This document shows positions 1 through 64,000 of a stretch of DNA of 64,000 bases, piece after piece; position 1 is the first letter of the stretch, and every line of letters begins with the position of its first letter. The translations under genes were made by a program, and so were the position numbers. Source of the stretch: Kribbibacterium absianum (lineage in GTDB: Bacteria > Actinomycetota > Coriobacteriia > Coriobacteriales > Atopobiaceae); NCBI RefSeq assembly GCF_030067705.1, contig NZ_JASJEX010000005.1:1-64000 (forward strand). Reading direction: 5' to 3'. The notes under the pieces were generated by a model, which saw only the letters and a program-made list of their open reading frames with translations, did not search any database and was not told where the DNA came from.

Positions 1-68
1 TCGTCCCCGGTTCCCCGGGGCGCCGGGTGCGCGGCGCGAGAAAGAACTATAGCCGGGCCCGCCGGGCC

Positions 69-88
69 CGCGGCCGGGAAAGGCCGCG
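69..88 (+). terminator. Possible terminator hairpin at left edge
   Basis: A perfect 7-bp stem (CGCGGCC / GGCCGCG) with a six-base loop is followed by TTCACATTCTGTTC. It could end a gene lying left of the window. No gene was found in the first 314 bases; apart from this hairpin and the terminator at 243-281 I see nothing there. Confidence 0.3.
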
Positions 89-242
89 TTCACATTCTGT
101 TCACAAATCGGCAGGGGCGGGCAGCATGCGCAAGAGCGTGAATCCAGTATAACGCGAGGAAAACCGCTGTCCTCCCTTTTGAGGAGTCGACACACGCTGT
201 TCCTTGAGTTGCGAATCGACACCTCGCGAGGCCGGCAACAAA

Positions 243-281
243 GAGAACGGCCGACCCCGGAAACCGTGGTCGGCCGTTCTC
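243..281 (-). terminator. Rho-independent terminator of the small leftward gene
   Basis: Perfect 14-bp inverted repeat (243-256 against 268-281) with an 11-base loop. On the minus strand it is followed by a T-rich CTTTGTTG stretch. It lies 34 bases past the stop codon of the leftward gene at 315-596, so it most likely ends that transcript. Confidence 0.7.
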
Positions 282-314
282 AATAGTCCTGATCAACGAG
301 GCCTGGACGATGCG

Positions 315-596
315 TCACCAACAATAGTTGCGCCCGAACTGATCCACGAGACTGAGCACCTCGTCATCGGAGCAGTCGATGCCGAGGGCGCGGATCCTCT
401 CCGGCAGCTCCCCCTCGGAAGCGAGCAGGAGCGAGTCCAACTGTCGCGTGGTGTCGCGCGCGGCCTTCAGCGCGGCAAAGAACCCTTTGACCAAGCTCTC
501 CGCGTCCACCTCCTGGTCGTCCGCGATCTGAGCCAAGGCAAGCTCGGCCTCGGGGGAGATCTCCTTCGCGACCTTCGCAAACTCCCGTGCCTTCAT
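315..596 (-). CDS. Hypothetical 93-residue protein
   Basis: I do not recognise this protein. The start chosen is the ATG at 596, preceded by a strong GGAGGGG Shine-Dalgarno sequence; a longer in-frame extension to 719 has no such site and unlikely composition. The product is mostly helical in appearance: acidic and alanine-rich, beginning MKAREFAKVAKEI, with a Cys at about residue 74 and a C-terminal end NYCW. The C-terminal segment (ALGIDCSDDEVLSLV) faintly resembles the end of Nif11-type leader domains, but no modification enzyme lies nearby, so this is only a passing likeness. A clear terminator follows at 243-281, so it is transcribed alone, divergently from the HTH gene at 851. Confidence 0.65.
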   Translation of the reverse strand: MKAREFAKVAKEISPEAELALAQIADDQEVDAESLVKGFFAALKAARDTTRQLDSLLLASEGELPERIRALGIDCSDDEVLSLVDQFGRNYCW

Positions 597-799
597 GGTT
601 TCACCCCTCCGCAGCGAGGCCCCGTCGCATCTCACGTGGGGCGCTCTTGGTTGGTGAAGGTATCCCCTGCGCGGACGGGTTGTCTCCCCTAAATGTGGGG
701 AAGCAACGAACGTGCCCATAGCTTGACCGGTCTTACAAAGAGTCTGGGGACCGTCTGTAAGGGTCGTGACCAGCGGGTTACCGGGAAGCGGGCCATTTG

Positions 800-814
800 C
801 TAACTACTTGTTAG
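800..814. promoter_or_regulatory. Possible operator of the HTH gene
   Basis: CTAAC and GTTAG form a perfect inverted repeat separated by five bases, 37 bases before the start codon of the small XRE-type regulator. The region is locally AT-richer than its surroundings. Autoregulation through such a site is common for this family, but binding here is inferred. Confidence 0.35.
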
Positions 815-850
815 TGGAGTGGCGCGCGCCTCTTACCCATCGTTTGAGCC

Positions 851-1141
851 ATGGGCGAGCCAAGGACGTTTGACGAGACCAGAGCGCTCATCGGCGCCAA
901 CCTTCGCAGGGTCCGCAAGGCACGCGGCCTCTCGCAGGAGAAGGCCGGCGAGCTGGTGGGCCTGTCACGCTCGACCATGGGCTATTACGAGCAGGGTCGG
1001 CGGAATCCGAGCCTCCAGTCGCTCCACAAGATGGCGGTGGCCTACGACGTGGACCTCTCAGAGTTCTTCAGGTTCGAACGCTTCGTGCCCGCGTACCTGG
1101 ACGACGAGGATCCAGAAGAAGAGCCCGAAAAGGACCAGTGA
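851..1141 (+). CDS. XRE-family helix-turn-helix regulator
   Basis: A 96-residue DNA-binding protein. The helix-turn-helix occupies about residues 12-68: it starts IGANLRRVRKARGLSQEKAG, continues with LVGLSRSTMGYYEQGRRNPS (recognition helix and the usual E-x-G-x-R-x-P-S turn) and closes with LHKMAVAYDVDLSEFF. The C-terminal 20 residues are very acidic (DDEDPEEEPEKD). There is no second domain, so it is a minimal Cro/C1-like repressor. It is a single gene: a possible operator precedes it and a perfect palindromic terminator follows. What it controls besides itself cannot be seen; the divergent gene at 315-596 is a candidate. Confidence 0.85.
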   Translation: MGEPRTFDETRALIGANLRRVRKARGLSQEKAGELVGLSRSTMGYYEQGRRNPSLQSLHKMAVAYDVDLSEFFRFERFVPAYLDDEDPEEEPEKDQ

Positions 1142-1147
1142 GCAAAC

Positions 1148-1186
1148 GGCCGGGGTCGAGCAGCGCTGCTCGACCCCGGCCTTCTT
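1148..1186 (+). terminator. Palindromic bidirectional terminator
   Basis: Two perfectly complementary 17-base arms (1148-1164 and 1165-1181) followed by TTCTT on the plus strand and by a short T run on the minus strand. It lies between the convergent HTH gene (stop 1141) and flavin reductase gene (stop 1223), so it can serve both. Confidence 0.75.
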
Positions 1187-1222
1187 ATCGATGGGTGTGA
1201 CGGCGCTCCCGGCCTCTCGCCC

Positions 1223-1864
1223 TCACTCGTGATGGTGGCAGCAGCACTCGCCGTCATGATGGTGGTGCTCGTGGTGCTCATGGCCGCAGCCGCAGTCACC
1301 GTCATGGTGATGGTGCTCGTGACCGCATCCGCACTCGTCCTCGTCATCCTCAAGAAGGGCCGCGGCGATGTACATGTGGTCGATGCGCCCCACATACATG
1401 GTGTGGAAGTCCTTGTTGGGATAGTTCTGGGCGACGAGCTCCGGCACGACGAAGTCCTGCTCCTCGAGCTGCTGGGCGTAGAGCTTGTGGCACACGACGA
1501 TGAGCTCGGCCTGCTCGAAGGCCATGGACCCCGGTACCTCCATCGGCGCAAGGCCGGTGGCGAGGGCCTTGTCGGCGTCGCGGCCGCTCAACGACCCGCA
1601 CGTCTCGAGGGCCTCGTGCCACTCCTCGCCAAAGAACGAGAGCGTGAAGTCGTCGGTCTGGTCCACGAACTCCTTGGTGTAGCGCTGGGGGCGCAGATAG
1701 ATGGTGGCCACCGGCTTGTTCCAGAGCGTGCCCATCTGCCCCCAGGAGGCCGTCATCGTGTTCCAGGCGGAGTCGTTGCCGGCGGTGACGAGCATCCAGT
1801 CGGTACCGATCATCTCAAAGGGGTTGAACTGCAGGTCTTGCGGTTGGATCTCGACGAAGTCCAT
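1223..1864 (-). CDS. Flavin reductase-like protein with His/Cys-rich C-terminal tail
   Basis: 213 residues. Residues 1-175 fit the flavin reductase-like (FMN-binding split-barrel) family: the FEMIGTDWMLVTAGN and WNTMTASWGQMGTLW segments are typical of the FMN-binding part, followed by PVATIYLRPQRYT and FTLSFFGE. Such proteins bind FMN and reduce flavins or act as small flavoproteins of unknown partner. The odd part is the last 36 residues, which hold 15 His and 7 Cys in the repeated pattern CGCGHEHHHH / CGCGHEHHEHHHH / CCCHHH. This should bind several metal ions such as Zn, Ni or Cu. The ATG at 1864 follows an AGAGAGGG ribosome site. The gene stands alone, so the metal link is read only from the tail. 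Confidence 0.85.
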   Translation of the reverse strand: MDFVEIQPQDLQFNPFEMIGTDWMLVTAGNDSAWNTMTASWGQMGTLWNKPVATIYLRPQRYTKEFVDQTDDFTLSFFGEEWHEALETCGSLSGRDADKALATGLAPMEVPGSMAFEQAELIVVCHKLYAQQLEEQDFVVPELVAQNYPNKDFHTMYVGRIDHMYIAAALLEDDEDECGCGHEHHHHDGDCGCGHEHHEHHHHDGECCCHHHE

Positions 1865-1915
1865 GGACCCTCTCTTTCTGCTCGAGCCCGAGGGCGCCCG
1901 GGCGCTTTCCCTCTT

Positions 1916-2806
1916 CTATCTCCGGGAGACGTGCGTCTCCCATTTGAGCTTCTTACCCGCCGCCGCGCACCACGTGGTTCCTCCATTGGCCGACGCATAG
2001 GACGCCCAGGGCCGGGAGTCCTTCTCGGAGGGGGCACAACGGGCCAGGTGCAGCGCAAAGAGCGCCTTCTGCACCGGCGTCGCCACATTGAAGTAGCCCT
2101 CCCAGACAAGGAACGCCTCGTCCCAGTCGCCCTGCTCCTCACGGGTCAGTTGGTTCGCGAGCGCGACGGTCTGAGCGACCCCTTGAGAGTAGGTCTTGGG
2201 GAGGCCCGCCTCGTCGAGGGCCTGGAGCGCATGGGCGGCGTCGATGAGGTCCGCAAGGCGCCGCTGGTCGAAGGCGCAGTGGGCGCGAATCTGCTCCACC
2301 AGATAGCGGGACTGCGCCGGGGCCTTGTGGTCCAGGGACCGCTCGTAGGCGGCCATCAGGTCGCACGCGGCCGCCCAGCGACCCTGCCAACGGAGCGCAC
2401 GGGCGTAGTTCCAGAGCGCGCCGCCGCGGTCCTCGGGCCACTCCAACTCGAGGTAGGCCAAGTAGCGGTCCCCGTAGGCCACCGGGTCGCACTGGTCGTC
2501 GAGCATCGCCGCAAACCGGGCGCCGAGCTTCTGACGGCGCGAGAAGAGCAGGAAGAACAACACGAGCGCGAGCACCACCGCGAGGTTGGTGGCCCCGTTC
2601 AGGACGCCCTGCGCCGTCGGCGCCAGCTGCGCCACGAGCAGACAGGACAGCCCGACGACGCAAGTGGCCACGAGGCCGACCACGAGCCGACGCTCCGGGC
2701 GCACCACCTCGTCGCGCGCCCATGCCTGGGCCTCGGGAGTCGGCTCGTCCCCGAGCGTCGCACGGATGAAGCCGGCGACGTCCGAGCGTTTGCCCTTTGC
2801 TGCCAT
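1916..2806 (-). CDS. Membrane protein with two transmembrane helices, unknown function
   Basis: About 296 residues. The N-terminal 50 residues are charged and cytosolic-looking. Two adjacent hydrophobic helices follow (RLVVGLVATCVVGLSCLLVAQ and about residues 75-90), then a large soluble part of roughly 190 residues rich in Ala, Trp and Tyr (LEWPEDRGGALWNYARALRWQ). That part resembles TPR-like helical repeats, though I cannot name a family. It ends in a basic KKLKWETHVSRR tail. I chose the ATG at 2806, six bases after AGGA; a GTG at 2809 is equally possible. The upstream lipoprotein gene ends only 12 bases away, so 3759-1916 forms one leftward operon with the two preceding genes. Confidence 0.75.
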   Translation of the reverse strand: MAAKGKRSDVAGFIRATLGDEPTPEAQAWARDEVVRPERRLVVGLVATCVVGLSCLLVAQLAPTAQGVLNGATNLAVVLALVLFFLLFSRRQKLGARFAAMLDDQCDPVAYGDRYLAYLELEWPEDRGGALWNYARALRWQGRWAAACDLMAAYERSLDHKAPAQSRYLVEQIRAHCAFDQRRLADLIDAAHALQALDEAGLPKTYSQGVAQTVALANQLTREEQGDWDEAFLVWEGYFNVATPVQKALFALHLARCAPSEKDSRPWASYASANGGTTWCAAAGKKLKWETHVSRR

Positions 2807-2818
2807 CACGGGTCCTGT

Positions 2819-3430
2819 CTACTCGGCGGTGCCCACGTCGAACGTGGCGGTGTCGAGCACCGACTGGTAGGTGCTCCAGTCCGCATCGTAGCTGTCCTCG
2901 GGGCAGAGCGCCGTGATCGCGACCACCGTCTCGCCGGAGCCGACGAGAAGCTGCACGCCCCGGCATGCGACGTCCCCCACGCTCCTCTCGAGCGGGAGCT
3001 CCGCTAGGTACCGGCCGTCCTTCTCGGTCACCGCGACGGACGAGGGGTCGATCGAGAGACCTTCGGAGGCCACCATCGTGGCGACAAAGCCGGTCATGGC
3101 CTCCGAGGAGTCCACACCCTCCCCCATCGACATCAAGTCGGAGCTTTGCTCGGACACCTCGATGTAGCCGGCGCCCGAAGGGGGCTCGATGCCGGCCACC
3201 CCACCGGTGGAGACGGCCTGCCACCCGTCGGGCACGCGAAGCGTGACCCCTTGGGCCGTGAACGTGCCGTCAGCAACGGCCGTCGTCGTGGGCTGTCCTG
3301 CCGTTGCGCCCGAGGGCGCAGAGCCGTCCGCGCCTGAGGGTGCAGAGCAGCCGACCAGTCCGAGCGTCGCGACAAGCGCGACCGCCAGGACGGCGGTCAA
3401 CGGGGCGCACGTCCATTTCTTCTCGCCCAT
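2819..3430 (-). CDS. Secreted lipoprotein, unknown function
   Basis: 203 residues. The N-terminus is a lipoprotein signal peptide: a basic GEKK start, a hydrophobic stretch and the lipobox LVGC with Cys28 as the lipidated residue. A Ser/Gly/Thr-rich linker follows, then a compact domain starting about residue 55 (GTFTAQGVTLRVPDGWQAV) that looks like a single beta-rich domain of the kind found after membrane anchors; I cannot assign a function. It should sit on the outer face of the membrane. The ATG at 3430 nearly touches the stop of the upstream gene (3433), which points to translational coupling. Confidence 0.8.
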   Translation of the reverse strand: MGEKKWTCAPLTAVLAVALVATLGLVGCSAPSGADGSAPSGATAGQPTTTAVADGTFTAQGVTLRVPDGWQAVSTGGVAGIEPPSGAGYIEVSEQSSDLMSMGEGVDSSEAMTGFVATMVASEGLSIDPSSVAVTEKDGRYLAELPLERSVGDVACRGVQLLVGSGETVVAITALCPEDSYDADWSTYQSVLDTATFDVGTAE

Positions 3431-3432
3431 GG

Positions 3433-3759
3433 TCAGTCCCCCGCCTCATCGACAGCGGCCGCCAGGTCGACGGCCGCGACCGCGCTGTCCTGGGAGCGCT
3501 CGGTCGCGAGCACCCGCGCGCGGGCCTCCTCCGCGTCACGCTCCAGGTACTCACCGGCGGCTGAGTCGGAGTCGAGCATCACGGACTCGTTCCCAAGCGC
3601 GGCGGCGAAGAGCCCCTCCGTCTGTCCGTCCACGCGATCCTCGACCACAGGGGTCTCGCTCGGCGCGTCAGTGGTGGGGTGCCCCGGGCCCTGGTCGTCG
3701 GGGTCGAACTCCGCCCCGCGCCACGGACGGTCGGCGCTCCGGTTGACCTTCTCCTTCAT
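3433..3759 (-). CDS. Hypothetical acidic 108-residue protein
   Basis: I do not recognise this protein. It has no signal peptide or membrane segment. It is hydrophilic and rich in Asp, Glu and Ala, with a Pro/Thr-rich first third (GHPTTDAPSETPVVED) that is probably disordered and a second half likely to form helices. The ATG at 3759 follows AGGAG. The stop codon lies two bases before the lipoprotein start, so the two are probably made together. It heads a three-gene leftward operon with that lipoprotein and the membrane protein. Confidence 0.65.
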   Translation of the reverse strand: MKEKVNRSADRPWRGAEFDPDDQGPGHPTTDAPSETPVVEDRVDGQTEGLFAAALGNESVMLDSDSAAGEYLERDAEEARARVLATERSQDSAVAAVDLAAAVDEAGD

Positions 3760-3830
3760 GGGATGCTCCTTCGCGACGTCGTCTCATCGCACAGGTCTGT
3801 ACCCGTCCGCGCGACAGGAGCCGGCGCGGC

Positions 3831-4529
3831 TCAGGCCTTGGCCTCGCTTTTGTCGGGGGACTGAACGGCCGGTTCCCGACGAGGGCCCCGGTCGTCCAAC
3901 AGGTTCTCCATGCCGTATGCCTCGGCGGCCTCCTGAGAGAGCTCGTAGCCACCCATCGGGTCGTCGAGGTCCATCGAGTCCGAGATCGCGTACGGATCGA
4001 TGGACTCGTCGGCGCCGCCCACCACGCGGGGGTCGTCGGCCAGCTCGTCGCGCTCATAGAGGGCACACTCGAGCCTCCAGAAGGGAGCACAGATCCACGG
4101 GGCCGCGTCCGGGTCGTAGGAGGCCTTCTTGTTGGCAGCGGCGAGCACATAGAAATACGGGGGCGCGACGAGGGCGAGGATCTGCCAGCCGGCCCCCAAA
4201 TGGAAGCACTGCGCGAGGGCCATCGAGGACCAGCCATAGAGGACGAACCCGATGCAGAGCGGGATGCCCCAGAACTGCCCCACCTCCGGCCACGGCACCA
4301 TCCACAACACGACGATGGCGGCCAGGCAGACCAGCTCCGCAAAGAAGAGAACCACCGTGTGAGCGGCCCGGAACAGCTGGAACTCGCCCCAGAAGGGCAC
4401 GAGAATGTGCCAACCGTGCTCTCCCGTCTTGCGGAGAACCGCCCATCCGCCGACAAAGAAGCAGCCGAGCCCCACGAGCAGCAACGCGAACGCCACCGAC
4501 ACGAGAATCGAAAACGTCAGCGCCCCCAT
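3831..4529 (-). CDS. Multi-pass membrane protein, DUF5684-like
   Basis: 232 residues from the ATG at 4529, which has GGAGGG upstream; an earlier in-frame ATG at 4562 has none. There are about five hydrophobic helices in the first 150 residues. The segment FVGGWAVLRKTGEHGWHILVPFW resembles the loop seen in DUF5684 proteins, where a Lys-Gly-x-x-Gly-Trp motif precedes 'IPxYN'. The last 80 residues are soluble and acidic, with many Asp and Glu and no recognisable domain. Function is unknown. It is probably a single transcript or leads the operon at 3759, from which it is separated by 71 bases. Confidence 0.7.
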   Translation of the reverse strand: MGALTFSILVSVAFALLLVGLGCFFVGGWAVLRKTGEHGWHILVPFWGEFQLFRAAHTVVLFFAELVCLAAIVVLWMVPWPEVGQFWGIPLCIGFVLYGWSSMALAQCFHLGAGWQILALVAPPYFYVLAAANKKASYDPDAAPWICAPFWRLECALYERDELADDPRVVGGADESIDPYAISDSMDLDDPMGGYELSQEAAEAYGMENLLDDRGPRREPAVQSPDKSEAKA

Positions 4530-4779
4530 TGGTCCCTCCGCCCCGAGCTCACGACACGACACCGCCCAACGATGTCAACCTACCCTTGGCACCGGTGCGT
4601 AACAGGCAGTCCTCGCTTTTTTCTTCGCCCGCAACGCACCGCCACAGAACGAAAGATGGGCCCGACATGGAGGGTGCATCGTGAGGGTGTGAAGCCAGAC
4701 AACCTGCACATCTCCAAGGGCGACGCTCGGCCACTATGGCGTGCAAGTACACAGGGACGCGGTGTCGTGAGGAGGCTCC

Positions 4780-5211
4780 GTGCGGTCAGCGGCGAAAGTG
4801 TTGGGCGGAGTCGCAGCGTTGGGCCTCGCTCTTGTGCTCTGCGGGGTCGCCTTCTCCGACCGGGCCTCGGCGCCTACCGTGACCGTGCAGCTGCCGGCCA
4901 ACCGCGCCGCCGGGCTTGAATGGACGCTGGATGTGGAGCCGGCCGGCTCCTTCCAAGAGGTCTCCCAGGACTACGCGGCCGTCGACGGCAGCCATCCCGA
5001 CTCCGCCGGCGTGCAGACCTTCGTGCTGCGTGCCACGTGCCAGGGCGACTCGACGGTGAGCTTCTCCTGCGTGAACGCCTCCGATGGCTCCGTGGACTCG
5101 ACCGCCGTCTACCGCTTCAGCACGGACGGCCCGACGATCTCGCGCGAGTCCGTGGACACGGATATCTCGTCCGAGCTGATGGCCCCATGGGAGGCCGAGA
5201 GCGCGGCCTGA
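4780..5211 (+). CDS. Secreted chagasin-like (I42) protease-inhibitor-type protein
   Basis: 143 residues starting at a GTG (4780) with GGAGG eight bases before it. The N-terminus is a signal peptide or membrane anchor (VLGGVAALGLALVLCGVAF). The remaining ~115 residues have the order seen in chagasin-fold inhibitors of cysteine peptidases: a VTVQLPANRAAGLEWTLDV strand-loop in place of the usual N-P-T-T-G-Y-x-W, a middle GVQTFVLRATCQGDSTVSF strand, and a last strand ending in TAVYRF. The first loop is not canonical and the Arg-Pro-Trp loop is not visible, so the inhibitor activity is uncertain. It may instead be a general Ig-like secreted protein. The 3' end overlaps the convergent gene at 5109-5498 by about 100 bases. 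Confidence 0.55.
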   Translation: MRSAAKVLGGVAALGLALVLCGVAFSDRASAPTVTVQLPANRAAGLEWTLDVEPAGSFQEVSQDYAAVDGSHPDSAGVQTFVLRATCQGDSTVSFSCVNASDGSVDSTAVYRFSTDGPTISRESVDTDISSELMAPWEAESAA

Positions 5212-5498
5212 CGGTCCGGAAGGCGCCCCCAGAGCCAGAGGCCCCCGAGGATGAGCTCCGCCGCAAGGCCGCTGCCGAGACAGACGGCCTGGACGAGCGG
5301 GCCGCCGAACAGCCCGGCCGCCACCGATGCCCCAAGGGCCACAAGACCGAAGACCAACATCCAGGTGGCCACGGCCGCCTGGTCGTCCCACGAGAAGCGC
5401 ACGGCCCCCTGCTCGGGAAGGCCCGTGCGACCGAGGGTGAGGCCCCACGCGACCATGGGGAGCACGAACAGCAGCACCGTCGCCAATCCCTGCACCAT
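5109..5498 (-). CDS. Small membrane protein, unknown function
   Basis: 129 residues with three or four hydrophobic helices (VQGLATVLLFVLPMVAWGLTL; AVATWMLVFGLVALGASVAAG; VQAVCLGSGLAAELILGGLWL) and a short soluble tail. The ATG at 5498 follows a good GGGAGGC site, which is the main reason for accepting it. Its last ~33 codons overlap the 3' end of the convergent secreted protein at 4780-5211. Such a long tail-to-tail overlap is unusual, so either the stop has drifted or the tail is not functional. I do not recognise a family. Confidence 0.55.
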   Translation of the reverse strand: MVQGLATVLLFVLPMVAWGLTLGRTGLPEQGAVRFSWDDQAAVATWMLVFGLVALGASVAAGLFGGPLVQAVCLGSGLAAELILGGLWLWGRLPDRQAALSASHGAISSDEISVSTDSREIVGPSVLKR

Positions 5499-5535
5499 GG
5501 TCGCCTCCCTGATCCCGCGACGCGCTCCTCAACAA

Positions 5536-5576
5536 AAAGAAGTGCATCGATATGTGGCTTCTCGATGCACTTCTTT
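5536..5576 (-). terminator. Terminator downstream of pspA
   Basis: Perfect 15-bp stem (5536-5550 with 5562-5576) and an 11-base loop, flanked by A-rich sequence on the plus strand, which reads as a T run on the minus strand. It follows the stop of the leftward pspA gene (5648) and precedes the small membrane protein gene. Confidence 0.8.
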
Positions 5577-5647
5577 CCCCGTGGGCAGGAAAGGCTATTC
5601 GGCGGACAGCCGGCGAGCGGCTGCGTATCAGCGGGCAGCGGCGTTGA

Positions 5648-6331
5648 CTAGCTGAGCCCCATCTCCCTCTTCATGCGCTCCAGCTCGTCGTCCACCGCCG
5701 CCGTCTGACCGGCCGCGGCGTACTTCTTCTCGAGGGAGGAAGCCGGGTCCTCGGGCTGGCCGTTGAGCTCTTCCATCGCGTTCGACCGGTCGAGCATCGC
5801 GTCGGCCTTCGCCTCCATGCGCTCGAAGGCGGCCATCGCGCCCTCGGCCTTGTCGGCGCCCCCGGTCATCCGATTGACCTTGTCCTGGGTCTTGGCGACG
5901 GCGGCCTTGGCCTTGATCGTGTCGCGGCGCCCCTTGAGCGTGGTGATGTCGTTCACAAGCTTGTCGTGCATCGCGCGCATCTTCTCGGCGTTCTCATGGG
6001 CCGCCTCGTAAGCGGTCATGAGGCCGACGTTCTTCTCCACCAGCTGCTGCTTCTTGGCCAGGAACGTGCGGGCGTCGTCCTCGTTGCCGGCCGCCAGGGC
6101 CTTGCGGGCGAGGCCGTCGTACTTGTCGACCTCGGCCTGGTTGGCGTCGACGAGACGCTTGCAGCGAGCCTCCTCCGCCATCACGCCGGCCGTTGCCTCC
6201 TTGACCTCGGCGAGGCTCTCGGTCAGCTCGCGAAGGTACTGGTCCACCATCTTCGCGGGGTCCTCCGCCTTGTCGAGCAGATCGTTGACGTTGGCCTTGA
6301 TGATGGAGCTGAAGCGATCCAGGATGCCCAT
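5648..6331 (-). CDS. pspA: PspA/IM30-family membrane-stress protein
   Basis: 227 residues. PspA/Vipp1 proteins coat stressed cytoplasmic membranes from inside and limit proton leakage. The typical short amphipathic start (MGILDRFSSIIKANVNDLLDK) is present, followed by the family's diagnostic EDPAKMVDQYLRELTESL and a long coiled coil to about residue 190 containing LVEKNVGLMTAYEAAHE. The C-terminus (DDELERMKREMGLS) is short, as in actinobacterial members. It lies 30 bases downstream of the TPM-like membrane protein gene on the same strand. That pairing, a PspA with a membrane-bound partner, suggests a two-gene envelope-stress operon. Confidence 0.9.
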   Translation of the reverse strand: MGILDRFSSIIKANVNDLLDKAEDPAKMVDQYLRELTESLAEVKEATAGVMAEEARCKRLVDANQAEVDKYDGLARKALAAGNEDDARTFLAKKQQLVEKNVGLMTAYEAAHENAEKMRAMHDKLVNDITTLKGRRDTIKAKAAVAKTQDKVNRMTGGADKAEGAMAAFERMEAKADAMLDRSNAMEELNGQPEDPASSLEKKYAAAGQTAAVDDELERMKREMGLS

Positions 6332-6361
6332 GGCACTCCCCTTTCCGTCAGGCGCTCGCGC

Positions 6362-7525
6362 CTAATGGCCGTCCTTGGTGGAGGCGTCCTGCGCGGACGC
6401 GTCGCCGCCGGCCGGCTTGTCCTCGTACTTTTTCTCGAGGTCCTCGAGGCTCTGGTCCCCAAAGGTCTCGAGCGGCGTGTTGAGCAGGTCGTCGATCCTC
6501 TTCTGCTCCGCCGCCTGCTTCTCCTTGCGCTTCTTGACCACAACGTAGGCCACGCCCCCGACGACCACGGCGCCCACGACAACGCCGATCGCGATGGCTC
6601 GGGTCCGGCCGGCCGGGGCGCCCATGATCGTGCGGCCGGTGTCATCGAAGGTTTTCGAGAAGACCTCCTCGTCCGAGATGGACGTGGTGTTGTAGTACTT
6701 CTCGAGGTTCTGGGCGAGAATCCGGACCGCCTCGGAGTCCATGACGGAGGTGGTTGCCGAGCCGCCGCAGTAGCCCCAGACGTACCCGCCGCTGCCGTCG
6801 TCGCAGAAGACCATCAGGAAGTGGCCCTCGTCGTCGAAGAGCTGGTCGTAGAGCTCGGTCGCCTTGGCGGAGCACGCCGAGCTGGAGGTCACCGACCCGT
6901 TGGGCAGGATGTAGACGTACGGCGCGACGCCCGTCGTGTTGTAGAAGGCCGTGAGGCCGGACTCGAGCGCGGCCGGGGTGTGGATCCAATCGCCGTCCTC
7001 GTCGGTGTAGAGGGCGGTGACGACCGCCGTGCCCTCAGCGAGCCGGGTGCGGTCGACCGTGGACTCCACCTGCGCCTGGGAGGAACCCGAGCCGGAACCA
7101 AAGGTGGTGCCCCCGCAACCGAAGGAGGTCGCGAGCACCACCACGAGCAGGATCGCGCAGACGACGATAAAGAGGGTGCCGCACCCGCAGCCGGTGCTCG
7201 GACGGTCGTCGTTGGCGGAGTTGCGGCCGGTCGCGGCGTTCCCCGCCGCCGAGCCGAGCATGCCGCCGAGGAACGCGCCCCCAAAGCCGGAGCCGGGACG
7301 GCGCCTGCGCGGAGGGGGCCCGAACACCGGGCCGCGCGGCCCTCCCATGCCGAAACCCGGCATGCCGACGCGCGGGACGCGCCCCATGCCGCCGCGGGCG
7401 CCGACGGGGCCGCTCCGGCCTCCAGAGCCGCCTCGGGCGCCGCCGGAGAAGCCACCGCTGGAACGGCCACCGCCGGCCCCGCCGCCACCGGAACGACCTC
7501 CGCCGCCACCGCCGGAACGACCCAT
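6362..7525 (-). CDS. Glycine-rich membrane protein with TPM-like domain
   Basis: 387 residues. The first ~110 are a low-complexity Gly/Arg/Pro/Ser region (GRSGGGGGG repeats), likely disordered. A hydrophobic helix follows (CGTLFIVVCAILLVVVLATSF), preceded by Cys-Gly-Cys. An outside domain of about 150 residues (VDRTRLAEGTAVVTALYTD ... YVYILPNGSVTSSS ... FLMVFCDDGSGGYVWGY) resembles the TPM domain found in membrane-anchored repair and phosphatase-like proteins. A second helix (AIAIGVVVGAVVVGGVAYVVV) and a charged KKRKEKQAAEQ tail close it. It is the first gene of a unit with pspA, so a role in envelope maintenance is likely but not shown. Confidence 0.75.
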   Translation of the reverse strand: MGRSGGGGGGRSGGGGAGGGRSSGGFSGGARGGSGGRSGPVGARGGMGRVPRVGMPGFGMGGPRGPVFGPPPRRRRPGSGFGGAFLGGMLGSAAGNAATGRNSANDDRPSTGCGCGTLFIVVCAILLVVVLATSFGCGGTTFGSGSGSSQAQVESTVDRTRLAEGTAVVTALYTDEDGDWIHTPAALESGLTAFYNTTGVAPYVYILPNGSVTSSSACSAKATELYDQLFDDEGHFLMVFCDDGSGGYVWGYCGGSATTSVMDSEAVRILAQNLEKYYNTTSISDEEVFSKTFDDTGRTIMGAPAGRTRAIAIGVVVGAVVVGGVAYVVVKKRKEKQAAEQKRIDDLLNTPLETFGDQSLEDLEKKYEDKPAGGDASAQDASTKDGH

Positions 7526-7685
7526 GACGCCCTCCTCAAAGTGATGTCGTGCGGTTCAGTGTACCCAGAACCAGCCGAGTCCCTGAGTGGCCGAGACCCT
7601 CAGACGAGGGGCCGTGTCCCCGCGCGGGGAGCCGGGCGCCCCCTCCCCGTTCCCGAACGCTCGAACCCCCGTGCCGAGCAACCCG

Positions 7686-8915
7686 CTAGACGAAGCGGGC
7701 CACGAGGTCCTGAAGGATGTCCGTAACGGCCTCGAGGGCCCGCACCGGCACAAACTCGCGGAGCGAGTGACAGAGCGCGCCGCCAGTGCCGAGGTTGGGG
7801 CACGGCAGGCCGCGGAACGTGAGCTGGGCGCCGTCGGTGCCGCCGCGGATGGCGCGCACCTGGGGCTCGACGCCGCAGGCGCGCGTGGCGGCCAGTGCGT
7901 TGTCGACGAGGAACGGCACGTCCGTGAGGTGCTCCGCCATGTTGCAGTACTCCTCGTGGAACGCGACCGAGACGCGCCCGGTTCCGTACTTCTCGTTGAG
8001 GTAGCCGGCCGCCGTCTCGAGCAGGACGCGGCGATGGGCCATGCCCGCGGCGTCGAAGTCGCGAAGGATGTAATGGGCGCGGACCTCGCCGCAGTCGCCG
8101 GTGAGGTTGGTGCAGTGGAAGTAGCCCTCGTAGCCCTCGGTGTTCTCGGGGCGCTCGTCCTGCGGCAGCATCGCGTCGAGCTGGCGCCAGAGCGTGAGGG
8201 CGTTGACCATGCGGTGCTTGGCGTCGCCGGGATGCACGACGGAACCGGTGATCGTGACGTCCGCGCCGACGGCGTTGAAGCACTCGTAGGAGATCTCGCC
8301 CACGGGGCCGCCGTCGACGGTGTAGGCGTAGGCGGCGCCGAACGCGTCGAGGTCGAGCAGGGACGCGCCATGGCCGATCTCCTCGTCGGGGACAAAGGCG
8401 ATGCGCAGCGGCGGGTGCGGGAGCTCGGGGTTCTCGGCGATGCGGGCGACGAGGGCCATGATCTCGGCCACGCCCGCCTTGTCGTCGGCCGAGAGGAGCG
8501 TGGTGCCGTCAGACGTGATGACGAGGCCTCCGGCATATGCAGCGAGCGTGGGCACCTCGTCCGGCAGCACCGTGAGGTCGCCCATCCCAAGCGCGCCGCC
8601 TTCATAGAGGGTGACCTGCGGCTTGACGCCGGTGTTCGGCACGTCATGGCTGACGTCGATATGGGCGATGAGGGCGAGGGGCTCGGCCGCCTCGGCCCCG
8701 GGCGACGCGGGCACGGCGGCGGTGACGTACGCGTGCTCGTCCGTGGCGACGTTGTCGCACCCGAGGGCCGCCAGCTCCTCGGCCAGCAGCCGCGCCATGT
8801 CGTGCTGCTGCGGAAGGGAGGGGACCCGGTCCTCAGGGGCGTCCGGATCGCCGGGCGAGTCCACCTGGACGTACCGAAGGAAGCGTTGTGCGACGTCGGG
8901 GAGCTGATCGGTCAT
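7686..8915 (-). CDS. pepT: Peptidase T (tripeptidase)
   Basis: 409 residues from the ATG at 8915, with AGAAAGG upstream; a longer reading to 8951 lacks a ribosome site. It is an M20-family dinuclear zinc aminopeptidase that removes the N-terminal residue of tripeptides in the cytosol. Visible active-site elements, in order, are LALIAHIDVSHD (first His ligand and Asp), SADDKAGVAEI (bridging Asp), VPDEEIGHG (catalytic Glu and ligand), the PepT-specific VRAIRGGTDGAQL, and NLGTGGALCHS with the last His ligand. Length matches the family. It is divergent from the glutaminase gene (starts 160 bases apart), so both may share a regulatory region in peptide/glutamine use. Confidence 0.95.
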   Translation of the reverse strand: MTDQLPDVAQRFLRYVQVDSPGDPDAPEDRVPSLPQQHDMARLLAEELAALGCDNVATDEHAYVTAAVPASPGAEAAEPLALIAHIDVSHDVPNTGVKPQVTLYEGGALGMGDLTVLPDEVPTLAAYAGGLVITSDGTTLLSADDKAGVAEIMALVARIAENPELPHPPLRIAFVPDEEIGHGASLLDLDAFGAAYAYTVDGGPVGEISYECFNAVGADVTITGSVVHPGDAKHRMVNALTLWRQLDAMLPQDERPENTEGYEGYFHCTNLTGDCGEVRAHYILRDFDAAGMAHRRVLLETAAGYLNEKYGTGRVSVAFHEEYCNMAEHLTDVPFLVDNALAATRACGVEPQVRAIRGGTDGAQLTFRGLPCPNLGTGGALCHSLREFVPVRALEAVTDILQDLVARFV

Positions 8916-9075
8916 GGGGAGTGCCTTTCTCGCGTGGTTCCGAGACAACACTACCCCCTCGGGGGGCGCGCGGCACCGTCAGAGCCGTCCGGCCGCACGC
9001 GAACGGGGCGCCGTGGCCGGGGCATCCGCGAGAAGCGGGTACAGGCCGGAAAACCTCAGGAGAACAGGAGCGAGC

Positions 9076-10056
9076 ATGGCCATCGGCGCGTTCCACACCT
9101 TCACCAAGGCCCAGATCAAAGCAGCCGTCGCCCAGGCCTATGACGAGGCCAAGCAGGTCACCGGCGGCGAGAACGCCCACTACATCCCGTACCTCGCAAA
9201 CGTGGACCCGAGCCTGTTCGGGCTCTCCGTGTGCCTGGCCGACGGCACGCGGTTCTCCATGGGCGACACGAGCTCCGTCTTCGGCATCGAGTCCGTCTCG
9301 AAAGTGCCGACGGCGGCGCTCGTGATGGAACAGTCCGGCGCCGAGACCGTGCGCAAGGACATCGGCGCCGACGCGACGGGGCTGCCCTTCAACTCGGTGC
9401 TGGCCGTCTGCCTGGAGAACGACCGACCCTCCACGCCGCTCGTGAACGCCGGCGCCATGGCCGCGTGCTCGATGGTGGAGCCGCAGGGCCAGGCCGAGGG
9501 CAAGTGGCGCGAGATCCGGCAGAACATCGAGGCGCTCTGCGGCTCGCCGGTGGCCGTGATCGACGAGCTCTATCGCAGCGAGAGCGCCACGAACTTCCAG
9601 AACCGGTCCATCGCCTGGCTGCTCAAGGACTACGGGCGCCTGTACGACGACGTGGAGATGTCCGTGGACCTCTACACGCGGCAGTGCTCCCTCGGCGTGA
9701 CGGCCGAGCAGCTGGCGATCATGGCCGCCACCATCGCGAACGGCGGCGAGAACCCCGTGACCGGCGAGCGCGTGTTCGCCGAGAAGCTCGCAGGCCCCCT
9801 GACCTCGCTGATCGCCACCGTGGGCTTCTATCAGAACACCGGCGACTGGCTCTACGAGAGCGGCATCCCCGCCAAGACGGGCGTGGGCGGCGCCGTGCTC
9901 GGCGTGATGCCGGGGCTCTTCGGCGTGTGCGCATTCGCGCCGCCGCTGGACGGGGCCGGCAACTCGGTGCGCGGCCAAGCGGCGGTGAAGGCGCTCATGC
10001 GGATCCTCGACCTGTCGATCTTCGACGCGCGGCACCTGTCCCTGGTGGGCGACTGA
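9076..10056 (+). CDS. glsA: Glutaminase A
   Basis: 326 residues. It hydrolyses glutamine to glutamate and ammonia and belongs to the serine-dependent beta-lactamase fold. The catalytic Ser-x-x-Lys is in FGIESVSKVPTAAL (Ser73, Lys76). Other family signatures are YIPYLANVDP near residue 36, FNSVLAVCLENDRPSTPLVNAGAM and the C-terminal PAKTGVGGAVLGVMPGLFG. The ATG at 9076 is preceded by AACAGGAG; an earlier in-frame ATG at 8914 would fall inside the divergent pepT start and is rejected. Length is normal (about 310-330). Ammonia from this enzyme could feed the glutamate synthase encoded at 42-49 kb, which is an inference. Confidence 0.95.
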   Translation: MAIGAFHTFTKAQIKAAVAQAYDEAKQVTGGENAHYIPYLANVDPSLFGLSVCLADGTRFSMGDTSSVFGIESVSKVPTAALVMEQSGAETVRKDIGADATGLPFNSVLAVCLENDRPSTPLVNAGAMAACSMVEPQGQAEGKWREIRQNIEALCGSPVAVIDELYRSESATNFQNRSIAWLLKDYGRLYDDVEMSVDLYTRQCSLGVTAEQLAIMAATIANGGENPVTGERVFAEKLAGPLTSLIATVGFYQNTGDWLYESGIPAKTGVGGAVLGVMPGLFGVCAFAPPLDGAGNSVRGQAAVKALMRILDLSIFDARHLSLVGD

Positions 10057-10092
10057 GCCAAGGAGCGTGAGCGCCCGACCCGAAGACAAGGG

Positions 10093-10150
10093 ACGGGGCG
10101 CGCCCGCAGCCCTGGCCGGAACCGGCCGAGAGCCTGCGGGCGCGCCCCGT
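10093..10150. terminator. Bidirectional terminator between glsA and the SDR gene
   Basis: A 17-bp perfect stem (10093-10109 with 10134-10150) whose loop itself contains an inner hairpin GGCCGGAACCGGCC. It lies between two convergent genes. There is no T run, so termination strength is uncertain. Confidence 0.55.
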
Positions 10151-10191
10151 CGCAAAGCTGGCCCCCTCGGGCCACGCTCCCTGTCCCTGGT

Positions 10192-10992
10192 TTACCAAGT
10201 GCGCGAGTTGAGGGCGCGGAACGCGGCCACCGTCGTGGTGTGGGAGTTGAGGCCGCCGTCGACGTCCATGATCTGGCCGGTCACGTAGGCGCTCTCATCG
10301 GAGGCCAGGTAGACGCACAGGTGCCCGATGTCCTCCGGGCAGCCATAGCGGTTGACCAGGATGTTGTCGAGGAAGATGTCCTTCAGCACCTGCGGCACGT
10401 GCGCGTCGTTCTCGGGGGTCACGATGAGGCCCGGGCGCACGCAGTTGCAGCGGATGTTGTCGCGGCCGTACTGCACCGCCGTGTACTCGGTGAGCGAGTT
10501 GACGCCGGCCTTGGCGCACGCGTAGGCCACCGAGCCCAGGTCGCCCGCGACGGACGCGCTGGAGCCGATGTTGATGATCGAGCCGCCGCCGTTCTTCTGC
10601 ATGTGGGGCAGCACGCACTGCGTCGCGTAGAAGGTGCCGGTGAGGTCGCTCTCGATGATGGCGTCCCACATGTCGAGGGACACCTCGTCCACGCGGCCGT
10701 CCTTGAGGCCGACGTTGGCGGCGTTGTTGACGAGCACGTCCACCTTGCCGTAGGTCTCGGCGGTGTCGTCGATGAGCTTCTTGACCGTGTCGGTGTCCGT
10801 GACGTCCAGGAAGTGATAGGACGCCTTGCCGCCGTCCGCGACGATGCGGTCGACGATGGCCTGGCCCTTCTCCTGGCGACGGCCGCAGATGACCACCTGC
10901 GCGCCCTCCTTGGCGAACAGCGTGGCGATGCCGACGCCGATGCCACTGGTGGAGCCGGTGACGATGGCGACCTTGCCCTGCAAACGATCCAT
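10192..10992 (-). CDS. Short-chain dehydrogenase/reductase
   Basis: 266 residues, a classical NAD(P)-dependent SDR. The cofactor motif is TGSTSGIGVGIA near residue 14, NNAAN is at about residue 90, and the catalytic triad is Ser (INIGSSASVAG), Tyr and Lys (AYACAKAGVN, the Y-x-x-x-K). The C-terminal ASDESAYVTGQIMDVDGG is typical. An Arg after the cofactor motif (CGRRQEK) points to NADP(H) rather than NAD. Substrate cannot be read from sequence. In gut Coriobacteriia many SDRs of this size are hydroxysteroid dehydrogenases acting on bile acids, so that is one possibility; a 3-oxoacyl reductase-like or sugar alcohol dehydrogenase role is equally open. The start at 10992 has a GAGGG site. It is transcribed alone. 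Confidence 0.9.
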   Translation of the reverse strand: MDRLQGKVAIVTGSTSGIGVGIATLFAKEGAQVVICGRRQEKGQAIVDRIVADGGKASYHFLDVTDTDTVKKLIDDTAETYGKVDVLVNNAANVGLKDGRVDEVSLDMWDAIIESDLTGTFYATQCVLPHMQKNGGGSIINIGSSASVAGDLGSVAYACAKAGVNSLTEYTAVQYGRDNIRCNCVRPGLIVTPENDAHVPQVLKDIFLDNILVNRYGCPEDIGHLCVYLASDESAYVTGQIMDVDGGLNSHTTTVAAFRALNSRTW

Positions 10993-11163
10993 GGGTCCCT
11001 CTTTCCTCAAGCGGAGGCCCGCACAGCGCGGGCCGCCTCCCCTGCAGTGTGGGAAAGGCCCGCGCCGCGAACCTTTCGCCCTTGTAGTGTAGGGAACTTT
11101 CAAGAAACGGCCAGCGGATCGATGGAAGCTGCACGGCCGTTCGGGGCGCGCGCCGTGACGCGG

Positions 11164-14100
11164 CTACAGCGGAGGAAGGTAGAGGCGAAGGCCGTCCGTC
11201 GAGCGCACGAAGCCGGCGGACTGCAGCACGGGCGCCCAGGGGCTCTTGAGCGCCGGCTCCCCGTTCACGCTCTCCACCAGCAACTTCTCCAGGGCCGGCG
11301 AGGTGCCGTTGCGCCGGGCGCCGTCGCTTATCCAGCGGGCGCAGGCCTCGAGCGCGCGGGCGACGCTGTCCTCGTCGGACGAGAACACCGCAAGGCTCTT
11401 GAGCCGGGGCGCCGCATACAGCACGGGGGCACCCCCCGAAAAGGCCACCATCGCGCCGGCCGCGCGGGACAGCCGCGGGACGTTGGTGCCGGACACGCAT
11501 GTCCCATCGGGCGGGACGTTGGTGCCGGACACGGGCGTCCCAGCGGGGTCTCCTTCGTCCGGGCCTGGTCCCTCCACGGGAGCGGGCCACGGGACGCAGG
11601 CGCCGAACACGTTGGCCGGGTCCGCCGCACCGAGCACGACCACGGGCGCCCGGCTCCCTCCCTCGCTCTCCGCCACCGCCCGCAGGGCCTCCACCGTGTC
11701 CCTGGTCGCGAACTGCAGGTTGCCAAGCCCCTCCACGAACGTGCCGCGCAGCAGCACGCCGGCCTCTTCCATCGCCCGCAACACCGGGTACAGCGCCTGG
11801 AACCCGCCGGGCACGCCGGCCACCGTCGCCACGCTCGGCGCGAGCACGCCGTAGCGGGCGAGCAGCGACCCCACCAGGGCGATGGCCCGCTCGGCCGCGG
11901 GGACGTCCGGCTCGACGGCGGCCGACCACAGCCCATGGGACGCAGCGGGGGCGGCCACAGCCCCGGTGTCACCGAGAACCGCGCTCGCCCGTGTGGCGGC
12001 GGCCGCGCGCGAGCCGTACCGGGAGCGCGAGCGGCGCGTTGGTCTGGCCGGCTTGGATGTCGCCGCCGTGGCAGCCCGGCGCGCCGGCGAGAACGACTGG
12101 TTGAGCACGGTGCCCTCCCAGAGCAGGCGGGTGAGCTCCTCGGACGCCTCGCTCGGCGTCGCGGCGGCGGCCTCCGGCGCCGGTTGCGCGCGCAGGGCGG
12201 CCATCACGCCATCAAAGGACCAGCGGCCACCGGCGGCCAGCGCCGCCAACACGCCAGCACGGAGGGCCTGCTCCCCTTCGAGCGACTCCGTCTCGCTCGG
12301 CACCGCTATATCGCCAGGGCCGGCGGCGGGCAGCGGGGCGAACGGCGAGTCGGTCGGGAAGAACGCCGCGACGCGACGCTCGGCCCCCTCGTTGGCACCG
12401 GGCCGCTCGGAGGCGCGGGAGCCGCCCTGCCACACCACGTCGCCCGAGGCCAGAAGCTCGTCCAAAAGGGCGGGCCGGTACCCGCGCACGCGCGCCGGGA
12501 AGACCTGCGACTCCCAGAGCCCCGGCTCCAGGAACACGCCCTCGTACACCGAGACGCACTCGGCCAACGCGTCGAGCGGGTCCGCGTCCACCGGCAACCC
12601 CACCGCCTGCAGCCGGAGCACCTGCGCAGACCAGGCCGCAGCCGGCTGAGGGGCCGTCTCGCTGCGGGCCTTCTCGAGGGAGCGCGCGCGCAACAGCCGC
12701 TGCGCGGACGTGGCGACCCAGCGGCGGGCGCCCTGCTCGTCCGTGCCGTAATCCGCCGAGAGCACCGAGCCCTCCGAGCAGAGCGCCCCGAGCGCGTCCG
12801 CGACGAGCGCACGGCCAAGGCCGAGATGCGCCGCCAGCGCCTCCGTCGAGAACGGCCCGTGCGTCTTGGCATAGCGCGACGCGAGCGCCATGAGGCCGGA
12901 GGTGCGCGGGGGCAACGCAGGCGCCGGGGGCGCCCAGGCCGGCACCTCGCAGCCGAGCACGTCCTGCAGCAGCCCCAGGTCCTGCGCGACCGCCCAGCGC
13001 GGCTCGCCGGCGATCCGAACGAGCGCGATGCGCCGAGCGGCGTCCAGCTCGTCGAGCCACACGGGCGCCTCGTCCGGGTCATCGCAGCGCGCGGCCACGT
13101 CGACCGTGCTCAGCGGCCCGAGCGTGCGGAGCATCGTCGCGACGCCCTCGCGGCCCGTGGCCTTTCTTCCGGGGGCCAGCCACTGCAGCTCGCGGCCCAC
13201 CTGTTCGATCACTTCCGGGTCCACGAGCGACGCGGCGTCGGGGGTGCCGAGGATCTCGCCGAGCAGCGCCGGGTCCACGGCCAGCGCGGCGGCGCGGCGC
13301 TCTGCGTGCGGCTTGTCGTCGTCGTAGAGGTGCGCCATCGTGTAGCCGAAGAGCAGGTTGGCGCAGAAGGGCGACGGCACCGCCGTGTGCGCGGAGTGGA
13401 TCTGGATCCGACGGGAGCGCAGGCCGCCCATGACCTCGAGCAGGCCGTCGAGGTCGTACACGTCGGTGAGGCACTCGCGGGCGGCCTCCACCAGCAGCGG
13501 GTGCGACTCGGCCGTCTTGGCGGCCTCGAGCAGCTGGCCCGCCTGCATGCGTTGCAGCCACAGGGGCGCGCGCTTGCCGAAGTCGCGCGGGGTCACGAGC
13601 AGCGCACGGGCGCAGCACTCACGGAAGCGCGCGGCGAACAGGGCGGTCTCAGCCACGTGGCTCTGCACGAGCGCCCGCAGCTCGTCGTCCTCGAAGACGA
13701 ACACATCGGGGCCCGGCCCCGATGCCCCCGGCCCGGGCTCCGGCACGCGCATCACGATGCCGTCGTCCGCAGCCATGGCCTCGGGGTCGAAGCCCCACCG
13801 GCGACGCACCCGCTCGGACACCGCGAGCGTCCATGGCTCGTGCACCGCGCGCCCGAACGGCGAGTGGAGCACCATGCGCAGGTCGCCCGTCTCGTCCTGG
13901 GCGTACTCCACCACCAGCTCGCGGTCGCTTGGCACCGCCCCGGTGGCGGCCCGCTGGCGCACGGCGAGCGCGCAGAGGTTCGCGCGGGCGTTCTTCTCGA
14001 GGCCCCAACGCTCGAGGTCGCGCTCCAACTCCCGGTCCGGTTGCCCCGCCGCGTCCGGCAGGCCCCGGTCCAGCTCCCGGAGCAGCGCTCCCTTGCGTTT

Positions 14101-16197
14101 GCCGTCCTCATAGGGGCGGCTCGGGCCCTCGCCATGCCAGAACGGCAGGCGCGCGGCCGTGGCGTCGGCCCGCTGGACGAGCACCCGGTCGTTCTCGATG
14201 CGCGTGATGCGCCAGGACGTGGTGCCGAGCATGATCACGTCGCCGACGCGCGACTCGTGGACCATCTCCTCGTCCAGCTCGCCCACCCGGCGGCGCGAAG
14301 TGCCGCGCCCGGTCTTGCCGGTGGCTCCCGGCTCCACTTCGTTCTCCACGAGTACCGGGTAGAGACCACGGTCCGGGATGGTGCCGGCGAGCGCCACAGC
14401 CAGCCGCGAGCCGAGCGGCAGCACGGACACGGTGTCGGCGTCGCGGTCCCACTGGATGCGCGGCGCCACGGCGCCAAGCTCCGTGCCGCCCGTCTCGCCG
14501 GCGAGCAGGGTCAGCACGGAGTCCATCGCCACGCGCGACAGGTCGCGGTAGTTGGCCGAGCGGCGCACCTCGCCGAGCCAGTCGCCCACGGCGAACGGCC
14601 CCTGTGTTGCGCGGGCGACGGTCTGCTGCGCCAACACGTCGAGCGGCTGGCGCACGAGGCGCGTCTCCTCGATGGCCCCCTCGAGCATCCCTGCGGCCGC
14701 GACCGTGCAGTCCAGCACGTCCATGCGCGTGCGGGGGTACAGCACCGCCTGGCTGCGGCCCCTCACAAAGTGATTGGCGCGCCCCACCCGCTGCAGCCCC
14801 GCAGCCACCGAGAGCGGCGCGCCGACCTGCAGCACGAGGTCCACGGACCCCATGTCGATGCCCAGCTCGAGAGACGACGTCGCCACGACGCACTTGAGCT
14901 GGCCGGACTTGAGGTCCGATTCGATCTGGGCGCGCTTCTCCTTGGACACCGAGCCGTGGTGCGCACGGGCGACCACCGGCATGCCCTCCGGGGGCGCGAC
15001 CACGTGGGTGGCCGGCGACCCGTAGCTGCCGCGGTAGGCGCCCTCCTCCGCCGCGGGCGCGACCCAACCGAGCCGCTCGGCGTGCAGCTCGTTGAGGCGC
15101 GAGCAGAGCCGCTCGCAGAGGCCGCGGGAGTTGACGAAGACGATGGTCGAGCCGTGCGCCTCCACCTGGTCGAGCACCTCGGCCTCGATGTGCGGCCAGA
15201 TCGAGCGCGACCCCGCGCGGCTCTCGCGCGTGAGCTTGCGGCGCTCGGCGGCGAGCCTGCGCTCCATCGCGGCGTTGCCGTTCCCGCGAGCCGGCTTGTC
15301 GGCGGCCTCGGCCCCCGCCATCTGCGCCTTGAGCGTGCGGTCCGTCTTCCACGCGTCCTTCTCGGACACGTGCGGCGCGCCGGCGCGCCTCCTCGGCGAG
15401 AAGACAGGCACCGCCGTGAGGTCGTCCACCGGCACGCGCACCGTGAGGTCCATGGCCGGGCGCTCGCCGGCGTCCACGACCTCGCAGGGCGCCGCGCCGC
15501 CGAGGAACTCCGCCACGCGCTCCACCGGGCGCACGGTTGCCGACAGGCCGATGCGCTGGGCCGGGCGTTCCAACAGCGCGTCGAGCCGCTCCAACGAGAG
15601 CGACAGGTGCGCGCCGCGCTTGGAACCGGCGATGGCGTGCACCTCGTCCACGATGACCTGCCGCACCCCGGCGAGCATCGAGCGCGCCTTGGACGTGAGG
15701 ATCAGGTAGAGCGACTCCGGTGTCGTGATGAGGATGCGCGGCGGGTTGCGCACCATGCGCTGGCGCTCCGACTGCGGCGTGTCGCCCGTCCGCATGCCAA
15801 TGGTGACGGCCGGCTCCACGCCCGCCTCGCGCGCCATGACCTCGGCGACGCCGTCGAGCGGTGCGCGAAGGTTCTTCTCGACGTCGGCCGCGAGGGCCTT
15901 CATCGGCGAAACGTAGAGGATCTCAACCCCGCGCCGGTCGGCCTTCGCGGGCGCGCCCTGGTCGAGGGGCGACGGGAGGCCGGCATCCTCCCGGACCAGC
16001 CCGTCGATGCCCATGAGGAACGCGGCGAGCGTCTTGCCCGAGCCCGTCGGCGCGACGACCAGCACGTTCCCGCCCGCCTGGATGCGCGGCCATGCGGCCT
16101 CCTGCACCGCCGTGGGCCCGTCGAACGTGGACGAGAACCACTGGCGCACCCAGGGAGAGAAGCCTTCGAGCACCGATCCGGTCCGCATGTCGTCCAT
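11164..16197 (-). CDS. lhr: Lhr-family ATP-dependent DNA helicase
   Basis: About 1,677 residues, a superfamily 2 helicase of the long Lhr type. Domain order: Walker A VAPTGSGKT (about residues 49-56), DEVH box in VDEVHAIAGSKRGAHL, TIVFVNSRGLCERL and ATSSLELGIDMGSVD of the second RecA domain, QRVGRANHF (motif VI), then a winged-helix and Lhr-core region, and a long C-terminal part ending in LYLPPL. Lhr helicases unwind RNA:DNA and DNA with 3'-5' polarity and act in DNA repair. I use the ATG at 16197; the ATG at 16188 has better spacing to GGGAG. Near the C-terminus (about residues 1552-1573) the frame carries two copies of the 29-bp repeat, read as GTPVSGTNVP and GTCVSGTNVP. This repeat-derived insert should lie in a flexible loop. 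Confidence 0.9.
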   Translation of the reverse strand: MDDMRTGSVLEGFSPWVRQWFSSTFDGPTAVQEAAWPRIQAGGNVLVVAPTGSGKTLAAFLMGIDGLVREDAGLPSPLDQGAPAKADRRGVEILYVSPMKALAADVEKNLRAPLDGVAEVMAREAGVEPAVTIGMRTGDTPQSERQRMVRNPPRILITTPESLYLILTSKARSMLAGVRQVIVDEVHAIAGSKRGAHLSLSLERLDALLERPAQRIGLSATVRPVERVAEFLGGAAPCEVVDAGERPAMDLTVRVPVDDLTAVPVFSPRRRAGAPHVSEKDAWKTDRTLKAQMAGAEAADKPARGNGNAAMERRLAAERRKLTRESRAGSRSIWPHIEAEVLDQVEAHGSTIVFVNSRGLCERLCSRLNELHAERLGWVAPAAEEGAYRGSYGSPATHVVAPPEGMPVVARAHHGSVSKEKRAQIESDLKSGQLKCVVATSSLELGIDMGSVDLVLQVGAPLSVAAGLQRVGRANHFVRGRSQAVLYPRTRMDVLDCTVAAAGMLEGAIEETRLVRQPLDVLAQQTVARATQGPFAVGDWLGEVRRSANYRDLSRVAMDSVLTLLAGETGGTELGAVAPRIQWDRDADTVSVLPLGSRLAVALAGTIPDRGLYPVLVENEVEPGATGKTGRGTSRRRVGELDEEMVHESRVGDVIMLGTTSWRITRIENDRVLVQRADATAARLPFWHGEGPSRPYEDGKRKGALLRELDRGLPDAAGQPDRELERDLERWGLEKNARANLCALAVRQRAATGAVPSDRELVVEYAQDETGDLRMVLHSPFGRAVHEPWTLAVSERVRRRWGFDPEAMAADDGIVMRVPEPGPGASGPGPDVFVFEDDELRALVQSHVAETALFAARFRECCARALLVTPRDFGKRAPLWLQRMQAGQLLEAAKTAESHPLLVEAARECLTDVYDLDGLLEVMGGLRSRRIQIHSAHTAVPSPFCANLLFGYTMAHLYDDDKPHAERRAAALAVDPALLGEILGTPDAASLVDPEVIEQVGRELQWLAPGRKATGREGVATMLRTLGPLSTVDVAARCDDPDEAPVWLDELDAARRIALVRIAGEPRWAVAQDLGLLQDVLGCEVPAWAPPAPALPPRTSGLMALASRYAKTHGPFSTEALAAHLGLGRALVADALGALCSEGSVLSADYGTDEQGARRWVATSAQRLLRARSLEKARSETAPQPAAAWSAQVLRLQAVGLPVDADPLDALAECVSVYEGVFLEPGLWESQVFPARVRGYRPALLDELLASGDVVWQGGSRASERPGANEGAERRVAAFFPTDSPFAPLPAAGPGDIAVPSETESLEGEQALRAGVLAALAAGGRWSFDGVMAALRAQPAPEAAAATPSEASEELTRLLWEGTVLNQSFSPARRAATAATSKPARPTRRSRSRYGSRAAAATRASAVLGDTGAVAAPAASHGLWSAAVEPDVPAAERAIALVGSLLARYGVLAPSVATVAGVPGGFQALYPVLRAMEEAGVLLRGTFVEGLGNLQFATRDTVEALRAVAESEGGSRAPVVVLGAADPANVFGACVPWPAPVEGPGPDEGDPAGTPVSGTNVPPDGTCVSGTNVPRLSRAAGAMVAFSGGAPVLYAAPRLKSLAVFSSDEDSVARALEACARWISDGARRNGTSPALEKLLVESVNGEPALKSPWAPVLQSAGFVRSTDGLRLYLPPL
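11477..11541. repeat. 29-bp GGGAC/GTCCC repeats inside lhr (two copies)
   Basis: Copies at 11477-11505 and 11513-11541, separated by seven bases. Both have the core GTGCCGGACAC on the plus strand. They lie in the coding sequence of lhr and keep the frame open. These are the leftmost members of the family in the window. Confidence 0.9.
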
Positions 16198-16372
16198 GGC
16201 TCCCTTTGCCTCGCGCCTGTTTGCAAGGGATTGTCTACCCAGTGGCCGCCGGCTGGCCAGTGCCGTGCCCAACGCGGTGACCGGCTCCAGAATGCGCGAC
16301 GCGGCCGCAGCCCGGGTGGCTACGGCCGCGTCGCGCGCAGGTCATGAGGGCCGGGGCGCATGGGGCGTCGGG

Positions 16373-19300
16373 CTAGGCCGACGTGCTGTGCCTCGCCCGC
16401 TCGGCGGCCTCCGCCTCCGCCTCCTCGATCAGGTCCAGCTGCGCGCGGGAGAGCACGATGGGCTGGGACGCCTGCACGTGCGCGTGGCACAGGGACACGG
16501 GATGCTCCGGCGCGGCCGCGCGCTGGGCGGCGCGGGCCTCGGCCAAGCGGAACTCGCCCGTGTCCTTGAAGTTCTCCTTGGCGACGCTGATCATGAGCTT
16601 GATGCGGTTGAGCTGGTTCACCTCCGACGCGCCCGGGTCGTAGTCGACGGCGACGATGTTGCTCTCCGGGTGCATCTGACGCAGCTTCTTGATCACGGAC
16701 TTGCCCACCACGTGGTTGGGCAGGCACGCGAACGGCGAGCAGCACACGATGTTGGGGCAGCCCTCCTCGATGAGGTCCACCATCTCGGCCGTGAGCAGCC
16801 AGCCCTCGCCCATCGTGTTGCAGAGCGAGAGGACCTGCTCGGCCTTGGCGGCGAGGTCGAAGATCTGCACGTACGGCGTGAAGCGCGTGCTCTCCTCCAG
16901 CATGTCGTTGATGGGCTTGCGGAGCCGGTCCACCAGCTTGATCGCGGCGCCGTAGCCCGCGCGCTTGTACCACTTGGTGCCCAGCTCGTGCCGCATGTTC
17001 GCGGGCGACGTGAGGCCGAAGAGGAAGAAGTCCACGAGCCCCGGGACGACGGCCTCGCAGCCCTCCTGCTCGATGACCTGCACCACCTGGTTGTTCGCGG
17101 TGGGGTGGAACTTCACGAGGATCTCGCCCACGACGCCCACGCGCGGCTTGGAGCGGTCGCCGGTGAGCTCGAGCAGCTCGAAGCTGTCCACCACGCGCTG
17201 GCAGAAGCGGTAGAAGTCCTTGAAGGACCACCCCGAGATGTGCTCCTTGGCCTCGGCCATCAGGCGGTCGTAGAGGGCGTTCGCGCTGCCGGGCTCCGCC
17301 TCGTAGGGGCGCGTGCGATAGAGCACGTTCATGAAGAGGTCGCCAAGGAGGAGCGCCATGACCGCAGACTCGCCGAGGTCCAGGTTCATGATGCTGAAGC
17401 CCGGGTTGTCCTCGTCGAGGCCGCCGGCGACGGAGAGCGAGATGACCGGGACCTCCGGGTGGCCGCTCTCCTTGAGGGCCTTGCGGATGAGCGCGATGTA
17501 GTTGGTGGCGCGGCAGCCGCCGCCGGTCTGGGAGATGAGCACGGCCGTCTTCGTGAGGTCGTACTTCCCGGACTCGATGGCCTCCATGATCTGTCCCGTC
17601 ACGAGGATCGACGGATAGCAGATGTCGTTGTTGACGTACTTGAGGCCCGCGTCCACCGCGCCGTGGTCGACGGACGGCAGCAGCACGACGTTGTAGCCGT
17701 GGTCCTGGAGGATGCGCTCCACGAGCTCGAAATGCACCGGGGACATCTGCGGCGCGAGAATCGTGTAGCCCTCCCTCTGCATCTCCTCCGTGTAGCGCAC
17801 CTTGGGGAACGCGGCGCTCGCGGCCTCGCGCTCGACGGGCACCGCCGGGTGCTCGGGGTTCTCCGCCCGAGCCTCTTCCTCCAGCTCCTCGCGCTGCTCC
17901 TTGAGGGCGGCGAGCAGCGAGCGCACGCGGATGCGCGCGGCGCCGAGGTTGGACACCTCGTCGATCTTGAGCACGGTGTACACCTTGCCCGAGGCCTCGA
18001 GGATCTCCTGCACCTGGTCCGTGGTGAGGGCGTCGAGCCCGCAGCCGAAGCTGTTGAGCTGGATCATGTCGAGGTCGTTGCGGCCCGCGACGAAGCGTGC
18101 GGCGCGGTAGAGGCGCGAGTGGTACATCCACTGGTCCACGACGCGGATCGGGCGCTCCGGCTCGGCGCGATGGGCCACGGAGTCCTCGGTGAGGACCGCG
18201 AGGCCGAAGCTGGCGAGCAGCTCGGGGATCGCGTGGTTGACCTCGGGGTCGTTGTGATAGGGGCGGCCGGCCAGCACGATGCCGTGGCGGTCGTGCTCCT
18301 CCATCCAGGCGAGCGCGGCGTCGCCCTTGTCCTGCATCGCCTTCTTGAAGTCGAGGTCCTCCTGCCAGGCGGCGTTGACGGCGGCGTCCACCTCGGCGCG
18401 CGTGATGTGGGGCCCTGTGAAGCGGCCCTTGCCGCGGGCGGCGTCCTGCTCGCGCTGGACCGAGACCACCTCGTAGAGGCGCCGCTTGAGCTCGCGCTTG
18501 TCGTCATAGGGCAGGAAGGGCGACAGGTACTCGATGTCGTCCGCCGCCAGCTCGTCCACGTTGAGGCCGAGCGCTTGCGGGTAGCTCATCACGATCGGGC
18601 AGTTGTAGTGGTTGGTGGCGCTGTCGTCCTCCTGACGCTCCCAACGGACGCAGGGCATCCAGATGAAGTCCGGGTCCTTCTGGAGCAGGTCCATGATGTG
18701 GCCGTGGCTGAGCTTGGCCGGGTAGCACACCGACTCCGACGGCATGGACTCGATGCCCGCCTCGTAGGTGGCCTTGGTGGAGTCGTCCGAGAGGACCACC
18801 GAGAAGCCGAGCTCCGTGAAGAAGCGGTGCCAGAACGGATAGTTCTCGTACATGTTGAGCGCGCGCGGGATGCCCACGGTGCCGCGGGGCGCGACCTCCC
18901 GGTTGAGCGTCGGGCGGTCGAACAGCAGCTTGTTCTTCTCGAGGAAGAGGTTGGGGGCGTCCGCCTTGGCCTTCTTGGTGCCGGAGCCCCTCTCGCAGCG
19001 GTTGCCGGTCACGAACCGGTGGCCGCCGCCGAAGTCGTTGATCGTGAGCAGGCAGTTGTTGGAGCAGCGGCCGCAGCGGGCCTTGATCACCTTGGGCGCG
19101 AGGGCGTCGATGTCCTCGCGCGGGAGGATCTGGGACACCCCGGCCTCGCCGGCACGGTCGCGGGCGAGCAGCGCCGCGCCATAGGCGCCCATGCAACCGG
19201 CGATGTCCGGACGGATGGCCTTGCGGCCGCAGAGGAGCTCGAAGGCGCGCAGCGTCGCGTCGGACATGAACGTGCCGCCCTGCACGACGACCGCCTTGCC

Positions 19301-20968
19301 CACCTCCTCGGGGTCGCGGAGCTTGATGACCTTGAAGAGCGCGTTCTTGATGACCGAGTAGGACAGGCCCGCCGCGATGTCCCCGACGGTCGCGCCCTCC
19401 TTCTGGGCCTGCTTGACGCGGCTGTTCATGAAGACGGTGCAGCGGGAGCCGAGGTCCACGGGCGCGGTGGCGCCAACGGCCGCGGCGGCGAAGTCCTCAA
19501 CGGACATGCCCATCGCGTTCGCGAAGGACTCGATGAAGGAGCCGCAGCCGGACGAGCAGGCCTCGTTGAGCATGATGTGCTCGATGACGCCGTCGCGGAC
19601 GCGCAGGCACTTCATGTCCTGGCCGCCGATGTCGAGGATGAACTCGACGTCCGGCACGAAGGCCTTGGCGCCGCGCAGGTGCGCGACGGTCTCGATCTCG
19701 CCCGAGTCGGCGCGAAGGGCCTCGATGAGCAGCGCCTCGCCGTAGCCGGTGGTGGTCACGTGGCCAATCGTGCAGCCGTCGGGGATGCGGTCGTAGAACT
19801 CGTCCATGATCCGCTTGGCGGTGCCGAGGACGTCGCCGTTGTTGTTGCCATACCAGGTGTGGAGGAGCTGGCCGTCCTCGCCCACCATCGCGGCCTTCAT
19901 CGTGGTGGAGCCGGCGTCGATACCGATGAACACACGGCCGCGATAGGTGGCCAAATCGGCGGTCGGGACCTTCTCGGCGTCGTGGCGCGCGTGGAACTCG
20001 TCGAGGTCCCCCTGCGTCGCGAAGAGCGGCTCCAGACGCTGGACCTCGGACCCCTGGGTGTCGCCGAGGTTCGCGAGCCGCTCCATGACCTCGGTGAACG
20101 TGGAGACGGTCTCGTCCTCGCCGGCCATCGCGGCGCCCGAGGCCACAAAGAGGTGCGCGTTCTCCGGGACGATGCGGTGCTCCTCGTCGAGGTCGAGGGT
20201 CTCGTAGAAGCGGTGGCGCAGCTCCGAGAGGTACTGGAGCGGGCCGCCGAGGAACGCCACGTGGCCGCGGATCGGGTGGCCGCACGCGAGGCCGGAGACC
20301 GTCTGGTTGGCGACGGACTGGAAGATGGACGCGGCGACGTCGGCGGGCTCGGCGCCCTCGTTGAGCAGCGGCTGGACGTCGGACTTGGCGAACACGCCGC
20401 AGCGGCTCGCGATGGGATAGATGTGGGTGGCGTCCTTGGCCAGGTCGTTGAGGCCGGAGGCGTCCGTGTGGAGCAGCGACGCCATCTGGTCGATGAACGC
20501 GCCCGTGCCGCCGGCGCAGGTGCCGTTCATGCGCTGCTCGATGCCGTTGTCGAAGTAGATGATCTTCGCGTCCTCGCCGCCCAGCTCGATGGCGACGTCG
20601 GTCTCGGGGATCAGCGCCTCGACCGCGCGCTTGGAGGCGATGACCTCCTGGACGAACTCGAGGCCGAGCCACTGGGAGAGCAGCAGGCCGCCGGAGCCGG
20701 TGATGGAGACGCGCAGGGGCACGTCGCCCACCGCCTCGCGCGCGAGCGAGAAGAGTTCCTGCGCCGTGGCGCGGATGTCCGTGTGATGACGCTGGTAGTT
20801 GGCATAGACCAGGCGCCCCTCCTCGTCGAGCACGGCGAGCTTGACCGTGGTCGAGCCCACGTCGATGCCGAGGCGCAGGGTGCCGGAGGGGATGTCCTCC
20901 CGGCGCGCGGGCCTGAGCTCGGCGCCGTTCTCCACGAGGTCGATCTTCTTGGACTCAATCGAGGTCAT
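16373..20968 (-). CDS. Fused acyl-CoA dehydratase activase / 2-hydroxyacyl-CoA dehydratase-like giant protein
   Basis: 1,531 residues. It contains two ASKHA-type ATPase modules of the BadF/HgdC activase family: LGIDVGSTTVKLAVLDEEG at about residue 32 and FIGIDAGSTTMKAAMVGEDG at about 347. In the iron-sulfur activase these modules couple ATP hydrolysis to electron transfer; GTCAGGTGAFIDQMA and ACSSGCGSFIESFA carry the cluster-type cysteines. A DUF2229-like segment follows, with a Cys-rich CGRCSNNCLLTINDFGGGHRF near residue 631. The C-terminal third resembles the dehydratase subunit (TGGGCRATNYIALIRKAL, WLLTAEMVDLIEEGCPNIVC). Such fusions are frequent in anaerobes and their substrate is not known. 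The ATG at 20968 overlaps the TetR stop codon by four bases (ATGA), so both are translated together. Confidence 0.85.
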   Translation of the reverse strand: MTSIESKKIDLVENGAELRPARREDIPSGTLRLGIDVGSTTVKLAVLDEEGRLVYANYQRHHTDIRATAQELFSLAREAVGDVPLRVSITGSGGLLLSQWLGLEFVQEVIASKRAVEALIPETDVAIELGGEDAKIIYFDNGIEQRMNGTCAGGTGAFIDQMASLLHTDASGLNDLAKDATHIYPIASRCGVFAKSDVQPLLNEGAEPADVAASIFQSVANQTVSGLACGHPIRGHVAFLGGPLQYLSELRHRFYETLDLDEEHRIVPENAHLFVASGAAMAGEDETVSTFTEVMERLANLGDTQGSEVQRLEPLFATQGDLDEFHARHDAEKVPTADLATYRGRVFIGIDAGSTTMKAAMVGEDGQLLHTWYGNNNGDVLGTAKRIMDEFYDRIPDGCTIGHVTTTGYGEALLIEALRADSGEIETVAHLRGAKAFVPDVEFILDIGGQDMKCLRVRDGVIEHIMLNEACSSGCGSFIESFANAMGMSVEDFAAAAVGATAPVDLGSRCTVFMNSRVKQAQKEGATVGDIAAGLSYSVIKNALFKVIKLRDPEEVGKAVVVQGGTFMSDATLRAFELLCGRKAIRPDIAGCMGAYGAALLARDRAGEAGVSQILPREDIDALAPKVIKARCGRCSNNCLLTINDFGGGHRFVTGNRCERGSGTKKAKADAPNLFLEKNKLLFDRPTLNREVAPRGTVGIPRALNMYENYPFWHRFFTELGFSVVLSDDSTKATYEAGIESMPSESVCYPAKLSHGHIMDLLQKDPDFIWMPCVRWERQEDDSATNHYNCPIVMSYPQALGLNVDELAADDIEYLSPFLPYDDKRELKRRLYEVVSVQREQDAARGKGRFTGPHITRAEVDAAVNAAWQEDLDFKKAMQDKGDAALAWMEEHDRHGIVLAGRPYHNDPEVNHAIPELLASFGLAVLTEDSVAHRAEPERPIRVVDQWMYHSRLYRAARFVAGRNDLDMIQLNSFGCGLDALTTDQVQEILEASGKVYTVLKIDEVSNLGAARIRVRSLLAALKEQREELEEEARAENPEHPAVPVEREAASAAFPKVRYTEEMQREGYTILAPQMSPVHFELVERILQDHGYNVVLLPSVDHGAVDAGLKYVNNDICYPSILVTGQIMEAIESGKYDLTKTAVLISQTGGGCRATNYIALIRKALKESGHPEVPVISLSVAGGLDEDNPGFSIMNLDLGESAVMALLLGDLFMNVLYRTRPYEAEPGSANALYDRLMAEAKEHISGWSFKDFYRFCQRVVDSFELLELTGDRSKPRVGVVGEILVKFHPTANNQVVQVIEQEGCEAVVPGLVDFFLFGLTSPANMRHELGTKWYKRAGYGAAIKLVDRLRKPINDMLEESTRFTPYVQIFDLAAKAEQVLSLCNTMGEGWLLTAEMVDLIEEGCPNIVCCSPFACLPNHVVGKSVIKKLRQMHPESNIVAVDYDPGASEVNQLNRIKLMISVAKENFKDTGEFRLAEARAAQRAAAPEHPVSLCHAHVQASQPIVLSRAQLDLIEEAEAEAAERARHSTSA

Positions 20969-21645
20969 GCGGTCTCCAAATCGTTCATCAGGGCACAGCC
21001 GTAGCCGAGGATGTCGGTCGCGTGGACGTTGCCGTAGAGGTCGCCGGGGCGCACGAACATGAGCAGCGTCATAATCTTTGCCATGGCCTCGACGGACTCC
21101 TGCATGCCGCCGGTGAGCCAGCGGCTGAGCACCGCGCACTCGGCGCCGACGGCGAAGGTGATGTAGTAGTCGAAGAACGCGCCAAGGGCCCGGTGGTCGA
21201 GGCCATGGAGCGCGCGGGACGCCATCACGCCGTGCACGGCGTCGCGGATCCGCGGCATGAAGGCCGGGTCGCCGCCGGCGCCGAGCAACGGCACGAGGTA
21301 CGAGGCGCGGTCTTGGAAGTACTGGAGGATCTGGACGGCGCCGGGCGCGGGCTCGGTGGCGTCGATCGCGCCGAAGACCTCGTCGAGGTTGGAGCTGGCA
21401 AGGTTCTCGACCAGCTGCACGACCTCGGCGACCGTCTCGTCCTCGATGGCGGTGACGAGGGCGCCGATGTCCTTGAAGTGCGAGTAGAACGTGCGCCGGG
21501 TGAGGCCGGCGCGCTCGGTGACGGCAGTGACCGTGACCGAGGTGAGGTCGCCCGTGGCGACGATCTCGTCGGCGAGCGCCTGGCGCATCGCGATCCGGGA
21601 GCGCCGGGAGCGCGGGTCGGTGCGCGCGACGGTACAGGGGTCCAT
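20965..21645 (-). CDS. TetR-family transcriptional regulator
   Basis: 226 residues from the ATG at 21645 (GAGGAG upstream). The N-terminal DNA-binding domain (about residues 17-62) has the TetR pattern IAMRQALADEIVATGDLTSVT, VTAVTERAGLTRRTFYSHF (helix-turn-helix) and KDIGALVTAIEDE. The C-terminal ~150 residues are a helical ligand-binding domain with no family match I can name. It is the first gene of a two-gene operon with the dehydratase/activase giant. Tandem operator-like inverted repeats stand just upstream at 21666-21709, so it most likely represses its own operon until an acyl-CoA or related ligand binds; the ligand is conjecture. Confidence 0.9.
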   Translation of the reverse strand: MDPCTVARTDPRSRRSRIAMRQALADEIVATGDLTSVTVTAVTERAGLTRRTFYSHFKDIGALVTAIEDETVAEVVQLVENLASSNLDEVFGAIDATEPAPGAVQILQYFQDRASYLVPLLGAGGDPAFMPRIRDAVHGVMASRALHGLDHRALGAFFDYYITFAVGAECAVLSRWLTGGMQESVEAMAKIMTLLMFVRPGDLYGNVHATDILGYGCALMNDLETA

Positions 21646-21665
21646 GGGCTCCTCTCGGGACTTTT

Positions 21666-21709
21666 TGCACAGCTCGTGCAGTAAGTGCACAGTCCGTGCA
21701 GTATTGCAC
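21666..21709 (-). promoter_or_regulatory. Tandem inverted-repeat operators upstream of tetR
   Basis: Two copies of TGCAC-N5-GTGCA, at 21666-21680 and 21686-21700, have centres 20 bases apart. A third TGCAC at 21705-21709 pairs with the neighbouring GTGCA. They end 21 bases before the start codon of the TetR gene. Spacing of about two helical turns would let two dimers bind the same face. The repressor identity is inferred from adjacency. Confidence 0.6.
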
Positions 21710-21772
21710 AAGGCGCGCAATAAAGTCCCGCAGAAACCGCGGATTCCGGCGACCCCCTACAACGGGCGGTGT

Positions 21773-21855
21773 GGGACGGAGGTGCCGGACGGGACGGAGG
21801 TGCCGGACACGGGTGTCCCGCCCACTGGGACGGAGGTGCCGGACACGGGTGTCCC
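21773..21855. repeat. 29-bp repeats, left flank of a composite element
   Basis: Full copies at 21791-21819 and 21827-21855, preceded by an 18-base truncated copy (21773-21790) that stops after GGAC of the core and is directly joined to the next unit. The stretch 21646-22211 has no gene and consists of operators, these repeats and the composite palindromic element. Confidence 0.9.
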
Positions 21856-21892
21856 GGCGCAAGGGGCTCTCGGGATGGCGAACCCCCCGGTC

Positions 21893-22059
21893 TTGCGGAG
21901 AAACGGTTCCGCGCAAAGGTTCGCAACCGGATGTGGGGAAACGTCGAGCACATGCACGAGCAGCTGACGCCCACCTGGGGTTTTGTCGTCAGGACGCGTT
22001 GCGGAGAAACGTTTCCCCACAAGCACCCACGTAAACTTGTGGGGAAACGTTTCCCCGCA
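21893..22059 (-). repeat. Composite palindromic element, 167-bp variant, inverted
   Basis: In reverse orientation this matches the three 146-bp copies at 37217, 40278 and 42319. It starts with a TGCGGGGAAACGTTTCCCC palindrome, then an internal GGGGAAACG arm, its partner CGTTTCCCC, and a final palindrome ending CTCCGCAA. It is 21 bases longer in the middle. The internal arms (13 bases each) are perfectly complementary, with T-A where the 37217 copy has C-G. Confidence 0.85.
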
Positions 22060-22122
22060 ACGGCGAGACCCCTGAACTCCGTTGCCGCTGCCATTCCCGG
22101 CCCGTGCCGCCGAGCGCATGGC

Positions 22123-22151
22123 GGGACGGAGGTGCCGGACACCCGTGTCCC
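22123..22151. repeat. 29-bp repeat, right flank of the composite element
   Basis: One full copy with core GTGCCGGACAC, standing between the inverted composite element and the terminator of the binding-protein gene. Confidence 0.9.
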
Positions 22152-22160
22152 GCCCACGCA

Positions 22161-22187
22161 AAAGGGCGCCCCGCCCGGAGCGCCCTT
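22161..22187 (-). terminator. Terminator of the amino-acid binding-protein gene
   Basis: An eight-base stem AAGGGCGC / GCGCCCTT with a GC-rich loop, followed on the minus strand by TTTTGCG. It is 25 bases past the stop codon of the gene at 22212-23084. Confidence 0.7.
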
Positions 22188-22211
22188 CTCGGTGACTGTC
22201 CCTCTTGCGTG

Positions 22212-23084
22212 TTACAGCGAGGAGCCAAACCACGTGGTCTCGATGGAGTCCATCGTGCCGTCGTCCTCCATCTCCTTGAGGGCGTTGTTGATCGCGCTCG
22301 TGAGGCCCGGGTTGTCCTTGGAGACGGCGACGCCGTACTGCTCGCCGGTCGGGATCTCCACGGTGACCTCGAGGTCGCTGTAGGCCTGCTCGATCTCGTA
22401 CTTCACAACGGGCAGGTCGCTCACACACGCGGCGTAAAGGCCGGTCGACACGCCGGTCATGGCCTGGATGATGTCGTCGAGCGGCACGATCGTGGCGTTG
22501 GGCAGGTTCTCCTTGGCCCAGGCCTCACCGGTGGTGCCCGACTGCACGGCGATCTGGGTGCCCTTGACGTTGAGGGAGTCGACGTCGGTGGCGCTCGCGC
22601 CCTTCTTCACGCAGATGGACTGGTTGGAGTCCATGTAGGGGTCGCTCATGTCGACCTCGGCCAGGCGCTCGTCGGTGATGGTCATGGCCGCCAGCGACAC
22701 GTCCGCCTTGCCGCCGCTCTTGATGGTCGGAACGATGGTGTCAAAGGCCACGGAGGGCAGGATGTTGGGCTCGAGGCCGAGCTTGTCGCAGAGGGCCTTG
22801 AAAACGTCCACGTCGAAGCCGGCGTAGTCGTCGCCGTCCATGTACTCGAACGGCGGGAAGGCGAAGCTGGAGATCATCGTGAGCTTGCCGTCGGTGACCG
22901 TGGTGTAGTCCGTCGCGGTGCTGGCGCCGTCGCTCGAGCTGTCCGTGGAGTCGGTGGAGGTGGCCTTGGTGGCAGAGTCGTCGCTCGCGGAGCCCGAGCC
23001 GCCGCAGGCCGTGAGGCCGAGCGTGAGGCAGACGCCGAGCAGCGCGCAGACGACCAGCGCGAGGAGGCCGTGGTGCTTCTTCAT
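22212..23084 (-). CDS. Amino-acid ABC transporter substrate-binding lipoprotein
   Basis: 290 residues. Signal peptide with lipobox GLTAC (Cys27), then a Ser/Thr/Asp-rich linker, then a family 3 solute-binding fold: FAFPPFEYMDGDDYAGFDVDV (the usual first lobe signature), LAAMTITDERLAEVDMSDPYM and VQSGTTGEAWAKENLP. The mature protein would bind a polar amino acid outside the membrane. The ATG at 23084 has GGAAG upstream; a longer reading to 23117 is not needed. No permease or ATPase is adjacent. The ATPase fragment at 63352-64000 is of the matching type but 40 kb away, so the partner is unknown. Confidence 0.9.
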   Translation of the reverse strand: MKKHHGLLALVVCALLGVCLTLGLTACGGSGSASDDSATKATSTDSTDSSSDGASTATDYTTVTDGKLTMISSFAFPPFEYMDGDDYAGFDVDVFKALCDKLGLEPNILPSVAFDTIVPTIKSGGKADVSLAAMTITDERLAEVDMSDPYMDSNQSICVKKGASATDVDSLNVKGTQIAVQSGTTGEAWAKENLPNATIVPLDDIIQAMTGVSTGLYAACVSDLPVVKYEIEQAYSDLEVTVEIPTGEQYGVAVSKDNPGLTSAINNALKEMEDDGTMDSIETTWFGSSL

Positions 23085-23171
23085 GAGCTTCCAATCTCTT
23101 GGGGGACCTAGCCGCACAGTGTGGTCGCGCCCGTGCGCCCCGGTTGGCGCCGGACGTCCCTTTTAACGGAA

Positions 23172-23186
23172 CGGTTATCGAAACCG
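23172..23186. promoter_or_regulatory. Possible operator upstream of the binding-protein gene
   Basis: CGGTT-N5-AACCG, a perfect inverted repeat in a comparatively AT-rich stretch 90 bases before the start codon of the gene at 23084. A regulator is not identified. Confidence 0.25.
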
Positions 23187-23274
23187 ATGCGTATCAGAAG
23201 CCGTTTGATGCGTTCCCGCGCATAGCGTGGACGCTTCGGTCAAAGCGATCTGTCCACGCTGTCGCCGAGCGGAG

Positions 23275-23373
23275 CGTGGACAAACGGCTCTCTCCGAAGC
23301 GTCCAGGCGTGGACAAACGGCTCTCTCCGAAGCGTCCAGGCGTGGACAAACGGCTCTCTCCGAAGCGTCCAGG
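23275..23373. repeat. 33-bp tandem repeat, three identical copies
   Basis: Three perfect copies at 23275-23307, 23308-23340 and 23341-23373. Each unit holds GGAC near the start and GTCC near the end, so a unit can fold on itself. An inverted relative, GTGGACGCTTCGG, precedes the array at 23227-23239 and can pair with CCGAAGCGTCC of a unit. The array ends eight bases before the stop of the leftward phosphatase gene, so it occupies that gene's 3' end. Confidence 0.9.
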
Positions 23374-23380
23374 CGTGTCC

Positions 23381-23926
23381 TCAGAGCTCGAACTCGAGGG
23401 CCTCGCAGTTGGCCATCACAAAGGACGCGAACTCCTCGTCCTCCATGTCCTGGAACAGGCTCGCGACGATGCGCCCCACCCCGCCGTGCGTGGCGACGAG
23501 CACGGTGTCGTCTGGCCCGAACTCACCGAGCGCCCCCGACCGCAGGTCCTCGAGGAACGACCCCACGCGCACGAACATGTCGCCATAGGACTCGCCCTCC
23601 GGCAGCCGCTTGAAGAACTGCCGCTTGGCCGCCTGGTACTCCTCGCCCCCGCGGGGCGTCCCCTCGTAGATGCCGAAATCGCGCTCGAGCAGCCGGTCGT
23701 CCGGGACCACGGTCAGCCCGCGTCCGGCCGCCACCGCCTCGGCGGTCTCGAAGGCGCGGCTCGACGGCGACGAGAAGACCGCACAGATGCGCTCGTCCGC
23801 CAGGTGCCTCGCCAGCTCGGCGGCCTGCGCCCGGCCCCGCTCGTTCAGCGGGACGTCCGTGCGCCCGAGCACGCGGTTCTCGACGTTCCATGGCGTCTCT
23901 CCATGCCGGACCACCAAAAGGCGCAT
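23381..23926 (-). CDS. Histidine phosphatase (phosphoglycerate-mutase-like)
   Basis: 181 residues of the two-histidine phosphatase superfamily. The phospho-acceptor motif is [12 protein letters not shown] (His8), with the Arg of the pocket in [16 protein letters not shown], the acid in ERDFGIYEG and the second His in [11 protein letters not shown]. It probably dephosphorylates a small phosphate ester in the cytosol. The motif set suits both cofactor-dependent mutase homologs and alpha-ribazole phosphatase/CobC-like enzymes; length favours a small phosphatase. The ATG at 23926 has a GGAGG site. Downstream lies the 33-bp tandem repeat rather than a standard terminator. Confidence 0.85.
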
Positions 23927-24043
23927 GTCTCCTCCTTGAGTCGCTTCCGCTACAGGATAGCCGCACGGGCCGACCCGGCCGGGGCCTTTGGTAGATTGGG
24001 GGCACTGTTCGCCGACCCCCGCACGCCGACCCTAAGGAGCCCC

Positions 24044-25408
24044 ATGGCCATCACCCCCGAGGAGGTCTTCGAGACCCTCGACATGGTGTCGCAGCAGAAC
24101 CTCGACATCCGCACGCTCACGATGGGCATCAACCTGCTCCCCTGCGCCAGCAGCGACATGGGGCGCCTGTGCACGAAGATCTACGACCGCATCTGCGCCA
24201 CGGCAGAGGGCCTCGTCCCGACGGCAGAGGCGCTCGAGCGCGAGTACGGCATCCCGATCATCAACAAGCGCGTCTCGGTGACGCCCATCGCGAACGTGGT
24301 GGCGGCGTGCCCGGACCGGGACCTGCTGCCGGTGGCCCGCGCGCTCGACCGCGCCGCCGAGAGCCTGGGAGTGGACTACCTCGGCGGCTTCTCGGCGCTC
24401 GTGCACAAGGGCATCGGCGAGAGCGACCGGCGGGTGATCGAGGACATCCCGCGCGCGCTGGCCGAGACCGACCGCGTGTGCGCGTCCGTGAACGTCGCGA
24501 CCCTGCGCGCCGGCATCAACATGGACGCCGTGCTGCTCATGGCCGAGAAGGTCTTCGAGGCGGCCGAGCTCACCCGCGACCGCCAGTGCGTGGGCGCGTC
24601 CAAGCTCGTGGTCTTCTCGAACATGGTGGAGGACTCCCCCTTCATGGCGGGCGCCGTTCATGGGCAGGGCGAGGCGGACGCCGTGATCAACGTGGGCGTC
24701 TCGGGGCCGGGCGTGATGGCCGCCGCCCTCGAGCAGCTGCCGGACTCCGCGGACCTCACCGTCGTGGCCGAGAGGATCAAGCAGACCGCGTTCAAGATCA
24801 CCCGCGCCGGCGAGCTCATGAGCCGCGAGGCCGCGCGTCGGCTCGGGGTGGCCAAGGGCATCGTGGACCTGTCGCTGGCGCCGACGCCGGCCATCGGCGA
24901 CTCCGTGGCGCGCATTCTCGAGATCATCGGCGTGGGCGAGACGGGCGGCCCGGGCACCACGTGCGCGCTGGCGCTGCTCAACGACGCGGTGAAGAAGGGC
25001 GGCGTGATGGCGTCGTCGAGCGTGGGCGGCCTGTCGGGGGCGTTCATCCCCGTGAGCGAGGACGCCGGCATGATCCGCGCCGCCGAGGACGGCGCGCTCT
25101 CCATCGAGAAGCTCGAGGCCATGACCTGCGTGTGCTCGGTGGGGCTCGACATGATCGCGATCCCCGGCGACACGAGCGTGGAGGCCCTGGCCGGCATCAT
25201 CGCCGACGAGATGGCCATCGGCGTGATCAACAACAAGACCACCGCCGTGCGCATCATCCCGGCCATCGGCTACGGCCCGGGCGACGTGCTGCACTTCGGC
25301 GGCCTCTTCGGCGAGGCGCCTGTGATGGCCGTCAACCCGCACGCGGGCACCGTCCTGGCCCATCGTGGAGGGCACTTCCCCGCCCCGCTGAACTCTTTGA
25401 AGAACTGA
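24044..25408 (+). CDS. PFL-family protein (UPF0210/DUF711)
   Basis: 454 residues, matching the length of the DUF711 family that has a pyruvate-formate-lyase-like barrel. Family signatures seen are [15 protein letters not shown] at the N-terminus, [41 protein letters not shown]-type sequence ([15 protein letters not shown]) and [22 protein letters not shown]. The reaction is unknown. In many bacteria an ACT-domain protein (UPF0237) precedes it; here it does not. The ATG at 24044 has AAGGAG seven bases upstream. The reading frame extends further left but without a ribosome site. Confidence 0.9.
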
Positions 25409-25441
25409 TGTGCAAACAGGGACAGTCCCCGTTTGCACATC
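25407..25441. repeat. Palindrome at PFL-gene stop codon
   Basis: A 35-base near-perfect inverted repeat: GATGTGCAAAC on the left, GTTTGCACATC on the right, and a GGGACAGTCCCC centre. It starts within the stop codon of the PFL gene. With the next palindrome it forms a double hairpin between two convergent genes and probably ends transcription. The GGGAC/GTCCC centre recalls other REP families. Confidence 0.85.
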
Positions 25442-25452
25442 AGTCTCGAAAC

Positions 25453-25481
25453 GTGCATTTGGGGACTGTCCCCAAATGCAC
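25453..25481. repeat. Second palindrome in the PFL/murB intergenic region
   Basis: A 29-base inverted repeat, GTGCATTTGGGGAC against GTCCCCAAATGCAC. It has the same GGGAC-x-GTCCC centre as its neighbour but different arms, and ends six bases before the stop codon of the convergent murB fusion. It is a distinct type from the 29-bp GGGAC/GTCCC family elsewhere, since it has no conserved 11-base core. Confidence 0.85.
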
Positions 25482-25487
25482 GCCTTG

Positions 25488-27344
25488 CTAGAACCAGCCG
25501 AGGAAGCGGACCTCGGGCTCCAACGTGACGCCGTCCTTCTCGGCAACCACCTCTTGCACGTGGGCGATCACGGCCCGCACGTCCGCCGCGCAGGCCCGGT
25601 CCACGTTCACCACGAACCCGGCGTGCTTGGTCGAGACCTCCGCACCGCCCACGCGGTACCCCTGCAGGCCGGCCTCGCTGATCAGCTGTCCGGCGAAATG
25701 CCCCTCCGGCCGCTTGAACGTGGACCCGGCGCTCGGCAGCTCGAGCGGCTGCTTGGCCTCGCGCCTGGCGGTGAGCTCGTCCATCCGGGCGCGGATCTTC
25801 TCCTCGTCGCCGCGGGACAGCTCGAAGGTGGCGCTCACGACCACGAGGCCGTCGGTCCTCACGCGGCTCGTGCGGTAGCCGAGCGCCAGCTCGTCGACCG
25901 AGAGCGTCTCGCGGTGCCCGTCGGGGAACACCACCTCGGCCTCCTTGAGCACGTCGGCCACACACCCGTCGTAGGCGCCGGCGTTCATGAACACCGCGCC
26001 GCCCACGGAGCCCGGGATGCCGCACGCGAACTCGAGCCCCGTGAGCCCGAGCGCCGCGGCCATCTCGCTCGCCTCGACGATCGGCACGCCGGCCTGGCAC
26101 GTGAGCTCGCAGCCGTCGCTCGTGACGTCCGTGAGACCGTCGCCCAAATCGAGCACCACGCCGCGGTAGCCGGAGTCCGAGACGAGCAGGTCGCTCCCCT
26201 TGCCGAGCACGAAGAACGGCGCCTTGGCCTCGCGCAACGTGCGCAGGCAGTCGATGAGCTTGCCGCGGCTCTCGGGTGTGACCACCACGTCCGCGGGGCC
26301 GCCGATCTTGAACGTCGTCCGGCCGCTCAAGGGCTCGTCGAGCGCCACGGAGCCCTCGCCCGCGTCCAGACGCAGCGAGTCCGCCACGGCGTAGCGATCG
26401 TACCCCGAGCGCACCGCGTCGATGATCCGGGCCATGGCCAGCGAGTCCGCCAGGCTCATGCGCGGGCTCTGGGTCTCGCCCGAGAGGTACAGGTCGACGA
26501 AGTGCTCGATCATGCCGTAGAAGTCGTCGACGTCATAGGGCACGTCCATGACCTCGGTGGTGCCGTCCGCGTAGTGGAACACGGCGTGCTCCGGGCGGTG
26601 CGGGTCGTCGACCTCCACGGAGCCGAGCGACCCGCGCACCACGGCCGAGCAGCCCTCGTTGGAGAGCGCGGACACCTGGATCCGCGCCGCCACGTCGCCC
26701 ACCGTCATCGCCACGTCGTCGGCCAGGTCCACCTGGCCGCGGACCGTGTGCTCCGCGCTCGCGACGCAGATCTGGCCGCTCGCCAGCTGGCGCACCCAAC
26801 TGGCGGCGTAGATGCCCATGTCGTAGGCCACGCCGCCGCCGATGGGCTCCATCGCGTAGGCCGGCACCTGCTCGTACTCGCGGCAGAGCCGCACCTCGAC
26901 CGAGCCCACCTCGCCGATCGCCCCGTCGCCGATGTGGTCCATGAGCGGCTCGTACAGGGGCACGAAGCGCGTCTTCATGGCCTCCATGTAGAGGACGTCG
27001 GCGTCCATGGCCGCCTGGGCCACGGCCCCCATCTGGTGCGCCGACAGCGCCGCGGGCTTCTCGCAGAGGACCGCCTTGCCGGCCTTGAGGGCCTTGACCG
27101 CCCACTCGGCGTGCAGCAGGTGCGGCACCGCGATGTACACGGCGTCGACGTCCGGGCGCGCCAGGAGCGCGTCGTGCGACTCACAGGCCCCGGCGCCATG
27201 CTTCTCGGCGAAGGCCCGGACCTTCTCGGGCGTGCGGCCGCTCACCGCCACGAGCCGGCTGTGCGGCTCCTGGGCCAGGCTCCTCGCAAAGCGCTCCGCG
27301 ATGTTCCCCGCGCCGATAATGCCCCATCGCACTGTGTCTGCCAC
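25488..27344 (-). CDS. murB: Gfo/Idh/MocA oxidoreductase fused to MurB
   Basis: 618 residues in one uninterrupted frame. Residues 1 to ~325 are a Gfo/Idh/MocA NAD(P)-dependent dehydrogenase: VRWGIIGAGNIAERFARSL (dinucleotide fold), AVLCEKPAALS (the E-K-P signature) and GGGVAYDMGIYAASW. Residues ~335-618 are UDP-N-acetylenolpyruvoylglucosamine reductase: TTFKIGGPADVVV, LGKGSDLLVSDSGYRG (FAD contacts), CGIPGSVGGAVFMNAGAY, and AGSTFKRPEGHFAGQLI with the catalytic Ser. MurB reduces the enolpyruvyl ether to UDP-MurNAc in peptidoglycan synthesis. Both halves look intact. The fusion is unexpected, since MurB is normally separate or fused to MurC. The first half may act on a nucleotide sugar linked to the same pathway, which is inference. 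Start: ATG at 27344 after GAGGGAC. Confidence 0.9.
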   Translation of the reverse strand: MADTVRWGIIGAGNIAERFARSLAQEPHSRLVAVSGRTPEKVRAFAEKHGAGACESHDALLARPDVDAVYIAVPHLLHAEWAVKALKAGKAVLCEKPAALSAHQMGAVAQAAMDADVLYMEAMKTRFVPLYEPLMDHIGDGAIGEVGSVEVRLCREYEQVPAYAMEPIGGGVAYDMGIYAASWVRQLASGQICVASAEHTVRGQVDLADDVAMTVGDVAARIQVSALSNEGCSAVVRGSLGSVEVDDPHRPEHAVFHYADGTTEVMDVPYDVDDFYGMIEHFVDLYLSGETQSPRMSLADSLAMARIIDAVRSGYDRYAVADSLRLDAGEGSVALDEPLSGRTTFKIGGPADVVVTPESRGKLIDCLRTLREAKAPFFVLGKGSDLLVSDSGYRGVVLDLGDGLTDVTSDGCELTCQAGVPIVEASEMAAALGLTGLEFACGIPGSVGGAVFMNAGAYDGCVADVLKEAEVVFPDGHRETLSVDELALGYRTSRVRTDGLVVVSATFELSRGDEEKIRARMDELTARREAKQPLELPSAGSTFKRPEGHFAGQLISEAGLQGYRVGGAEVSTKHAGFVVNVDRACAADVRAVIAHVQEVVAEKDGVTLEPEVRFLGWF

Positions 27345-27490
27345 CGAGCGTCCCTCCTCATGAGCGGGCGCCCCGGCTGGGCGCCCCCAAATGAGGGCAT
27401 TCTACCCGCCGGCGCAAAGAGATGGCCGTCGCGCGGACCGGCTGCAACGGCATTGCACAGGACGGGCCTTCCTTGCTACCGTAAGGCCAT

Positions 27491-27620
27491 CGGTTTCAGG
27501 GCGGGGTGAAAGTCCCCACTGGCGGTGACGAGCCACGGAACGGCTCGAAGCCCGCGACCCGCGAGCACGCGGTTGACCCGGTGGGATTCCGGGGCCAACG
27601 GTCACAGTCCGGACGGAAGA
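27491..27620 (+). ncRNA. FMN riboswitch (RFN element)
   Basis: Recognised by its conserved blocks in order: TTTCAGGGCGGGGTGAAAGT at 27494, CCCCACTGGCGGT, AGCCCGCGACC, GACCCGGTGGGATTCCGG and finally CAGTCCGGACGG. It lies 14 bases upstream of the ribU start. FMN binding would shut down the transporter operon. No separate T-rich terminator stem is seen before ribU, so the control is more likely on translation, by hiding the GGAGG site. Confidence 0.95.
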
Positions 27621-27633
27621 AACGGAGGCCCCT

Positions 27634-28203
27634 ATGGGCACGTCTCTGCATCGCACCCATTCCACCACCGCCGCTGCCGGCTGGGACACCCGGAGGGTCG
27701 CCGTCTGCGCGCTCTTCACGGCCGCGGCGCTCGTGCTCTCCTTCGTGGAGCTGCCCATCTTCCCGGCGGCGCCGTACCTGAAGTACGACCCCTCCGGGAT
27801 CGTGTGCCTCGTGGCGGGGCTGGCCTTCGGGCCGGGCGTCGGCGCGGTAGTGGCGACGCTGCCGTGGGTCGTGCACCTGTTCGTCGAGCCGTTCGGCGCG
27901 ATCATGGCGCTCGCCTGCGCGCTCGTGACGACGCTCGTGGCGGCCGCGGTGTACCGCCGGTGGCACTCGCGCGGCGGCCTCATCGGGGCGCTCGCGGTGT
28001 CCGGGGTTGCGTGCCTCGTGGTCGCGATCCTCGGCAACCTCGTCATCACCCCGCTCTACTCCGGCGTGCCGGTCGAGGGCGTCGTGGCGCTCATCGTGCC
28101 GGTGCTCGTCCCGTTCAACCTGCTCAAGATCGCGATCAACGCAGTGGTGGCGGCGCTCGTGCTCGGCCCCGTGCAACGCGTGGCGAAGGCCGGCGACCGC
28201 TAG
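27634..28203 (+). CDS. ribU: Riboflavin ECF transporter S component RibU
   Basis: 189 residues with about six membrane helices. RibU is the substrate-binding subunit that captures riboflavin for uptake. The N-terminal VAVCALFTAAALVLSFVELPIFPAAPYLKYDPSGIV carries the family's first helix and the 'PxxPYLKYDPSG' loop; the A-x-x-x-A pattern in helix 1 (ALFTAAALV) is the usual contact to EcfT. An FMN riboswitch directly upstream supports riboflavin as substrate. The stop codon is immediately followed by the GTG of ecfA1, so all four genes are one operon. Confidence 0.95.
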   Translation: MGTSLHRTHSTTAAAGWDTRRVAVCALFTAAALVLSFVELPIFPAAPYLKYDPSGIVCLVAGLAFGPGVGAVVATLPWVVHLFVEPFGAIMALACALVTTLVAAAVYRRWHSRGGLIGALAVSGVACLVVAILGNLVITPLYSGVPVEGVVALIVPVLVPFNLLKIAINAVVAALVLGPVQRVAKAGDR

Positions 28204-29130
28204 GTGACCGAGAAGGACCGGGGACGCACGGCTCCGGCGCCGGCGTCCCTCGCGCTCGACCTCCACGGCGTCGGGTTCTCCTACGACGGCGGCCGCACGT
28301 GGGCCCTTCGCGATGTGGACCTCGCGATGCGTCGCGGCGAGCGCGTGTGCCTGCTCGGCGCCAACGGGTCTGGCAAGTCCACGCTCGCCCGGGTCGCGGC
28401 CGGGCTCGTCGCGCCGGACACGGGCTCGGTCGACATCCTCGGGGTTCGCTGCCGCGACGCTGAGTCCGGCATCGACCCTGCGGCCTACCGTGACGCCCGT
28501 CGTGGCACCCGGACGGAAGGCCACGGCGTCGGCATGGTCTTCCAGTCGCCGGACGACCAGATGGTCACCACGAACGTCGCCGACGACGTCGCCTTCGGGC
28601 CAGAGAACCTTTGCATGCCCGCCGCCGAGATCACGGAGGTCGTGGGCCGCGAGCTCCACCGGGCCGCGATGGAGGACCTCGCGGGCGCCGACCCGTCGCA
28701 GCTTTCGGGCGGCCAGCAGCAGCGCGTCGCCATCGCGTCCGCCCTCGCGCTCGAGCCGGCGCTCCTCGTCCTCGACGAGCCGAGCGCCCGCCTCGACGCC
28801 CGCGGGCGCGCGGCGATCCTCCGCGTGCTCGGTCGCCTTGCCACCCACAGCACAGGGCCCGGCACGGCGATCCTCCATATCACCCATTTCATGGACGAGG
28901 CGCTCCTCGCCGACCGTGTCGTCGTGCTCGACCGCGGCGCGATCGTCGCAGACGGTGCCCCTGCCGAGGTCCTCTCGCGCCCGGACCTGCTCTCCCAGGA
29001 GGGCCTCGAGCCCACGTTCGCCTCGCGCCTCTCGGCCGCGCTCTCTGCGCGGGGGCTGCGCGTGGCGCCCACCTGGGACACGGACACCCTCCTCGCAGCG
29101 GTGGCGGCGCTCATCGGAGGTGGCGCATGA
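28204..29130 (+). CDS. ecfA1: ECF transporter ATPase 1
   Basis: 308 residues starting at a GTG placed right after the ribU stop. It is a complete ABC nucleotide-binding domain: Walker A LLGANGSGKSTLA, Q-loop FQSPDDQMVTTNVADDVAFGP, signature [16 protein letters not shown], Walker B LLVLDEPSARLD and the H-loop ILHITHFMDEA. Energises riboflavin import by ATP hydrolysis on the inner face of the membrane together with EcfA2. An added ~80-residue C-terminal part after the H-loop is normal for the family. The stop overlaps the EcfA2 start (ATGA). Confidence 0.95.
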   Translation: MTEKDRGRTAPAPASLALDLHGVGFSYDGGRTWALRDVDLAMRRGERVCLLGANGSGKSTLARVAAGLVAPDTGSVDILGVRCRDAESGIDPAAYRDARRGTRTEGHGVGMVFQSPDDQMVTTNVADDVAFGPENLCMPAAEITEVVGRELHRAAMEDLAGADPSQLSGGQQQRVAIASALALEPALLVLDEPSARLDARGRAAILRVLGRLATHSTGPGTAILHITHFMDEALLADRVVVLDRGAIVADGAPAEVLSRPDLLSQEGLEPTFASRLSAALSARGLRVAPTWDTDTLLAAVAALIGGGA

Positions 29131-30020
29131 GCATCGAGCTGCGCGACGTCTCGTTCGCCTACGATGGCGCGTCCCCTCTGCTCCGGGGCTTCTCGCTCAC
29201 GGTGCCGCACGGCTCGTGCCTGGCGCTCATCGGCCAGACGGGCTCCGGCAAGTCAACGGTGCTGAAGCTTATGACCGGCGTGCTGCGCCCGGATGCGGGC
29301 ACGGTGCTCGTGGACGAGCGGCCCGCATGGCTCCCCGGCCATGGGCTCCGGAGAAGGCCGCGCCGCGAGCCGGGCCTCTATCGCCGCGTGGGCTACGTGA
29401 TGCAGCGCCCCGAGCGCCAACTCTTCGCGCCCACTGTGGCCGAGGATGTGGCCTTCGGCCCCAAGAACCTCGGGCTCAGCGACCGCGACGCCGAGCAGGC
29501 CGCGGACGAGGCCCTCGACTACCTCGGGGTCCGCGACCTGGCCGGAGCCTCCCCCTTCGAGCTCTCCGGGGGCCAGCAGCGCCTTGTGGCCATCGCGGGC
29601 GTGCTCGCGATGAACCCTGGCAACCTCGTCCTGGACGAGCCGATGGCGTCGCTCGACCCGCGCGGCCGAGAGCGCATGCGCGGGCTGCTCCGCCGGCTCC
29701 TCGACGACGGGGTGACGTGCGTCCTCGTGACCCACGAGCTGGACGACGCGGCCGCCCTCGCCGACTCGGTGGCCGTGATGGACGAGGGCGCTCTCGTGAG
29801 CCAAGGGGCGCCCGGGGAGGTCTTCCGCGACGCCGCAGGGCTCGAGGCGCTCGGGCTCGGGCTGCCGGCCCCCGTTGCCTTCGCGCAACGGCTGGCCGAC
29901 CTGCTCGGCCCGCGTGCGCCGGAAGCCCTGACCGAGGGCTGTCCGCTCGACGTGGGCGCGCTCGCCGACGTCCTGGCCGGCCTCGCCCCTTGTGCGCACG
30001 CGGAAGGGGGCGCGTCGTGA
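29127..30020 (+). CDS. ecfA2: ECF transporter ATPase 2
   Basis: 297 residues, second ABC ATPase of the pair. Walker A LIGQTGSGKSTVLK, Q-loop VMQRPERQLFAPTVAEDVAFGP, signature ELSGGQQRLVAIAGVLA, Walker B NLVLDEPMASLDPRG and H-loop CVLVTHELDDA are all intact. The Q-loop 'RPERQLF' and 'EDVAFGPKNLG' are specific to cobalt/ECF ATPases. It begins inside the stop codon of ecfA1 and its own stop overlaps the GTG of ecfT, so subunits are made in equal amounts by coupling. Confidence 0.95.
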   Translation: MSIELRDVSFAYDGASPLLRGFSLTVPHGSCLALIGQTGSGKSTVLKLMTGVLRPDAGTVLVDERPAWLPGHGLRRRPRREPGLYRRVGYVMQRPERQLFAPTVAEDVAFGPKNLGLSDRDAEQAADEALDYLGVRDLAGASPFELSGGQQRLVAIAGVLAMNPGNLVLDEPMASLDPRGRERMRGLLRRLLDDGVTCVLVTHELDDAAALADSVAVMDEGALVSQGAPGEVFRDAAGLEALGLGLPAPVAFAQRLADLLGPRAPEALTEGCPLDVGALADVLAGLAPCAHAEGGAS

Positions 30021-30811
30021 GCGGCCTCGTCAACCTCGGCGGCTGGGCCACCGAGAACTCGTTCCTGCGCCGGTGCGACCCTCGTTTCAAAGTGGGCTGC
30101 ACGGTGGCCGCGATGGTGGTGTGCTTCCGCATCGCGTCGGTTCCCGGCGCCTGCGCGGCACTCGCGATGGTGCTCGCGCTCTGCTGGCTCGGCCGCGTGC
30201 GCCCCGGCCGGCTGCTCGCCGCCGTCTGGCCGCTCCTGGCCATGCTCGTGTTCGTGAGCGCGCTCAACCTCTTCGTGACGCAGACGGGGAACCTGCTCGT
30301 GCAGTGGGGGCCGTTGAGGATCACCACCGGCGGCGTCGACACGTTCGCGCTCTACTCGGTCCGCCTGGCGACCCTCCTCGGCTTTGGCACGCTGCTCCTG
30401 GCCACGACGGACCCTCTTGGCCTCACCAACGCGCTCGCGAGCCTGCTCTCGCCCCTCAAGGTGCTCCGCGTGCTGGTGGAGCAGCTCGCGATGGTGCTCG
30501 CGCTCGCGCTGCGCTTCGTCCCGACCCTGGCCGACGAGCTGCAGTCCGTGATGGACGCCCAGCGCTGTCGCGGCGCCTCGTTCGACCGCGGGTCCCCGCG
30601 TCGGCGCGTCGGCGCCCTGACGGCGCTTGCGATCCCCGTGATGACTGGGGCGCTCCGCCACGCGGACACGCTCTCGCTCGCCCTCGAGGCCCGCGCCTAC
30701 GACCCGTCCGCCCCCCGCACCCGCTGGCGCGCCCCGCACCCCGGCTGGCGTGACGCCGCCCTCATCGCGCTGACGACGGCGTTCGTGGGCGTCGCGCTCG
30801 CGTGGGGCTAG
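30017..30811 (+). CDS. ecfT: ECF transporter membrane coupling protein EcfT
   Basis: 264 residues with about five membrane helices. EcfT links the ATPases to the S component. The two cytosolic coupling motifs are present: the first in VMDAQRCRGASFD and the second in LALEARAYDPSAPRTRW, both carrying the Ala-Arg-x signature that contacts the ATPase grooves. ALRFVPTLADEL precedes the first, as usual. The start is the GTG at 30017 overlapping the ecfA2 stop. Because the operon carries its own energy module, the transporter is probably dedicated to riboflavin. A 29-bp repeat follows nine bases after the stop. Confidence 0.93.
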   Translation: MSGLVNLGGWATENSFLRRCDPRFKVGCTVAAMVVCFRIASVPGACAALAMVLALCWLGRVRPGRLLAAVWPLLAMLVFVSALNLFVTQTGNLLVQWGPLRITTGGVDTFALYSVRLATLLGFGTLLLATTDPLGLTNALASLLSPLKVLRVLVEQLAMVLALALRFVPTLADELQSVMDAQRCRGASFDRGSPRRRVGALTALAIPVMTGALRHADTLSLALEARAYDPSAPRTRWRAPHPGWRDAALIALTTAFVGVALAWG

Positions 30812-30820
30812 GCGACGGCT

Positions 30821-30849
30821 GGGACACGGGTGCCGCACGCGTTTGTCCC
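30821..30849. repeat. 29-bp repeat after ecfT
   Basis: A full-length copy with GGGAC and GTCCC ends and a divergent core GTGCCGCACGC, nine bases past the ecfT stop. The 180 bases between it and the next gene hold no recognisable gene. Confidence 0.85.
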
Positions 30850-31033
30850 ACCGGTGGCCTCATCCGCTGATTTCAACGTTGTCTCAGAGCCGGTGGTCTC
30901 TCTATGGGACTCGCACGAGGCGCACCAGAGAGGCTATCCTAAGGGGCACTCTGGCCGAGCGGCACCACTTCCGGCCACAGTCATGCATCACCCGCGCGAA
31001 AGACGACGTGCACGCAGATTGAACGGAGCCGCA

Positions 31034-32359
31034 ATGTCGCATTCCATCGGGGACGGGCGGACGCCCTTGCAGGCGCCCGAGTCCACGTTGCACCCGAGCG
31101 CCACGCAGGCGCCCTGTGACAGTCCCGAGGGCCAGGACGGGTCCTCGCACCAGCACACCCCCCACACCCTCTCCCGCCGAGGCGCCCTGAAGCTGCTGGG
31201 CGGCCTCGGGCTGAGCGCGGTGGCCGCCGCGCTTCTGGGCCCCGAACCGGCACAGGCCGCCTCGGCGTCCCAAAGCACGCTCAACGCGCTCGCCGACGCA
31301 CAGGCCCAGTACGATGCCGCGCAGGAGCAGCTCAACGCCCTCGCCGACCAGTACGAGGCCATGGCCCAAGAGATGTCCGCCACGATGGACAAGATCGAGA
31401 CGGTCAACGGCCAGATCGCGGAGACCGAGGCCAAGATCGAGGAGACCCAGGCCCAGATCGCCGAGAAGGAAAGGGAGCTCGCCGCCAAGAAGGAGGTGCT
31501 CGCGGCGCGCGTCTCGTCCAACTACAAGAGCGGCGGCACCAACTTCCTCGAGGTGCTCATGAGCTCGTCCTCCTTCGAGGAGCTCACGAGCAACATCTAT
31601 TACATGAACAAGATGACCCAGGCCGATGTCCAGCTCATCGACGAGGTCACTGAGGCCAAGAAGGCCCTCGACGCCGCCAAGAGCGACCTGGAGATCCAGA
31701 AGGCGAACCAAGAGCAGCAGAAGGCCCAGCTCGAGGAGCTCAAGGCCGCCCAGGCCAAAGAGCTCGACAACATGCAGGCCAAGCAGGCCGAGGCGAGCGC
31801 GCTGCTCGACAGCCTTTCCGCAGAGGTCCAGCAGCTCATGGCCCAGCGCGACGCCGAGGTCCTCGCCGCCGCCAAGGCCGAGCAGGCGGAGCGCGAGAAG
31901 GCGGCCGCAGCGGCAGCGGCGGCCGCAGCGGCAAGCTCGAGCAGCTCTCGCCCCTCCGTGAACTCCAACGGCACCGCCATCTCAAGCGGCGGCGGCAGCA
32001 GCAAGGGCCAGGCCATCGTCAACGCCTGCTACCGCACGCCGTCCCCGGGCGCCGGCTACTGCGCGATGTGGGTGAGCCAGGTCTATCAGAACGCCGGCTA
32101 CGGCTACCCGGGCGGCAACGCGGTGGACCAGTACTACGCCTACTGCTCGAGCTCCAACCGCGCGAACCTGCAGGCCGGCATGCTCGTCGCCGTGCCGACG
32201 CACCCCCACACCTCGGCCGGCCGCATCTACGGCCACGTGGGCATCTACATCGGCGGCGGCATGGTGATGGAGAACGTCGGCTACATCAACACGCAGTCCC
32301 TCGACTCCTGGTGCAGCTACTACGGCGCCTCCGCGACCCCGCGCTGGGGCTGGGCGTAG
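31034..32359 (+). CDS. Tat-exported coiled-coil protein with CHAP/NlpC-like hydrolase domain
   Basis: 441 residues. A long charged start (47 residues) precedes a twin-arginine signal (LSRRGALKLLGGLGLSAVAAA) with an A-Q-A cleavage site near residue 75. Residues ~80-310 form a long coiled coil of the PcsB/EnvC type (AQAQYDAAQEQLNALADQYE; IAEKERELAAKKEVLAARVS). A Ser/Ala linker follows. The C-terminal ~110 residues resemble a CHAP-type cysteine peptidase: catalytic Cys in GAGYCAMWVSQVY and His in IYGHVGIYIGGG. The protein should be secreted and cut peptidoglycan cross-links during growth or division. PcsB-type proteins are normally Sec-exported, so the twin-arginine signal is unusual, although it may still work through Sec. 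A terminator follows. Confidence 0.85.
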   Translation: MSHSIGDGRTPLQAPESTLHPSATQAPCDSPEGQDGSSHQHTPHTLSRRGALKLLGGLGLSAVAAALLGPEPAQAASASQSTLNALADAQAQYDAAQEQLNALADQYEAMAQEMSATMDKIETVNGQIAETEAKIEETQAQIAEKERELAAKKEVLAARVSSNYKSGGTNFLEVLMSSSSFEELTSNIYYMNKMTQADVQLIDEVTEAKKALDAAKSDLEIQKANQEQQKAQLEELKAAQAKELDNMQAKQAEASALLDSLSAEVQQLMAQRDAEVLAAAKAEQAEREKAAAAAAAAAAASSSSSRPSVNSNGTAISSGGGSSKGQAIVNACYRTPSPGAGYCAMWVSQVYQNAGYGYPGGNAVDQYYAYCSSSNRANLQAGMLVAVPTHPHTSAGRIYGHVGIYIGGGMVMENVGYINTQSLDSWCSYYGASATPRWGWA

Positions 32360-32409
32360 GCTGGCCGCCGGCCAAGCCGCCTCCCTGAGCGAGCGTCGAA
32401 CGAACCCTT

Positions 32410-32455
32410 GGCCCCGGTGCGGGACGGGCTGCTCGGCCCGTCCCGCACCGGGGCC
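32410..32455 (+). terminator. Terminator after the peptidoglycan hydrolase gene
   Basis: A perfect 19-bp stem (32410-32428 with 32437-32455) and an eight-base loop. It lacks a T run but lies 50 bases past the stop codon. Its GGGACGGG/CCCGTCCC inside is by chance similar to, but not a member of, the 29-bp repeats. Confidence 0.6.
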
Positions 32456-32590
32456 GATGCAAAGCGCTCGAGACGGAAGGAGACGCCCATGCGAGCGCCC
32501 TTCAACGTCCCCTTCCTTGACGTGAATCCAGAGTGATATCACCATGGTCTCATCGCGGCCGACAAGAGGCCGCATCGAGAGAGGAATCCC

Positions 32591-33595
32591 ATGAGCGTTG
32601 AGAAAGAGCGCAGGGTGGCGTCGGGCTGGCCGGTCCTGGCCCTGTTGATCGCCGCGACCATCGCGGACGTGGCCCTGTATGGGGCCTCCATCGGTGCGCT
32701 GGTGGCCGACGAGGAATCGGCCTTTGGGGCGGGCACCTTGGTGGCAGCCGTGGTCGTCACTTGCCTCGTGGTGGTCGGGTTCGCCGGCTTCTTCACCATC
32801 CAGCCCGGTCAGGCCCGCGTGTGCGTGCTCTTTGGCAAGTACGAGGGGACGGTGCGCCAGGAGGGTTTCTGCTGGGCCAACCCCTTCTATAGCCGGTCCC
32901 TCGGCGACGGCGGAGCGCCGGAATCCTTGGCTGAGGTGGTCCAAGGGAACGGCAAGAAGCCCGACGCCGAGCCCAATCTCCCCAAGGGATCGAGCGCCAC
33001 GGTGAGCGTGCGCGCCCGCACCTTGAACGGCGACCGCCTCAAGGTGAACGACCGCATGGGCAACCCCATCGAGATCGCCGATGTGGTGGTGTGGCACGTG
33101 GAGGACACCGCCAAAGCGCTCTTTGACGTGGACGACTACCCGCGCTACGTGGCGCTGCAGGCCGAGACGGCGCTCCGCCATGTGGCCAGCATCTATCCCT
33201 ATGACCACACCGGCGACTCCTCCGACTCGGACGAGGTCATCACGCTGCGCGCCAACATCGAGACGGTCTCGGACACCCTGAGAGAGGAACTGGCGCACCG
33301 GCTCGCCCCGGCCGGCGTGGCCGTGGACGACGCCCGCCTCACCCATCTGGCCTACGCGCCCGAGATCGCCCAGGCGATGCTGCGGCGCCAGCAGGCCGAG
33401 GCCGTGATCGCCGCACGGCGCAAGATCGTCGAAGGGGCCGTGTCTATGGTGGAGATGGCCGTGGACCAGCTTTCCGTGGGAGGCACCATCGATTTGGACG
33501 ACGAGCGGCGCGCGGCCATGGCGTCCAACCTTATGGTCGTGCTCTGCGGCGACTCGGAGGCGCAACCCATCGTGAACGCAGGGTCCCTGTATTAG
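32591..33595 (+). CDS. SPFH/Band 7 domain membrane protein
   Basis: 334 residues. Two N-terminal helices ([41 protein letters not shown]) anchor it. The Band 7 domain starts [32 protein letters not shown], the standard opening of stomatin-like proteins, and continues with [26 protein letters not shown] and [24 protein letters not shown]. Stomatin-type proteins form membrane-bound oligomers that organise microdomains. The gene is followed 12 bases later by a small Arc-type regulator; this SPFH-plus-Arc pair recurs in many bacteria as one unit. The ATG at 32591 has GAGAGG upstream. Confidence 0.9.
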
Positions 33596-33607
33596 GGCGG
33601 TGGCCCC

Positions 33608-33826
33608 ATGGCTCGCAAGCAGTACCCGCTGCGGATAGATCCCGAGGTTTGGGCGGCCGTCCAGCGCTGGGCCGCCGATGAGATGCGGAGCGCCAACGGC
33701 CAGGTGGAGTGGATCCTTCGCGACGCGCTGCGCCGGGCCGGGCGCCTCCCTTCCGCCGAAAACCGAGCAGAGGACCGACCGGAAGACCGATCGACTTCCG
33801 AACCTCCCGACCCAGACGAGACGTGA
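33608..33826 (+). CDS. Arc-type ribbon-helix-helix DNA-binding protein
   Basis: 72 residues. The first 45 match the Arc/MetJ ribbon-helix-helix fold: strand KQYPLRIDPEVWAAVQRWAA followed by helix EMRSANGQVEWILRDALRRAG, where SANGQVEWIL is the Arc 'SxNxxIExLL' motif. The remaining tail is charged and probably unstructured. It sits 12 bases after the SPFH gene, so it belongs to the same transcript. It may regulate that operon or work with the SPFH protein; no toxin is present. Confidence 0.85.
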   Translation: MARKQYPLRIDPEVWAAVQRWAADEMRSANGQVEWILRDALRRAGRLPSAENRAEDRPEDRSTSEPPDPDET

Positions 33827-33898
33827 CGCCCCTCGACCCCGCTCGATAAAGGCGCCCGGACGCGCGCTCGCTGGGCGCGACTTCAAACAGCTCTCAGA

Positions 33899-33941
33899 CG
33901 CGGAAAGGGGCTCGCACCGGTGAGGCGAGCCCCTTTCCGCG
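33899..33941. terminator. Bidirectional terminator between Arc gene and the PGB gene
   Basis: A perfect 17-bp stem (33899-33915 with 33925-33941) around a nine-base loop. It contains GGAAAGGGG / CCCCTTTCC and lies between convergent transcripts. Confidence 0.7.
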
Positions 33942-33981
33942 TCGACCGGCACCGGTGACGGTTCATGGCTCGGTGCGTCAC

Positions 33982-34905
33982 CTATGCCATCGAGAAGGCC
34001 GAGCAGATCGCATCGAGGATCACGCCCGCCACCATCTGGGCCTGGCTGCTCGTGAACGAGCCGTCGTAGGCCGCCGCGGCCTCGGGCAGCTGGATGCGCA
34101 CGCAGGGCGGCTTGTGGCGGCTCGCGGCGTAGGCGGTGCGCAGGCGCCGCGGCAGGTCGTCCCCACAGGCGTCCATCGACACCTGGGCCACGCCCGGGCG
34201 CGGCTCCTTCGGGACGCTCGTCAGCTCGAAGAGCACCGTGGCGTCGCGCGGCAGCTCGCCCGCGCTGTTGAGGAGCACGAGACCGGAGTGCTCGCTCGTC
34301 GCGGTCGCGAGGTTCCAGATGCGGCCGGCGACGTTGCGGGCCACCGGGTCGCCGGCGCAGAGAGCGATGGCGTTCTCCTCGAGCACGGACGCCGCGCGGG
34401 CGAAGCCCACCGCGCCGAGCGAGTCGGGCACGCCGGTGGCCTCCTTGTCGCCCCACACGTGATAGAGGCGCCACAGCGCCTGGAACGTGTCCTGGAACGC
34501 CATGCCGTCCGCGAGCATGCCCGTGTTCTCCTGGAACAGCTTCACGGCCGCCTCGGTGTGGGCGCCAAAGTACCCGTCCACCTCGCCCACCGGAAAGCCG
34601 AGCACGTTGAGGGCGTTCTGCATCGTGCGCACGTCGTTGCCGTGGAAGTTGGGAAGGCGCAGGTACAGGGTGCGGTCGCCCATGTGGTAGCCCTCGTCGA
34701 CGAGCGCGGACCACGTGGCGGTGTCGACCTCGTCACCCACCGGCAGGCCCTTGTCCATACGGAACCGCTCGACGGCCTCGGCGGTGGAGGGGCCATACTC
34801 CTGGGCCTTGCGCTCCACCTCGCTCACGCGATAGCCGAGGGCGGTGAGGCGGTCCTGAATGTCCTCGACGGCGACGCCGGTCGTTCCCTTGCGGACGGGT
34901 TCCAT
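33982..34905 (-). CDS. Peptidoglycan-binding protein with unknown C-terminal domain
   Basis: 307 residues from the ATG at 34905 (AGGAG upstream). There is no signal peptide. Two consecutive peptidoglycan-binding (PG_binding_1) repeats occupy about residues 5-60 (VEDIQDRLTALGYRV ... STAEAVERFRMDKGLPVGDEVD) and 75-145 (DVRTMQNALNVLGFPVGEVDGYFG ... TEAAVKLFQENTGML). The C-terminal ~150 residues (GRIWNLATATSEHSGLVLLN ... VSMDACGDDLPRRLRTAYAASRHKP) resemble an amidase-like alpha/beta domain, but zinc ligands are not obvious, so I call no activity. The lack of a signal is odd for a wall-binding protein. It lies 22 bases after the polyprenyl synthase gene and forms an operon with it and galE. Confidence 0.75.
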   Translation of the reverse strand: MEPVRKGTTGVAVEDIQDRLTALGYRVSEVERKAQEYGPSTAEAVERFRMDKGLPVGDEVDTATWSALVDEGYHMGDRTLYLRLPNFHGNDVRTMQNALNVLGFPVGEVDGYFGAHTEAAVKLFQENTGMLADGMAFQDTFQALWRLYHVWGDKEATGVPDSLGAVGFARAASVLEENAIALCAGDPVARNVAGRIWNLATATSEHSGLVLLNSAGELPRDATVLFELTSVPKEPRPGVAQVSMDACGDDLPRRLRTAYAASRHKPPCVRIQLPEAAAAYDGSFTSSQAQMVAGVILDAICSAFSMA

Positions 34906-34927
34906 GGTGCTCCTATCTGGTGCGGGC

Positions 34928-35983
34928 CTATCGCTCGCGTTGAACGAAGAAGTCGGGCAGGGCGGCGAGGGCGTCGGCGGCAGGGCCCGGCTCGAGCGGA
35001 ATCGCGCGGAACCGGTCGCGTGCCCGTGCGGCCAGGTCCCGGGCGCACTCGCTCGCATGGTCCACCGCGCCCGTGGCGTCGATGATCGAGACGGCGCGAG
35101 ACAGCCGCCCGGGGTCGGCGGTGTGGCTCTCGAGGATCCGGATCAGCTCGTCGCGCTGCTCCGACGTGCCATGGGTGAGCGCCCAGAGCACGAGCAGCGT
35201 GCGCTTGCCCTCGGTGATGTCACTGCGATAATCCTTGCCCTGCGAGGCCGGGTCTCCCACCAAGTTGAGCAGGTCGTCGGCGATCTGGAACGCGAGACCG
35301 GCATCCTCGCCAAAGGCCCGCAGCTCCTCCACGGTCTCGGCAGGGGCGCCGGCCACGGTGGCGCCGATGGCCAGGGGCGAGGCCGCCGTGTAGTAGGCGG
35401 TCTTGAGCGTGGCCATCGCGAGGTAGTCCTCGGGGGTCAGGTCCCAGCGCCCGTCGCGGGCCCACCCGAGGTCGAGCGCCTGGCCCTCGACGGTGCGGGC
35501 CATCATCTCCACCAGCTCGCGCACCACGGCGAGACGAACGCCCTCCGGAACGCGCGCGTCGTCGGCCACGCAGCCGAAGGCCTCCACCAGGGCGAGGTCC
35601 CCGTCGTTGATGGCGAGCCCGACCCCTTCCGTGACGTGGACGCAGGGGCACGAGCGGCGCGTCTCGGACTCGTCGGCGATGTCATCGTGAATGAGGGCCG
35701 CGGTCTGGAAGTGCTCGACCGCAGCTGCGGCCGGGAGGGCGGCGGACTCGGCGCCCCCACAGGCCTCGCAGGCCATGAGCACGAGGGCCGGCCGCACGCG
35801 CTTGCCGCCCCGGGCGCAGAACTCCTGCACCGGGCGGTAGAGATAGCGCTTGAGGTCCGGCGTCGGCGCGAGCGCGAAGGCGGCGGCCAGCTCGGCGTCC
35901 ACGGCGTCGCGGTGCGCGGCCAGGTAGTCCACGAAGGGCGCCCAGCTGGCAGGGCCGGTATGCTCGGCGTTCGACTCCGCCAT
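34928..35983 (-). CDS. Polyprenyl (trans-isoprenyl) diphosphate synthase
   Basis: 351 residues. Joins isopentenyl diphosphate units into a prenyl chain. The first aspartate-rich motif is LIHDDIADESETRRS, the second QIADDLLNLVGD, with the substrate-binding Lys/Arg in GGKRVRPALVL and the Lys in GKRTLLVLWAL. Spacing fits the family. The chain length cannot be set from sequence; candidates are geranylgeranyl or longer, used for quinones or the lipid carrier. Its ATG shares one base with the galE stop (TGATG), so it is translationally coupled to galE and the peptidoglycan-binding protein follows. This suggests an envelope-building operon. Confidence 0.93.
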   Translation of the reverse strand: MAESNAEHTGPASWAPFVDYLAAHRDAVDAELAAAFALAPTPDLKRYLYRPVQEFCARGGKRVRPALVLMACEACGGAESAALPAAAAVEHFQTAALIHDDIADESETRRSCPCVHVTEGVGLAINDGDLALVEAFGCVADDARVPEGVRLAVVRELVEMMARTVEGQALDLGWARDGRWDLTPEDYLAMATLKTAYYTAASPLAIGATVAGAPAETVEELRAFGEDAGLAFQIADDLLNLVGDPASQGKDYRSDITEGKRTLLVLWALTHGTSEQRDELIRILESHTADPGRLSRAVSIIDATGAVDHASECARDLAARARDRFRAIPLEPGPAADALAALPDFFVQRER

Positions 35984-37035
35984 CACTGGAGCCCCTCGGG
36001 GTTGCGGGACTGCCAGTTCCACGAGTCGCGGCACATGTCGGCGATGTCTCGGGTGGCCTTCCAGCCCATCTCGCGCTCGGCCTTGGACGCGTCCGCGTAG
36101 TTCTCGGCGATGTCGCCGGCGCGGCGCCCATCGACCACGTAGGGAATGTCGCGGCCACAGGCCTTGGAAAAGGCCTTGATGACCTCGAGCACCGACGTCC
36201 CCGTGCCCGTGCCGAGGTTGAAGACCTCGACGCCGGTCTTCCCGTTCATCCACGCGAGCGCGGCCACATGCCCGGCGGCAAGGTCCACCACGTGGATGTA
36301 GTCGCGGACGCCGGTGCCGTCCGCGGTGGGATAGTCGTCGCCAAAGACGTGCACGGCCTCGCGGCGCCCGACGGCCGTCTGCGCCACGTAGGGCACGAGG
36401 TTGTTCGGAATGCCCTTGGGGTCCTCGCCAATGAGGCCGGACTCGTGCGCGCCGATGGGGTTGAAGTAGCGGAGCAGGACGACGTCCCACTCAGAGTCCG
36501 CCACGTAGAGGTCCTCCAAGATCTGCTCGATCATCCACTTGGTCCAGCCATAGGGGTTGGTGGCCGGCTTCTTGGGGCTCTCCTCGGTGAGGGGCAGCTC
36601 ATCGGGGTCGCCGTACACGGTGGAGCTGGAGGAGAAGACGATGGCCTTGCAGCCGGCGTCGCGCATGCACTCACAGAGCGTGAGCGTGCCGCCGATGTTG
36701 TTGCTGTAATACTCGAGCGGCTTCGCGACGGACTCCCCCACCGCCTTGAAGCCGGCGAAGTGGATCACACGGTCGATCCGGTGCTGGGCGAAGACCTCCT
36801 CGAGAGCGGCCTTGTCGCAGATGTTCACCTGGTGGAACGTGCAGCGCTGGAAGGCCTCGTCGCCGACGATCTGGTTGATGCGGTCGAGGACTTTCGGGCT
36901 CGAGTTGGAGAAGTCGTCCACGATGACGACCTGGTAGCCGTTCTCGAGCAGGTCGACCACGGTGTGGCTGCCGATGAAGCCAGTGCCGCCGGTGACGAGG
37001 ACCGTCGTGTCCTGGGGTGCGAGTTCGGTGCTCAA
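35983..37035 (-). CDS. galE: UDP-glucose 4-epimerase
   Basis: 350 residues. Interconverts UDP-glucose and UDP-galactose with bound NAD. The cofactor motif is VLVTGGTGFIGSHTVVDLLENG; the catalytic Ser and Tyr-x-x-x-Lys lie in FSSSSTVYGDP and NPYGWTKWMIEQ, where the order Y-G-W-T-K is normal. RYFNPIGAHESGLIGEDP and DGTGVRDYIHVVDLA are GalE-specific. The only well placed start is a TTG at 37035, seven bases after AAGGA; the upstream frame runs into the repeat region and is not coding. It leads the galE-polyprenyl synthase-peptidoglycan-binding operon. Confidence 0.95.
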   Translation of the reverse strand: MSTELAPQDTTVLVTGGTGFIGSHTVVDLLENGYQVVIVDDFSNSSPKVLDRINQIVGDEAFQRCTFHQVNICDKAALEEVFAQHRIDRVIHFAGFKAVGESVAKPLEYYSNNIGGTLTLCECMRDAGCKAIVFSSSSTVYGDPDELPLTEESPKKPATNPYGWTKWMIEQILEDLYVADSEWDVVLLRYFNPIGAHESGLIGEDPKGIPNNLVPYVAQTAVGRREAVHVFGDDYPTADGTGVRDYIHVVDLAAGHVAALAWMNGKTGVEVFNLGTGTGTSVLEVIKAFSKACGRDIPYVVDGRRAGDIAENYADASKAEREMGWKATRDIADMCRDSWNWQSRNPEGLQ

Positions 37036-37112
37036 GGGAGGTCCTTCCACGAGGGAAAAGGGTCTGAAACGCACCGAGTATAAAGAGGGCTCATGGAATG
37101 CCTGTGGGCGGT

Positions 37113-37181
37113 GGGACGGAAGTGCCGGACACGTGCGTCCCAGAGGGCGCCCGGGACGCTGGTGCCGTAGCCGTGTGTCCC
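37113..37181. repeat. 29-bp repeats left of composite element
   Basis: Copies at 37113-37141 (core GTGCCGGACAC) and 37153-37181 (core GTGCCGTAGCC) with an 11-base spacer. The stretch 37036-37461 has no gene: it is the promoter side of galE plus these repeats. Confidence 0.9.
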
Positions 37182-37216
37182 AGCGACCGGACGCTGGCAG
37201 CGGCACGGCTCGCGCA

Positions 37217-37362
37217 TGCGGGGAATCGTTTCTCCGCAAGTATCGGCGGCGGTTTGCGGGGAAACGTCCGCACTCAAGCCACGCTTACCGGGGTTCGCCC
37301 GAAAAGGGCGACGTTTCCCCGCATGTGGTTCCAACTCTTTGCGGGGAAACGGTTCCCCGCAA
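37217..37362 (+). repeat. Composite palindromic element, 146 bp
   Basis: Begins TGCGGGGAATCG and ends TTCCCCGCAA. Architecture: outer palindrome 1 (first 22 bases), internal arm at 37255-37268 perfectly complementary (14 bp) to 37310-37323, a small central hairpin, and palindrome 2 (last 24 bases). Exactly the same length as the copies at 40278 and 42319. Flanked on both sides by 29-bp repeats. Confidence 0.9.
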
Positions 37363-37397
37363 AGAGGCCAGCCACAAAGCACACAAAAACGCCCGCC

Positions 37398-37459
37398 GGG
37401 ACGCACGTGCCTGACACGCGCGTCCCAGCTGGGACATCGGCGTACGGCACCAGCGTCCC
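37398..37459. repeat. 29-bp repeats at the 3' end of the peptide-binding gene
   Basis: Copies at 37398-37426 (core GTGCCTGACAC) and 37431-37459 (core GCGTACGGCAC, the reverse orientation). The second ends two bases before the stop codon of the leftward gene at 37462. Confidence 0.9.
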
Positions 37460-37461
37460 AG

Positions 37462-39117
37462 CTAGGCGTCGACCCGTGCCCTCGAGAGAACCGGCTGCAC
37501 CTGGGGCGTGATGGTCAGGTCGTGCACCCGCGCACTGGAGCAGCGGCTGATGGCCTTCCAGTTGAGGGGCGCCACCGGGAGCTGCTCGGCAACGTACGCA
37601 TCGCACGCGCTCATCGCCGCCGCGCGCTCGTCGGCGTCAAGCGTCGCGCGGGCGGCCGCGATCATCTCGTCGTAGGCCTCGTCCTTGAAGTGGCTCATGT
37701 TGTCCGACGACGCGCTCGCGAAGAGCGGGTACAGGTAGTTGTCCGCGATGGGATAGTCCGCGTACCAGCCGCGCGTGGCCACCATGAAGTTACCGGAGTA
37801 GTAGTTGTCGAGCATCGCGGCGTACTCCACACGGTCCATCGTCGCGTCGATGCCGATGGCGTCCCAGTCCGCGATCATGGCCTCGTACTCCTCCTTGGCG
37901 TACGCGGCATTGGTCATGAGCGTGACGGCGAGGTGGCGCCGACCATCCGCATCGGCCGGGTACCCAGCGTCGTCCAGAAGCTGGCCCGCGAGGTCCGGGT
38001 CGTGGCGCACCGGCCAGTGACCCTCCGATGAGCCCGCGATGGCCCTGGGGACGATGTCCTCGGCCGGATACGCCGAGCCCATGTACACGTTGTCGCAGAT
38101 GGCCTGACGGTTCACCGCATAGGACAGCGCCTGACGAATCCGCACGTCGCCGCCGATGACCGGGTCGTCCATGTTGTAGACGAAGTACTGCGTGTAGAGC
38201 ATCTCGCCCATGAACACCTGGGCGCCCGGCTGGGACGTGTAGCCGTCGTTCTCGGCCACGCCGTAGTCCTCCTGCGCCTGGGCCATCTGGGCCGCGGGCA
38301 CCACAGAGTTGTCGCAGCTGCCGGCCTTGACCTCCGTGTAGCTGGTCAGGTTGTCGCGGAAGATGCCGAAGTGCAGCCCGTCGAGCAGGGCCGGCTCTCC
38401 CCAATAGCCGTCGTAGTGCACGAGGTCCACGTACTGGCCGTCCTCCCACTGGCCGGACATCCGGAAGGCGCCGTTGCCCACAGGAGCCAGACGGTACGCC
38501 TCGTGATCCTCAAGGGCACACTCAGGCACGGGGCCGAGCGTCGTGAGGGAGCACACGTACGGGAAGTCGGCGTAGGGTTTGGACATCGTGACGACGAGGG
38601 TGTGGTCGTCCGGGCACGCGATGCCGGAGAGGCCGTCAGCGTTACCGGCGACCTGCTCGTCGTATCCCTTGACCATAGAGAGGTGGTAGGCCAGCGCCGA
38701 CGCGGTGCCGGCACCCTCCGGGTCCGTCAGGCGGTCCCAGGCGCGCTTGAAGGCCGGGGCATCGCACGCAGTGCCGTCGTGGAACGTGACCCCCTCACGG
38801 ATCGTGAAGGTCCACTCCGTGGCGTCGTCGTTGGAGGACCAAGCGGTGGCGATGCAGGGCTCGAGCTCCTGCGTGTCCGGGTTGTAGCGGGTGAGCGGAT
38901 CGAAGAGCTGGTAGACGACCGCGAGGGCGTTCTCGTCCTCCGAGGTGTAGGGCTCGATTCCCGTGGGGTTCTGGATGGCGAAGGAGAGCGTGCCGCCGTT
39001 GGCGGTGGCGGCCTCGGCCTCGGCGGGGTCGGTGACGCCCTGCTTGGTGCACGCGGTGAGAGCGAGAAGCGACGATCCGGCCGCGGCGGCCGTGAGGAGA
39101 CTGCGGCGATTGAGCAT
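37462..39117 (-). CDS. Peptide/dipeptide ABC transporter substrate-binding lipoprotein
   Basis: 551 residues, family 5 solute-binding protein (OppA/DppA type). The signal peptide has both an Arg-Arg start (LNRRSLLTAAAAG) and a lipobox LTAC (Cys23). Core signatures are VVYQLFDPLTRYNPDTQELEP, WTFTIREGVTFHDGTACDA (the family's 'F-x-L-R-x-G-V-x-F-H-D-G'), VRIRQALSYAVNRQAI and AEQLPVAPLNW. It would capture peptides outside the cell. No oppBCDF genes flank it, so the permease must be elsewhere. The start at 39117 follows GAAGG. The proline iminopeptidase gene lies divergently next to it, which fits peptide use. Confidence 0.93.
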   Translation of the reverse strand: MLNRRSLLTAAAAGSSLLALTACTKQGVTDPAEAEAATANGGTLSFAIQNPTGIEPYTSEDENALAVVYQLFDPLTRYNPDTQELEPCIATAWSSNDDATEWTFTIREGVTFHDGTACDAPAFKRAWDRLTDPEGAGTASALAYHLSMVKGYDEQVAGNADGLSGIACPDDHTLVVTMSKPYADFPYVCSLTTLGPVPECALEDHEAYRLAPVGNGAFRMSGQWEDGQYVDLVHYDGYWGEPALLDGLHFGIFRDNLTSYTEVKAGSCDNSVVPAAQMAQAQEDYGVAENDGYTSQPGAQVFMGEMLYTQYFVYNMDDPVIGGDVRIRQALSYAVNRQAICDNVYMGSAYPAEDIVPRAIAGSSEGHWPVRHDPDLAGQLLDDAGYPADADGRRHLAVTLMTNAAYAKEEYEAMIADWDAIGIDATMDRVEYAAMLDNYYSGNFMVATRGWYADYPIADNYLYPLFASASSDNMSHFKDEAYDEMIAAARATLDADERAAAMSACDAYVAEQLPVAPLNWKAISRCSSARVHDLTITPQVQPVLSRARVDA

Positions 39118-39317
39118 GGGTGCCTTCTTTCGCGAGACTGCACGTCCTTGCATCAAAGCCGAGGCATGTTTCGGCGGGGCGAATGTGTGTCTCTTGTTTA
39201 CGCGATAGCCATCGGAGGGTCTTCAGCTCGTGCGAGAATCCCCTGCAAACCCGTCAACGGATCACCGGGCTCCGGGTTTTGACTCATCGGCCCACGGCGT
39301 TTGAGGAAAGGACGGCC

Positions 39318-40211
39318 ATGCAGGAGACCACCGGGCGCATGCCCTTCGACGGTGACCAGACGTGGTATCGCATCGTGGGCGACCTGGGCGAGAAGATCCC
39401 GTTGCTCACGATTCACGGCGGCCCGGGCAACACACACTACTACCTGCGCCCGCTGGACCTGCTTGCCGAGCGGTACGGGCGCCCAGTGGTCTATTACGAC
39501 CAGATCGGCTGCGGGAACTCCCGCGCCGCGAGCGACCCTGAGCGTTGGACACTGGACTTCTTTGAGCGCGAGCTAGTGGCGCTCCGGGCGTGGCTGGCCG
39601 AGAGACACGGCATCGAGCGGGTGTTCCTGCTCGGCCAGAGCTGGGGCGGCATGCTGCTCATGCACTACGCAGCGCAGCGACCCGAAGGCGTGGCGGGCGT
39701 GATTCTCGCGAGCACGCTGGCGGACACGGACCTGTGGGTGGACGAGGCGCAACGTTTGCGCAGCTATCTGCCGCAAGCGATGCGGGATGCCCTGGTGCGC
39801 GCGGATGAAACGGACAACTACGAGACCCCCGAGGCGCGGGCGGCCATCGCCGAGTACTACCGGCGTCACGTGGCGGCGGTGCCCGAGGGCTCGCGCGGGG
39901 CCTGGGACAATCCGTTCCGGGACGATCCGGTGGCCGCAGAGGTCTACGAGACCATGCAGGGCAAGAGCGAGTTCCTGATGACGGGGAACCTGAAGCACTG
40001 GAGCATCGTGGACCAGCTGGGGCGGATCGAGGCGCCGGTGCTCATCACGAGCGGCATCGCGGACGAAGCCACCCCCGTGCAGCAGAAGCTGATCTACGAC
40101 CACATCCCAGGCGCACGATGGGAGCTGTTGCCGGGCACGCACGGCACGCATATGGAATTCCCGGAGCGCTACTGTGCGGTGGTTGAGGAGTTCATGGAGC
40201 GGGTGGAGTAG
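39318..40211 (+). CDS. pip: Proline iminopeptidase (alpha/beta hydrolase)
   Basis: 297 residues. Removes N-terminal proline or similar residues from peptides. The S33-family motifs are present: the oxyanion HGGPGNTHYY, the nucleophile elbow LLGQSWGGMLLMHYA with the catalytic Ser, an Asp in ITSGIADEATP and the catalytic His in LLPGTHGTHMEFPE. The 'HGGPG' sequence is diagnostic. The ATG at 39318 has AAAGGA upstream. Divergent to the peptide-binding protein gene (200 bases between starts), so peptide capture and hydrolysis may be controlled together. A 29-bp repeat starts at the last base of its stop codon. Confidence 0.9.
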   Translation: MQETTGRMPFDGDQTWYRIVGDLGEKIPLLTIHGGPGNTHYYLRPLDLLAERYGRPVVYYDQIGCGNSRAASDPERWTLDFFERELVALRAWLAERHGIERVFLLGQSWGGMLLMHYAAQRPEGVAGVILASTLADTDLWVDEAQRLRSYLPQAMRDALVRADETDNYETPEARAAIAEYYRRHVAAVPEGSRGAWDNPFRDDPVAAEVYETMQGKSEFLMTGNLKHWSIVDQLGRIEAPVLITSGIADEATPVQQKLIYDHIPGARWELLPGTHGTHMEFPERYCAVVEEFMERVE

Positions 40212-40239
40212 GGACACCGGTGCCGTAGCCAAGTGTCCC
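40211..40239. repeat. 29-bp repeat abutting the pip stop codon
   Basis: Core GTGCCGTAGCC. The G of the TAG stop is the first base of the repeat. The stretch 40212-40708 has no gene; it holds this repeat, a composite element, two more 29-bp copies and then about 185 bases where I see nothing beyond an expected promoter for the ABC-F gene. Confidence 0.9.
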
Positions 40240-40277
40240 AGGGGCGCCTTTGCGCAGGTGGGGGCAGGTCTCGCGCT

Positions 40278-40423
40278 TGCGGGGAAACGTTTCCCCGCAA
40301 GTCTCAGCGACATTTTGCGGGGAAACGTCCGCACCTCGGGCATGCTTCTCGGGGTTTGCCCGAGAAGGGCGCCGTTTCCCCACATGCGGTTCGATTCCTT
40401 TGCGGGGAAGCGTTTCTCCGCAA
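40278..40423 (+). repeat. Composite palindromic element, 146 bp
   Basis: Begins with the perfect palindrome TGCGGGGAAACGTTTCCCC and its GCA end. The internal arm pairs with CGTTTCCCCACA apart from one C-A mismatch. A central hairpin TTCTCGGG / CCCGAGAA is perfect here. Same length as copies at 37217 and 42319. Flanked by 29-bp repeats on both sides. Confidence 0.9.
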
Positions 40424-40440
40424 CGGGGCCATAGACAGCT

Positions 40441-40521
40441 GGGACACACGCGTGCGGCACCAGCGTCCCAGTTGGGACACACGTGCCGGACTGGGACACA
40501 CGTGCCTGACACGTGCGTCCC
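40441..40521. repeat. 29-bp repeats right of composite element
   Basis: Full copies at 40441-40469 (core GCGTGCGGCAC) and 40493-40521 (core GTGCCTGACAC). Between them an 18-base truncated copy (40474-40491) stops after GGAC of its core. Confidence 0.9.
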
Positions 40522-40708
40522 ACCCCGGCCAGGCAGCGCCCGTCTCGGCGCCCTGTGCTAGGCTGAGCCCCAGTGCCAGCACCGGTCGCCCATATGCCAA
40601 GCGACCGCATCCAAAGGAGCTCTGTCAATGCGGCTGTAGGAATGCCTCCCAAGCCCCGCGCTTCGTCGCGGAGCCGTTCGCATTCGCCAATCCAGCCAAG
40701 GAGCCACC

Positions 40709-42229
40709 ATGTCGTCAGTGCTGACGCTTACCTCTGTCACCTACACCTATCCCGGATGCGCCGAGCCCGCGCTCGCCGGCCTCTCCGTGACGTTCCCGCC
40801 CGGGTGGACCGGCGTCGTCGGTGCCAACGGCTGCGGCAAGTCCACCCTCGCGAGAATCCTCTGCGGCCAGCTGCACCCGGACACCGGATCCGCGAGCCCG
40901 CGCCTGTCGGCCTGCCTCTGCGAGCAAGACGCGGGCGTGGAGCCGGACCTCCTGCAGGACTTCGCCTGCGATTACGGTCGAGAAGCGATCGGGCTCCGGC
41001 GAGCACTCGGCATCGACGACGACCAGCCCTGGCGCTTCTCGGAGCTCTCCTGCGGCGAGCAGAAGAAGCTTCAGGTCGCCGTCGCACTCTGGCGCCGCCC
41101 GGAGGTCCTGGTCCTCGACGAGCCCACCAACCACGTGGACGCCCGTTGCCGGGAGCAGCTGCTCCCCGTGCTCGCAGGCTACGACGGCATCGGCGTCCTC
41201 ATCTCACACGACCGCGCCCTGCTCGACGGGCTGGTGAGCCGCTGTCTCTGCTTCGAACCGGCCGGACCGGTGCTCCGCCCGGGGAGCTACACCTCGGCCC
41301 GCGCGCAATCGGAGCGGGAGGCCCTCGAGAAGAACCGCGCCCGGGCAGCCGCGCGCTCTCAGCTGGGGACCCTCAAGGCCGAGCAGGACCGGCGCCGCCA
41401 CCTGGCAGCCCAGAGCGACGCGCGACGAAGCGCACGGGGCATCGACCCCAAGGACCATGACGCCAAGGGGCGCATCGGGCTCGCGATTGTGAGCGGACAG
41501 GACGGCAAGGCGGGGAGGCTCGCGGCGCGAATGGACGCCCGTGTCGCGAGCGTGCAGCGCCAGCTGGACCAGACCCGCGTGCCCAAGACCTATCAGGGAG
41601 ACCTGTGGTTGGGCTGCGAGCCGGCGCGCCGCCCCGTTGTGCTGCGGGCGCCGGCCACCTCGCTTGCGTGCGGCCCGGAGTGTCAGCTCGAGGTGCCAGA
41701 GCTCCAGCTAGGACGCGCCGACCATCTGGCGCTGACCGGTCCCAATGGGGCGGGCAAGAGCACGGTGTTGCGACGGCTCGTGTCGCAGCTGGAGCGCCAG
41801 GCGGAGCCCTTGAGCTGGGCATACCTTCCGCAGGAGCTGACGGCGGACCAGCGGCGCGAGACCCTCGAGCACGTTCGGCAGTTGGCCCCTGCCGAGCGTG
41901 GCCGCCTCTTGTCCGTGGTCGCGCAGCTGGACAGCGACCCTGAGCGCGTGCTCGCCGGGGCCGAGGCCAGCTCGGGCGAGCTGCGCAAGCTCTGGCTCGC
42001 GGAGGCGGTGATGGGACGGCCGCAGCTGCTGCTCCTGGACGAGCCCACGAACCATCTGGACCTGCATGCCATCGAGGCGCTCGAGCGCGCCCTCGAGGCC
42101 TTCCCGGGCGCGCTCGTGCTAGTGAGTCACGACGAGCCGCTGGTGCGGGCGACGTGCGACCGCCGTTGGGAGCTGGTGAAGGGCGACGGGCTCGTGAGGG
42201 TGCGCGAGGGGGCGGCCTCGGAGGGGTGA
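40709..42229 (+). CDS. ABC-F family ATPase
   Basis: 506 residues with two ABC domains and no membrane part. First domain: Walker A VVGANGCGKSTLARIL, signature LSCGEQKKLQVAVALW, Walker B LVLDEPTNHVDARC. A charged linker (EREALEKNRARAAARSQLG) follows. Second: GPNGAGKSTVLRRL, SGELRKLWLAEAV, LLLLDEPTNHLDLHA and LVSHDEPLV. ABC-F proteins act on the ribosome, either in translation control or antibiotic protection. Without the specific linker motif I cannot say which. Signature 1 (LSCGEQ) is altered from LSGGE. The length is short for EttA-type members, closer to resistance-type ones. A 29-bp repeat starts three bases after the stop. Confidence 0.9.
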   Translation: MSSVLTLTSVTYTYPGCAEPALAGLSVTFPPGWTGVVGANGCGKSTLARILCGQLHPDTGSASPRLSACLCEQDAGVEPDLLQDFACDYGREAIGLRRALGIDDDQPWRFSELSCGEQKKLQVAVALWRRPEVLVLDEPTNHVDARCREQLLPVLAGYDGIGVLISHDRALLDGLVSRCLCFEPAGPVLRPGSYTSARAQSEREALEKNRARAAARSQLGTLKAEQDRRRHLAAQSDARRSARGIDPKDHDAKGRIGLAIVSGQDGKAGRLAARMDARVASVQRQLDQTRVPKTYQGDLWLGCEPARRPVVLRAPATSLACGPECQLEVPELQLGRADHLALTGPNGAGKSTVLRRLVSQLERQAEPLSWAYLPQELTADQRRETLEHVRQLAPAERGRLLSVVAQLDSDPERVLAGAEASSGELRKLWLAEAVMGRPQLLLLDEPTNHLDLHAIEALERALEAFPGALVLVSHDEPLVRATCDRRWELVKGDGLVRVREGAASEG

Positions 42230-42232
42230 GGC

Positions 42233-42310
42233 GGGACGCTAGTGCCGGACACGTGCGTCCCAAGCGACGGGACGCTGGCGTGGGACGCGGGTGCCGGACA
42301 CCTGTGTCCC
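42233..42310. repeat. 29-bp repeats after the ABC-F gene
   Basis: Copies at 42233-42261 and 42282-42310, both with core GTGCCGGACAC, with a 12-base truncated piece (GGGACGCTGGCG) between them. Confidence 0.9.
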
Positions 42311-42318
42311 AGCCAGCT

Positions 42319-42464
42319 TGCGGGGAAACGTTTGCGCACAAGGACCGGGGCGCGTTTGCGGGGAAACGGCGCAACGCGGGGCGCCCTTCTCGGGATTTGC
42401 TCGAGAAGGGCGCCGTTTCCGCACATCTGGTTGCAAAGGTTCGCGGGGAAGCGCTTCCCCGCAA
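42319..42464 (+). repeat. Composite palindromic element, 146 bp
   Basis: Same length and layout as the copies at 37217 and 40278. Its first palindrome is degraded (GTTTGCGCACAA), but the internal arm has shifted to GGAAACGGCGC / GCGCCGTTTCC, an 11-bp perfect stem in which one pair is G-C where the 37217 copy has T-A. It stands ten bases before the stop codon of gltD, between convergent genes. Confidence 0.9.
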
Positions 42465-42474
42465 CACAAACTCC

Positions 42475-44109
42475 CTACCGCAGCGCCTCAGCCACCTCGC
42501 TCGCGCACGCGAGGCCGTCGGCGATGGCCGTGACCACCAACGTGGCGCCGTTGCGGGCATCGCCGCAGGCAAAGACCGGCGTCGGGTCAGCGCCCGGCGA
42601 GCGCAGCGCACGATGACCGTCGTCGAGAACCGCGGCAACGGGGCGCTTCTCGGCCTGCGCCACGTCGAAGGCCATGAGCACGTCGGAGCGGGGCCCCGTG
42701 AAGCCGGTCGCAACGATCACCAGCTGGGCCGGAATCTCCTCCTCGGATCCCGGGACCGCGTCCGGACGCCCGGCCGACCAGTCCAGGCGCACGGTCCTCA
42801 GCGCCGCCACGCGGCCGTTCTCGCCGGCGACCACCTCACGGGTGTCCACGGCGAACGTGCGCGGGTCGGCGCCCTGCAGCGCCTCGGCCTCCTGCTGGCC
42901 GTAGTCGTTCTTGAGCTCGTTGGGCCACTGCGGCCACGGGTTGCTCGGCAAGCGCGTGGCCGGCGGCATCGGGAGGAACTCCAGCTGGCGCACGGAACGG
43001 GCCCCCTCGCGGAGCGCCGTCGCCACACAGTCGGTGCCCGTGTCGCCGCCGCCGATCACGACGACGTCGAGCCCCTTGGCGCAGAGCGCTCCGGCGACGT
43101 CCTCGGTGACCTTGTCGGCCGCGAGCCGCTCCTCCGGAGTGGGGCACCCGTGTCCGGCACCAGTGTCCCCGGGGACGCTTGCGTCCGGCCCGGGGACGCT
43201 TGCGTCCGGCACCTTTGTCCCGCCGGGACACTCGCGTCCGGCACCTTTGTCCCAGCACTCGTCCACGGCCTTCGTCGCGGCCGTGAGATAGTCCACCGCC
43301 ATCACGACGCCCGGCAGGTCGCTGCCCGGGCAGTTCAGCCCGCGCGCCTGCCCCGCGCCCGCCGCGATCACCACGGCATCGAGCCCGAGCAGCGCCTGGG
43401 CCACCATCGGGTCGCAGGCGTCCGTCTCCGTCTCGAAGGCGACGCCCTGCTCCTCCAGCCACGCCACACGCCGCGCCACCACGTCCTTGGGCAGCTTCAT
43501 CTCCGGGATGCCGTACTGCAAGAGGCCGCCCGCGCGGTCGCTCTTCTCGACCACCGTCACGCTGGCCCCGCGCCGCGCCAGCTCCCAGGCGCAGGCCAGT
43601 CCGCTCGGGCCGGAGCCCACGATGCCCACGCGCTTGCCGCGCAGCTCCGCCAACGCCGCCGGAGCGCCCGCGAAGCCGGCCGGGCCTCCGTCCGCCCACT
43701 CATGGTCGCTGATGGCCCGCTCGTCGTCCTTGATCGTGGTCGCGCCCTGGTCGCGCCCCAGGTTGCAGGCCGCCTCGCACAGCGCAGGGCACACGCGCCC
43801 GGTGAACTCCGGGAAGGGGTTCGTGATGCGCATGCGCGCGGCGGCGTCGACCCAGAGGTCGCGCCACAGAAGGTCGTTCCACTCGGGAATCAAGTTGTGC
43901 AGCGGGCACCCACTCGCGCGCGCGGGCCCGAAGCTCGCGCCCGTCTGGCAGAACGCCACGCCGCAACACATGCAGCGGCTCGCCTGGATGCGCTGGTCCT
44001 CAGCGTCGAGCGGCACGGCGATGTCCGCAAAGTCCTCCACGCGCTGCGCGACGGGGCGCTCCCCATGCGCGCGGCGGTCGTGTTCCAAAAACGCGCCAAC
44101 CTTGCCCAT
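42475..44109 (-). CDS. gltD: Glutamate synthase small (beta) subunit
   Basis: 544 residues. The NADPH-oxidising subunit passes electrons through FAD and iron-sulfur clusters to GltB. N-terminal cluster cysteines: CMCCGVAFCQTGASFGPARASGCPLHN. FAD site: KRVGIVGSGPSGLACAWELAR. NADPH site: LDVVVIGGGDTGTDCVATALREGA. C-terminal GDARNGATLVVTAIADGL is typical. It is about 50-60 residues longer than the family norm. Residues ~285-323 are an insert built of 29-bp repeats, including GTKVPDASVP and GPDASVP, located between the FAD and NADPH domains. It follows gltB with a 2-base gap (44109 to 44112), so it is in the same operon. Confidence 0.95.
   Translation of the reverse strand: MGKVGAFLEHDRRAHGERPVAQRVEDFADIAVPLDAEDQRIQASRCMCCGVAFCQTGASFGPARASGCPLHNLIPEWNDLLWRDLWVDAAARMRITNPFPEFTGRVCPALCEAACNLGRDQGATTIKDDERAISDHEWADGGPAGFAGAPAALAELRGKRVGIVGSGPSGLACAWELARRGASVTVVEKSDRAGGLLQYGIPEMKLPKDVVARRVAWLEEQGVAFETETDACDPMVAQALLGLDAVVIAAGAGQARGLNCPGSDLPGVVMAVDYLTAATKAVDECWDKGAGRECPGGTKVPDASVPGPDASVPGDTGAGHGCPTPEERLAADKVTEDVAGALCAKGLDVVVIGGGDTGTDCVATALREGARSVRQLEFLPMPPATRLPSNPWPQWPNELKNDYGQQEAEALQGADPRTFAVDTREVVAGENGRVAALRTVRLDWSAGRPDAVPGSEEEIPAQLVIVATGFTGPRSDVLMAFDVAQAEKRPVAAVLDDGHRALRSPGADPTPVFACGDARNGATLVVTAIADGLACASEVAEALR
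43141..43253. repeat. 29-bp repeats inside gltD (three full, one truncated)
   Basis: Copies at 43141-43169 (left end GGGGC instead of GGGAC), 43193-43221 and 43225-43253. An 18-base truncated copy lies at 43172-43189. All cores are in the same orientation, GNGTCCGGCAC on the plus strand. Confidence 0.9.
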
Positions 44110-44111
44110 GG

Positions 44112-47100
44112 CTACCTCCCCAGCGTGATGGCGTCGAACGCCTTCTCTTCTGCCTGCTCGCGCGTCGCGCCGGCCTCGAGCTCGGAGGCCACCATCGCGA
44201 CCACGCGCGCGTAGTCGCGCGGCAGCACCTTCTTGAACTGCCGCTTGTAGTGGTTCCAGCGATAGAGCAGCTTGATGCCGAGCGGGCTCTGCGTGCGGGC
44301 CACGTGCTCCTCAACGAGGCCGCGCACGCGCTCCAAGTCCCGCTCGTCCAACGGCAGGACGTCCACGAGCCCGTGGTTCACGCGCGCGTCCAGGGTGCCG
44401 AACTCGTCGAGCACATAGGCCGTTCCGCCGCTCATGCCCGCCGCGAAGTTGGGCCCGACCTCGCCGAGCACCACCACCTCGCCGCCGGTCATGTACTCGC
44501 AGCCGCAGGCGCCCACGCCCTCGACCACCACCTGCGCGCCGGAGTTGCGCACGCAGAACCGCTGGCCGGCCAGGCCGTTGATGAAGCCCTTGCCGCCGGT
44601 CGCGCCGTAGAACGCGACGTTGCCCACGGACATGTTCTCGTTGAACTTGTACGTGGCGGCGGCGTTCGGCCGCACGGCCAGGATGCCACCGGAGAGACCC
44701 TTGCCAAAGTAGTCGTTGGCGTCGCCCTCGATGGACATCGAGAGGCCCGCCGGCAGGAACGCGCCAAAGGACTGGCCGCCCGAGCCGGTGCAGTGGATCT
44801 TGATGGAGTCCTCCGGCAACCCCTCCGGGTGCTGCTGGGTCACCACGCTGCCGAGCATCGTGCCGCAGGCGCGGTTGACGTTGGCCAGGTCCACGTGGAA
44901 CGAGACCGGCTCCAGGTGCTCGCGCGCGGACGCCGTGTACGGGATGAAGAGCGTCGCGTCGAGGGTCCTCTCCAGCTGGGCGTCGAACGCCATCGAGCGC
45001 AGGAAGCGCGCGGACTCGGCGCCGGGGATGGCCGCCCCATAGAGCGGCCGCACCTGCGCGAGCAGCGCCGAGAGGTCGACGGAGTTCGCCTTGGGGTGGC
45101 CGGGCACCTCGCGCTGGCGCAGGCAGTCCGCGCGCCCGACCATCTCGTCCACGGTGCGGAAGCCGAGCCGGGCCATCTCGCGCCGCAGGTCCTCGGCGAT
45201 GAAGCGCATGAAGTTCACGACGTCGTCAGGACTCGCGTGGAACTGCTCGCGGAGGCGGCAGTTCTGCGTGCAGATGCCGGCGGGACAGGTGTCCTGCTGG
45301 CAGTCGCGCTGCATGAGGCAGCCCATCGCGATGAGCGGCAGCGTCGCGAACCCGAACTCCTCGGCGCCGAGGAGGGCTGCCACGGCCACGTCGAAACCGG
45401 CCATGAGCTTGCCGTCCGCCTCGAGCACCACACGGGAGCGGAGGCCGTTCTGGAGCAGCGTCTGCTGCGCCTCGGCCAGGCCCAGCTCCAACGGGAGGCC
45501 GGCGTGGTAGATGGAGTCGCGGGGCGCGGCGCCCGTGCCGCCGTTGGAGCCGCTGATGAGGATCTTCGCAGCGCCGCCCTTGGCCACGCCCGTGGCGATG
45601 GTGCCGACGCCGGCCTCGGCCACGAGCTTGACGGAGACCCGCGCGGACGGGTTGGCGCACTGGAGGTCGAAAATCAGCTCGGCCAGGTCCTCGATGGAAT
45701 AGATGTCGTGGTGCGGCGGCGGGCTGATGAGGCCCACGCCCGGCGTGGAGCGGCGCACTCGGGCGATCCAGGGATACACCTTTTTGCCGGGCAGGTGGCC
45801 ACCCTCGCCCGGCTTGGCACCCTGGGCCATCTTGATCTGGATCTCGCGCGCGGAGCCGAGATAGCGGCTCGTGACGCCGAAGCGCCCGGACGCCACCTGC
45901 TTGATGGCGGACTTGGCAGAGTCGCCGTTGGGGTACGGCACCTCGCGCGCCGGGTCCTCGCCGCCCTCGCCGGTGTTCGAGCGGCCGCCGATGCGGTTCA
46001 TCGCGATGGCCAGGCACATGTGCGCCTCTTGGCTGATGGAGCCGTAGGACATCGCGCCGGTGTTGAAGCGCGTGACGATGGACTCCCAGGGCTCCACCTC
46101 GTCGAGCGGGACGGGGCCGCTCGGCAGGGGCACGAGCTCGAGCAGGTCGCGCAGCATCATCGGGCGCCCGTCTCGGCGCACGTGGTCGCGGTACTGCTCG
46201 AAGACGGCGAAGTCACCGGACTTGCACGCCGTCTGCAGCAGGTAGATGGCCTGCGGGTCCAAGAGGTGCTCCTCGCCGGCGTAGAGGCCGGACTGGGGGC
46301 GCCACTTGGTCATGCCGGAGGAGGGCAGCTGGTCGGGGGCGGGGCTCTTTGCGAGGTCCAGGGCGCGCGCGTAGCGGGCCTCGAGCTCTGTCTGGATGCC
46401 GTTGAAGTCGAGGCCGCCCACGCGGCTCGGGGTGCCGGTGAAGCAGCGATCGATGACCTCGGGGCCGAGGCCGACGGCCTCGAAGATCTGCGCCGAGTGG
46501 TAGCCCTGCACGGTGGAGATGCCCATCTTGGACATGATGTGCAGCACGCCGGAGTTGGCGGCCTTGTCATAGGTGGCGATGCCCTGGTCCGCAGGCACGG
46601 CAAGGACGCCGGAGGCGCTCTGCTCGGCGATCACCTCGTGGGCCATGTACGGCCAGATGGCGCTGGCCGAGTAGCCCGTGAGCGCGGCGAAGTCGTGCGC
46701 GTTGACGGCGTCGCCGGTCTCGACGATCAGGTCCGCGAGCGTGCGGATGCCGGCGCGGAGCAGGTGGTGGTGCACGGCGCCCACCATGAGCAGCGACGGC
46801 AGGGGGACCTGACCCTCGGGGCAGCGGTCCGAGAGCGCCACGATGTTGACGCCGGAGCGCACGGCCTCCTCGACGTCGTTGCAGAGCTTGTCGAGGGCGG
46901 CCTCGAGCGCGCCCGGCTCCGCGGCGCCCGTGACGGGGTCGACGGCGAAGCTGCCGTGGAACGTGCGCGCGTGGAAGCCCTCCTGGTCCAGGTGGCGCAG
47001 GCGCTCGAAGGTGTCCTCGTCGACCACGGGGCCGTTGAGGCGCACGAGCCGGCAGTTGTCGCGCATGTCCTCGAGGATGTTGCCGTGGTTGCCGAGGTAG

Positions 47101-48800
47101 AGCACATCGCTCGTGACGTAGGACTCGCGGAGCGCGTCGATGGGCGGGTTCGTGACCTGGGCGAAAAGCTGGCAGAAGTAGTCGTAGAACGGGCGCGGGC
47201 GGTTCGAGAGGACCGCGGGCGGGACATCGAAGCCCATGGAGGCCAAGGGGACGGAGCCGTTCTCGGCCATCGGCCTCAAGGCCTCGTCGAGGTCGTCGTA
47301 GTGAAGGCCGAGGCGCGCGCGGGCGAAGGTGCGCGGGACATCCGCGTCCGGCACCTGCGTCCCAGGCGGGACAGTGGTGCCGGAGCCCTTTGTCCCAGAC
47401 GGGACGGACGTGTCCGGCACCTGCGTCCCGGCCGGCTCCGGCAGGTCGCCCACAGAGAGCGTCTCCTCGGCGATCCAGTCGCGGTAGGGCTTCTGGCTCG
47501 CCAGCTCCTCGCGCAGCTCGTCGTTCCAGATCACGCGGGCCTGAGAGGGGTCCACCAAGAGCATCTCGCCGGGGCCGAGCTCGCCGGCCTGCAAAATGTC
47601 CGCCGGGTCCACGTCGAGCACGCCCACCTCGCTCGCCAGCAGGAAGCGGTCGTCGTGCGTGACGTAGTAGCGCGCGGGGCGCAGGCCGTTCCGGTCGAGG
47701 GACGCGCCCAGGGTGCGGCCGTCCGTGTACGCGATGGCGGCGGGACCGTCCCACGGCTCCATGAGCATCGACTGGTACTCGTCGTAGGCGCGGCGCTTCT
47801 CGGGCAGGTGCGGGTTCTTCTCCCACGGCTCGGGGATGAGCAGCGATGCCGCCCGGCTCATGGTGCGCCCGTTCATCACGAGGAACTCGAGCACGTTGTC
47901 GAGGATCGCGGAGTCCGACCCCTCGCGGTTGATCACCGGCAGGACGTCGGCCAGTTTGGGGCCGAGCACCGGCGAGTAGAACTCGGGCTCGCGGGCTCGG
48001 ATCCAGCCGACATTGCCCTTGAGGGTGTTGATCTCGCCGTTGTGGATCAGGTACCGGTTGGGGTGCGCGCGCTCCCAGCTGGGCGTCGTGTTGGTGGAGT
48101 AGCGCGAGTGGACCAGACAGAGGGCGCTCTCCACGGCAGCGTCGTTGAGGTCGAGGTAGAAGCGGCGCATCTGCGTGGCGAGTAGCATGCCCTTGTAGAC
48201 GATGGTGCGGCTCGACATGGAGCAGACATAGAAGATGCGGTCCTCGAGCGCCGGGTCCTCCTCGGCGGCCTTCTCGATGGTGCGGCGGCACACGTAGAGC
48301 GCCCGCTCAAAGTCATCGCCAAGGCCCACGCCCTCCGGGCGGCCGAGAAATGCCTGGTAGATGGTGGGCATGCCGGCCAAGGCGGAGTCGCCGAGGTCGT
48401 GCGGGTCCACCGGCACCTCGCGCCAGAAAAGGAGCGGGACGCCACAGGCGGCGCATCCCTGCTCGAAGACGCGACGGGCGGCCTCCACGCCGAAAGGATC
48501 CTGAGGGAGGAAGAGCATCGCTACGCCGTAATCGCCCTCGGCTGGCAGCAGCGCGCCCTCCTTTTGGGCCTCCTTGCGGAAGAAGCGGTGGGGCACCTGG
48601 ATGAGGATGCCCGCGCCGTCGCCGGAGTTGCGCTCGAGGCCGGCGCCGCCGCGGTGCTCGAGGTTGACGAGGACGGAGAGGGCGTCGTCCACCATCTGGT
48701 GGCTCTTGCGACCGGCAAGGCTCGCCAGGGCGCCGATGCCGCAGGCGTCGTGCTCAAAGGACGGGTCCCAGAGGGGCGAACGGGTGAGGGTGTCTGCCAT
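44112..48800 (-). CDS. gltB: Glutamate synthase large (alpha) subunit
   Basis: 1,562 residues. Makes two glutamates from glutamine and 2-oxoglutarate. Domains: N-terminal glutaminase (Cys20 after a 19-residue propeptide, in HDACGIGALASLAG), a central domain, the FMN-binding synthase barrel (SGSNGGTGAAPRDSIYHAG, with cluster cysteines in CLMQRDCQQDTCPAGICTQN) and a C-terminal beta-helix (GGIL...GQRFCVRNSGAQVVVEGVG). Residues ~457-488, just after the glutaminase domain, are a repeat-derived insert reading GTQVPDTSVP, GTKGSGTTVP and GTQVPDADVP. The ATG at 48800 has AAAGGCGG upstream. It is the first gene of gltBD. Confidence 0.97.
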   Translation of the reverse strand: MADTLTRSPLWDPSFEHDACGIGALASLAGRKSHQMVDDALSVLVNLEHRGGAGLERNSGDGAGILIQVPHRFFRKEAQKEGALLPAEGDYGVAMLFLPQDPFGVEAARRVFEQGCAACGVPLLFWREVPVDPHDLGDSALAGMPTIYQAFLGRPEGVGLGDDFERALYVCRRTIEKAAEEDPALEDRIFYVCSMSSRTIVYKGMLLATQMRRFYLDLNDAAVESALCLVHSRYSTNTTPSWERAHPNRYLIHNGEINTLKGNVGWIRAREPEFYSPVLGPKLADVLPVINREGSDSAILDNVLEFLVMNGRTMSRAASLLIPEPWEKNPHLPEKRRAYDEYQSMLMEPWDGPAAIAYTDGRTLGASLDRNGLRPARYYVTHDDRFLLASEVGVLDVDPADILQAGELGPGEMLLVDPSQARVIWNDELREELASQKPYRDWIAEETLSVGDLPEPAGTQVPDTSVPSGTKGSGTTVPPGTQVPDADVPRTFARARLGLHYDDLDEALRPMAENGSVPLASMGFDVPPAVLSNRPRPFYDYFCQLFAQVTNPPIDALRESYVTSDVLYLGNHGNILEDMRDNCRLVRLNGPVVDEDTFERLRHLDQEGFHARTFHGSFAVDPVTGAAEPGALEAALDKLCNDVEEAVRSGVNIVALSDRCPEGQVPLPSLLMVGAVHHHLLRAGIRTLADLIVETGDAVNAHDFAALTGYSASAIWPYMAHEVIAEQSASGVLAVPADQGIATYDKAANSGVLHIMSKMGISTVQGYHSAQIFEAVGLGPEVIDRCFTGTPSRVGGLDFNGIQTELEARYARALDLAKSPAPDQLPSSGMTKWRPQSGLYAGEEHLLDPQAIYLLQTACKSGDFAVFEQYRDHVRRDGRPMMLRDLLELVPLPSGPVPLDEVEPWESIVTRFNTGAMSYGSISQEAHMCLAIAMNRIGGRSNTGEGGEDPAREVPYPNGDSAKSAIKQVASGRFGVTSRYLGSAREIQIKMAQGAKPGEGGHLPGKKVYPWIARVRRSTPGVGLISPPPHHDIYSIEDLAELIFDLQCANPSARVSVKLVAEAGVGTIATGVAKGGAAKILISGSNGGTGAAPRDSIYHAGLPLELGLAEAQQTLLQNGLRSRVVLEADGKLMAGFDVAVAALLGAEEFGFATLPLIAMGCLMQRDCQQDTCPAGICTQNCRLREQFHASPDDVVNFMRFIAEDLRREMARLGFRTVDEMVGRADCLRQREVPGHPKANSVDLSALLAQVRPLYGAAIPGAESARFLRSMAFDAQLERTLDATLFIPYTASAREHLEPVSFHVDLANVNRACGTMLGSVVTQQHPEGLPEDSIKIHCTGSGGQSFGAFLPAGLSMSIEGDANDYFGKGLSGGILAVRPNAAATYKFNENMSVGNVAFYGATGGKGFINGLAGQRFCVRNSGAQVVVEGVGACGCEYMTGGEVVVLGEVGPNFAAGMSGGTAYVLDEFGTLDARVNHGLVDVLPLDERDLERVRGLVEEHVARTQSPLGIKLLYRWNHYKRQFKKVLPRDYARVVAMVASELEAGATREQAEEKAFDAITLGR
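47335..47429. repeat. 29-bp repeats inside gltB (three copies)
   Basis: Copies at 47335-47363, 47368-47396 and 47401-47429 with four-base spacers, so the period is 33 bases, a multiple of three, which keeps the same frame in each. The middle copy is in reverse core orientation (GTGCCGGAGCC on plus). Confidence 0.92.
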
Positions 48801-48912
48801 GGCGGCCGCCTTTCGTTGAGCCGGGGGCATTTTCTGGGAGAAGGCTAGGCGGCAAAGGTGATGGGCGTGTTTCGGCGCCCGCTTGGAAAAACAGGGGAAA
48901 CATGGCGGAGGT

Positions 48913-49025
48913 GGGACGGTGGTGCCGGACACGTGCGTCCCAGCACGGGCGGCGGGACACTGGTGCCGGACGCGTGCGTCCCAGCGCAGGCCGGGTGGGA
49001 CAGACGGCTACGGCACCTTTGTCCC
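48913..49025. repeat. 29-bp repeats between gltB and the YczE-like gene
   Basis: Copies at 48913-48941, 48954-48982 and 48997-49025. The last base of the third is the first base of the complementary stop codon of the leftward gene at 49025. Confidence 0.9.
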
Positions 49026-49726
49026 TACGGCAGCGGCGGCAGCGGCGTCGGGCCCTGGGGCAACCGGCGCGCCAGCGGTCGGAGCGCCCGGTCCCACCCT
49101 TTGATTGCCACGCCCACGCCGGCCGCCGCGACGATGGTCCCCTCTCGGACGTCCGCCAGCCCTCCCATGAGCGCGAGCGACAGCGCCGCCGCGCTCACGA
49201 GAAACCCCACGTCGAAGGCCACTTTCACGTCGCCGTACTCGCGACCCGTCCGCCGCGCCACGATCCCGATGAACCCCTCGGGCGGCGTCACGATGGTGTC
49301 GCCCATCAACTGCAGCTGGATCCCCAGCGCAATGACCAGCATGGACGCAACGAGCAGCGCGTAGTGGTGCACCGGCGCCGTCATCGGCAGAGCCGGCACC
49401 ACGAGCCCCATCCAGAAGTCCACCGCCATCGAGAACAGAACCACCTGTGGCAGCTGGAGCAGCTGGGCCTTGGGGAAGGCGCCCCGTAGCAGCACCATCT
49501 CCCCCACCAGGAACCCCGTGTTCATGAGGAACGTGAACAGCCCCAGCGTGACGGGCAGCCCCAGCCCCGCGAAGAAGTTGTACAGCACGGCCGGGAGGCA
49601 CGAGATCGGCGTCGTCCCCACGGCGGCATGCTTGGCCAGCGCGATGCCGAGCGCCATGACGAAGGTGCCGAGCAGGGTCACACAGATGCGCACGGCAATC
49701 TGGGGTTTCGTGAGCGGAGCGGTCAA
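49025..49726 (-). CDS. YczE/YyaS/YitT-like membrane protein (DUF6198-type), paralog 1
   Basis: About 233 residues, six or so membrane helices. Hallmarks are ICVTLLGTFVMALGIALAKHAAVGTTPISCLPAVL, GLFTFLMNTGFLVGEMVLLRG and VIALGIQLQLMGDTIVTPPEGFIGIVARRTG, where the last is the family's conserved cytosolic loop. Function is unknown; related proteins are thought to be transport-type membrane proteins. The start is uncertain: I chose a TTG at 49726, while the frame remains open to 49807 inside glycerate kinase. It is similar throughout to the protein at 53589-54455, with matching motifs in the same order, so the two are duplicates separated by 4 kb. Confidence 0.8.
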   Translation of the reverse strand: MTAPLTKPQIAVRICVTLLGTFVMALGIALAKHAAVGTTPISCLPAVLYNFFAGLGLPVTLGLFTFLMNTGFLVGEMVLLRGAFPKAQLLQLPQVVLFSMAVDFWMGLVVPALPMTAPVHHYALLVASMLVIALGIQLQLMGDTIVTPPEGFIGIVARRTGREYGDVKVAFDVGFLVSAAALSLALMGGLADVREGTIVAAAGVGVAIKGWDRALRPLARRLPQGPTPLPPLP

Positions 49727-49769
49727 GGGTGCGGTCTCATCTCTCGAAATGGGCGACAGGGCCAACCCA

Positions 49770-50909
49770 CTATGCCCCAAAGCCCGCTCCCACCGCGAGC
49801 AGCGCAAAAAGCCGGTCGGCCGCGTCCCCGTAGGCCTCGCCAGCCCGGGCGAGGTGCTCGCCGAGATCCCCGATCGCCGTCACCGTGGACTCCGCCGCCG
49901 CCAGGCCGGGAATCCTCGCGCCCGGCTCCACGGCCCCGCACAGAGCGACACAGGGAACGCCGGCCGCCGCAGCGCGGGCCGCGACCCCGGCCACCGCCTT
50001 CCCGCCCGCCGTCTGCGCGTCAAGGCGCCCCTCCCCCGTCACCACAAGGTCGGCGCCCTCGAGCAGCCCTTCGAACCCGACCATATCGAGCAACGCGTCG
50101 ATGCCCAGCACAAAGTCGGCGTCGAGAAAGGCCTGCGCCGCGAACCCGACGCCACCGGCGGCGCCGGCGCCCGGATGCTCGGATCGGTCGAAACCGAGAT
50201 GGGCGCAGGCGACCTCCGCGAAGCTGCCCATGCCCTCGTCAAGCAGCCGCACCTGAGCTGGCGTCGCGCCCTTCTGGGGAGCGAACACGGCGGCACAGCC
50301 CGCGGACCCGCACAACGGGTTGGCAACGTCGCACATGACGTGGAACGCGGCGGACGAGAGGCGCGGGTCCGAGCCGGAGCCGTCGATGGCTGCGACGCGT
50401 CCGAGCGAGGCGCCCACAGGAGGAAGTGGCTCGCCCGTTTCGTCTCGAAAGCACCAGCCCAGGGCGGCGAGCAGCCCAAGGCCGCCGTCATTGGTCGCGC
50501 TCCCGCCGATGGCCAGCGTGATGTCGCGCGCACCGGCGTCCAGCGCGGCCGAGACGAGCTGCCCGACCCCGAGCGTCGTGGCCGCAGCGGGGTCTCGGTC
50601 CTGCTCCGGCACGAGCGTGAGACCCGCCGCCTGGGCGAGCTCGATGAGGGCGCGGCCGTCGGGCAACAGGAGCCATTGCGCCGTGGTCGGCTCCCGCAAG
50701 GGCCCCGTGACGGCGACCTCGTGCAACCGAGCACCAGGCACCGACGAGCGCACGGCGTCGAGCGTGCCTTCCCCGCCGTCGGCGATGGGAACCGAGACGC
50801 ACGTGCAGCCGGGGAACGCGCGGCGAGCGGCCGCAGCCAGGATTCGCTCCGATTCCTCGGAGGAAAGCGTTCCCTTGAGCGAGTCGACGGCAAAGACGAA
50901 GCGCGGCAT
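49770..50909 (-). CDS. glxK: Glycerate kinase
   Basis: 379 residues, type II glycerate kinase. Phosphorylates D-glycerate with ATP. Signatures are FVFAVDSLKGTLSSEE (start), SVPIADGGEGTLDAV, IGGSATNDGGLGLLAALGW, VCDVANPLCG-type sequence (CDVANPLCGSAGCAAVFAPQKGA), and LVVTGEGRLDAQTAGGKAVAGVA. The ATG at 50909 has GGGAGG, and the ribosome site lies directly next to a 29-bp repeat (50920-50948). The YczE-like gene follows within 45 bases, so they may form one transcript. Confidence 0.95.
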   Translation of the reverse strand: MPRFVFAVDSLKGTLSSEESERILAAAARRAFPGCTCVSVPIADGGEGTLDAVRSSVPGARLHEVAVTGPLREPTTAQWLLLPDGRALIELAQAAGLTLVPEQDRDPAAATTLGVGQLVSAALDAGARDITLAIGGSATNDGGLGLLAALGWCFRDETGEPLPPVGASLGRVAAIDGSGSDPRLSSAAFHVMCDVANPLCGSAGCAAVFAPQKGATPAQVRLLDEGMGSFAEVACAHLGFDRSEHPGAGAAGGVGFAAQAFLDADFVLGIDALLDMVGFEGLLEGADLVVTGEGRLDAQTAGGKAVAGVAARAAAAGVPCVALCGAVEPGARIPGLAAAESTVTAIGDLGEHLARAGEAYGDAADRLFALLAVGAGFGA

Positions 50910-50919
50910 GGTGCCTCCC

Positions 50920-51056
50920 GGGACAAAGGTGCCGGTTCCCATTGTCCCACCAGCCTAAGGGCGCACTAGCGGGGACGCTGGCGCCGGACACGTTTGTCCC
51001 TAGGCCTCCGGGCCGCGTGGGCCGCTCGGGACATTGGTGCCGGAGACGTCCGTCCC
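50920..51056. repeat. 29-bp repeats between glxK and the YgjP gene (three copies)
   Basis: Copies at 50920-50948 (core GTGCCGGTTCC), 50972-51000 (core GCGCCGGACAC) and 51028-51056 (core GTGCCGGAGAC). The first is in the leader of glxK; the third ends exactly at the stop codon of the upstream leftward gene (51057). Confidence 0.9.
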
Positions 51057-51806
51057 TCAAGGCGCCTGACGCGGCAGCCGCATGCCCTCCTCGTCCAGCG
51101 CCCTTTGCTGCGCCCGCCATCCAGGGCACGCCCGGTCCATGATGGCCCGGAAGTCGGAGCCATGGTTGCATATCAGCAGGTGGGCGGTCTCGTGTATGGC
51201 GACGAGCCGCAGATGTGCCGGGTCGTGGGTGGCCAGCTCAAGAGCGATCGTGACCGACCCTCGATCTGGTCGGCACGAGCCCCACCGGCTGTGCATGCGG
51301 CGGATGCGCCACGTGCGGGCCGAGACGCCGACCAGTCGCTCTGCTTCGGCACGCACCCCCGGCAGCGCGGCAGCCAACTCCTGTCGGAGGAGCTTCTCAT
51401 GCGCTCGCCGACGCGCGGAGCAGTCGGCCAACAGCTCGCCCGGGCCGATGAATGCGAGGACGTCCCCTTCCCGTCGCACGGTCAGACGAGGCTCGGAACC
51501 CTCCAGATGCCGCACAGTAAGACGTTCGCCCCACAGCCACGCGTGATCACCGGGAGCCAGACGCGCAGCCTCCTCGCGCGCGGCCTGCTCTGCAGCTGGC
51601 GGCATAGCCCGTTCCAGCAGACGCCGGATCTCGTCGGCGTGTGCGCGAACCATTCCTTCCACCTCGCGCTTTGTGAACCCGAGCGGGGCGGAAACGGTGA
51701 CGCGCCCATCCGGCCACGCACGAAACGACACCCGAGAGGTTCGACGGCGCGTGACCTCGGCTGCGAACCCGTCGCACTGAACGGTGAAACGCGTGGGCGT
51801 GGGCAT
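51057..51806 (-). CDS. YgjP-like zinc metallopeptidase (M48-type)
   Basis: 249 residues. The catalytic site is LVAIHETAHLLICNHGSDF, an H-E-x-x-H with the third ligand in the N-H-x-x-x-F part, as in YgjP/DUF45 proteins. Upstream conserved parts are VSFRAWPDGRVTVSAPLGF and RIRRMHSRWGSCRPDRGSVTIALELA, where 'S-R-W-G-S-C' is the family signature. Cytosolic; substrate unknown, and in other bacteria it is often beside restriction enzymes, which is not the case here. The ATG at 51806 has a perfect AGGAGG; the next 29-bp repeat begins 12 bases upstream. Confidence 0.92.
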   Translation of the reverse strand: MPTPTRFTVQCDGFAAEVTRRRTSRVSFRAWPDGRVTVSAPLGFTKREVEGMVRAHADEIRRLLERAMPPAAEQAAREEAARLAPGDHAWLWGERLTVRHLEGSEPRLTVRREGDVLAFIGPGELLADCSARRRAHEKLLRQELAAALPGVRAEAERLVGVSARTWRIRRMHSRWGSCRPDRGSVTIALELATHDPAHLRLVAIHETAHLLICNHGSDFRAIMDRACPGWRAQQRALDEEGMRLPRQAP

Positions 51807-51818
51807 TGGCCTCCTTTT

Positions 51819-51971
51819 GGGACAAACGTGACCGGCACCAGTGTCCCGCCCGCTGGGACGCGGGACGGGCGTGCCGGACACCAGTGTCCCGCGCCGGGAC
51901 AAACGGAACCGGCACCTGCGTCCCGCTCCGAGACCCGGGGATGGGACATATGGCACCGGCACCAGTGTCCC
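51819..51971. repeat. 29-bp repeats in the divergent YgjP/amidohydrolase region (four copies)
   Basis: Copies at 51819-51847 (core GTGACCGGCAC), 51862-51890 (core GTGCCGGACAC), 51896-51924 (core GGAACCGGCAC) and 51943-51971 (core ATGGCACCGGC-like). They fill the region between two divergent starts and so must lie in promoter or leader sequence. Confidence 0.88.
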
Positions 51972-52020
51972 TCCTTGGCCTAGCATGAACCAAAGCGCCG
52001 GACTACATCGAGGAGGCCCC

Positions 52021-53385
52021 GTGGGTTCGACCCTCTTCCCCACCTACCACGCGTTCCGCAACTGCACGCTGCTCGACGGAACCCGCAAGATGCGACCCCA
52101 AGAGCACATGAGCGTCATATGGTGCGAGGACTCCGGAACCATCGACGCGGTGCTCCCCGACGAGGACGCGCAGTACCCCACCGGCATGGGCGTGTGGGAC
52201 CTTGGCGGCAGATTCGTGACCCCTGGCCTCGTCAACCTCCACGCCCATCTGGCCGGCGGCGGCAAGCCGGCCAGCTCGGGTGACAATGCGGCGCTCGTGG
52301 CGAAGATCTCGCAGGTGCCGATGAGCGACCGCATCGGGTCCATGCTCATGGACGGCAACCTCAGAGAGGCGGTCCAGGCCGGTGTGACCTGCGTGCGCAG
52401 CGCCGGCGACCCGCTCTGGGGCGACATCCGGCTGCGCGATCGTCTCGACAAGAAAGGAAGCGCCCCCAAACTCGTCGCGGCAGGCTGGGGCATCACGCCC
52501 ACGCGCGGACATGGCGCGGGCCTCGTCGCCCGGGAGGCCGAGACGGTCGACGACGCCCGCAGGCAGGTGCGCGAGATCGTCGAGCACGGCGCCGACGTGG
52601 TGAAGCTCTTCATCACCGGAGGCGTGTACGACGCCGACGCGCCCGACACCCCCGGTCGCGTGCTGATGAGCCAGGAGATGGCGGACGCCATCGTCGAGGA
52701 GACGCACCAGCTCGGGCTCCCCACGATGGCCCACGTTGAGTCCAGCGATGGCGTGCGCAGGGCGCTCCTCGCGGGCGTGGACTCCATCGAGCATGGCGCG
52801 CCGCTCGACGACGAGATGCTGCGCCTGTTCAAGAAGAACGGAGCCGGGCGAGCCTCCACTCTGACCTGTACATTGTCGCCAGCTGTGCCCTTCTGCACGA
52901 TGCCTGCCGAGAAGACCCACTCCGAACCAGCGGTCAAAGCCTGCGCCGACCAGGTCTTCGACGGGATGGTCGAGTGTGCCCGGCAGGCGCTGCGGGCGGG
53001 CGTGACCGTGGGCCTGGGAACGGACGCCGGATGCCCCTACATCAGCCACGGGGACCTCTGGCGCGAGCTTGTGTACTTCGACGCGCTCGTCGCTCATGAC
53101 CCCGCGCTGACGCTGCACACAGCGACCCTCGGCAATGCGCGGATCATTGGACTCGAAGAGAAGCTCGGATCCATTGCTCCGGGCAAGCAGGCGGACATGA
53201 TTGTGCTCGAGAAGAACCCGCTCGAGGACCTGTCGGCGTTGCGTGCGCCGTTCCACGTGGTGGCGCGGGGCAGAATCATCGAGCACCCGAGGCCCAAGAG
53301 GGACCCGGCGCTCCAGGCGGACTTGGACGCCGCAATGGCGCAGGTGCTCGCCAAGGCCGAGGAGCGCGGGACGCTGGTGCCGTAG
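52021..53385 (+). CDS. Metal-dependent amidohydrolase
   Basis: 454 residues from a GTG at 52021 with GAGGAGG upstream. An imidazolonepropionase/dipeptidase-like amidohydrolase: metal-binding VTPGLVNLHAHLAGGG (the H-x-H), the third segment FITGGVYDADAPDT, MAHVESSDGVRRALLAGVDSIEHGAPLD, and the Asp in VGLGTDAGCPYISHG. The closing ATLGNARIIGLEEKLGSIAPGKQADMIVLEKNPL is typical. It hydrolyses an amide or cyclic amide, perhaps an acyl-dipeptide; the exact substrate is not visible. The last six residues (RGTLVP) and the TAG come from a 29-bp repeat (53368-53396), so the natural end of this protein has been set by the repeat. Confidence 0.88.
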   Translation: MGSTLFPTYHAFRNCTLLDGTRKMRPQEHMSVIWCEDSGTIDAVLPDEDAQYPTGMGVWDLGGRFVTPGLVNLHAHLAGGGKPASSGDNAALVAKISQVPMSDRIGSMLMDGNLREAVQAGVTCVRSAGDPLWGDIRLRDRLDKKGSAPKLVAAGWGITPTRGHGAGLVAREAETVDDARRQVREIVEHGADVVKLFITGGVYDADAPDTPGRVLMSQEMADAIVEETHQLGLPTMAHVESSDGVRRALLAGVDSIEHGAPLDDEMLRLFKKNGAGRASTLTCTLSPAVPFCTMPAEKTHSEPAVKACADQVFDGMVECARQALRAGVTVGLGTDAGCPYISHGDLWRELVYFDALVAHDPALTLHTATLGNARIIGLEEKLGSIAPGKQADMIVLEKNPLEDLSALRAPFHVVARGRIIEHPRPKRDPALQADLDAAMAQVLAKAEERGTLVP

Positions 53386-53577
53386 CCGGGCGTCCCACGC
53401 CCCGTGCTAGACGGGACGCACGTGCCAGACGCGTGCGTCCCAGCGGGACGGAACCGGGCGGGACGCACGTGCCGGACGCGATCGTCCCGCCCCAGTGCCA
53501 GATGGAACGCTGGTGCCGGACGCGATTGTCCCACCCTCACTGCCAGATGGGACGCTGGTGCCGGACGCGATTGTCCC
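53368..53577. repeat. 29-bp repeats after the amidohydrolase (five copies)
   Basis: Copies at 53368-53396 (core GTGCCGTAGCC, provides the stop codon), 53413-53441, 53460-53488, 53504-53532 and 53549-53577. The last three recur at 44-45-base intervals, with a degenerate spacer (CAGTGCCAGAT / CACTGCCAGAT), so this part has been tandemly duplicated. Confidence 0.9.
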
Positions 53578-53588
53578 GCACGAGAGGC

Positions 53589-54455
53589 CTACCGCGCGTC
53601 AGATCCCAGCGGGAGCGTGCGGAACGGAAGGCGACCCACCGGCAAGCGCCGCTCCAGGGGGCGAAGCGCCCTTACCCAGACCTTGACGCACTGGCCCGTC
53701 AGGAGCGCGGCGAGCAAGGTCCCCACGCTCACGTCCGCGAAGTCTCCGAACAGCAGCAGCGAAACCGCCACGCCGGCCACCATGAGCGCGACATCGAACG
53801 CCACCTTGACGTTGCCGTACGCAGCGCCCCCACGCTTCGAGACGAGCGCCATGAACGCCTCGGGCGGGGTGATCAGCGTGTTGCCCATGACCTGGAGCTG
53901 CACCCCGAGCGCCGTCACGACGATCGAGAGCGCCAGCACCGCGGCCTGCTCGGCAAGGCCGCTTGCCACGAACGCCGCAAGGGGTCCATTGAGCCACACA
54001 TCGATGAACGCCGAGAACACGAACACCAATGGCAACTGCAGCCATTGCGCTGCGGGGAACTGCCCGCGCAGAAGCGCCAGCTCGCCACAGAAGAACGCAG
54101 CATTGATGACGAACGTGAAGAAACCCAGCGTTAGGGGGAAGCCCAGCACCCCCGTCAGGCGGGCGCCGACGGCCGGGAGCGCGGAAAGGGGCTGCACGCC
54201 GAGAGAAGCGATGACCGCAAGCGCGACCCCGAGCGCCATGACCACGGCGCCGGAAAGCGTCACCGCCACCCGCAGCGCAACCTGAGCGGCGGTCAGGTTC
54301 GGGGACTCGTGGTGGGTGACAACCTTCTCGGGAGCGCCGGACGGCCTTTGTGCGCGAGGCGCGCGAGTGCGCGGGGCGCCGCCAACCGGCGCGCCAGAGC
54401 GGACGGAGGGAACAGTCTTGATTTGTGGCACGAAAACATCCTCAAGCAAGGACAC
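53589..54455 (-). CDS. YczE/YyaS/YitT-like membrane protein (DUF6198-type), paralog 2
   Basis: Up to 288 residues from a GTG at 54455; the start is uncertain because no ribosome site is clear, and the first ~50 residues are a Pro/Arg-rich hydrophilic extension missing in paralog 1. From LTAAQVALRVAVTLSGAVVMALG onward the motifs match the protein at 49025-49726: LGFFTFVINAAFFCGELALLRGQFP and ALGVQLQVMGNTLITPPEAFMALVSKRGG. Six helices are expected. The paralog pair flanks glycerate kinase, YgjP and amidohydrolase genes. Function unknown. Confidence 0.8.
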   Translation of the reverse strand: MSLLEDVFVPQIKTVPSVRSGAPVGGAPRTRAPRAQRPSGAPEKVVTHHESPNLTAAQVALRVAVTLSGAVVMALGVALAVIASLGVQPLSALPAVGARLTGVLGFPLTLGFFTFVINAAFFCGELALLRGQFPAAQWLQLPLVFVFSAFIDVWLNGPLAAFVASGLAEQAAVLALSIVVTALGVQLQVMGNTLITPPEAFMALVSKRGGAAYGNVKVAFDVALMVAGVAVSLLLFGDFADVSVGTLLAALLTGQCVKVWVRALRPLERRLPVGRLPFRTLPLGSDAR

Positions 54456-54582
54456 CTGAACAAGCTGGCCAACCGAGAACCGGGTGTCGTCCTCGTCGCC
54501 CGCGAAGGGGCGGAGCCATTAAGGCTACTGTACGATGCGGCCTGACGGGCTTCAAGGTCGCCTCAAGGTCTTCACGTGGCCA

Positions 54583-54620
54583 ATAGTGCATGAATAAACC
54601 AACATAGTGAGTGAATAAAC
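54583..54620. promoter_or_regulatory. Direct repeats ahead of paralog 2
   Basis: ATAGTG-x-x-TGAATAAAC occurs twice, at 54583-54599 and 54604-54620, spaced 21 bases. This is an AT-rich island in GC-rich surroundings and upstream of the gene at 53589-54455, so it likely includes promoter elements or operator half-sites. TGAATAA resembles an arginine-repressor half box, though the other half is absent. Confidence 0.4.
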
Positions 54621-54641
54621 GGTGCGAGGCTAGCGCGGGGT

Positions 54642-54758
54642 GGGACACAGGTGCCGGAGCCTTCCGTCCCAGCCCCTATTCCGGGACGCTCGCGTCCGGC
54701 ACCTATGTCCCGCGCACTATGCGCCCATTGGGACACTCGCGTCCGGCACCTCCGTCCC
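54642..54758. repeat. 29-bp repeats after ligA (three copies)
   Basis: Copies at 54642-54670 (core GTGCCGGAGCC), 54683-54711 and 54730-54758 (both core GCGTCCGGCAC). The last ends six bases before the ligA stop codon. Confidence 0.9.
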
Positions 54759-54764
54759 GGTTGC

Positions 54765-59404
<4,640 letters not shown>

Positions 59405-59429
59405 GAGCCCCCCCATCACGAAATTGAAA

Positions 59430-60377
59430 TTACTCTTTATATGAACACTTGCTCATATATTCCTCGTGACTCCACTCTAGCACGGAAACCTCCGAGTCTG
59501 GGCCTTCCCAGCACGCCCTCGTCATGCCCGCAAGGCCGGAATGAACTCGCGGAGCCGCGCGCCGAGGCTGCACCGCCCGAGAACTCGGGGGCGCAGATGC
59601 CGGCGCGACCGCCGCGGCGCCTGCCGATTTCACAACGCGACCCACCACGCTCTTGGAGACTCCGGTCGCTAGCTCGATCTGCCGAAAGGAAAGACCCGCC
59701 TCGTGGAGCACCACCAGCGCGGCGTCCCTCTCCGACCGGCCACATCCCCGCACAAGTCCAGGGTCGAGCGGAGCCACCGCAGCCCGGGCGCGCTCGAGCA
59801 CCGAAGCAGCATCCGCACCCCGGAGACTGCCCTCCAGGGAGAGGCACCGAGCAGGGGCCACGGGCTCCTGGTGAAGCTCCCGGAAACGCTCCTCCGACTC
59901 GATAAGCGCCCATACGGAGCTCTGGTCACACAGACCAGGGCCGCGCAAGTACTCATCAAAACTGTTCCAGCGATAGCTGCATCCCTCGCAGAGTCCGGCC
60001 CGCATCGCGTTCTGATGCACGTAGCGCACGGTCGCAAGCAGCTGGGCCTCGTCCATGACCGCGACGCGACGGAATCGGTCTTGGAACAGGTGCCCCTTCC
60101 GTCCGTGCCGCTTGTTGAACTCCACCGCGTACCGGCCCAAAAGCCACTTCATGAAGAGAGATATCGGCGCGCGCTCCCCCTGAAGGACGAGGTGCACGTG
60201 GTTCTCGACCAGCGTCCAAACGACAAGAGCGACAGGAAGGCGCCCGAGAGCCTTCCCGAGCAGCCGCACGAAGAGGGCGCGATCGCGGTCGTCCTCAAAG
60301 ATGAGCTGGCCGCCCACCCCGCGCGCCATCACGTGGTACGTGCGGAGCGGCGATGTCTCGGTTGTTCCTCGACCCAT
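59430..60377 (-). CDS. REP-associated tyrosine transposase (RAYT)
   Basis: 315 residues. RAYTs are HUH-fold single-strand DNA endonucleases related to IS200/IS605 transposases that move or propagate REP sequences. The HUH motif is [12 protein letters not shown] (His60, His62). The basic [19 protein letters not shown] follows, then [12 protein letters not shown] with the catalytic Tyr119; 'Y-x-H-x-N-x-x-R-A-G-L' is diagnostic. Residues ~205-255 add a helix-turn-helix ([22 protein letters not shown]), seen in one RAYT group. The ATG at 60377 follows GGGAGGG. All catalytic residues are intact and there are no frameshifts. Two 29-bp repeats stand 82 and 114 bases upstream. Its last ~10 codons run into the copA operator. 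Confidence 0.93.
59439..59458 (-). promoter_or_regulatory. ArsR/SmtB-like operator of copA inside the RAYT 3' end
   Basis: ATATGA and TCATAT frame an eight-base centre (ACACTTGC), giving a 20-base near-palindrome in an AT-rich stretch. TGAACA-like half sites of this type are bound by ArsR/SmtB-family metal sensors. It lies 35 bases upstream of the copA start and within the last codons of the RAYT gene. No ArsR or CsoR gene is in the window, so the regulator is elsewhere if this is correct. Confidence 0.5.
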
Positions 60378-60458
60378 GGCGCCCTCCCGGTGTCCCTTGG
60401 TTTCCAGGAGGATACTACAAGTGTTCGGTTTAGTACAAGCGTTCTCTTCAAGAAAGTG

Positions 60459-60519
60459 GGGACATCCGTGTCCGGCACCGATGTCCCGCTGGGACGAATG
60501 TGTCCGGCACCGATGTCCC
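60459..60519. repeat. 29-bp repeats upstream of the RAYT gene (two copies)
   Basis: Copies at 60459-60487 and 60491-60519, both with core GTGTCCGGCAC, separated by three bases. Same orientation, and nearly identical ends (CGATGTCCC). Confidence 0.92.
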
Positions 60520-60533
60520 GCTTTGAAAAAGAA

Positions 60534-60564
60534 GGACGGGTTCCTCCGAAGAAGGGACCCGTCC
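60534..60564. terminator. Hairpin between HtrA and RAYT genes
   Basis: GGACGGGTTCC pairs with GGGACCCGTCC through one G-T wobble. A run of five A precedes it on the plus strand, which makes a T run on minus. It lies 43 bases past the HtrA stop, so it probably ends that transcript. Confidence 0.55.
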
Positions 60565-60573
60565 TGGACATGC

Positions 60574-60602
60574 GGGACATGCGGCTACGGCACCAGCGTC
60601 CC
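60574..60602. repeat. 29-bp repeat at the HtrA stop codon
   Basis: Core GCGGCTACGGCAC-type (reverse of the GTAG variant). It ends four bases before the complementary stop codon at 60607. Confidence 0.9.
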
Positions 60603-60606
60603 GCCG

Positions 60607-62163
<1,557 letters not shown>

Positions 62164-62353
62164 GGTGGTTCCTCTCAAAAGAAAGCGGAGCCAACGCTCC
62201 GCCCGTGCGCTATGTGCTTACGTACCCGCTAATCGAGGGAGTATCTGAACGCACGGCTAATGCCGGGATCTCCGTCAAGGCTCCCCAAACGGCTCACGAA
62301 CCTCTCGATCACTTGATGCGGGCATCGCAAGCTCGGGTTGTCCGCCCGGTCAA

Positions 62354-63031
62354 TCACAGCTTGAAGAGATATCCCACTCCGCGGACCGTCACGATGTGCG
62401 ACGCGATCTGGGGGCCCACCTTCGAGCGCACCCTCCTGATGTGGACGTCCACCGTTCGCGTGCCGCCGCAGTACTCGAAACCCCACACGCGGTGAAGGAG
62501 CGCCTCGCGGGAGTAGGCGCGGCTCGGGTGCGTCGCCAGGAACGAGAGCAGCGAGTACTCCATCAAGGTGAGGTCGACCGGCTCGCCGTCGATGGTCACC
62601 TGATAGGTGGCGAGGTTGATGGTCATGTTGTCGATGGTGACGAAGTCGCTCGGCACCGTCTCCTCGCCCGGCCAGAGGAGCTGGCTCATGCGCACCTCGT
62701 ACTCGCCCTCGCAACCGTTGGCGAGCACAAAGTCGCTGCGGCCCTGGACCGGCATGCGCAGGCTGCCGAGCTGCTCCTCGTCGAGCACCAAGAGGCGCGG
62801 GATTCCGGAGTTGTCGGTGACGTAGGTGTCGACGCGGCTGAGCAGCTCCGGGGCAACGCCCGCGAGGTCGAGCACCACGAGGTCGAACTCGTGGCCGGAC
62901 GAGATGGCCTGCTCGAACGTCTCGGGCTTTGCGAGCAGGACGGATATGTCGAGGGCACGGGAGAGCTCACGCATGCGCTCATGGAGACGCGTGCCGCGGG
63001 ATACGAGCAGGACGTTCTTGTGGTGCTGCAA
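62354..63031 (-). CDS. Winged-helix response regulator with degenerate receiver
   Basis: 225 residues starting at a TTG (63031) seven bases after GAGGAGG. The C-terminal OmpR/PhoB DNA-binding domain is normal (about residues 125-225): VTIDGEPVDLTLMEYSLLSFLA, SREALLHRVWGFEYCGGTRTVDVHIRRVRSKVG and VRGVGYLFKL. The N-terminal receiver-like part keeps one Asp (VVLDLAG, Asp55), but where two acidic residues should bind Mg near residue 11 it has Ser-Arg (LLVSRGTRL), and the late Lys (K-P motif) is missing. It probably does not take phosphate. No histidine kinase is adjacent. Likely an orphan, phosphorylation-independent regulator. Confidence 0.88.
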   Translation of the reverse strand: MQHHKNVLLVSRGTRLHERMRELSRALDISVLLAKPETFEQAISSGHEFDLVVLDLAGVAPELLSRVDTYVTDNSGIPRLLVLDEEQLGSLRMPVQGRSDFVLANGCEGEYEVRMSQLLWPGEETVPSDFVTIDNMTINLATYQVTIDGEPVDLTLMEYSLLSFLATHPSRAYSREALLHRVWGFEYCGGTRTVDVHIRRVRSKVGPQIASHIVTVRGVGYLFKL

Positions 63032-63184
63032 GGTGAGGCCTCCTCGGCCGACGGGTCCGGCGTGCAGGCAAAACGATAGCCGCAATGTTACCACAGCAAA
63101 ACGTCAGCAAATTGTAACAGGACTCAAGCCCAAGAGCTGGGACGTTCTGCCACATTGATTCATGACGTTATGGGCGCTAACGTC

Positions 63185-63349
63185 GGGACGCACGCGACCG
63201 GCACCGCCGTCCCACTGGGACGCACGTGCCGCAGGGACGCACGTGCCGTACGCCCCTGTCCCACCTGCCGGCGCTGGGACGCACGCGACCGGCACCGCCG
63301 TCCCGGCTGCCGGCCCAGGTGGGACGCACGGCTACGGCACCAGCGTCCC
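63185..63349. repeat. 29-bp repeats between ABC ATPase and response regulator (four copies)
   Basis: Copies at 63185-63213 and 63276-63304 (both core GCGACCGGCAC), 63234-63262 (core GTGCCGTACGC) and 63321-63349 (core GGCTACGGCAC), plus a truncated one at 63217-63233. The last ends two bases before the ATPase stop codon. Confidence 0.9.
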
Positions 63350-63351
63350 GC

Positions 63352-64000
63352 TCAGCGGATGTTGCCCAGGAAGGCCGCCGTTCGCTCGTTCTTGGGATGG
63401 TCGAACACGTCGCCCGGCAGGCCTTCCTCGACTACGACGCCCCCTTCCATGAACACCACGCGGTCGGCGACGTCCCGGGCGAAGCCCATCTCGTGCGTGA
63501 CCACGATCATCGTCATGCCGCCGTTCTCGGCCAGGTCGCGCATGACGTCGAGCACGCCGCGCACCAGCTCCGGGTCCAAGGCGCTCGTCGGCTCGTCGAA
63601 CAGCAGGACGTCCGGGTGCATCGCCACGGCACGCGCGATGGCCACACGCTGCTGCTGGCCGCCGGAGAGCTGTGCGGGCGTGTAGTCCACACGGTCGCCC
63701 AGGCCCACGGCCTCCAGCTGTTTGATCGCCTCGGCCTCGGCCTCCTCCTTGGACTTCCCCAGCACCTTGCACTGCCCGATCATCACGTTCTCTTTGGCCG
63801 TGAGGTGCGGGAAAAGGTTAAAACTCTGAAATACCATGCCCAGGTGGCGCCGCAGGCCGCAGAGCTCCTTGCCCTTCTTGTCGTTCACTTCGACGTCGTT
63901 GAGCAGGATGTGCCCGGCGGTGGGCGTCTCGAGCAGGTTGATGCAACGAAGCATCGTCGACTTGCCCGACCCGCTCGGCCCGAGCACCACGACCACCTCG
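63352..64000 (-). CDS. glnQ: Amino-acid ABC transporter ATPase, truncated by the window edge
   Basis: The 3' 216 codons of a GlnQ-type ATPase; the start lies beyond 64000. Walker [24 protein letters not shown]-loop [18 protein letters not shown], signature [16 protein letters not shown], Walker [15 protein letters not shown] and H-loop [21 protein letters not shown] are intact and specific to polar amino-acid importers. The permease gene would be expected further right. It could work with the amino-acid binding protein at 22212-23084, but the distance makes that only a guess. Confidence 0.93.

Follow-up and report, generated by a model that had tools for sequence, protein, structure and literature searches.

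The window, i.e. the whole stretch of DNA analysed here, covers the 64 kb at the start of a 158-kb contig in the 2.18 Mb genome of a gut-type actinobacterium. At positions 59430–60377 of its minus strand there is an open reading frame of 315 amino acids for a Y1 HUH transposase of single-stranded DNA, which resembles REP-associated tyrosine transposases (RAYTs) and probably falls into subclass 2.1/TIRYT. Three copies of a 29-nt repeat, hereafter family A, are located upstream of this gene on the plus strand (60459–60487, 60491–60519 and 60574–60602). Such repeats beside the gene had been noted in the first-pass annotation, and they are indeed there, all of them upstream. Downstream of the gene no copy, even decayed, was found: the best score of the position weight matrix within 59201–60460 was −5.2.

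The surroundings contain further copies. One of them (57750–57778) lies inside the frame of a heavy-metal P-type ATPase (57140–59419, minus strand) and leaves it unbroken. Two others (57033–57102) occupy the 5′ end of a long minus-strand frame at 54765–57104, which we take to be ligA-like judging by its sequence; their position suggests that the true start of this gene is downstream. Farther away, at positions 27488–27628 of the plus strand, the window contains an FMN riboswitch scored at 100.7 bits vs a gathering score of 66.2.

Predicted product of the transposase gene

Pfam profile search assigned residues 14–123 of the predicted protein to the Y1_Tnp family (PF01797, 33.2 bits vs a cut-off of 23), and the His-x-His, catalytic Tyr and Y-x-H-x-N signatures listed in the first-pass annotation correspond to H60-V-H62 and Y119-V-H-Q-N123. 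The AlphaFold2 model, built from 68 sequences with a mean pLDDT of 81.5, agrees with Pfam in delineating the HUH/Y1 catalytic domain (residues 13–126, positions 60000–60341 of the minus strand), which carries H60, H62, Y119 and N123. It also contains a distinct helical domain at residues 190–257 (positions 59607–59810, minus strand; block pLDDT 76–95) holding a helix-turn-helix (HTH), so that the C-terminal HTH expected from the letters is present in the model. Profile matches to HTH in the window protein stay below threshold; they are found in some of the 68 aligned proteins, e.g. HTH_23 in 10, and are mostly weak. Approximately 57 residues beyond this domain look disordered (pLDDT mostly below 60), and judging by the model they may originate from read-through.

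The closest fold is that of 4er8, the E. coli RAYT with its REP hairpin (Z 17.1 over 160 residues, 2.7 Å), and the second-ranked one belongs to the IS608 transposase (Z 10.5). Sequence search against solved structures returned for the window transposase only chance matches, and its score with the NCBIfam RAYT equivalog NF047646 was 51.5 bits, i.e. below the cut-off of 80; four paralogues from the same genome gave 47.5, 58.8, 70 and 30.1 bits with the same profile. Instead of the class 2 signature Y---NP the window protein reads Y119...N123-A124, and in the alignment made by eye F occupies the place of W in the segment by which the E. coli enzyme reads the GTAG guide.

Within the 68 aligned proteins the window transposase deviates at four residues conserved in at least 90% of them (C55→T, M57→V, P124→A and S138→N), and since these are nearly invariant the enzyme may be decaying. 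Taken to its end, this would mean that the gene is a dead relic, and that family A was made in the past and now only decays. The altered residues, the missing downstream copy and the 57 extra residues after the HTH are all in line with such a history, and so are the paralogues, one of which has H-T-D for H-x-H and another its HTH in another frame. The frame of the window gene is, however, open and H60, H62, Y119 and N123 are intact, so that we regard a relic as a possibility to be reckoned with, though a somewhat unlikely one, and assume that the transposase may still be active.

Six enzymes and six families of 29-nt dyads

Pfam search revealed five Y1 genes in the genome; a search using the window protein as query yielded a sixth (C1:553328–554050) but missed the most distant one. 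The genome thus encodes six such transposases, and it harbors six distinct families of dyads, A to F, with a repeat length of 29 nt in all of them. Family A (GGGAC...GTCCC) counts 118 matches, family B (GTGCA...TGCAC) was found in 67 places, and families C ((T)GGAC...GTCC(A)), D (CCTCC...GGAGG), E (GTGAC...GTCAC) and F (GAGAC...GTCTC) have 216, 36, 10 and 46 copies, respectively, one or two of those in family E being doubtful. Two other families are also represented in the window: four family C repeats form an array at 23229–23370 (their enzyme is encoded at C1:173884–174606), and a pair of family B repeats, GGGACAGTCCC palindromes, occupies positions 25410–25481 (enzyme at C4:31897–32634).

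Enzymes and families were compared in a six-by-six matrix, for which copies were counted in 20 kb around each transposase gene. Within 1.2 kb of the gene its own family has three (A and E) or four (B, C, D and F) copies, and all 30 off-diagonal cells contain no foreign copy at this distance. It is chiefly this one-to-one pairing, not adjacency, that assigns family A to the window transposase, since three copies beside the gene are already predicted by the local density (about 13 per 10 kb) and by themselves prove no association. The five paralogues, unlike the window transposase, have copies of their own repeat on both sides of the gene. The sixth enzyme, that of family F, has H-T-D where H-x-H is expected and, judging by this sequence, may be inactive despite the 46 copies of its family. 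In the enzyme of family D (L040:9956–10726) the C-terminal HTH seems to be encoded in a different frame, and a frameshift or sequencing error is therefore likely.

All families share the same design, in which two feet of five fixed bases are separated by three free bases each from a mostly fixed core of thirteen (5-3-13-3-5 nt). In 109 distinct copies of family A the feet (positions 1–5 and 25–29) are nearly fixed, which is partly owing to the way the copies were collected. The departure from the GTAG-footed REP claimed in the first-pass annotation is real: family A has no GTAG/GTGG foot, and no conserved GTRG was found in 10 columns on either side of 95 copies. Arms of the 109 copies were compared with shuffled columns, and positions 6-24, 7-23, 8-22 and 9-21 formed 58, 38, 36 and 30 Watson-Crick pairs vs 54.3, 37.8, 40.1 and 31.7 after shuffling. 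Flanking bases (−8 to 0 vs 30 to 38) also showed no co-variation. As the arms vary without co-variation, a conserved long, fully paired hairpin is not supported for family A. No association of the arms was registered in family D either (1 mirror-identical copy of 21 vs 2.0 by shuffling). In family B 29 of 50 listed copies are mirror-matched vs 18.3 in shuffled ones; among the 31 distinct copies of this list the excess is weak (12 vs 7.9, P 0.065). Positions 9 and 21 of family B, occupied by R and Y, pair below chance (17 of the 50 listed copies vs 24.1 expected), and this under-pairing could mark one strand. Folding of single-stranded DNA, performed for family A with five strands of four copies, gave a good structure for both strands of one copy (z −3.2) and weak structures (z from −0.4 to −0.8) for the other three strands, each from a different copy; examples of families B, D and E fold strongly (z from −4.3 to −6.4).

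These features can be also read in another way, namely that the repeats are double-stranded dyad sites, such as operators or nucleoid-type sites, and that the enzyme or its HTH recognizes the duplex. Arms devoid of co-variation in families A (109 distinct copies) and D (21 copies), as well as poor folding of three out of four family A copies, fit this suggestion. It is opposed by the mirror-matched arms of family B, which exceed the shuffled level among listed and, weakly, among distinct copies, by the strong folding of examples from families B, D and E, and by the catalytic domain, which is of the type acting on single-stranded DNA. We therefore consider purely duplex sites unlikely, even though this reading is compatible with a transposase mobilizing the repeats: the enzyme may need a short-stemmed hairpin or may read a duplex dyad, and both are compatible with the repeat design.

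Crowding of family A around its gene and repeats in related genomes

The window contains 48 GGGAC-N19-GTCCC sites on both strands (11477–63349), which become dense from about 37 kb, and the contig remains crowded until about 95 kb. Contig-wide the two feet were found 100 times at spacing 19 vs a mean of 0.2 at spacings 17, 18, 20, 21 and 22, and the stricter pattern, giving 118 matches genome-wide, returned 0 for the reversed control. As many as 93 of the 118 are on the 158-kb contig, i.e. on 7% of the genome. The remaining 25 rows come from four larger contigs, three of them being the same place read on both strands, and the genome-wide pattern search found no match on the two smallest contigs. 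Outward from the transposase gene the number of copies per 10 kb changes as 13, 16, 13.5, 13, 5, 1.5, 4 and 0.55, with a plateau of about 13 reaching 30 kb. The median position of family A on the contig is 65.6 kb (bootstrap interval 59.1–76.8), and the gene is at 59.4–60.4 kb.

Family A prefers intergenic DNA: 64 of 106 copies are there vs 23% for random placements. Only this fraction was used, and the 33 of 106 copies placed inside genes by our rough gene caller were set aside because it mis-strands at least two genes, those of the P-type ATPase and the ligA-like protein. The copies are also grouped, 90 of the 106 being within 30 nt of the next one, and neighbours are direct in 37 cases and inverted in 21. 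Three other families are concentrated near the genes of their own enzymes, elsewhere in the genome. With flanks excluded, 22 copies of family C vs 9.7 expected are within 50 kb of the gene, and enrichment was also registered for families E (4 of 6 copies) and F (9 of 42), although P values for enrichment are too small, i.e. optimistic, because the copies stand in arrays. Families B (among the matches listed) and D show no crowding beyond the flanks.

GC skew of this contig is near zero before about 80 kb and negative beyond, and the best match to a dif-like site sought on it (17/28) was not convincing. It is improbable that family A was amplified by another enzyme or by slippage or recombination, or is crowded for regional reasons such as nearness of the terminus, with the gene there by chance: the slippage-like grouping of copies, a replication landmark compatible with the skew and a roughly 3% chance for one gene to fall inside a plateau of about 60 of 2184 kb speak in favor of it, but the other five enzymes each own another family, which would leave family A alone without an enzyme and the window gene alone without a family, and families C, E and F each have their densest surroundings near their own gene, at different places.

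Relatives of the enzyme were sought in named genomes, with five of the enzymes aligned as the query; this gave 80 loci, nearly all from Coriobacteriia. Eight loci were too near contig ends, and in 35 of the 72 testable ones the gene had the same imperfect dyad on either side at a distance of up to 600 bp vs 5 of 363 shifted control positions; with four own genes, all positive, this makes 39 of 76. In a second set, composed of 67 genes from 27 genomes of one genus and 9 genes from two other genera, 47 of 76 were dyad-flanked; the two sets overlap in genomes, so that 35/72 and 47/76 are not additive. Orthologous enzymes of the second set share the same flanking repeat. The commonest lengths of flanking dyads are 29 nt (12 of 39) and 31 nt (9 of 39), and since the latter is also frequent the 29-nt length is not universal.

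The first-pass annotation proposed to compare genomes with and without the enzyme for the presence of its repeats, and for the pair with repeat GTGCAAAAG...TTTGCAC the expectation mostly held. Four genomes with the enzyme have 99, 147, 140 and 38 copies, and the median in 27 genomes of the same genus without detected enzyme is 3 (Mann-Whitney P 0.0013), but exceptions among these 27 reach 107, 73, 28, 26, 20 and 18 copies. The two highest numbers belong to genomes G121 and G126 and refer to a 27-nt repeat family, with no enzyme of that clade detected in either genome. Abundant copies without the enzyme are what the first-pass annotation had listed, for its 29-bp repeats, as speaking against its proposal, but loss of the enzyme could produce them too; the repeats in G121 and G126 are possibly orphan families. 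In two sister species most copies near the gene of this pair are common to both, and at one syntenic site near it a single repeat in one species corresponds to an inverted pair (+39 bp) in the other. Correlation between enzyme and repeat distances is weak (r 0.20, P 0.025, n=41; r 0.16, P 0.067, n=33 after dereplication). Family A itself, searched across 140 genomes, has 118 matches in its own genome, one in each of two others and none in 137, and no close orthologue of the window transposase was found among the matches listed.

We find it quite probable, therefore, that the window gene encodes a single-stranded DNA transposase belonging to the TnpA-REP (RAYT) enzymes, most likely to their HTH-bearing subclass 2.1, and that family A comprises its non-autonomous elements. 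The HUH domain would bind, nick and rejoin single-stranded DNA at a repeat exposing its GGGAC/GTCCC feet, and the HTH domain would probably add specificity for the family. New copies would be placed mostly near the gene (within about 30–40 kb) and mostly in intergenic DNA, multiplying as short arrays, so that the crowding may be caused by local re-insertion. The link between the enzyme and family A is supported by the six-by-six pairing, the density plateau and the flanking dyads in relatives. The first-pass annotation was thus correct in linking the gene with the 29-bp family, on grounds that were beyond its means to test; that the enzyme moves this family, as it also claimed, we infer. The one-sided location of the copies, their adjacency being expected from local density, the confinement of the pair to a single genome among those searched, changed conserved residues, the uncrowded families B and D, the 107 and 73 enzyme-less copies and the weak distance correlation count against this explanation.

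Relation to known systems

Nunvar 2010 (PMC2817692) defines RAYTs through the inverted REPs, headed by GT(A/G)G, on either side of the gene, and also reports for four proteobacteria that REPs accumulate near rayt, over distances not exceeding two hundred kilobases. Crowding of family A around its gene has, therefore, a precedent. According to Di Nocera 2013 (PMC3733652), TIRYTs are flanked by inverted repeats (TIRs) unlike GTAG REPs; some TIRs make up moderately abundant repeat families, standing alone, paired or grouped, and the majority of them contain the GGGGWSAS motif. Most TIRYTs were placed in subclass 2.1 of TnpA-Y1, which has the HTH domain and corresponds to RAYT group 1 of Bertels 2017, in Quentin 2018 (PMC6006769), where automatic and manual search gave no REP-like sequences near subclass 2.1 genes.

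Our data suggest that such repeats do exist in an enzyme class reported to be devoid of them. New here are the six enzyme–repeat pairs and the spread of such pairing across Coriobacteriia in this class; no report of such repeats in Coriobacteriia was found in the literature, coverage of subscription papers being limited. Candidate substrates are now available for the class, and the six pairs from a single 2.2-Mb genome are at the same time a ready orthogonality panel of six proteins vs six oligonucleotides. The profile of repeat density about a gene present once also offers a measure of how far such an enzyme reaches. One may go further and imagine, as a rather doubtful generalization, a HUH branch that swapped the GTAG guide and the paired hairpin for a dyad of fixed length read by an added HTH, perhaps as a duplex; its enzymes would be retargetable through the HTH, and six orthogonal pairs would coexist in one small genome, some of them showing how far the enzyme reaches by the way repeat density falls off from its gene.

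The resemblance to RAYT/TnpA-REP systems of E. coli, Pseudomonas and Stenotrophomonas, as described in Nunvar 2010 (PMC2817692) and Bertels and Rainey 2011 (PMC3116915), includes the common HUH-Y1 fold with 4er8 as the nearest one, one enzyme per repeat family with several pairs per genome, and palindromic repeats that are short, numerous, mainly intergenic and arranged as doublets and arrays. In contrast to these systems the repeats found here have no GT(A/G)G head, the six families are all fixed at 29 nt, arms of families A and D do not co-vary, the enzyme bears a C-terminal HTH domain and the host belongs to Coriobacteriia. The RAYT identity given in the first-pass annotation stands for the Y1 fold, but the score under the NCBIfam cut-off, the absence of a GTAG/GTGG foot and the absence of a downstream copy show that this is not a classic REPtron. 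IS200/IS605 TnpA proteins (IS608, ISDra2) share the HUH-Y1 catalytic fold (Z 8–10.5) and differ in that the enzyme studied has the Y-x-H-x-N motif and scores lower with their fold than with that of RAYT.

TIRYTs/TIRtrons, as presented in PMC3733652, are similar in having a Y1 enzyme and flanking inverted repeats unrelated to GTAG REPs, and their GGGGWSAS motif is recognizable in families B (GGGGACAG) and E (GGGGTCAG). Unlike them, six families with about 10 to 216 copies coexist here in one genome, the consensus of family A does not contain GGGGWSAS, and the window gene has no downstream copy. Two flanking inverted repeats, by which both RAYTs and TIRYTs are recognized, are thus not found at the window gene, which has upstream copies only. 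Subclass 2.1, as outlined in PMC6006769, has in common with the window transposase the long protein, the C-terminal HTH and F in place of W in the GTAG-guide region, and differs in that flanking dyads are common here. The assignment to subclass 2.1/TIRYT is probable because of the C-terminal HTH domain, and the window transposase can be best described as RAYT-like, probably a representative of subclass 2.1, and a full member of neither RAYTs nor TIRYTs.
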